This document shows, one piece after another, positions 1 to 21,718 of a DNA stretch of 21,718 nt (positions are counted from its first letter, which is position 1; each line of letters begins with the position of its first letter). The translations under genes and the position numbers were made by a program. Under the pieces are notes generated by a model. That model made no database searches. It had not been told where the DNA came from and saw only the letters and a list, made by a program, of their open reading frames with translations. Source of the DNA: a virus; IMG/VR virus record IMGVR_UViG_3300027782_000410, positions 1-21,718 of that record. The stretch is one strand, 5' to 3'.

Positions 1-68
1 TTAAATTCAACAGTAGTCTCTGTATTATGACCAGAGATGTTGTCTATTTGTTTAAAAATATATTTCAT
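1..68 (-). CDS. Partial CDS (N-terminus only), unknown phage protein
   Basis: Only the first 22 codons are inside the window; the gene runs off its low-coordinate edge. The ATG overlaps the TGA stop of the DsbA-like gene (ATGA), the usual junction here, which fixes the start. The visible peptide begins MKYIFKQIDNISGHNTE and continues into a beta-strand-like TTVEF. From memory, small phage proteins with this kind of start are common in T4-like environmental phages, but I cannot name a function. The rest of the gene is needed to identify it. Confidence 0.6.
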   Translation of the reverse strand, partial: MKYIFKQIDNISGHNTETTVEF

Positions 69-337
69 TTTACAACCGTTTCATAAAGAGTTTCAAATTG
101 GTCTTGCACAGCAACTTCTTCATCATAGTTCTGTTTGAAATAGACCTTCACCATTTTAGCAACTACTTTTTTCGGTAGTTGCAATTGTTTACTGATATCA
201 GTAACCGCTTCTCTAATAAATTCTTTCTCACCTTGTGCTCTTGCCATTGAATCTGAGCAGTCACGAATGACTTTCAACAACTTTTCACGGTCTGCTGGGT
301 TTGAAATTTGATTAACACTCACTTGCTGAATAGCCAT
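65..337 (-). CDS. dsbA: DsbA-like double-stranded DNA-binding protein (T4 DsbA family)
   Basis: A 90-residue protein whose length and pattern match T4 DsbA (89 residues), a small helical double-stranded DNA-binding protein linked to late transcription in T4. The resemblance covers roughly residues 36-90: a GxxExI segment, a central basic stretch (QLPKKVVAKMVKVYFKQN) aligning with T4's GVDGKMFNRLLALYHKDN, an acidic EEVAVQDQFE segment and the end LYETVVK against LYDTVFSK. An AGGAG Shine-Dalgarno sits 6 nt before the ATG. Upstream lies a small membrane protein gene; downstream an ATGA overlap joins it to the next gene. In T4 dsbA is next to rnh; here rnh is about 13 kb away. The family call comes from a remembered sequence, not from a search. 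Confidence 0.75.
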   Translation of the reverse strand: MAIQQVSVNQISNPADREKLLKVIRDCSDSMARAQGEKEFIREAVTDISKQLQLPKKVVAKMVKVYFKQNYDEEVAVQDQFETLYETVVK

Positions 338-353
338 AATATACTCCTAAAAA

Positions 354-626
354 TTATTTCTTAATTGGAACGCCTGTGTTATGAGATTGTGCTGATGCGG
401 CAAACGCAATACAGATAATATCATCACTCTTCGCATAAGAACATCTTACTGATAAAGGATCGATTCCCTTTGCAATTGCAGTATTGATGTTTTCTGCCAT
501 TAACTTTCTGTCATTCACTCCGTAGTAACCGAGTCCTATAATGGCAGAAAGAAAAATTAATGTTATACAAATAGTAATTGTTGAATCTAACTTTGGTATT
601 AAACTTGATATGTTTACTGGTTTCAT
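354..626 (-). CDS. Small single-pass membrane protein, unknown function
   Basis: A 90-residue protein with a hydrophobic segment at about residues 16-37 (TITICITLIFLSAIIGLGYYG), then a soluble tail with two cysteines (RCSYAKSDDIICIAFA). The tail pattern ENIxxAIxKGIDPLSVRC is one I associate with small proteins of T4-like phages, but no function is known to me. The ATG overlaps the stop of the cell-wall hydrolase gene (ATGA), and a good Shine-Dalgarno (AAAGGCG) lies just upstream, so the two are probably translationally coupled. A membrane protein coupled to a muralytic enzyme might act in lysis (holin or spanin-like role), but that is inference from position only. A possible promoter inside the hydrolase gene (791-820) would also read this gene. 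Confidence 0.75.
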   Translation of the reverse strand: MKPVNISSLIPKLDSTITICITLIFLSAIIGLGYYGVNDRKLMAENINTAIAKGIDPLSVRCSYAKSDDIICIAFAASAQSHNTGVPIKK

Positions 627-1168
627 ATCGCCTTTCTGTTATAAAAAATGTGTCGACCAATTACTGCCGTAGTCTCCATGTTTTTCCATCCAGGTTTTAC
701 ATAATCGGCATGATAAAACAATGCACCGTTGGATGGGTCTATCATTCTGTCTGAGTTCGCATACACTAATGTAGCTAATTCTCTAACGCTATTATACAAC
801 GAATTGTTACTGGTTGTCAAGCTTTTATTGGCAGAAATGTTATGTTGCCTGTCTTCACAATACCAAGAAAATTGGCATACATTCCTAATTTTTTGTTTGA
901 CCACACCACAAATATCATTCTCAAAAATACCCGATTTGACCCGGTTTAAGGTAACAAACGCAACTGCTATTTGTCCTTCTTTTGGCTCATAACCAGATTC
1001 AAAGTAAATGTTTTCTGCTAAACATTCTACTTCTTGTTTTGCTTGTGGTGATAAATTATTAAAGTTTGTTTTGAACGGCATATTGTAACTTATGCTGTGA
1101 GACATTCCAAAACTGAATGTTAGTATTGCCGTGATTAGGCTGATACTAATGAGATATCTTGTTTTCAT
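623..1168 (-). CDS. SleB-type cell-wall hydrolase (Hydrolase_2 family)
   Basis: A 181-residue protein with an N-terminal signal or anchor segment (about residues 5-22, ISISLITAILTFSFGM) and a SleB/CwlJ-like catalytic domain from about residue 47 to the end. Diagnostic features are LAENIYFESGYEPKEGQIAVAF (start about residue 50; the Glu in AENIYxE is the proposed catalytic residue of the family), then VxLNRV, a cysteine-bearing CQFSWYC segment and a late GALFYHADYVKPGW segment. These enzymes cleave peptidoglycan glycan strands; in a phage the likely jobs are lysis or entry. The N-terminal hydrophobic stretch suggests Sec export. AAGGAG precedes the ATG by 7 nt. It follows a hairpin terminator (1185-1215), so it may need its own promoter or read-through. 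Downstream overlap is ATGA. Confidence 0.88.
   Translation of the reverse strand: MKTRYLISISLITAILTFSFGMSHSISYNMPFKTNFNNLSPQAKQEVECLAENIYFESGYEPKEGQIAVAFVTLNRVKSGIFENDICGVVKQKIRNVCQFSWYCEDRQHNISANKSLTTSNNSLYNSVRELATLVYANSDRMIDPSNGALFYHADYVKPGWKNMETTAVIGRHIFYNRKAI
791..820 (-). promoter_or_regulatory. Candidate sigma70-type promoter inside the hydrolase gene
   Basis: On the minus strand TTGACA (820-815) and TATAAT (796-791) are both exact consensus hexamers, separated by 18 nt. The site is inside the hydrolase coding sequence and would transcribe the small membrane protein and dsbA. The 18-nt spacer differs from the 17 nt seen at the other promoters here, and an intragenic match may be chance, so confidence is moderate. 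Confidence 0.5.
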
Positions 1169-1184
1169 TATACTCCTTTTTGTT

Positions 1185-1215
1185 AAAAGGAGAGCACCCG
1201 AGGAGAGTGCTCTCC
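1185..1215 (-). terminator. Hairpin terminator after the 92-residue protein gene
   Basis: On the minus strand GGAGAGCAC (1215-1207) pairs perfectly with GTGCTCTCC (1197-1189), a 9-bp GC-rich stem with a 9-nt loop, followed directly by TTTT. This is a standard rho-independent layout just downstream of the gene ending at 1223. An alternative hairpin in the same bases (GAGGAGA, GCAC, TCTCCTC) would disrupt it; see findings. Confidence 0.75.
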
Positions 1216-1222
1216 TCGCCCA

Positions 1223-1501
1223 TTAAGTCGTAGACTTCTTAGTAGTAGTCTTTGTTTCTAGTGGGATGTTTGAAACAAAACCATTTAGGGTTTGAGCCTT
1301 TGAAATGATTTCTGTTTCGGAGGGGAATAATGGAAAACCTGGATGTTCAGGCAATTCACCTCCATGAATCTTAGCAACTTCTAGTTTGGCATGCCAACTG
1401 TTACTAATGATTTCACGCTTACCATAGTAGTCATCGGTAAGCATATCTTTCGCCATTTTTAATAGTTCAAGGCGAATCTCGAACGGTGTCATATTAGACA
1501 T
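1223..1501 (-). CDS. Conserved phage protein of unknown function (92 aa)
   Basis: The frame opens upstream at 1531, but the start at 1501 is chosen because AAGGAG lies 6 nt before that ATG (MSNMTPFEIRLELL). The protein is mostly helical and charged at the N-terminus (MTPFEIRLELLKMAKDML), has a Pro-rich middle (GGELPEHPGFPLFPSE), then a short helix (EIISKAQTLNGFVSNI) and a Thr/Lys-rich tail. The MTPFEIRLELLKMA opening recalls a small protein common in T4-like cyanophages and related phages, function unknown to me. It is followed by a strong hairpin terminator, so it ends a transcript. No catalytic motif is seen. Confidence 0.8.
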   Translation of the reverse strand: MSNMTPFEIRLELLKMAKDMLTDDYYGKREIISNSWHAKLEVAKIHGGELPEHPGFPLFPSETEIISKAQTLNGFVSNIPLETKTTTKKSTT

Positions 1502-1561
1502 AATGCACTCCTTAGTGTGTTTGTGTGTCACCAGCTTGTTGTGTGATTGCTGGTTACTTAT

Positions 1562-1738
1562 TTAGTCATTCCAATGTCGCAAAACACCGGCGATAATCAC
1601 AAAATTTGTTATAATGTATATTAACACAATGATTGAACGAATAGTGGCAATCTTATCCGCCTCAGTATCATCTGTTGATGCTTTTTCCCCTAGTGCCTTT
1701 GCCCAAAGTCTCCAAATTTTAATCCCAAAGGCCTTCAT
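1562..1738 (-). CDS. Small membrane protein with amphipathic N-terminus (58 aa)
   Basis: The open frame starts at 1801, but the likely start is the ATG at 1738 (MKAFGIKIWRLWAKALGEKA), which cuts the overlap with the upstream gene to 20 nt. The first 20 residues form a basic, Trp-rich amphipathic helix; an acidic linker (STDDTEADK) follows; residues about 34-52 (IRSIIVLIYIITNFVIIAGV) form one membrane segment. Short proteins of this shape occur in T4-like environmental phages, with no known role. The Shine-Dalgarno is weak (GGTAAA), consistent with coupling to the upstream gene. Downstream, an imperfect hairpin (ACCAGC, 13 nt, GCTGGT on the minus strand) lacks a T-run, so I do not call a terminator. 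Confidence 0.65.
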   Translation of the reverse strand: MKAFGIKIWRLWAKALGEKASTDDTEADKIATIRSIIVLIYIITNFVIIAGVLRHWND

Positions 1739-2390
1739 AATATTTACCAAATAAACGGAATCCATTAGTGATTCTTTTTTGAACTTCTTGCATACCATCA
1801 AAATCTAATTTATAGGTATGTTTCGGTCCATCAATCCATTCATACATTGTTGCTTTACCATTTTCATCCCATTGACAAGCAACTGTCTTCTTATCGAATT
1901 CACCTGAACTAAATTTTTCTTGCCATGTATCATCAACTTTACATTCAAATGCAAAAATCATTTCACCGAGAACATAATCCCATCTTTTGAAATGATTTTC
2001 ATCAGTATCATATTCATTTTCTTTTGCTGGTGCTGATGTAGACTTTAATTCTTCTGGCACATCTTCATCATCAACAAAAGGTGCACCGTGTTTGTCTTTT
2101 TGTAATTGTTTCAACATTGGCAGAATAATATCTGCTAAAGTATGATCCATTGACCAAGTATCCCATCGGTCAATCTTCACATACTTAATTTCTGGATGAA
2201 CAAAGTCTAAAAACTTTTGCCATGCAACACAAAATGGAGTTAGAAAATCAACCCACTTGTCGTATTTGTGACCAGGAACATCTTCATGGTTATAAAACAC
2301 ATCTTCATCTTTTTCCCAAAAACAAATCACTTTGAGAATAGTGTATGGTGACACCCAATGGTGTCGATAATTACTTCTATAAACTTTCAC
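1719..2390 (-). CDS. Conserved phage protein of unknown function (223 aa), GTG start
   Basis: A 223-residue acidic, aromatic-rich protein. The start codon is GTG at 2390, with AGGGA about 6 nt upstream and a GTGA overlap with the preceding 49-residue gene, which together fix the start. Segments that look conserved are KIDRWDTWSMDHTLADIILPMLKQL (from about residue 72), HGAPFVDDEDVP, and NHFKRWDYVLGEMIFAFE. The last resembles a family I remember from many T4-like phages with no assigned function. The central acidic linker (ENEYDTDENHFK) separates an N-terminal half from a C-terminal half containing WQEKFSSGEFD and a final GMQEVQKRITNGFRLFGKYYEGLW helix. No catalytic motif is evident. Confidence 0.85.
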   Translation of the reverse strand: MKVYRSNYRHHWVSPYTILKVICFWEKDEDVFYNHEDVPGHKYDKWVDFLTPFCVAWQKFLDFVHPEIKYVKIDRWDTWSMDHTLADIILPMLKQLQKDKHGAPFVDDEDVPEELKSTSAPAKENEYDTDENHFKRWDYVLGEMIFAFECKVDDTWQEKFSSGEFDKKTVACQWDENGKATMYEWIDGPKHTYKLDFDGMQEVQKRITNGFRLFGKYYEGLWD

Positions 2391-2536
2391 TCTGTTTCCC
2401 TATATGATTTAAATTTATCGTCATTACGCCTATCGGAAATTCTTTTCCTGGATATGGAATTTCCCATCCATCTAAAATTGGTACACAAGGTGCACCGACA
2501 ACTTCTTTTTGACTTTTTTCTTTTATAGTTTGCCAT
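2387..2536 (-). CDS. Small basic CxC/CxxC protein (49 aa), missed by length cut-offs
   Basis: ATG at 2536 opens a 49-codon frame ending in TGA at 2389-2387, overlapping the GTG start of the next gene (GTGA). The product begins MANYKRKKSKRSCRCTLCTN, followed by a FRWMGN segment, and then a charged tail. The very basic N-terminus and the clustered cysteines C13, C15 and C18 (C-x-C-x-x-C) suggest a small metal- or nucleic-acid-binding protein. I recall similar KRKK plus CTLC plus RWxGN miniproteins in phage genomes, without a function. No clear Shine-Dalgarno precedes it; its start lies only a few nt beyond the tmRNA 3' hairpin, so expression may depend on processing of that RNA. The gap-filling position and overlap support it as real. 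Confidence 0.65.
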   Translation of the reverse strand: MANYKRKKSKRSCRCTLCTNFRWMGNSISRKRISDRRNDDKFKSYRETE

Positions 2537-2539
2537 AGA

Positions 2540-2711
2540 ATTAGTGGATGGTTATTCTGTTACGAGGAAACCATCCGAAACCCTAAGCAGTGTTTAGGCT
2601 GCTAATGCAAATCTTTCATCGTTTGCGTTTAGATGTTTTGCTTGATTTACGGTCATCGCCTACCGTGTCGCCGTCTCTGCTATCTACCGCTGTCGAAACC
2701 AAGTCAGCCCC
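2540..2711 (-). ncRNA. tmRNA coding piece with tag ANDERFALAA
   Basis: The 5' end at 2711 begins GGGGCUGACUUGGUUUCGAC, matching the conserved tmRNA start and D-loop region. A hairpin ACGGU/ACCGU (2666-2662 with 2653-2649) sits where pseudoknot PK1 is expected. The tag frame runs from the resume codon GCA (2626-2624) through AAC GAT GAA AGA TTT GCA TTA GCA GCC to TAA (2596-2594). The stop lies within a CCUAA/UUAGG stem, as in other tmRNAs. A final 8-bp hairpin (GGATGGTT with AACCATCC, 2576-2546) closes the piece. The 3' end is an estimate; the next gene starts at 2536. Confidence 0.9.
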
Positions 2712-2716
2712 ATCAG

Positions 2717-2772
2717 AAGTATATTGCCACTTTCGTGTTTGCTTCCAGAATACTCGGATCGTCAATATACTT
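2717..2772 (-). repeat. Inverted repeat bounding the tmRNA intervening segment
   Basis: CAATATACTT (2763-2772) and AAGTATATTG (2717-2726) are perfect 10-bp inverted repeats. In the precursor RNA they would form a long hairpin stacked next to the acceptor stem, with only 1-5 nt between the repeat arms and the mature RNA ends. Removal of this 62-nt segment would need 3' trimming after CCA and, by analogy with known permuted tmRNAs, RNase P cleavage at the GGGG 5' end. Confidence 0.85.
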
Positions 2773-2773
2773 T

Positions 2774-2827
2774 TGGTGGAGCTGGGCGGAATCGAACCGC
2801 CGTCCAACAGTCCTTCACTTTGAAGGG
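2774..2827 (-). ncRNA. tmRNA acceptor piece (3' half of the molecule)
   Basis: On the minus strand a small hairpin (CCTTCA, AAG, TGAAGG at 2826-2812) leads to CUGU (P2 strand), then a T-arm of GGCGG, loop UUCGAUU, CCGCC, then the acceptor strand CAGCUCC and ACCA ending at 2774. The CCA is encoded. The piece starts where the upstream nuclease gene stops (TAA at 2831-2829), so the 5' end is probably made by cleavage in or just after that gene's end. The exact 5' end is inferred. Confidence 0.85.
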
Positions 2828-2828
2828 A

Positions 2829-3503
2829 TTACGACAATTTCTTCCAATAACTATCTATAAATTTATTCAATTCAGGTATATACTTTGTTTTGTTTCTCAC
2901 AAATATCTGTGGGAAATCTTCAACTACTGCTATAGCAACGACCAACTGTTCAATCGGTTGACCTGTTCTCTCTTCAAACATATTTGCATATGCGGTACAT
3001 TGCATAAAGTAATTTAAAATATAATCTTCATCTTTAGACTTTGATGCAGTTTTAAAATCAATTACAGATAACTTACCATCCCATTCTGCAATACAATCTA
3101 CTCTGCCTGCCATTCTCAACTCATTTGAATATAATGCTTGTTCTAATGAATAGATGTTGCCAATATTCTTATCAAGATATGGTTTCAAAGCAAAAAACAA
3201 TTCTTTAGTGTCAGGCATCATTGTTTGTATTTTCATATCACTCATTTCATTGAGTAAGTATTTTTCACAAACGGTGTGTAATTTAGTACCACGACCAGAT
3301 GCTGCCCTAGAAATCTTGTTTGCGACTTCAGCACCAACCCTATCCCGCCATTCAAAAATAGCTTTCTTACTATACTCCGACAATACAGTAGTCACAGAAG
3401 GATAAACTTTACCCTCTGGTGTTGTGTATTGTCTTCCGTTCTCCGTTGTAACGGCTGTCAAATCAAAATTTAATGATTCAAGTTTTACATGATTAAATGT
3501 CAT
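2829..3503 (-). CDS. PD-(D/E)XK family exonuclease (RecB/Cas4-like)
   Basis: A 224-residue protein with the RecB/Cas4-type nuclease core: GRGTKLHTVCEKYL (about residues 70-83, the H and E of motif I), GRVDCIAEWDGKLSVIDFKTA (from residue 133, with D136 and the D149-x-K151 pair as metal-binding and catalytic residues), and a later QCTAYANMFEE helix (Q168) typical of this superfamily. An N-terminal TPEGKVYPSVTTVLSEYSKK segment is common in phage members. It probably acts as a DNA exonuclease in phage replication, recombination or host DNA breakdown. It starts on a TAATG overlap with the upstream gene, and its stop abuts the tmRNA acceptor piece, so message and tmRNA precursor are probably one transcript. 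The subfamily cannot be settled without a profile search. Confidence 0.85.
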   Translation of the reverse strand: MTFNHVKLESLNFDLTAVTTENGRQYTTPEGKVYPSVTTVLSEYSKKAIFEWRDRVGAEVANKISRAASGRGTKLHTVCEKYLLNEMSDMKIQTMMPDTKELFFALKPYLDKNIGNIYSLEQALYSNELRMAGRVDCIAEWDGKLSVIDFKTASKSKDEDYILNYFMQCTAYANMFEERTGQPIEQLVVAIAVVEDFPQIFVRNKTKYIPELNKFIDSYWKKLS

Positions 3504-3811
3504 TAGGTATTTTTTGTTATTTTATCGGCATATTTTTTTACAATCTGCCTTGTTTTCGCTTCTTTTGCTGACCTGCGGCCGTGTTTATCTGCAACAGGAC
3601 TATGTGGATGCTTCTCGGCAACTTTAGAGAGTACCTCTTTAAAACCATCAGGCATTTTGTTTGTTGTCGATACACCAGACACAAGCATTGGTGCGGATAT
3701 CACCGGTTGAATATGAGGATTGTTTGAAAGAAATTCTTCTCTCTCTGCAATCTTCATAATCGTTTCAAAAACTTCATTTGTTTTCGTATCTAAAAATTCA
3801 TATGTTGGCAT
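3503..3811 (-). CDS. FmdB-like small phage protein lacking the zinc cysteines (102 aa)
   Basis: The N-terminus MPTYEFLDTKTNEVFETIMKIAE resembles the start of FmdB-type zinc-ribbon proteins (MPTYEYRCxxC), but all the zinc-binding cysteines are absent; the protein contains no Cys at all. The middle (NPHIQPVISAPMLVSGVST) and the segment MPDGFKEVLSKVAEKHPHSPVADKHGRRSAKEAKTRQIVKKYADK form a basic, helical C-terminal half. I remember similar proteins in T4-like cyanophages, unassigned in function. It overlaps the upstream gene by 14 nt and shares TAATG with the nuclease gene downstream. The link to FmdB is by pattern only. Confidence 0.8.
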   Translation of the reverse strand: MPTYEFLDTKTNEVFETIMKIAEREEFLSNNPHIQPVISAPMLVSGVSTTNKMPDGFKEVLSKVAEKHPHSPVADKHGRRSAKEAKTRQIVKKYADKITKNT

Positions 3812-4349
3812 TGTACCATCCTGGTGTGCTTCGCTTCTTCCATGACGCTAAATGCGCCTTGTTGTTTATATAGTAGTTGCGATAGGACTTGATGGAATCA
3901 CCTGCAATTTTCACTTCGTCTGGCATTGCAGGAGTTGGTTGTGTAAACGGACCGATTGGAATATTTTTAGGTAAATTAGTTTGCAATATATTCAACAATC
4001 CATCTCTTTCTACTTTATGTGTCTTTTCATATCGATGAGTATATTCAGAACACAATTGTCCGAGTAGGTCAGCGAGCCACATATAATTTTGATGTGTCTT
4101 TCTTACCCAAACTGCCGAAGGATGATTAATGTGAGTAGCCTTATACAATGTATAATCACGGCTGTCACCTAATGACCAGAATTTCTTTTTTCTACCTGAA
4201 GCAGTAAGACCATTAAGTTCTACACCATCAATAACACGATGAGCGGTTGAGAGTAATTGTGCATATTCTAAAATCATTTTGACCACATGCTTATCATTAT
4301 GCATTTCTGCACAAGTAGCGGTATCATTGTCTAGGTAAAAAATATTCAT
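3798..4349 (-). CDS. Conserved phage protein of unknown function (183 aa)
   Basis: Starts MNIFYLDNDTATCAEMHNDKHVVKMILEYAQLLSTAHR, a segment I recall from a protein widespread in T4-like environmental phages and never assigned a role. Further landmarks are DSRDYTLYKATHINHPSAVWVRKTHQNYMWLADLLGQLCSEYTHRY (about residues 62-107), a PxNIP/TQPTPAMPDEVK segment, and an aromatic C-terminal SYRNYYINNKAHLASWKKRSTPGWY. The run of conserved His, Asp and Tyr residues (DKHVVK, THINHP, THQNY) is compatible with an enzyme, but I cannot name one. AAAGAG precedes the ATG. The end overlaps the next gene by 14 nt and the start shares ATGA with the preceding gene. Confidence 0.85.
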   Translation of the reverse strand: MNIFYLDNDTATCAEMHNDKHVVKMILEYAQLLSTAHRVIDGVELNGLTASGRKKKFWSLGDSRDYTLYKATHINHPSAVWVRKTHQNYMWLADLLGQLCSEYTHRYEKTHKVERDGLLNILQTNLPKNIPIGPFTQPTPAMPDEVKIAGDSIKSYRNYYINNKAHLASWKKRSTPGWYNANI

Positions 4350-4648
4350 GGCAACTCTTTATCTGTCATCATCTTTTTTTTCTTCATGCCGCCTTTGTGT
4401 TTCTTTTTAACTTCTTCAATCAGTTCTTTAGTTTCATCTTCTGAAATAGCTTGCCATAGATTATCAAATTCATTTCGCAATTCATTGTGAATACTATTCA
4501 TAGAACCTTCAACATACCAAAGAGCACTACGAACATCTTCCGCACTACTCTCTTCTGCACCACTCGCAAGAACACTAAACAATGACCGCAATTCTTCAAG
4601 GCGGATAATTTGTGTCTCTAAGTTATTCAATTGTGTCCAGTGTTTCAT
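4346..4648 (-). CDS. Helical acidic phage protein, unknown (100 aa)
   Basis: The frame opens at 4654, but the ATG at 4648 is chosen: GGGGA lies 6 nt upstream and the ATG overlaps the previous stop (TAATG). The protein is nearly all helix: a leucine-rich LNNLETQIIRLEELRSLFSVLAS segment that may form a coiled coil, a DVRSALWYVEGSMNSIHNELRNEFDNLWQAI segment, and a lysine-rich end (KKKHKGGMKKKKMM). No catalytic motif is visible. A strong promoter lies only about 25-50 nt upstream (4673-4701), inside the preceding gene, so this gene starts a transcript of its own. Confidence 0.8.
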   Translation of the reverse strand: MKHWTQLNNLETQIIRLEELRSLFSVLASGAEESSAEDVRSALWYVEGSMNSIHNELRNEFDNLWQAISEDETKELIEEVKKKHKGGMKKKKMMTDKELP

Positions 4649-4830
4649 TACCATTCCCCACTATCTATCCATATTCTAACAGTTAAAAACAAGAATGTCA
4701 AGCTATAAGTGTGTTCTGCCGAACCCCACTCGACATTTGTTTCATTCCTGAACCAAGGCAATATTTTCCAATGCAACGGATTGAGTTGGAAAACAATACA
4801 TCCACCACTATATCTTAGGTAATTTTTCAT
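4648..4830 (-). CDS. Small aromatic-rich protein, unknown (60 aa)
   Basis: The start is set at 4830, where ATG overlaps the TGA of the upstream gene (ATGA); an upstream in-frame GTG or ATG is less likely. The product (MKNYLRYSGGCIVFQLNPLHW, then a WFRNETNVEWGSAEHTYSLTF strand region and a final TVRIWIDSGEW) is rich in Trp and beta-branched residues and looks like a small beta protein. I cannot identify it. The promoter of the next gene lies within its coding sequence. The downstream junction is TAATG. Confidence 0.7.
   Translation of the reverse strand: MKNYLRYSGGCIVFQLNPLHWKILPWFRNETNVEWGSAEHTYSLTFLFLTVRIWIDSGEW
4673..4701 (-). promoter_or_regulatory. Sigma70-type promoter for the gene at 4648-4346
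   Basis: On the minus strand TTGACA (4701-4696), a 17-nt spacer beginning TTCTTG, and TAGAAT (4678-4673). The spacer start TTCTTG is shared with the promoters at 8179-8207 and 9509-9537 (TTCTTA at 9948-9976), which makes chance unlikely although the site is inside a coding sequence. The predicted RNA start leaves a short leader holding GGGGA before the ATG at 4648. Confidence 0.75.
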
Positions 4831-5195
4831 GCTGTTAACCAATATTCATTTTCTTTAAAAAAGATAGACTCACTACCATCATACTCTTCAATACGAAATT
4901 CAGTACCGATAGGCATCCACATAATTGTCAAATCTTCAACACCACCAAAATATCCATCAGGCAAAATTTCATTAGCCCGATTTTCAATTTGTTGATTGAT
5001 AGAATTAAGCAAATCAAGGTCTTCAAATCGATTTGCTTCTTTTTGTTTCACCAAATCAACGAGAATTGGATCAAAGACAAGTTTAAGTGCTTCATCTTGT
5101 TCTTCAAATCGTGATTCATTCCAAGTATACCAACCTGCACCGTATCCAGGAGAATACAAAACTGCAACTTGACCATTCTCAATTACTTTGTTCAT
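4827..5195 (-). CDS. Conserved phage protein of unknown function (122 aa)
   Basis: Begins MNKVIENGQVAVLYSPGYGA and continues GWYTWN, a GYGAGWYTWN pattern I associate with a small protein found in many phages and some bacteria; no function is known to me. The middle holds LVFDPILVDLVKQKE and a helical region; the C-terminal half (PDGYFGGVEDLTIMWMPIGTEFRIEEYDGSE) looks like a compact alpha/beta fold. AGGTGA is upstream of the ATG. Both ends show 4-nt ATGA overlaps with neighbours, indicating tight translational coupling in this run of small genes. Confidence 0.8.
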   Translation of the reverse strand: MNKVIENGQVAVLYSPGYGAGWYTWNESRFEEQDEALKLVFDPILVDLVKQKEANRFEDLDLLNSINQQIENRANEILPDGYFGGVEDLTIMWMPIGTEFRIEEYDGSESIFFKENEYWLTA

Positions 5196-5410
5196 TGCAC
5201 TATCACCTTTTTATAAACAATGTTAGATTTGTTTTTCTTTTTATGCTCTCTACCGAAAGGTTTACACTCTGCAACCATTTTAGAATTTGCTTGTTGAAAT
5301 GCCCTCTCATATAGAGAAATGTTATTTTCACAATCTATTTGTGATTCATATTTTGAATGAACCATAAAGTTTGATTGTGCATTAATCCAAAAAACTAAAA
5401 CCCATTCCAT
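5192..5410 (-). CDS. Small protein with hydrophobic N-terminus, unknown (72 aa)
   Basis: The first 15 residues (MEWVLVFWINAQSNF) are hydrophobic but too short for a certain membrane segment; they may be a weak signal or anchor. A charged helical region (YESQIDCENNISLYERAFQQANSKMVAECK) with two cysteines and a basic tail (REHKKKNKSNIVYKK) follow. Small proteins with a hydrophobic start and a CxxN/ERAxxxA pattern are common in phages and usually unassigned. The Shine-Dalgarno is weak (AGGT). It overlaps the next gene by ATGA. Confidence 0.65.
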   Translation of the reverse strand: MEWVLVFWINAQSNFMVHSKYESQIDCENNISLYERAFQQANSKMVAECKPFGREHKKKNKSNIVYKKVIVQ

Positions 5411-5427
5411 AATATAATTTACCTATT

Positions 5428-5706
5428 CTATTCATCTACAAAAATGGTTGACCAAGTCCTTAACTTTTTCAATTTCATTTCCGCAGCTGATTCTAGATTT
5501 GATTCACTTACAATTTTCTTATCAATAAGTAAACCAATCATACACGCTAAATCTCCTAGTTCTTCTTCAAGTCTTTGGAGATTATTCCTATCTTCATTTG
5601 GATGTTGTGCATCAAATCCAAATCTAAAAATCTTTGATATTGCCTGAATTACTTCTGCACATTCTTCTTGTGCAATGAGTAAAATTTCTCGGTCTCTATT
5701 ATTCAT
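5428..5706 (-). CDS. MazG-like nucleotide pyrophosphohydrolase
   Basis: A 92-residue all-alpha protein with the MazG/dUTPase-like signature: EECAEVIQAISKIFRFG (first EExxE group, residues about 14-18) followed after a loop by RLEEELGDLACMIGLL (second ExxD group), the acidic residues that bind Mg2+ and the nucleotide triphosphate. Enzymes of this family hydrolyse NTPs or dNTPs to monophosphates. In phages they are thought to alter nucleotide pools or alarmone signalling, but the substrate cannot be read from sequence. The length suits a minimal single-domain MazG-like protein. The start codon directly follows the stop of the frame at 5707, without overlap. Confidence 0.82.
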   Translation of the reverse strand: MNNRDREILLIAQEECAEVIQAISKIFRFGFDAQHPNEDRNNLQRLEEELGDLACMIGLLIDKKIVSESNLESAAEMKLKKLRTWSTIFVDE

Positions 5707-5883
5707 TTAAACTTTCAAAGATGCTAAGGGACACATAATTAGGCGCTTCTCAGCGAGCAATGTGCTGTTGTTTAAGAATGAGCGGAATTTGCCTATATGA
5801 GACTTACTGCACGATCCATTTTTAAGATTCATAGAATCCGGCATCTGACTGACAGCTCGCATAAATTCTCGCAACTCTCCCAT
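5707..5883 (-). CDS. Doubtful small CDS (58 aa) filling a gap
   Basis: An ATG at 5883 opens a 58-codon frame whose TAA is followed directly by the ATG of the MazG-like gene. The product (MGELREFMRAVSQMPDSMNL, then a Ser/Lys-rich stretch and LLAEKRLIMCPLASLKV) resembles nothing I know, has no clear domain, and lacks a Shine-Dalgarno. The base composition seems somewhat richer in GC words (GCGAG, GCCGG, GAAGCGCC) than its neighbours. In its favour: it fills a gap that would otherwise be the longest empty stretch within this cluster, and it ends exactly at the next start. It could equally be a non-coding RNA or a remnant. Confidence 0.35.
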   Translation of the reverse strand: MGELREFMRAVSQMPDSMNLKNGSCSKSHIGKFRSFLNNSTLLAEKRLIMCPLASLKV

Positions 5884-5895
5884 TAGCAAATTTTG

Positions 5896-6324
5896 TTAGG
5901 CAGTAACTTCGGTTACTGTCATTTCTTCTGCAACGGTCTCGGTTGCAGCCGACTCTGTTGCACCCAAATCTTTCAATTTGGTTACTTTACCAGCGGCATT
6001 ACTGCCTGTCTGTTTCATATACTCTTTAACCTTAGAGACTGCAATAAGGTCATTAGGGTTAAGCAACTGATAACCAGCAACTTTGCGACCGTCTTTAACG
6101 ACTTTGATAGTGCCGTTCATCTTTGTTTTAATCGCCCACATATAAGTGGACAATTTATACATTTGGATTTGGTCGCCCAAGAGCGATTCAATCTCATCTT
6201 TGGTCACAACTTTACCTGAAATCATCACGGTCACAAGTTTTTGTGTGTGATTCAATCGTACCGTTTTCACCTTAGGGGTCTTAGGTGTCTTTACTGCTTT
6301 CGCAACTACTTTGGACTTTGCCAT
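5896..6324 (-). CDS. Basic phage protein with possible winged-helix domain (142 aa)
   Basis: The start at 6324 (MAKSKVVAKAVKTPKTPKVK) is chosen over the longer frame because GGAG lies 8 nt upstream and because the predicted RNA start of the promoter at 6356-6384 falls just before it. The first 25 residues are Lys/Pro/Ala-rich, like a flexible nucleic-acid-binding tail. Residues about 28-92 (HTQKLVTVMISGKVVTKDEIESLLGDQI, then a YMWAIKTKMNGTIKVVKDGRKVAGYQL wing-like segment) look like a small winged-helix domain. The end is an acidic Ala/Thr/Glu tail. A DNA-binding regulator made early is a reasonable guess, from the promoter and composition only. No database check was possible. Confidence 0.75.
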   Translation of the reverse strand: MAKSKVVAKAVKTPKTPKVKTVRLNHTQKLVTVMISGKVVTKDEIESLLGDQIQMYKLSTYMWAIKTKMNGTIKVVKDGRKVAGYQLLNPNDLIAVSKVKEYMKQTGSNAAGKVTKLKDLGATESAATETVAEEMTVTEVTA

Positions 6325-6355
6325 TTGTTTCTCCATAATCAATTTAAGAACTACT

Positions 6356-6384
6356 AGTATAACACATATTGGCGATTTTGTCAA
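6356..6384 (-). promoter_or_regulatory. Sigma70-type promoter for the basic protein gene
   Basis: On the minus strand TTGACA (6384-6379), 17 nt, TATACT (6361-6356): a consensus -35, optimal spacing and a 5/6 match at -10, about 31 nt ahead of the start codon. An imperfect hairpin (GAGGC, CATCG, CGATG, CCTC) directly upstream touches the -35 box. It lacks a T-run and could be an operator or an inefficient terminator. Confidence 0.82.
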
Positions 6385-6405
6385 GAGGCATCGCCGATGT
6401 TTGCC

Positions 6406-6795
6406 TCATTCAGTCACTTCATCGTAGCAAAATGACATAAATTCTTCATAAGAACCTTCGAAAATCACTTCGGTAGGATTCTTCACAATCAGTTTATCTT
6501 CATAAACATGGTATTCATAATCTTGCCAGCAATCTTGATTCATATCAACTGAGTAGATATAGAATCCACCAGGTGATTTTTTGAAATTCACAATCATCTG
6601 AGCAGCCAAGCAACCCATACCATTTGCAAAACTAAACAATTCTGGCGAACCAGAGATTCCATTTCCAACTGTCATCTGTGTTAAGAATTCGGACAACTCA
6701 ACACCATGACCACTTGGATACCCGTCAAATTGGCGGTACATACACATGATTGGTGTTTCTTTTTCATACACATAAGTTAAGCTTCTAGTTCCCAT
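6406..6795 (-). CDS. Conserved protein of unknown function, MGTRSLTYVYE family (129 aa)
   Basis: The sequence MGTRSLTYVYEKETPIMCMY plus RQFDGYPSGHGVELSEFL, then NGMGCLAAQMIVNFK and SPGGFYIYSVD, matches a small family I recall from many phages and bacteria, with no biochemical role known. The strongly conserved-looking blocks (YRQFDGYPSGHG, NGMGCLAAQ, PGGFY) suggest a ligand-binding or enzymatic fold. AGGAA precedes the ATG. It is the last gene of the unit driven from the promoter at 8179-8207. Its stop is followed within about 20 nt by the next promoter. Confidence 0.85.
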   Translation of the reverse strand: MGTRSLTYVYEKETPIMCMYRQFDGYPSGHGVELSEFLTQMTVGNGISGSPELFSFANGMGCLAAQMIVNFKKSPGGFYIYSVDMNQDCWQDYEYHVYEDKLIVKNPTEVIFEGSYEEFMSFCYDEVTE

Positions 6796-6797
6796 TT

Positions 6798-6989
6798 TTA
6801 ATTCCTATAAACTAATGATGATGTACCATCATATCGTGAAATGTCTTCATTCCATGATGGTGGTTTTCTACATTCGAAATGCATAACATCTCGACCTTCA
6901 ATATCTTCTTCAATATTCAAAAATTCAACATCTTCGGTATTATGCCAATCATGGCACCACTCACAATAAACTTTAAATCCTCTTTCCAT
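6798..6989 (-). CDS. Small putative zinc-binding protein (63 aa)
   Basis: Starts MERGFKVYCEWCHDWHNTED, with C9-x-x-C12 and nearby His residues, and has a later H-F-E-C (HFECRKPPSW). The CxxC, His and HxxC set could coordinate one zinc. No further identity can be given. GGAAAG is a good Shine-Dalgarno about 6 nt upstream, and the start is in a TAATG overlap with the upstream gene. The acidic middle (EFLNIEEDIEGRD) suggests a soluble protein. Confidence 0.7.
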   Translation of the reverse strand: MERGFKVYCEWCHDWHNTEDVEFLNIEEDIEGRDVMHFECRKPPSWNEDISRYDGTSSLVYRN

Positions 6990-7204
6990 TATCTTTCCAA
7001 AATAACATAATCACCAAAATACTTGTCGAATGTTGCAACAAGATTTTCATAATTTCCACTACGCATTTCTTCGATAATTTTATTACCATCAAGGTCAAGT
7101 TGGCGAGCAAATTTCTTTGCGTAACCCATTAGACAAAAGGCATTACCCTCAGGTCCGGTTAAATCAATAACCATACTTTCTGCAATTTGTTTAGCACGAA
7201 TCAT
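6989..7204 (-). CDS. Conserved small phage protein, GPEGNAF family (71 aa)
   Basis: The core IDLTGPEGNAFCLMGYAKKFARQL, with a later EEMRSGNYENLVATFDKYFGDYVILE, is a pattern I remember from numerous phages and bacteria; no function is assigned. It is a compact helical protein: a GPEGNAF turn, an amphipathic helix, then a second helix and a short C-terminal strand. AGGAG lies about 10 nt upstream. Overlaps at both ends (ATGA at the start, TAATG at the stop) place it firmly in the operon. Confidence 0.8.
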   Translation of the reverse strand: MIRAKQIAESMVIDLTGPEGNAFCLMGYAKKFARQLDLDGNKIIEEMRSGNYENLVATFDKYFGDYVILER

Positions 7205-7395
7205 AGTAATGTCATCTCCTCAATTTCCACAAATTCATCTTCGATATCATCAGGTATTTGTTTCTGAATAGTAGAACAAAACTTTTCAGCATCTTCACGG
7301 AAAAGGAATGTTTTTAAATTCACATAACCATTTTCAGGTCCGAAAGACTTCACAATAAAAATCTGTTCTGGACGGGTAATAGTAATTTCATTCAT
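7201..7395 (-). CDS. Small unknown protein (64 aa)
   Basis: The product MNEITITRPEQIFIVKSFGP and onward is short and acidic at the end (DDIEDEFVEIEE). Its strand-helix-strand pattern (IFIVKSFGPENGYVNLKTFLFREDAEKFCSTIQKQ) suggests a tiny alpha/beta fold. The start is 1 nt beyond the stop of the GP88 gene and the stop overlaps the next ATG, so translation is likely coupled. I do not recognise a family. Confidence 0.7.
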   Translation of the reverse strand: MNEITITRPEQIFIVKSFGPENGYVNLKTFLFREDAEKFCSTIQKQIPDDIEDEFVEIEEMTLL

Positions 7396-7396
7396 A

Positions 7397-8146
7397 TCAA
7401 GCAGCTTTCAACATAAAGGTAGGATACTTCACAAAACCAGAGGTATCTTTTTTTGCTTTACCTTTGGCATACAAACCAACAATAACATTTTTCGCATCAA
7501 GGAATCGTAAGTCGGATTCGTCACCATTAATCACTTCACGACCAAAGTAGGACTGTGGTAATGGTTCTGTTTTCTTAACACCGAAAACTGTGGCAATATT
7601 ATACCCCTCAGCAATTGCACGATACACATCAGCATCATTTCCGTCAGCGGCAGAAAATGTCAAATCATAATTACTAATCGCAACAACTTTACGACCAAGG
7701 ATTTTAGTGTAGTCATAAAATTGGTATTCAGCAAATGCATCAAAAATATTTTTGTAAACAACACCGTTACGAATCACTTCGTATTTTTCCCACGATAAGT
7801 CGGAAGTGCCATTCAAACGAAAAACTGGAATCAAATCTTTTTTAATTGATTGTTTAATTGCCAATTCAATATCTTTAACTAGACTTGCCATGAATTCAGC
7901 ACGGTTCTCAAAAAACATTTTTGTTTTACGAATACGGGCATTTTGAATTGTATTGGTTGTCTCACCCTTTTTAAACATACCGCCACGACCTGCCGTATTC
8001 AAACAAGCAGATTTGCAACCTGCGGTCGCCTTGGGACAGGTATTGTAACCTGACAATGAAGCAGGTGCAAGGTGTAGAATGTAGGTCATATAACCTTGTT
8101 TCATACCCTTGAGGACTTTAGGATTTCCAACTGTCAATAAATTCAT
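7397..8146 (-). CDS. GP88-family phage protein with an N-terminal cysteine cluster
   Basis: A 249-residue protein of the phage Gene Product 88 type. The N-terminal region carries C37, C44 and C48 (TCPKATAGCKSACLNTAGRGG), followed by NAR/RTKMFFENRAEFMASLVKDIELA, a PVFRLNGTSDLSWEKY block and a YDYTKILGRK block. C-terminal features include GLYAKGKAKKDTSGFVKYP. The family's function is not established. The Cys cluster could bind iron-sulfur or zinc, and a barrel-like layout (FRLNGTSDLSWE, ISNYDLTFSAADGND, NVIVGLYAKGKA) makes a metalloenzyme plausible; that is inference. A near-consensus promoter (8179-8207) lies about 33 nt upstream of the ATG, so it begins a transcript. AAGGCG is a weak Shine-Dalgarno. 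Confidence 0.8.
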   Translation of the reverse strand: MNLLTVGNPKVLKGMKQGYMTYILHLAPASLSGYNTCPKATAGCKSACLNTAGRGGMFKKGETTNTIQNARIRKTKMFFENRAEFMASLVKDIELAIKQSIKKDLIPVFRLNGTSDLSWEKYEVIRNGVVYKNIFDAFAEYQFYDYTKILGRKVVAISNYDLTFSAADGNDADVYRAIAEGYNIATVFGVKKTEPLPQSYFGREVINGDESDLRFLDAKNVIVGLYAKGKAKKDTSGFVKYPTFMLKAA

Positions 8147-8178
8147 AATTCAATCGCCTTTTTCATCATCATGTAGCC

Positions 8179-8207
8179 ATTGTAACACAATATGGCAAGA
8201 ATGTCAA
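8179..8207 (-). promoter_or_regulatory. Sigma70-type promoter for the GP88 gene
   Basis: On the minus strand TTGACA (8207-8202), 17 nt starting TTCTTGCC, TACAAT (8184-8179). The spacer differs at only one position from that of the promoter at 9948-9976. A TGTTG-N8-CAACA palindrome (8223-8240) lies 15 nt upstream of the -35 box. Confidence 0.85.
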
Positions 8208-8222
8208 GCACTATTTGGCACT

Positions 8223-8240
8223 TGTTGCTTAAAAACAACA
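8223..8240. promoter_or_regulatory. Operator-like palindrome TGTTG-N8-CAACA (copy 1)
   Basis: Plus strand TGTTGCTTAAAAACAACA. It ends 15 nt before the -35 box of the GP88 promoter, putting its centre near -60. Related copies lie at 9574-9591, 9993-10010 and 17383-17400, each upstream of a TTGACA promoter. As an RNA hairpin it has only 5 bp and no T-run, so a protein site is more likely than a terminator. Confidence 0.55.
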
Positions 8241-8243
8241 GTC

Positions 8244-8588
8244 TTACCTACGCATTTTTGCCTGATCCTCTGCCTCTTCCTGCGAGAAAATTGGCACAGC
8301 ATTAGACTTATGCAAAGTACCAATACCAAGTAATTTGTCACCTGTATATTGTTTGCCGTGAATTGGTTTTGTTGCATTACCTAAACCTGTATCACGGCTT
8401 GGGTAATGTGGAGTTTCTCGGCGATACGGGTCAACTTGTTTTTTGGTAATTTGCACAACTTTCACTTTGTATTTTCCACCAAAAGTAGTTTTTTGTGAAT
8501 TAATGGAATCAAGCCATTGCTGATATTCAGCAATTTCTTGTTTTGTTTTTTTCTTCTTTTTTGACTTTTGATAGGTATAAATCAACAT
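8244..8588 (-). CDS. Conserved phage protein of unknown function (114 aa)
   Basis: Lysine-rich N-terminus (YQKSKKKKKTKQE), a helix (IAEYQQWLDSI), a basic middle, then a conserved-looking end: KQYTGDKLLGIGTLHKSNAVPIFSQEEAEDQAKMRR. The HKSNAVPIFSxEEAxDxAxMRR ending is one I remember from very many phage genomes (podoviruses and myoviruses), without an assigned role. The start is in a TAATG overlap with the small membrane protein gene upstream. It is the last gene of its unit; the GP88 promoter region follows. Confidence 0.8.
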   Translation of the reverse strand: MLIYTYQKSKKKKKTKQEIAEYQQWLDSINSQKTTFGGKYKVKVVQITKKQVDPYRRETPHYPSRDTGLGNATKPIHGKQYTGDKLLGIGTLHKSNAVPIFSQEEAEDQAKMRR

Positions 8589-8743
8589 TAGTTCCGACTC
8601 ATCTTATTTGCACCAAAGGCAATTAAGGTCAATCCTATCACAGCAGCAACGATTTGTAAGGCAAAGTCGGAATTACTACCTGGAACTTCCATACCGCCTA
8701 TTGCACCCATAGTAATAACCAAACCAATAATAAATCTAATCAT
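8588..8743 (-). CDS. Two-helix small membrane protein (51 aa)
   Basis: ATG at 8743 opens a 51-codon frame ending in TAA at 8590-8588. The product starts MIRFIIGLVITMGAIGGMEV and has a second hydrophobic segment (LQIVAAVIGLTLIAFGA) before a basic end (NKMSRN), so two membrane helices with a short polar loop are predicted. GGAG is 5 nt upstream of the ATG; the start overlaps the previous stop by ATGA and the stop shares TAATG with the next start. The shape would suit a holin-like or regulatory miniprotein, but nothing in the sequence proves either. Confidence 0.75.
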   Translation of the reverse strand: MIRFIIGLVITMGAIGGMEVPGSNSDFALQIVAAVIGLTLIAFGANKMSRN

Positions 8744-8919
8744 ACCAACTCCATTTCATTTTTAACAACTTGACGGTCTTGAATAACATAGGAAATAAAC
8801 GAAGCAAGAGCATCAGCTTTTTTCTCATTTAAGGTTTCTGCAAGCACTTGCAATTCATCCGTAGTCATAGCATTAACTTCACTTGCTACTTTCAGTATAG
8901 TAAAGGAATTTATTTTCAT
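8740..8919 (-). CDS. Small helical protein (59 aa), unknown
   Basis: ATG at 8919 overlaps the stop of the upstream gene (ATGA), and its own TGA overlaps the next ATG. The product (MKINSFTILKVASEVNAMTT, then DELQVLAETLNEKKADALASFISYVIQDRQ and onward) is soluble and nearly all helical, with the heptad-like spacing of a small dimer. GGTGA lies just upstream. No family is recognised. Exact overlaps on both sides and codon use like its neighbours argue that it is real. Confidence 0.72.
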   Translation of the reverse strand: MKINSFTILKVASEVNAMTTDELQVLAETLNEKKADALASFISYVIQDRQVVKNEMELV

Positions 8920-9254
8920 ACAGTCACCATAAAAGAATTGATAAATTTAGAACCAACATCAAAGGAAACATATTTGTCACCTTGCATGCCTTGTTCGGAA
9001 TACGATACATCGGAAGAATCGTAACCCATATCAGTCATATAGGATTTGAGGGTTTCCAGAAATAATTTGTCGGTGTAAATCAATCCGTCAGAATTAACAT
9101 CCCAATCTTCGGTATCGAAATAAACACGGAGTTCACCAAAATCGGATTCATCATTCAAATAGGAAATTCGCATTTGGGTGACAAAAACTTCTTTTGCAAC
9201 GGATGACCAATAACCCAAACCATCCGTAGGGATATAAACTTGTAAACTTTTCAT
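8916..9254 (-). CDS. Conserved phage protein of unknown function (112 aa)
   Basis: Landmarks are FGELRVYFDTEDWDVNSDGLIYTDKLFLETLKSYMTDMGYDSSDVSYSEQGMQGDKYVSFDVGSKFI (about residues 40-105). The IYTDxxFLExLxxYxxxMGY and SYSEQGMQGDxxVSFDVG blocks recall a small protein found in several marine and freshwater phages, never assigned. The fold is probably alpha/beta. AAGGAAG is a good Shine-Dalgarno 4 nt before the ATG, and both junctions are ATGA overlaps. Confidence 0.8.
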   Translation of the reverse strand: MKSLQVYIPTDGLGYWSSVAKEVFVTQMRISYLNDESDFGELRVYFDTEDWDVNSDGLIYTDKLFLETLKSYMTDMGYDSSDVSYSEQGMQGDKYVSFDVGSKFINSFMVTV

Positions 9255-9478
9255 GCTACTTCCTTTTCAGTTTTTTCAAACAAACAAAACTTGGCAATAT
9301 TCAACTGTTTACGAATCGAATCATTGTCATAATTCATCAACAACATTTCTTGGCAATCACTTAGAATTCCAGCAACTACCATATCAATACCAGATAATTT
9401 TGCAGTTAAAGAATTTAGATATTCTTCACGGATATCTGCTTCGGTCATACCGTAGCAATTCTTCTCAAATTCAGTCAT
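9251..9478 (-). CDS. Small helical protein, unknown (75 aa)
   Basis: The product starts MTEFEKNCYGMTEADIREEYLN and is predicted to be three helices, with cysteines at 8, 42 and 65. It is the first gene of its unit: a near-consensus promoter (9509-9537) lies about 30 nt upstream, and AAGGGA sits 6 nt before the ATG. First position behind a strong promoter suggests early, high expression. No family is recognised. Confidence 0.75.
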   Translation of the reverse strand: MTEFEKNCYGMTEADIREEYLNSLTAKLSGIDMVVAGILSDCQEMLLMNYDNDSIRKQLNIAKFCLFEKTEKEVA

Positions 9479-9508
9479 TTCAGTTCCCTTATCAATTTCT
9501 ATGGTACC

Positions 9509-9537
9509 AGTATATCAAAAAACGGCAAGAATGTCAA
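9509..9537 (-). promoter_or_regulatory. Sigma70-type promoter for the 9478-8244 unit
   Basis: On the minus strand TTGACA (9537-9532), 17 nt starting TTCTTGCC, TATACT (9514-9509). Two palindromes lie upstream: GTTAGT-N4-ACTAAC at 9557-9572 (19 nt from the -35 box) and TGTTG-N8-CAACA at 9574-9591 (36 nt from it). Confidence 0.85.
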
Positions 9538-9556
9538 GCACTTTTCGGACTATCTG

Positions 9557-9572
9557 GTTAGTAGTCACTAAC
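9557..9572. promoter_or_regulatory. Palindrome GTTAGT-N4-ACTAAC (copy 1)
   Basis: Plus strand GTTAGTAGTCACTAAC overlaps the stop codon of the SWIM gene. It sits 19 nt upstream of the -35 box at 9532-9537. A second copy differing by one base is at 10015-10030, also on a stop codon. No T-run follows on the minus strand, so a protein-binding site is as likely as an RNA hairpin. Confidence 0.5.
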
Positions 9573-9941
9573 TTGTTGCTTTTTTGCAACAGCGTCAATA
9601 TGTTTACATTTCCCACGGAAATTGTAACCTGTGCAGGTGCAAGAATATGCGGAATTTGACAATTCCACGGTATATTGTTTTTCTTTGGATTTTACTAAAA
9701 AGACACGGACACCGATTTGTGGTTTTTCCGTTTTTAGTAGTTTTGCCAAACCAGAATGATTTGACCGAACAAAGGTTCTGTACCGTTTGTCCAATTTGAT
9801 GTTTCCAGATTTTGATATCATTATCTTATCCCCACCATTTACGGCATGGGCGATAATCTTGCCTTTATTGTCAAGCAAGTAAGTATGGTTTGCCTGGAAA
9901 TCACAATCCCATACTGTCGTTTCTTTAAGAATTTCACTCAT
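9558..9941 (-). CDS. SWIM zinc-finger protein (127 aa)
   Basis: Begins MSEILKETTVWDC. The C-terminal part has a SWIM-type zinc motif, C101-x-C103-x8-C112-x-H114 (CTCTGYNFRGKCKHIDAV), preceded by the strand YTVELSNSAY. SWIM domains bind zinc and usually DNA or proteins. The N-terminal 90 residues are basic and beta-rich. The start is unusual: the promoter at 9948-9976 has its -10 box ending 7 nt before this ATG, so the message may be leaderless; no Shine-Dalgarno exists between them. An alternative ATG at 9947 would be even closer. The stop overlaps a palindrome shared with another gene end. A small early regulator is plausible, unproven. Confidence 0.8.
   Translation of the reverse strand: MSEILKETTVWDCDFQANHTYLLDNKGKIIAHAVNGGDKIMISKSGNIKLDKRYRTFVRSNHSGLAKLLKTEKPQIGVRVFLVKSKEKQYTVELSNSAYSCTCTGYNFRGKCKHIDAVAKKQQVSDY
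9574..9591. promoter_or_regulatory. Operator-like palindrome TGTTG-N8-CAACA (copy 2)
   Basis: Plus strand TGTTGCTTTTTTGCAACA. This copy lies inside the 3' end of the SWIM gene (codons for VAKKQ). It is 36 nt upstream of the -35 box at 9532-9537, about two helical turns further out than copies 1, 3 and 4. Confidence 0.5.
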
Positions 9942-9947
9942 GCCCAT

Positions 9948-9976
9948 ATAGTAACACAATATGGTAAGAATGTCAA
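9948..9976 (-). promoter_or_regulatory. Sigma70-type promoter for the SWIM gene
   Basis: On the minus strand TTGACA (9976-9971), 17 nt starting TTCTTACC, TACTAT (9953-9948). The predicted start of transcription, about 7 nt past the -10 box, coincides with the A of the ATG at 9941. Palindromes TGTTG-N8-CAACA (9993-10010) and GTTAGT-N4-ACTAAC (10015-10030) lie upstream. Confidence 0.83.
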
Positions 9977-9992
9977 GCACTAATCCTGAGAC

Positions 9993-10010
9993 TGTTGCTT
10001 TTTTACAACA
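9993..10010. promoter_or_regulatory. Operator-like palindrome TGTTG-N8-CAACA (copy 3)
   Basis: Plus strand TGTTGCTTTTTTACAACA, non-coding, 16 nt upstream of the -35 box of the SWIM promoter. It differs from copy 2 at one position (A for G next to CAACA). Confidence 0.55.
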
Positions 10011-10014
10011 CTAA

Positions 10015-10030
10015 GTTAGTGGTCACTAAC
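10015..10030. promoter_or_regulatory. Palindrome GTTAGT-N4-ACTAAC (copy 2)
   Basis: Plus strand GTTAGTGGTCACTAAC overlaps the stop codon of the coiled-coil gene at 10026. It is on the far side of palindrome copy 3 from the promoter, the reverse of the order seen at 9557-9591. Confidence 0.5.
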
Positions 10031-10193
10031 CTTTGAGGAAAACTTGAGTATTTTCAGTAGCCATATCTTCTTCGAATTCTGTTAGTCTCAATTTGTTCAA
10101 TTGTTTTTCTAACTCAGACTTTTCACCTTTTGCGGATTGAATTTTTTGTTCTAACTCTGCAATTTGTTTTTTTAATAGCTCTTTATACGACAT
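10026..10193 (-). CDS. Small coiled-coil protein (55 aa)
   Basis: The start at 10193 (MSYKELLKKQIAELEQKIQS) is chosen because AGGAG is about 9 nt upstream; the longer frame from 10238 overlaps the preceding small gene much more. The sequence AELEQKIQSAKGEKSELEKQLNKLRL has heptad leucines and charged pairs, a typical two-strand coiled coil, followed by an acidic tail (FEEDMATEN). It could be a small dimeric adaptor or regulator; nothing more specific is visible. It overlaps the upstream 49-residue gene by 11 nt. Confidence 0.7.
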   Translation of the reverse strand: MSYKELLKKQIAELEQKIQSAKGEKSELEKQLNKLRLTEFEEDMATENTQVFLKG

Positions 10194-10332
10194 AGTCCTT
10201 CTCCTGTTGGCGTAATATCTTCCAAATATTTCTATCACGCTTTTGGTGATGTTGTTTCTCTTTGATTGTTTCTTCTTCGTATTTCTTTTTCGACTTCACT
10301 TTGATTTTTTGCCGATGGTTATTTGAGAACAT
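10183..10332 (-). CDS. Very basic small protein (49 aa)
   Basis: ATG at 10332 opens a 49-codon frame ending in TAA at 10185-10183, overlapping the next gene by 11 nt. The product (MFSNNHRQKIKVKSKKKYEE, then KEKQHHQKRDRNIWKILRQQEKDYVV) is highly charged and helical, with about a third Lys/Arg, suggesting nucleic-acid or ribosome binding. There is no good Shine-Dalgarno at a proper distance. Support comes from its filling the gap between ClpP and the coiled-coil gene and from the overlapping end. It could still be a chance frame in AT-rich DNA. Confidence 0.55.
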   Translation of the reverse strand: MFSNNHRQKIKVKSKKKYEEETIKEKQHHQKRDRNIWKILRQQEKDYVV

Positions 10333-10357
10333 TTTGGTAAAACTTCTTATCCTTTCT

Positions 10358-10948
10358 TTAGGTATAGTTCAAAAAATTATCTGCTACTCCAAATTCAATA
10401 AGTTCAGCAGGTGTCATCCACACATCTGTTGGTGGTAGAAACTTTGACCTTATTGTTTTCAAATCTAAGTCTGTTGATTCTTTAAGAATGTTTATCATTC
10501 TCTTGTTTGTTGATTCCATTTCCTTGTTATACGCTTTAAGGTCATGGTGTTTTCCTTCGGTTGAACAAGAATACTGGTGACACATAATACTAGTGTTGCG
10601 ACCAATAAACCTTTCACCTCTTGTGCCGGCAGCAAAGATAAGAAATGCTGCGGAAATTACTGAACCAATTCCGATTGTTCGAATTGGTAGTTTTGAGTTT
10701 CTCATAATGTCTACTAAACCAAAAGCGCTAGACAAATCACCACCATTTGAATTCAACATTAGTGTGAGTATTTTGTTAGGTTCTGGTTTGAGATTTTCGT
10801 AGATAATCCAGCAGATTGTGTCCGCAACATTCTCTTCATCAATATCACCACTCAGATAATGAAAATGACTATCCAGTAAACCTAGATTAATCTTTTCCGA
10901 GGCAATCATTGCCTCATCGTTGTCTTTTTTATCAGTCTTGTTTGCCAT
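10358..10948 (-). CDS. clpP: ClpP-like serine protease
   Basis: A ClpP/crotonase-fold peptidase of about 196 residues, the usual ClpP size. Counting from the ATG at 10948: LNSNGGDLSSAFGLVDIM (65-82) is the ClpP substrate-groove segment, GIGSVISAAFLIFAAG (93-108) holds the nucleophile S99, SIMCHQYS (120-127) holds H124, and PTDVWMTPAELIEFGVAD (173-190) holds the likely D175. All three catalytic positions are thus present. Host ClpP is a 14-mer fed by Clp ATPases; no ATPase gene is seen here. It may process virion proteins or mix with host Clp machinery; that is inference. The start is uncertain: an ATG at 10963 is in frame, and neither has a clear Shine-Dalgarno. It overlaps the galE-like gene. 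Confidence 0.88.
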   Translation of the reverse strand: MANKTDKKDNDEAMIASEKINLGLLDSHFHYLSGDIDEENVADTICWIIYENLKPEPNKILTLMLNSNGGDLSSAFGLVDIMRNSKLPIRTIGIGSVISAAFLIFAAGTRGERFIGRNTSIMCHQYSCSTEGKHHDLKAYNKEMESTNKRMINILKESTDLDLKTIRSKFLPPTDVWMTPAELIEFGVADNFLNYT

Positions 10949-11882
10949 TCTTGTGCCAGTCATAAGCTGTTTTGAGAATATCTACTATATCATACTTTGG
11001 ACTATAATGCAAGACATTTTTGGCAATAGTGGTATCGGCAACTAAACTATCGGCATCTCCACTTCTACGAGGATTGACGGTATAGTTAACCTTTTGACCT
11101 GTGATGGATTCTAATGCTGTAATCATTTCAAGGATAGAATGACCTCGGCCTGTGCCAAGATTCATTGTGATTGACTTGTTGCCTTCTAGTAAATACTTAG
11201 CTGCATTAATGTGTGCTTCTGCAACATCTGATACATGAACATAATCTCTAATACAAGTTCCATCTGGTGTATTGTAATCATTACCATTCAACTGGAAGTT
11301 ATTTAGATTTTCGATTAACCGAGGAATCAAGTGTGTCTCTGGTTCGTGTGCTTCACCAAACTCACCATCAGGGTCTGCGCCAGTCAAATTGAAATAACGG
11401 AAAATGACATAGTTCAAACCAGATGCTTCAATTGCCTGTTCTGCACACAATTTAGAATTGCCGTAAGGAGAATTATTGAATTTTTCATCATTCTCAAATA
11501 TTGGTGAATTCTTTGCTTTGTAGACAGCGGCGGTAGATGAGAATACAAGATTCTTCACTCCGTGATGCGACATTACATTAATTAAATTACAAGTGCCACC
11601 AGTATTGACTGAATAGAATTCGGTAGGTTGTTCAAACGATATACCTGCTTCAATTCGAGCAGCCAAATGAATGACTACATCAAATTTAATCCTACTGAAT
11701 AAATCATGTAAGGCATCTTGGTCTCTGATATCTGCATAATGCATCATATCAAAGTATGGATTAAGTGTGTGTCTCCTGTGACCGAGACCAACAACTTTCC
11801 AACCAGCCTTCTTTAATGTTTTTGCTAGATGACTACCGAGATACCCGGCCCCACCTGTAATGAGCGCTGTTTTAGTTTCCAT
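10932..11882 (-). CDS. galE: UDP-glucose 4-epimerase-like NAD-dependent epimerase
   Basis: A 316-residue extended short-chain dehydrogenase. The N-terminal GGAGYLGSH (residues 10-18, GxxGxxG) binds NAD; SSTAAVY (115-121) and Y140-x-x-x-K144 (PYGNSK) form the catalytic group. RYFNLTGADPDGEFGE and TPDGTCIRDYVHVSDVA are signature segments of GalE-type enzymes that interconvert UDP-glucose and UDP-galactose (or the N-acetyl forms). It is slightly shorter than E. coli GalE (338). The gene begins 58 nt inside the glycosyltransferase gene, in a different frame; GGTGA lies 6 nt before the ATG and the Rossmann motif starts at residue 9, so the start is firm. With its neighbour it probably makes and uses a sugar nucleotide. 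Other epimerase specificities are possible. Confidence 0.88.
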   Translation of the reverse strand: METKTALITGGAGYLGSHLAKTLKKAGWKVVGLGHRRHTLNPYFDMMHYADIRDQDALHDLFSRIKFDVVIHLAARIEAGISFEQPTEFYSVNTGGTCNLINVMSHHGVKNLVFSSTAAVYKAKNSPIFENDEKFNNSPYGNSKLCAEQAIEASGLNYVIFRYFNLTGADPDGEFGEAHEPETHLIPRLIENLNNFQLNGNDYNTPDGTCIRDYVHVSDVAEAHINAAKYLLEGNKSITMNLGTGRGHSILEMITALESITGQKVNYTVNPRRSGDADSLVADTTIAKNVLHYSPKYDIVDILKTAYDWHKNGKQD

Positions 11883-12571
11883 GGAAATTCACCATTATAT
11901 TTCACTTTCTGTAAATCATTACCTTTTGTAAAAAACTCTTCCGTTACTGAATTAGAATTTCCATCTAATCTATATGCAACAGTATTTTCGTTTGTGCAGT
12001 CATACTTAGTAAAGTGCTGCTTTACTGCTGAGAAAAATTGTCTATCTGCGCCCCATTGGCCATACCAAGCATGCCCAATGTTAACAGCAACATTACGGCG
12101 TATGGCAAAACATGATGTATCAATATGGTGTACCTGAGGATTAAAGTATACAGGCCATTTTCCAAGACTTTCGCAATTGTCCTCACAGAGAAATTTTCCA
12201 TCTTTATCATGTATGTTCCTTAAAGAATAAACCCAATCATTACCTTCATTTAATTTATCAACCATAGTCTGAACATGATTTGGTTCAAACCAATTATCTT
12301 CATCAAGATAACAGATAACATCAGCATTAACTAAGAATGAACAAGCAGCATATACTCGGTGTCCATACCAACCTTTGCCGATGTTATCTTCCAAAATAAC
12401 AAATTTTGTTTTCGTAGCACCTGCTGCCATATCGAATACTGGTGTTCGATAATCATAACCATCAATAAAAATATAATGCGTTAAATCTTTATAGGTTTGA
12501 TTATCTACTGACCTAAGACAATCCAATAAATCGTGCTTACCAATCGAAGGCGTGACTACTGCAACTTTCAT
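11825..12571 (-). CDS. GT-A fold glycosyltransferase (family 2-like)
   Basis: A 248-residue protein opening MKVAVVTPSIGKHDLLDCLRS, then VDNQTYKDL, the standard GT2 nucleotide-sugar binding start. D90-E91-D92 in ICYLDEDNWFEP is the DxD metal and nucleotide site. Later blocks (VYSLRNIHDKDGKFL, DTSCFAIRR, WGADRQFFSAV) fit the acceptor side and a catalytic base. It likely transfers a sugar to DNA, a virion protein or a host surface glycan; the sequence does not tell which. No membrane segment is visible, so it is probably cytosolic. It starts 4 nt within the DUF6433-type gene and overlaps galE by 58 nt, the longest overlap in the window. Confidence 0.85.
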   Translation of the reverse strand: MKVAVVTPSIGKHDLLDCLRSVDNQTYKDLTHYIFIDGYDYRTPVFDMAAGATKTKFVILEDNIGKGWYGHRVYAACSFLVNADVICYLDEDNWFEPNHVQTMVDKLNEGNDWVYSLRNIHDKDGKFLCEDNCESLGKWPVYFNPQVHHIDTSCFAIRRNVAVNIGHAWYGQWGADRQFFSAVKQHFTKYDCTNENTVAYRLDGNSNSVTEEFFTKGNDLQKVKYNGEFPWKLKQRSLQVGPGISVVI

Positions 12572-13008
12572 TTTGCTTTTCCGAGCATATTCTTATCGTT
12601 ATATGCTTCTCTAATCAATTTAGGTGTAAGAAAAGGAACTTTTAAGTCCTTCTTAATGCATCGAACCAACAATTCTGCTTCATCTTTGTGTAAAGACACC
12701 AAGAGAATCTCCAACAGATTTGATAACTTTTTTGGTTCAACATTAGTTCGTTTTGGATGATTTTTAACAAACCGATATAGTTTGTTCATCTCCATATCCA
12801 AGTAAGTATAGTTTAAACCAGCGGGAGAGATATCTGGTTTATAGTTTGGTATTTCAACATCAAATACAATAGCTGGATTAAAAGCTGCCTCTAAGAATTC
12901 ACGAAAACTTTTATGGTCGTGTTCTTTTAGGACTTTAATCTTAGCTGCTTTATCTTCTGCTTTTTGGAAGTCTTCAAGGACCTCGGAATATAGTTTTTCT
13001 GCACTCAT
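12568..13008 (-). CDS. DUF6433-type conserved phage protein (146 aa)
   Basis: The layout matches a family I remember from T4-like cyanophages and relatives (DUF6433): an N-terminal helix (LYSEVLEDFQKAEDKAAKIKVLKEHD), then FREFLEAAFNPAIVFDVE, a P-x-Y-x-P region, then LYRFVKNHPKRTNVEPKKLSNLLEILLVSLHKDEAELLVRCIKKDL, and a final LTPKLIREAYND. The function is unknown. In related phages it is usually a single gene among replication or nucleotide genes, which fits its place next to RNase H. The start is in a TAATG junction with rnh; the stop overlaps the glycosyltransferase start by ATGA. Confidence 0.75.
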   Translation of the reverse strand: MSAEKLYSEVLEDFQKAEDKAAKIKVLKEHDHKSFREFLEAAFNPAIVFDVEIPNYKPDISPAGLNYTYLDMEMNKLYRFVKNHPKRTNVEPKKLSNLLEILLVSLHKDEAELLVRCIKKDLKVPFLTPKLIREAYNDKNMLGKAK

Positions 13009-13856
13009 TAGAATTCATCAATCACTTCAAGTAGGTTTTTGAGACGGTTCGCAATCATATAATTCATAAACTCTTGCTTTGTTTTACCTTTTGCGTTCTC
13101 ATAGGTATCTAGTATCGCAATTTTCAGAGATTCGGGTATTTTTGTCAAATCAATCAAAACTTCATTCCTAGAATAGTTTCGTAACATATCTTCATTACAA
13201 AATTCTTTTGGTTCTTGGTTCATCCAACCAATAATCTTTGCCTCTGTGATGGGTTTCTGGCGACCGCCAGTTACGAATACATCATCAGCAGACAATATGT
13301 TAGGAATGCCATCACCTTTGTCGCCACGGATAATCAACTGTTTAAGTTGAGCGGCAGGTAATGGTTCTTTAATTTGTTTTTTTAGAATCGGTGAATATTG
13401 TTCTACATTAGGAAACTTTTGCAATTGTGCAAAGTCTTTGTCTGAGGACAAAATCATAATCTTTTCCGTTGCGGAAAATTTAAGTGCTAGTGTTGCAATA
13501 ATATCATCTGCCTCACAAGTATCAACATCAATCACCTTGTAAGGCGAATGGTCTTTTAGTTCTTGTTTAATTTTACCAAGACATTCAAAGATTGTGTTCC
13601 AATCGTGACCAGAAGATTCTCTTGCTTTCTTTCTACCCGCTTTATAGTGTGGATATATTTCTCGGCGCCAATATTTTTTATTGTCGCAAGCAATAATAAT
13701 TTCAGGACCGTGGGAAGATTTATACTTCTTCACATAGGTACGAATGGTGTTTAAAATCATATGACGAACAAGGCTCTCATCAACTGCCGTTTTTGAAGAG
13801 CCAATCTGTTCCATCAGATTAGAGATTGCTACCTGGTTAAAGTCGAATATTATCAT
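13008..13856 (-). CDS. rnh: T4 RNase H-type 5'-3' exonuclease (FEN family)
   Basis: Close in length and motif order to T4 RNase H (305 residues), which removes RNA primers and flaps from lagging strands. The 282-residue protein has D5 in MIIFDFNQVAIS (T4: LIDFSQIALS), VRHMILNTIR (T4: VRHLILNSIK), D58 in ACDNKKYWRREIYPHYKAGRKKARE, the acidic cluster E115-A-D117-D118 (T4: EADDHIA), SSDKDFAQLQKFPNVEQYSP (T4: SSDGDFTQLHKYPNVKQWSP), and GDKGDGIPN (T4: GDKKDNVAS), where D179 and D182 bind the second metal. All expected metal ligands are visible. The C-terminal NRLKNLLEVIDEF also matches T4 (KLTNSINEF). No Shine-Dalgarno is obvious. The comparison is from memory but the match is strong. Confidence 0.95.
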   Translation of the reverse strand: MIIFDFNQVAISNLMEQIGSSKTAVDESLVRHMILNTIRTYVKKYKSSHGPEIIIACDNKKYWRREIYPHYKAGRKKARESSGHDWNTIFECLGKIKQELKDHSPYKVIDVDTCEADDIIATLALKFSATEKIMILSSDKDFAQLQKFPNVEQYSPILKKQIKEPLPAAQLKQLIIRGDKGDGIPNILSADDVFVTGGRQKPITEAKIIGWMNQEPKEFCNEDMLRNYSRNEVLIDLTKIPESLKIAILDTYENAKGKTKQEFMNYMIANRLKNLLEVIDEF

Positions 13857-13906
13857 AGTGTAGCCATTCTACTACATATCTTCATAGATATGCGGTAAAC
13901 ATGGTG

Positions 13907-14425
13907 TTATTTAAAAGGCCATTTCGGTAAACCGGTATTTGGGTCATTCTCAAACTTACCTTCCCACGGTTTATAATATAAGTCATAAAGTCCTTCAAGG
14001 ATTTTCATAACATCATTTTCATCCATAGAGTTATCTTCATCTATTCGGTCTTCAAGTTGAAGGATTTCCCAATAGTCTTGTTCAACATCATACCATGCAT
14101 ATATGCAAACTTCTTCTTTTGGTCGGTGTTGAATCATTGAACCAAATGTAAATGAGTAACTATCATGCTCAGGAAAGATAAAATCTTCAACTAATGCATC
14201 TTTGTGAATAAAGATGGCATAAGATTCCATATTGGTGTTACCACCTTCTGTATACTTGTATTCACCATCAATCTCTTCTTCAAGGTCACCATAACCATCA
14301 AAGATAATTTTCACTTCAGGCAAATCAGAGATATCTCGACCAATTTCTAAATCATCAGGATCCCGATGACTGCCTTTAAGCATTTCGGTTAAAATTTTAT
14401 CGTATCGTTCATAATCATAATCCAT
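13907..14425 (-). CDS. Acidic protein of unknown function (172 aa)
   Basis: Three ATGs in a row occur at 14431-14423; the third (14425) is taken as the start because GGAG sits 6 nt before it. This leaves an 11-nt overlap with the upstream gene. The product begins MDYDYERYDKILTEMLKG and is strongly acidic (DGYGDLEEEIDGEYKYTEGG; DRIDEDNSMDENDVMK). Aromatic blocks (EDFIFPEHDSYSFTFGSM, ICIYAWYDVEQDYWEIL) suggest a beta-rich core, followed by an EGLYDLYYKPWEGKF helix. I do not recognise it. DNA-mimic anti-host proteins are often acidic and small, but that is only a possibility. A 50-nt gap follows before rnh. Confidence 0.75.
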   Translation of the reverse strand: MDYDYERYDKILTEMLKGSHRDPDDLEIGRDISDLPEVKIIFDGYGDLEEEIDGEYKYTEGGNTNMESYAIFIHKDALVEDFIFPEHDSYSFTFGSMIQHRPKEEVCIYAWYDVEQDYWEILQLEDRIDEDNSMDENDVMKILEGLYDLYYKPWEGKFENDPNTGLPKWPFK

Positions 14426-14948
14426 CATCATCTCCCTCTTCTTCATTTTTTTCACGACCTTGTTCTTTGGCATGAGTTTCACATAGAACTTGATGCCAAC
14501 CATCAGTATATCTTTCTCCTGGTGCACCGCATGTTTCACAAGTTTTATAACTCATACTTTCAGCAAAACAAATATAATTGTAATGCTTATCAGTTGCCGC
14601 TTGAACATAAAATCTCAAACCGCCAAATTTCTCTTTCACTTGAACAGCAACTGGAACTTTCAGAGTCTCTTCATCAAGTTTTGCTTTTGCTTCATCAACT
14701 GCTTCTTGTGTTACTGTTTTTGTTCCATAAAGAACATTACCAATACCAACTTGCATAAGATATTCATAACGACTTTTTGCGCTACGATACTCAGAAGTCA
14801 ACATACCACAAAGAGTATCAATGATATTATACCAACCATCACCGGTACAAATACCCCAACACATAGCTGTGGTTTGCATATTGCCATGTCTATCTCTAAA
14901 AATTAGAGGATACTTTTCACATAATTGTTTATCTAGTTCTTCACGCAT
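14415..14948 (-). CDS. Conserved protein with C-terminal zinc knuckle (177 aa)
   Basis: The start at 14948 (MREELDKQLCEKYPLIFRDR) has GGAG 7 nt upstream; the longer frame from 15020 overlaps the neighbour too far. Blocks GDGWYNIIDTLCGML, VQVKEKFGGLRFYVQAATDKHYNYICFAESMS and KTCETCGAPGERY, with a later VLCETH, match a family I recall from phages and bacteria. The last part is a CxxC plus CxxH zinc-knuckle layout. No role is known to me. The central Gln/Glu/Ala stretch is a likely linker helix. The acidic tail (EEEGDDDGL) overlaps the next gene. Confidence 0.8.
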   Translation of the reverse strand: MREELDKQLCEKYPLIFRDRHGNMQTTAMCWGICTGDGWYNIIDTLCGMLTSEYRSAKSRYEYLMQVGIGNVLYGTKTVTQEAVDEAKAKLDEETLKVPVAVQVKEKFGGLRFYVQAATDKHYNYICFAESMSYKTCETCGAPGERYTDGWHQVLCETHAKEQGREKNEEEGDDDGL

Positions 14949-15276
14949 AATCAATCTCCATCCATTTAGTTTCTTCAGGAAGAATTTCCATCTTACCACC
15001 ATTCTTCTCAAGTTTTTCAATTAGTCCTGAAAGGACACTTGAACCATATCCATTCGCACCATAAGAACCCTTACGACAAGCATAAACTGAACCACTCGAC
15101 CCATCGAAAAAGAAATAATCTCTTGTTTCAGTTACTCTAGTGATTCCACTATTCATTTGCCAAGAATCACTACCAAGATATCCGCCATACCAACAAGCAA
15201 AAACTTTATGGACAGGCGGATAATCTTTACCTGTGATTTTAACAACTAACCATCTATCAGGTGTATACTCACTCAT
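14941..15276 (-). CDS. Conserved phage protein, YTPDRW family (111 aa)
   Basis: Starts MSEYTPDRWLVVKITGKDYP, then HKVFACWYGGYLGSDSWQMNSGITRV, DYFFFDGSSGSVYACRKGSYG, and a final VLSGLIEKLEKNG helix. The blocks TPDRWxVxKI, FACWYGGYLGSDSWxxNSGIT and SGSxYxCxKxSYG are familiar from many phages and some bacteria, function unassigned. The fold is predicted to be beta-rich with one helix. The start overlaps the metallophosphoesterase stop by ATGA, and the end overlaps the next start by 8 nt. Confidence 0.82.
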   Translation of the reverse strand: MSEYTPDRWLVVKITGKDYPPVHKVFACWYGGYLGSDSWQMNSGITRVTETRDYFFFDGSSGSVYACRKGSYGANGYGSSVLSGLIEKLEKNGGKMEILPEETKWMEIDYA

Positions 15277-16202
15277 ACTTCAACTACCTTCAATTGGAAT
15301 CGGTCTGCTCTTTCTTCATAGCCATCGTAACCTCTTGGATTACAAATGACACGGGTAGAACCAACCATATAATCAAAATCTTCATGTGTATGACCATGAG
15401 TCCACAATTTAATTTGTGGATGTTCTATGATATATTCATCTAATGAAGAACTGTAACCACCATTCATCAATTGTTCACCCGCATATCTTGGATGCGTAGA
15501 AGAACGACTAGGTGCATGATGACCAACAACAACAAACTTTTGGTCAAACTTACCTTCAATAATGGTCTGAATGTAACCGAGCATTTGTTTGTGGTCAACA
15601 ACGGCATCTTCTGGACAAAATGTAGAAATTTCTTCTTTCATTTTATGTCCATCTTCAATCAATGAATTGATTTCACCAATCTTTTGATGGATATATTCAC
15701 CGTTAGCATCTTTCTTGTATAGAGGAACTCTACGAGTAACCATACGATTACTATTCTTCACACAACGGAAATCATTCATCATACCACGAATATGAAGAAG
15801 TGTCATTTCATCTTCTTTGTTCATATCAGTCCACAATGTACCACCGATGAATGTCACATCATCAATCATTTTAGATTCTTTATCAAGCAAATAAACATTG
15901 CTCAACATATTAGATTCTAACATTGATTTTAATTTGTTTCCGCTTGTAGCAAAGTCACCATGATAGTGTTCATGGTTACCCATAATATAAATTACATGCG
16001 GAAACTGAAACGAACATCGTTTGAAGAAATCAACAATACGATTACTACGGGCGCCTTCCATAAAACCATGAGGGTCTGGTCGACCAAGGTCAGCCGCCAC
16101 ACAGATATCACCACCGAGTATCAATACATCGGCATTTTCTGTATTTTGCAAATTGATATCACTAAACTCAAGGTGAATATCAGAGCAAATTGCGATTTTC
16201 AT
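15273..16202 (-). CDS. Calcineurin-like metallophosphoesterase
   Basis: A 309-residue protein with all five metal-binding blocks of the superfamily: D8-x-H10 (CSDIHLEF), G30-G31-D32 (ILGGDI), G75-N76-H77-E78 (IMGNHEHY), G227-H228-H229 (VVGHHAPS) and G270-H271-x-H273 (THGHTHEDF). These coordinate two metals and hydrolyse phosphomono- or diesters. An insertion of about 70 residues (roughly 150-220) lies between the third and fourth blocks. The substrate could be a nucleotide, cyclic nucleotide or DNA end, and cannot be read from sequence. There is no signal peptide, so it is cytosolic. AGGAT precedes the ATG, which overlaps the upstream stop (ATGA). Confidence 0.9.
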   Translation of the reverse strand: MKIAICSDIHLEFSDINLQNTENADVLILGGDICVAADLGRPDPHGFMEGARSNRIVDFFKRCSFQFPHVIYIMGNHEHYHGDFATSGNKLKSMLESNMLSNVYLLDKESKMIDDVTFIGGTLWTDMNKEDEMTLLHIRGMMNDFRCVKNSNRMVTRRVPLYKKDANGEYIHQKIGEINSLIEDGHKMKEEISTFCPEDAVVDHKQMLGYIQTIIEGKFDQKFVVVGHHAPSRSSTHPRYAGEQLMNGGYSSSLDEYIIEHPQIKLWTHGHTHEDFDYMVGSTRVICNPRGYDGYEERADRFQLKVVEV

Positions 16203-17284
16203 TTTATAATCCTAACTAATACTGTATCTGCATTGATTCGACCAGACAAAGGAGATTGAACGGCACGAATGTTATCAATTACATTACGGAGAAATACTTT
16301 TCCACCATTGATAACTTCGGGAACAACTTGTTCTGGTTTTCTTAATTTCTTTTGTATCGACTTACTCTCAGTATAATTCAAAACTGTGGAACCTTTAATT
16401 GATAATCCACCTGCATCATCGGCAAAGTAACAACCAAGTTTTCTAGTCTTTGAGTTATACACCCAAAGAGCAGAAGCACCGATAATTCCTTTTGGATCTA
16501 CCGACTTGAATTTATTTACTTCATCTTCAATACAATACTTCAGTTTGCCAACCAACTCATCTGGTGATTTAACTTTTCTCTTCCTTGGTTTACGATTCTT
16601 TTTAGATTCGTCTTCCAACATCAAAGCGTCATCAATTAATTTAGAAAGGAATGCCTCAAATCGTTTCAATTCAACTTTTTTGAAATTAGAGTAACCTTCT
16701 ACTAATTGTTCATCATCACCAACAAGTGCTTCTGTAATTTCTTCACGGACTTTTTTGTAGTGTTCAACAATCGCCTTAGTATGAACGGATTTTGCTTTTA
16801 ATTCAACCATCATACCCTTAGGAGTTTTACTGGTCTCTTTACACCCGTTCAAAACAAAATCATCAACAAAACCTTCTAATTCACCAATGATACGAGAAGA
16901 GGAATCTTTGATTCTTTCCTGAATTGATGGAATTACCGAAACTGGTTTAGTTGAAGAATTATCAATAACTGGTTCTTTTACCAATTTTAATTTTCGAATT
17001 TCTTCTTCTAACCAATTCTTGTTTTCTTCTGGTAGAATACCGCCATTGTTGACAATACGGCAAATCCAACCAAAGGCACTACTTTGATTTTTTATGTTTG
17101 CTTCGGGGATTTTTAATTTGAGTTTTTTGTTGAGATACTCACTTGCCCATTTCAAAGAATCTTTAGCATCCTTGTTTTGGGAATACCAATTCAAGGCTTT
17201 CATTAATTGTAAACGAGTTAAATCGCCAACAATTTTTGGTTCGCTACCTGCATATAGTGTGTTAGCGTCTAGCAATCTTGCCAT
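16199..17284 (-). CDS. Conserved T4-like phage protein of unknown function (361 aa)
   Basis: A 361-residue, lysine-rich, mainly helical protein. Recognisable stretches are LTRLQLMKALNWYSQNKDAKDSLKWASEYL (about 22-51), SSAFGWICRIVNNGGILPEE, IQERIKDSSSRIIGELEGFVDDFV, LVEGYSNFKKVELKRFEAFLSKLIDD, the basic hinge KKNRKPRKRKVKSPDELVGKLKYCIED, and WVYNSKTRKLGCYFADDAGGLSIKGSTVLNY. I recall this architecture in T4-like cyanophages and other aquatic myoviruses; no function is assigned there. The RKPRKRK segment suggests nucleic-acid contact. A strong promoter lies about 50 nt upstream and AGGA precedes the ATG, so the gene heads the next transcription unit. Confidence 0.82.
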   Translation of the reverse strand: MARLLDANTLYAGSEPKIVGDLTRLQLMKALNWYSQNKDAKDSLKWASEYLNKKLKLKIPEANIKNQSSAFGWICRIVNNGGILPEENKNWLEEEIRKLKLVKEPVIDNSSTKPVSVIPSIQERIKDSSSRIIGELEGFVDDFVLNGCKETSKTPKGMMVELKAKSVHTKAIVEHYKKVREEITEALVGDDEQLVEGYSNFKKVELKRFEAFLSKLIDDALMLEDESKKNRKPRKRKVKSPDELVGKLKYCIEDEVNKFKSVDPKGIIGASALWVYNSKTRKLGCYFADDAGGLSIKGSTVLNYTESKSIQKKLRKPEQVVPEVINGGKVFLRNVIDNIRAVQSPLSGRINADTVLVRIIK

Positions 17285-17336
17285 TATAAAATCCTCATCA
17301 TATAAATGTTATGTATCCAATTTGAATTAGAATATC

Positions 17337-17365
17337 AGTATATCACAATCCCAAGTGCCTGTCAA
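17337..17365 (-). promoter_or_regulatory. Sigma70-type promoter for the 17284 unit
   Basis: On the minus strand TTGACA (17365-17360), 17 nt, TATACT (17342-17337). It follows directly after the terminator of the upstream operon, giving a terminator-promoter boundary. The spacer does not share the TTCTTGCC start of the other copies. Confidence 0.85.
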
Positions 17366-17369
17366 GCGT

Positions 17370-17406
17370 GAAAAGAGGTAAGTGTTGTTTTTAGGCAACA
17401 CTTACC
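17370..17406 (-). terminator. Strong hairpin terminator of the exported-protein operon
   Basis: On the minus strand GGTAAGTGTTG (17406-17396), loop CCTAAAAA, CAACACTTACC (17387-17377): a perfect 11-bp stem, followed by TCTTTTC. It lies 4 nt after the end of the gene at 17411. The inner part (17383-17400) also fits the TGTTG-N8-CAACA palindrome placed 17 nt upstream of a -35 box, so it may serve two roles. Confidence 0.85.
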
Positions 17407-17410
17407 GATA

Positions 17411-17839
17411 CTACTTTGCTAGAGGGTTATCTAGCGCTTTCTGTATTTTACTATCAATTTCTTTTCTTAATTGGCGAACTTCAGTCTCCGAGTCCCTTTG
17501 TGCCTGCTTTGAGTTTCTCTCAACTTGTTCAACAACTACCTCAAGACGGCGTAAATCTTGCTTCAAATCATTCTTAATGTCTCTTGTGTAATCGGTAGTT
17601 TTCTGACTGTTTTCTTCCATAACTGCCAACCGTTTATCAAAAGTGGATAAATCTGGTGCAACATACTTTTGAATCTTGGTTTTCATATCTGTATAATCTT
17701 TGTAAAACTCAAATGCGCCCCACATGGCACCACCAACTGTTGTTGCAATTGGTATTGCCATTGCTAAAAATGCGCTGTTTAGTTTTAGTTTAAATCCAGC
17801 GACACTAAACTCATACGCCTCTTTCTTCTCTTCTGCCAT
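17411..17839 (-). CDS. Membrane-anchored coiled-coil protein, paralogue B (142 aa)
   Basis: A short cytosolic start (MAEEKKEAYEFSVAGFKLKL), one membrane segment at about residues 21-42 (FLAMAIPIATTVGGAMWGAF), then a long charged helix (KDYTDMKTKIQKYVAPDLST and on) with heptad-like character to the end (KIDSKIQKALDNPLAK-type ending). It is clearly a paralogue of the gene at 17847: shared FYKDY, KYVxPDL, IKNDLKQD, VVExxER, KQxQR and KKALDNPL segments, in the same order. AAGGAAG is upstream of the ATG. It is the last gene before a strong terminator. Role unknown; spanin-like, scaffold or host-envelope roles are possibilities only. Confidence 0.82.
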   Translation of the reverse strand: MAEEKKEAYEFSVAGFKLKLNSAFLAMAIPIATTVGGAMWGAFEFYKDYTDMKTKIQKYVAPDLSTFDKRLAVMEENSQKTTDYTRDIKNDLKQDLRRLEVVVEQVERNSKQAQRDSETEVRQLRKEIDSKIQKALDNPLAK

Positions 17840-17846
17840 GTCTTCC

Positions 17847-18410
17847 TTAGTTTGATAATGGATTATCCAATGCCTTTTTAATCTTCATATCAACTTCGCC
17901 TCTCAACGCACGGATTTCTGCTTGCAACTCTTTTTGATTTTTGACCATTTCACGATTAATATCTTTCAATGTGGAGTCCACATCTCTTTTTATTTCTTTA
18001 ACATTACCATCAGTAAGTCTTTGGTCTTGTTTTGTTGTTCTTTCAATATTTTCAACAACGGATTGAACACTACGAACATCCTGCTTCAAATCATTTTTGA
18101 TGGAATTACTATACTCTGCCATCTTGCTTGTATTGGCATCTAGCACTTCCATCTTTTTATAAAGTTCTGTCAAATCAGGCGTAACATATTCAGCAATCTT
18201 TTTCTTCATACTCATATAGTCTTTATAAACTTCAAATGTGCCATAAAGACCACCAAGTAATGATGATGCAATAGTAAACGCAATCATCAATTTTGCTGGA
18301 GTGAATTCATATCCACCAATACTGATAACTGTATCTTTACTAGCATATTTTTTTGCAGCTGCTTCTAGTTCATCTACCTTTGCATCTACGCTTTTGATTT
18401 CCTCGCCCAT
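17847..18410 (-). CDS. Membrane-anchored coiled-coil protein, paralogue A (187 aa)
   Basis: Longer than its downstream paralogue by a 20-residue N-terminal helix (EIKSVDAKVDELEAAAKKYA) and by an insert of about 26 residues in the coiled coil (around VDSTLKDINREMVKNQKELQ). One membrane segment lies at about residues 40-59 (KLMIAFTIASSLLGGLYGTF), preceded by a SIGGYEFTPA segment that matches FSVAGFKLKL of the paralogue in position. The remaining 125 residues form a nearly continuous charged helix ending KIKKALDNPLSN. AGGGAAG is a good Shine-Dalgarno. The pair probably arose by tandem duplication. It may form hetero-oligomers with the paralogue; this is inference. Confidence 0.82.
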   Translation of the reverse strand: MGEEIKSVDAKVDELEAAAKKYASKDTVISIGGYEFTPAKLMIAFTIASSLLGGLYGTFEVYKDYMSMKKKIAEYVTPDLTELYKKMEVLDANTSKMAEYSNSIKNDLKQDVRSVQSVVENIERTTKQDQRLTDGNVKEIKRDVDSTLKDINREMVKNQKELQAEIRALRGEVDMKIKKALDNPLSN

Positions 18411-18426
18411 GGTACTTCCCTTTTTG

Positions 18427-18975
18427 TTATAGAACGATTGGTAACCATAACCAAAGTGCTTGACTCATTAACAATGCACCCAATGCACCAACACCAATAC
18501 TTGCTTTATATAATCTGTTGTTTACTGCCAAAATACTTGCAGTCAATAATACAATAGCAATTTGAAATAAACTTCCTGCATATGTGTACCATGGACTTCT
18601 TGATTTGGCAACTGCACGGTCTGCCTCTAGTTTACGAGCCTTCTCCATCAATTCTTTTTTACCTTCACCAGTTTTTGGATCAGATTCATATCTATCAATT
18701 TTTGCTTTTAACTTTTCAATTTTCGCTGTGTCTTTACGAACAACAGCATCATCAAGTGATTGTTCTGCTAATGTTTGTTTGATAGACTTAGCTTGATAAA
18801 ATGCCCAAGTGTTATTTGCATCAATTGTATTATTTAAAACTTTACTGCCATTACTGCCACCCATTAGAGTATTGATTGCAAGTAAGGCTGCAAGTATGGT
18901 AATTACCCAACCTGCTTTATCTTTAATTAGTGCTTCTCTTTCAGAGCGTGATAATGGTTTAACTTCTGTTGTCAT
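18427..18975 (-). CDS. DUF4337-like membrane protein (182 aa)
   Basis: The order of segments fits DUF4337 proteins: a first membrane helix (AGWVITILAALLAINTLMGG, about 25-44), the signature NNTIDANNTWAFYQAKSIKQTLAEQ (about 53-77), a charged coiled-coil stretch (KIEKLKAKIDRYESDPKTGEGKKELMEKARKLEADR), then two more hydrophobic segments (TYAGSLFQIAIVLLTASILAV; IGVGALGALLMSQALWLWLPIVL). Thus three membrane helices with one extended loop. The family is found in bacteria and phages and has no proven function. It overlaps the stop of the large secreted protein by ATGA, has AAAGGA upstream, and lies among exported proteins, so a joint role at the envelope is likely. Confidence 0.82.
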   Translation of the reverse strand: MTTEVKPLSRSEREALIKDKAGWVITILAALLAINTLMGGSNGSKVLNNTIDANNTWAFYQAKSIKQTLAEQSLDDAVVRKDTAKIEKLKAKIDRYESDPKTGEGKKELMEKARKLEADRAVAKSRSPWYTYAGSLFQIAIVLLTASILAVNNRLYKASIGVGALGALLMSQALWLWLPIVL

Positions 18976-21047
18976 CTTGAGTCCTTTAAATATTGTTGAT
19001 TTGTCATTTGTTCATGCAATCTATCAGTTCCACCAAATAGACCACGACTTAATCTTGCATTATCTACATTACGCTGATTAGCATATGCAGTATATGGTTT
19101 ATACATTTGTCCGTCAGGCACAAATGATTTATTATATACATCAAAACCAGGAGTGAATCCCATCGCTTGAATTACAACATTTTGCACAGCAATTTGTTGT
19201 TGCATATTTGTTGCTTTGCCCATGTCATTTGCCAAATCTTTACCTTTTTCAACCATATCTTTTTTAACTGCTGCTTCTCTTCTTTCTTGTAGTTCTTGTC
19301 TTGCAGTTTTAGGTTGGTCAGACTTTTGTTCTTGTTGACCACCTTGCGGTCCTTCTGGTCTACTTTCTGCTTTTCTATCGTCTTGTTTTCTTTCAGCGGC
19401 AGGTGCTGCTGATGCTGGCGCAGGTGGTGCTAATTGAACTGCTGTTGGTGTTGCGTTAGTTGTTGATGATTTGGAAGAAATTGCTTTGTCCACATTGGTA
19501 TCACCAGTTGCAGACACACCAGTTGTAACTGTACCATCGGTGCTAATTGTAGTTGATGCAGTTGTGGTTGTAACTTTTACAGTAATTGGATCATTTGCTT
19601 TTGTAGCAGCAGTATTAGACAATGATTGATTTACTGATGTTGAATCTATTCCTGTTACCAAATACTTGATTGCATATGCCGTTGCATAACCCTCACACTT
19701 ATTACTATAAAGAGAATCTTTAATACATTGTGAATTTAAATATGCCTGTTCGTATCCTGGACATGTTGTGCTATACAGAGGATTCACAGAACATTGATAT
19801 GTTAGATATGCCGATGCATAACTTGGGCAAGAAGGATTTGATAATGGGTTGGCTGTGCATTGTTGAGTAAAGATTGCTTCGGCATAACCAGGACATCCAG
19901 AGTTGTATAGTGGATTAGCTGAACACATCTGAGTTTGATATGCTGCAGCATAACCAGGACAACTTGATGATGATAATGGATTTACTACGCATGGGTCTGG
20001 TGTATATTTCCAATTACTCCATTTATTAAAAACTGCACCAGTACCATTTACTTGGTCAACCATGGCAAAACCACCCATGTCACCTAACAACAATGAGTTA
20101 TTAAAAATATGAGAGTAATTAGTTGAACCAGATGAATTCTGTTCTTCATGCAAATGAGCATTAGAATACAAAATACTTCCATTACTCTTTGTTACTGCAA
20201 CACCTACAGCAATAGATGATGGATCAGTCCTAGAACATCCAAGTGTTCCGTCTGGATTTGTACCAGCAACTGAACACCATGTTCCACCTAAAACATAATC
20301 ATAACCATAATTCAAACCATGTATTTTTAAACCAGCACCAGATAAATCTAATGCTTGATTGATGGCATAACTTTCTGCATACATTCTTCGACTAGTAAGA
20401 ACATCATTATACCCAGCACAAGATGGTGAATACGCTGGATTTCCCATGCATGGGTCTGTTGTATAGTTTAGAGTTAAAGATGGTTCTCTAACTTGTGGTC
20501 CGTAATAACCAGCCCAAAATCTACTATCTTTGCCTGTAAATGATAATGCAATTTGGTCTGCAGCCAGTAAACTTTGAGGAGTAACAAATGTTTGAGTACC
20601 AGTTTTTAATTCAAATCCTTGTGTTGGTGCATTGTAATTATAAGTGTAAGATTGTAGAGCAGTATTATTTCTCAACAATTCAACTTTACCAGATAATGTT
20701 CCAGATTGTTCACCAGAGTTATTAATCTGCCATGAATAGTTATATCCATTAATTTTGATACCAGAATTGGATAAATCTAATGCGTGTTGAATAGCAAACG
20801 CTTCAGCACTAATTCTTTGAGTTGATGTTGCAGTTGTATATCCGAAGATTAAGGTGTTTGTTCCTGCATTAAATGCTGGTCCATTACCACCACCAGAAAA
20901 TCCACCATTCTGTCCTGCAACAGAACCAGACCATGCACCAACTGTTGGTGTAAGGATATTCTGAGATGTTATCGGAGTCTGTGCTTGTGCTTTAGGCAAA
21001 AAAATTGCCAAAAGGATTACAAGCACAAATGACACCAAAAATTTCAT
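18972..21047 (-). CDS. Large secreted protein with duplicated beta domains and 22-residue Cys repeats (691 aa)
   Basis: A clear signal peptide (residues 1-22, ending KAQA-Q) precedes a mature protein of several parts. Domain 1 (about 60-197) and domain 2 (about 218-350) are internal duplicates: AEAFAIQHALDLSNSGIKI matches AESYAINQALDLSGAGLKI. One Cys unit (C200, C210) sits between them. Five units follow in tandem with cysteines at 353/363, 375/385, 397/407, 419/429 and 441/451, exactly 22 residues apart, pattern C-x3-[ND]-x-L-x4-C-x2-Y. A Thr/Ser- then Pro/Ala/Gln-rich linker (about 480-590) leads to a charged helix and a C-terminal region with GFTPGFDVYNKSFVPDGQMYKP. Related Cys-repeat proteins occur, as I recall, in uncultured aquatic phages; function unknown. 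Disulfide formation outside the cytosol is likely. Confidence 0.85.
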   Translation of the reverse strand: MKFLVSFVLVILLAIFLPKAQAQTPITSQNILTPTVGAWSGSVAGQNGGFSGGGNGPAFNAGTNTLIFGYTTATSTQRISAEAFAIQHALDLSNSGIKINGYNYSWQINNSGEQSGTLSGKVELLRNNTALQSYTYNYNAPTQGFELKTGTQTFVTPQSLLAADQIALSFTGKDSRFWAGYYGPQVREPSLTLNYTTDPCMGNPAYSPSCAGYNDVLTSRRMYAESYAINQALDLSGAGLKIHGLNYGYDYVLGGTWCSVAGTNPDGTLGCSRTDPSSIAVGVAVTKSNGSILYSNAHLHEEQNSSGSTNYSHIFNNSLLLGDMGGFAMVDQVNGTGAVFNKWSNWKYTPDPCVVNPLSSSSCPGYAAAYQTQMCSANPLYNSGCPGYAEAIFTQQCTANPLSNPSCPSYASAYLTYQCSVNPLYSTTCPGYEQAYLNSQCIKDSLYSNKCEGYATAYAIKYLVTGIDSTSVNQSLSNTAATKANDPITVKVTTTTASTTISTDGTVTTGVSATGDTNVDKAISSKSSTTNATPTAVQLAPPAPASAAPAAERKQDDRKAESRPEGPQGGQQEQKSDQPKTARQELQERREAAVKKDMVEKGKDLANDMGKATNMQQQIAVQNVVIQAMGFTPGFDVYNKSFVPDGQMYKPYTAYANQRNVDNARLSRGLFGGTDRLHEQMTNQQYLKDSR
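19662..19991 (-). repeat. Five tandem 66-bp coding repeats (22-residue Cys units)
   Basis: Within the large secreted protein, residues 353-462 are five units of exactly 22 codons. Each unit has two cysteines 10 residues apart and a conserved C-P-G-Y-like turn. No unit is lost and there is no spacing drift. The DNA is more diverged than the protein pattern, so the repeats are old and kept by selection. Confidence 0.85.
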
Positions 21048-21544
21048 GGTTTACCAACTCTACGATTATTGGTTACTGCTTTTTCTTCTGAGTTTTTTGG
21101 TTGACGGTCTGGATTTTGTTCCCACAATTCTTTTGCTGACTCACCAATTTTACCATCAATTGGACATGGTGTGCCTGCGTTCATCATAGCAGCAAAAACT
21201 CTTTCATCTTGGCATAGTGTAGATACGGCTGCAACTTTCATACCCATATCATAAAGGTTCTTAGCAAGTTTTAATCTTTCACAATTCATATCTCTGGATG
21301 TAACACCAAAAGATAAACCTAAAATTTGAGTTTGAGCAGCTCCTGATGAACCTACGGTACACAGGTCATTATTGATGGATGTGATTGTTGGTGCCACGGC
21401 TGTTGGTGGCGGAGACTTAACTGTTGTTGTTGAAGTCGAATTTGAATCAGTATAACTTCTTGAGGTTGAATCTGTTACAATTGGATCGGCAAGTGTAACT
21501 GAACAAGCCGTAACCATAACGATTGCGACTAATATTTTATTCAT
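21044..21544 (-). CDS. Small secreted phage protein (166 aa)
   Basis: The start at 21544 (MNKILVAIVMVTACSVTLAD) is chosen over the longer frame because AAGGA lies upstream at a suitable distance and because it begins a clean signal peptide. C14 is part of TACSVT, so lipoprotein processing is conceivable but not a good lipobox. A Ser/Thr-rich spacer (TSRSYTDSNSTSTTTVKSPPP) follows, then a Cys-containing domain: CTVGSSGAAQTQILGLSFGVTS, DMNCERLKLAKNLYDMGMKVAAVSTLCQDERVFAAMMNAGTPCP. The four domain cysteines probably form two disulfides. I recall the LGLSFGxTxxDxxCxxLKxAxxLxxxGMxxAAxxLLC-type block from aquatic phages, unassigned. ATGA overlap with the large secreted protein shows coupling. Confidence 0.85.
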   Translation of the reverse strand: MNKILVAIVMVTACSVTLADPIVTDSTSRSYTDSNSTSTTTVKSPPPTAVAPTITSINNDLCTVGSSGAAQTQILGLSFGVTSRDMNCERLKLAKNLYDMGMKVAAVSTLCQDERVFAAMMNAGTPCPIDGKIGESAKELWEQNPDRQPKNSEEKAVTNNRRVGKP

Positions 21545-21655
21545 TTTTATTATTCCTTGATTTGAATGTTTATCACAAAAAACACAAGGGGACATAAAAT
21601 AAATCAGAATAACTATTGTATTTAGTTAAGCTAGCTGTCGGAGAATCGTCAAATA

Positions 21656-21675
21656 TGTGTCAATATAATGACACA
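21656..21675. repeat. Inverted repeat between the tRNA and the exported-protein operon
   Basis: TGTGTCA (21656-21662), 6 nt, TGACACA (21669-21675): a perfect 7-bp inverted repeat. It lies 10 nt downstream of the tRNA 3' end on the minus strand and about 110 nt upstream of the secreted-protein gene. There is no T-run after it, so it may be an operator or an RNA processing hairpin. No convincing promoter was found in the rest of the 140-nt gap; TACAAT near 21620 has no good -35 box. Confidence 0.55.
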
Positions 21676-21684
21676 CTTATAAAT

Positions 21685-21718
21685 TGGCCTGACGAGAGGG
21701 ACTCGAACCCCCGACCTA
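21685..21718 (-). tRNA. Partial tRNA (3' end), identity unknown
   Basis: On the minus strand the window begins with the 3' part of a tRNA: T-stem GGGGG, loop TTCGAGT, CCCTC (4 Watson-Crick pairs and one G-U), acceptor strand TCGTCAG, discriminator G and encoded CCA ending at 21685. The anticodon lies outside the window, so the amino acid cannot be read. The 5' acceptor strand should read CTGACGA. Encoded CCA and a good T-loop make it a functional-looking gene. Confidence 0.85.

Follow-up and report, generated by a model that had tools for sequence, protein, structure and literature searches.

Two-piece, circularly permuted tmRNA genes have been described in phages. The 2022 paper on the methylophage Melnitz reports a two-piece tmRNA of the phage's own; its ARAGORN screen of 18,146 phage genomes yielded 53 two-piece tmRNAs, of which 50 are marine or aquatic (PMC9004378). 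A 2025 survey lists 79 unique phage tmRNAs (PMC11915505). The mycobacteriophages Bxz1 and Wildcat and the Bacillus phage G also encode an ssrA, but in the one-piece form (PMC4131195).

The window analyzed here is the entire IMG/VR record IMGVR_UViG_3300027782_000410, a linear viral fragment of 21,718 nt (21.7 kb). It carries a complete circularly permuted tmRNA gene, an ordinary member of the beta type. As two-piece phage tmRNAs are already published, the window tmRNA belongs to a known kind, and its occurrence in a T4-like phage, called unusual by an earlier sequence-only reading of this DNA, had a precedent in Melnitz (PMC9004378). The new part seems to be the presence of protein genes in the intervening segment (IVS) of related phage tmRNA genes.

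Detection and anatomy of the window tmRNA

The covariance model RF01850 (beta_tmRNA) matches positions 2884-2541 on the minus strand from end to end, with a score of 161.2 bits (gathering threshold 84, E 2.5e-50, cmscan). RF04321 (tmRNA_permuted) matches positions 2836-2594 on the same strand, also end to end, with 152.3 bits (gathering threshold 47, E 1e-30). ARAGORN finds a permuted tmRNA at 2503-2866 with the tag ANDERFALAA. The sequence-only reading had proposed a complete two-piece tmRNA and a covariance-model check on the minus strand; two full-length matches far over gathering, with which ARAGORN agrees, bear the proposal out. The beta_tmRNA model scores over the alpha and cyano models, and RF01850 is the match kept for the clan. 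The acceptor piece precedes the coding piece on the same strand, with a removable IVS between them, as is characteristic of the permuted class. The features of the gene are as follows.

Positions 2541-2884, minus strand: whole permuted tmRNA gene (RF01850 match; 2503-2866 by ARAGORN), with a compact RNA core at 2541-2836.
Positions 2774-2836, minus strand: acceptor piece, transcribed first; its 5' end is placed from P2 (the RF04321 alignment starts at 2836) and its 3' end is the encoded ACCA.
Positions 2832-2836, minus strand: P2 strand UGUCG of the acceptor piece, with its partner CGACA at 2666-2670 (covariance-model alignment).
Positions 2785-2801, minus strand: T-arm, GGCGG-TTCGATT-CCGCC (sequence and fold).
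Positions 2778-2784, minus strand: 3' strand of the acceptor stem, CAGCTCC, followed by ACCA at 2777-2774 (sequence).
Positions 2712-2773, minus strand: IVS, 62 nt (sequence and fold).
Positions 2541-2711, minus strand: coding piece, beginning with GGGGCTG (2711-2705; sequence); its 3' end is taken from the RF01850 match.
Positions 2650-2665, minus strand: hairpin CGGT-AGGCGATG-ACCG beside the tag, in a PK1-like position, paired in both covariance-model alignments.
Positions 2594-2626, minus strand: tag frame ANDERFALAA followed by UAA (2596-2594), with Ala as the resume codon (ARAGORN and sequence).
Positions 2546-2576, minus strand: 3' hairpin of the coding piece, GGATGGTT / AACCATCC (sequence).

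The acceptor stem is paired at 7/7 positions between CAGCTCC and GGGGCTG, including the G3-U70 pair. The stop codon of the tag is located in the loop of a small stem (GCAG, 2602-2599, with CTGC, 2590-2587). The 3'-terminal hairpin of the beta_tmRNA model (model positions 305-328) is deleted in the window alignment, and a separate 8-bp hairpin is present at 2576-2546. A 10-bp stem in the IVS (2772-2763 with 2726-2717) lengthens the acceptor stem, and the joint fold of the T-arm, acceptor stem and spacer hairpin has an energy of -38.9 kcal/mol (z -3.3). An ORF test for a Shine-Dalgarno (SD) ORF found none in the window's own 62-nt IVS.

Most of the anatomy in the sequence-only reading stands. 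The ends at 2711 and 2774, the 62-nt spacer (2773-2712), the tag, the 7-bp acceptor stem with a G-U at the third pair, the T-arm, the PK1-like hairpin and the 3' hairpin are all found. Its limit of the feature at 2827 is too short, as the acceptor piece extends upstream to 2836, where the P2 strand begins in the covariance-model alignment.

The carrier is a T4-like phage

The genes that identify the carrier are listed here.

Positions 2829-3503, minus strand: PDDEXK exonuclease gene, directly upstream of the tmRNA (phrog_298, E 9.7e-70; PF12705).
Positions 65-337, minus strand: DsbA-type transcription regulator, a T4-like marker (PF11126, phrog_639).
Positions 13008-13856, minus strand: T4 RNase H-type 5'-3' exonuclease, a T4-like marker (PF02739, and PF09293 for the C-terminal domain).

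The carrier is a T4-like (tevenvirus-type) phage, in agreement with the sequence-only reading, and genes of T4 type flank the tmRNA. No T4-type capsid, portal, terminase or polymerase was seen among the scanned genes of this 21.7-kb fragment. The 3' end of the nuclease ORF overlaps the tmRNA: its stop codon is at 2831-2829, and the P2 strand at 2836-2832 falls within its final codons. The nearest annotated relatives of the nuclease are from the Kyanoviridae phage C48C1 and cyanomyoviruses; C48C1 and P-HM2, compared for exonuclease-based synteny, have no permuted tmRNA match. Elsewhere in the window, positions 18972-21047 (minus strand) encode a protein of 691 codons, without a Pfam or PHROG match, whose N-terminus is signal-like and in which NPL..S..CPGY units are repeated.

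It is highly improbable that the tmRNA is a functionless captured host gene, whether host DNA recently acquired by a phage or part of a mis-assigned bacterial contig. Such a capture would fit the discussion in the Melnitz paper, where tmRNA genes are described as common integration sites that can be carried along in fragments (PMC9004378). Unless the contig is chimeric, however, this reading is refuted by the phage context: the flanking genes, whose bacterial origin would have spoken against the sequence-only reading, are phage genes, and they rule out a bacterial contig as the source of the window. Moreover, the same nuclease adjoins two-piece genes in many contigs, and among 80 viral loci picked by the PDDEXK nuclease protein alone, 38 have a permuted tmRNA. 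Structure and tag are preserved, and in a tree of these short RNAs, which is weakly supported and was used solely to place the nearest neighbors of the window gene, those neighbors are viral and not the sampled bacterial genes. An origin of the closest bacterial beta-type genes in Methylophilaceae was considered and rejected, the RuMP enzyme model TIGR03128 having no match above its cut-off in the genomes that carry these genes.

The host side, SmpB and the tag

Freshwater Burkholderiales (Polynucleobacter, Limnohabitans, Comamonadaceae) commonly have the tag ANDERFALAA, but encode it in one-piece genes. ARAGORN assigns 101 of the Burkholderiales ANDERFALAA genes to the standard form versus one that is clearly permuted. 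RF01850 is passed by only 12/300 Burkholderiales genomes, and by 14/121 genomes in the family to which one of the best-scoring genomes belongs. The closest bacterial scorers (157-169 bits) have tags other than ANDERFALAA. The one-piece tmRNA is the rule among the Burkholderiales sampled, those with the same tag included. Some phages may therefore bring a tmRNA of different structure, with a host-like tag, into the host.

Permuted tmRNAs that are unannotated in the records shown are also present in Pseudomonas phage SM1, Xanthomonas phages XacN1 and Rb1, and Stenotrophomonas phage BUCTxx99 (L154-L157), with tags including ANDTSFDVRLAA and ANDDNFRPALRLAA. XacN1 has two matches of equal score (37231 and 356026), perhaps reflecting a terminal repeat. 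The hosts of these four phages presumably use one-piece tmRNA.

No SmpB turned up in the records of 19 related phages, the majority 90-385 kb in length, whereas 10/14 control genomes were positive. Host SmpB is thus probably needed by the phage RNA, although this phage may encode an SmpB beyond the 21.7-kb fragment. The role suggested by the sequence-only reading, that the phage tmRNA supplies or replaces host ribosome rescue, is plausible; as SmpB was not found in the related records, the phage is unlikely to replace the entire pathway.

The SmpB result would also suit a decoy, an RNA that inhibits host trans-translation by SmpB titration or ribosome competition and does no rescue of its own. 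Phage DS6A has a sequence with only the tmRNA domain, and a similar molecule strongly inhibits tmRNA, perhaps through SmpB titration (PMC4131195). A decoy needs no tag, however. The tag frame of the window gene is intact and terminated by a stop codon, ANDERFALAA is kept through synonymous change in 28 different DNA encodings among the phage and viral permuted genes, and most other phage tags end in LAA or a similar string of residues. We regard the decoy as quite improbable and favor a working rescue RNA. Some phage tags are unusual, being longer or ending in RLAA, RIAA or LMAA (for example ANDAYFGDERLAA and ANEDRFLMAA), and may change the choice of protease.

Exchange of the acceptor module between sister contigs

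Among 128 distinct phage and viral permuted tmRNA genes, several pair types are found at acceptor pairs 4-6 and T-stem pairs 1-3. Pairing was itself a criterion of the search for this set, so its presence in all the genes carries no weight; what counts is the variety of pair types, which was not a criterion. The acceptor search pattern included genes with the T-loop GGCAGTA.

The sister contig L145/L160 has a nuclease 96% identical to that of the window, and DNA identity is about 82-90% over several kb and about 90% locally. The two genes are near-identical upstream of the T-stem and across most of the coding piece. Between these regions, the T-stem (GGGAG/CTCCC), the acceptor stem (CACCTCC/GGGGGTG) and the IVS (98 nt) of L145 are all unlike those of the window, with pairing kept. 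Judged by this replacement, the T-stem, acceptor stem and IVS act as an exchangeable module in this phage group.

The L145 tmRNA (765-1111, plus strand) also contains an ORF in its IVS. The IVS begins with AAAGGACTTTTATG, and the ORF encodes MFENWHWVYLWGIAVFVNYMFCLIKSF, its frame continuing into the coding piece. It has the SD features of the cassettes defined below, except for the stop at -1. Homologs of this ORF are present in the tmRNAs of L439/L510, L486, L426/L507, L540, L541 and L622, with mostly synonymous differences.

Protein genes in the IVS of related phage tmRNAs

A cassette is defined here by an SD sequence just past the encoded CCA, a start codon 10-15 nt from the CCA, and a stop just ahead of the coding piece. 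The recurring geometry is ..CCACCA, then TAAGGA..ATG .. TCTTTATGA T, then GGG. In 111 distinct viral genes, fetched regardless of ORFs, an SD ORF of at least 20 codons starting 6-19 nt after the CCA is found in 14. In a set of 107 spacers from loci not selected for ORFs, 10 have both an SD start near the CCA and a stop at -1 (exactly one base before the coding piece); 300 shuffles with both spacer ends preserved gave 1.0 on average and never more than 4. With the targeted scans included, 75 distinct phage tmRNA genes have an SD ORF just past the encoded CCA, encoding 67 peptides; as those scans selected for SD and ATG, their ORFs are judged solely by homology, dN/dS and the position of the stop. 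The stop is at -1 in 39/75.

Full-length covariance matches span the inserts, for instance in L586 (136 bits), L199 (140), L042 (139), L141 (136), L067 (120) and L465 (114). The clearest domain assignment is located in the first of these.

L586, positions 28-539, minus strand: thioredoxin with a CGPC motif, 84 codons, wholly between the two tmRNA halves (PF00085, 4.1e-21).

In addition, the IVS of L455 encodes a CxxCxxCC protein (PF03692), that of L557 has an ORF with a PGDYG match, and that of L130 has a 122-codon ORF with only a sub-threshold Pfam match and no phage match.

Homologous cassettes occur in different tmRNA backgrounds, with differences chiefly at third positions. In families A and B, dN/dS is about 0.05-0.3 in most well-diverged pairs; the one pair compared in family C is too close to inform dN/dS. 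For L046 and L499 the differences by codon position are [3,0,10] (dN 0.02 versus dS 1.3), and for L510 and L486 they are [2,0,8] (dN 0.05 versus dS 0.9). These ORFs are under coding constraint.

Several cassettes have counterparts outside the tmRNA. The L199 cassette is phrog_1679 and resembles the window ORF at 1562-1801 (minus strand), a free-standing gene for a small membrane protein. In L130, homologs of the cassettes of L042 and L175 stand as ordinary genes right upstream of the tmRNA, and a homolog of the L455 cassette is upstream of the tmRNA in L486. Modules are also stacked, as in L536, where one IVS contains two ORFs. L452 (near 6661) and L164 have relic junctions, in which the start of a coding piece has been joined to a second acceptor end. 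The ORFs are also found in alpha-type phage tmRNAs, namely L435 (62 codons, stop at -1), L421 and L453. The Melnitz IVS (142 nt; L503 1501-1833, corresponding to MZ577097 46013-46345) contains an SD ORF that is missing from the annotation, extends into the coding piece and is identical across the four Melnitz isolates. The IVS of 24 sampled bacterial genes contained no SD ORF of the phage kind; the sole start (L360) reads through into the coding piece.

The ORFs could be chance open frames in AT-rich spacers. Many of them are very short (20-30 codons), and TGAT stands ahead of the coding piece in 110/128 genes, ORF-less spacers included, so it is primarily an RNA feature that the ORFs use as a stop. 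Chance is improbable as an explanation, however, in view of the excess over the shuffles, the third-position bias and low dN/dS in families A and B, the location of the thioredoxin, the CxxCxxCC protein and the 122-codon ORF in the IVS, and the free-standing homologs elsewhere in phage genomes. The IVS ORFs of the relatives look like real genes, and with good confidence, taken alone, we consider them to be nested small protein genes. They would have been hidden from annotation because ARAGORN and annotators label the entire region as tmRNA, the Melnitz record being an example.

A model for the phage tmRNA

We conclude with high confidence that the two-piece tmRNA gene in the window is of a working type and belongs to a T4-like phage, and that the IVS is a gene slot in many of its relatives. 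A single transcript, running in the same direction as the upstream nuclease gene, would contain the acceptor piece, IVS and coding piece. Host tRNA-processing enzymes would cut past the encoded CCA and ahead of GGGG, the IVS being discarded, and the acceptor stem and P2 would hold both pieces together. Host AlaRS, SmpB and EF-Tu are expected to load the phage tmRNA onto ribosomes stalled at broken messages, where the nascent chain would receive the (A)ANDERFALAA tag and the ribosome would be freed. In many relatives, the IVS would house a small protein gene.

In the ORF-bearing genes, 5-7/7 of the first IVS positions are paired with the IVS 3' end. As the SD sequence lies within a stem that extends the acceptor stem, tRNA-like folding could be in competition with translation of the nested gene; alternatively, the IVS, once excised, could function as a short mRNA. 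A coupling of tmRNA maturation and nested-gene translation, taken by itself, is doubtful. The broader proposal is somewhat favored: that the phage IVS, in beta- and alpha-type genes, is a dedicated slot for small protein genes, that maturation and translation may interact there or the excised IVS may be a tiny mRNA, and that the modules are swapped and stacked. These genes offer a natural system for asking how translation and RNA processing share one transcript.

Comparison with known systems

The IVS genes have some likeness to tmRNAs with a group I intron and homing endonuclease gene, where an extra element inside the tmRNA gene is also gone from the mature RNA (PMC11915505). The cases in that survey differ from the phage IVS genes, being T-loop introns, or one tRNA-Ala and one repetitive element in the IVS. 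The open-access text of the survey, which names a tRNA gene and a repeat, has no mention of a protein gene in the IVS of a permuted tmRNA (PMC11915505). Protein genes within phage tmRNA IVS seem, provisionally, to be unreported in this text and in the other open-access literature searched. A non-coding RNA gene whose two halves enclose a protein gene, such as the thioredoxin, would be an uncommon arrangement of a gene within a gene. Such nested genes would account for part of the long phage spacers: the IVS of the 24 sampled bacterial genes is 4-65 nt long, generally shorter than in phages (median 71, range 24-382).

The window gene has all core parts in common with the bacterial beta-type permuted tmRNA (RF01850), and some Burkholderiales genes score like it (157-169 bits) and have stretches such as CGGTAGGCGATGACCGTAAATCAAGCAAA in common with it. 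The terminal hairpin of the RF01850 model is absent from the window gene.

Melnitz (MZ577097), a Methylophilales phage, is like the window in having a permuted tmRNA, in being T4-like (Kyanoviridae), and in the position of the tmRNA downstream of a PDDEXK nuclease. Its tmRNA is alpha-type (RF01849, 106.7 bits), has the tag ANDNYVPVDYALAA and carries a glutamine riboswitch on its 3' side, whereas the window tmRNA is beta-type with ANDERFALAA. SmpB was neither sought nor reported in the Melnitz paper (PMC9004378). The gene order in Melnitz is nuclease, two small genes, tmRNA and late-transcription coactivator; in the window the tmRNA is joined directly to the nuclease gene. The window gene is a clean beta-type addition to the little studied set of phage rescue RNAs.
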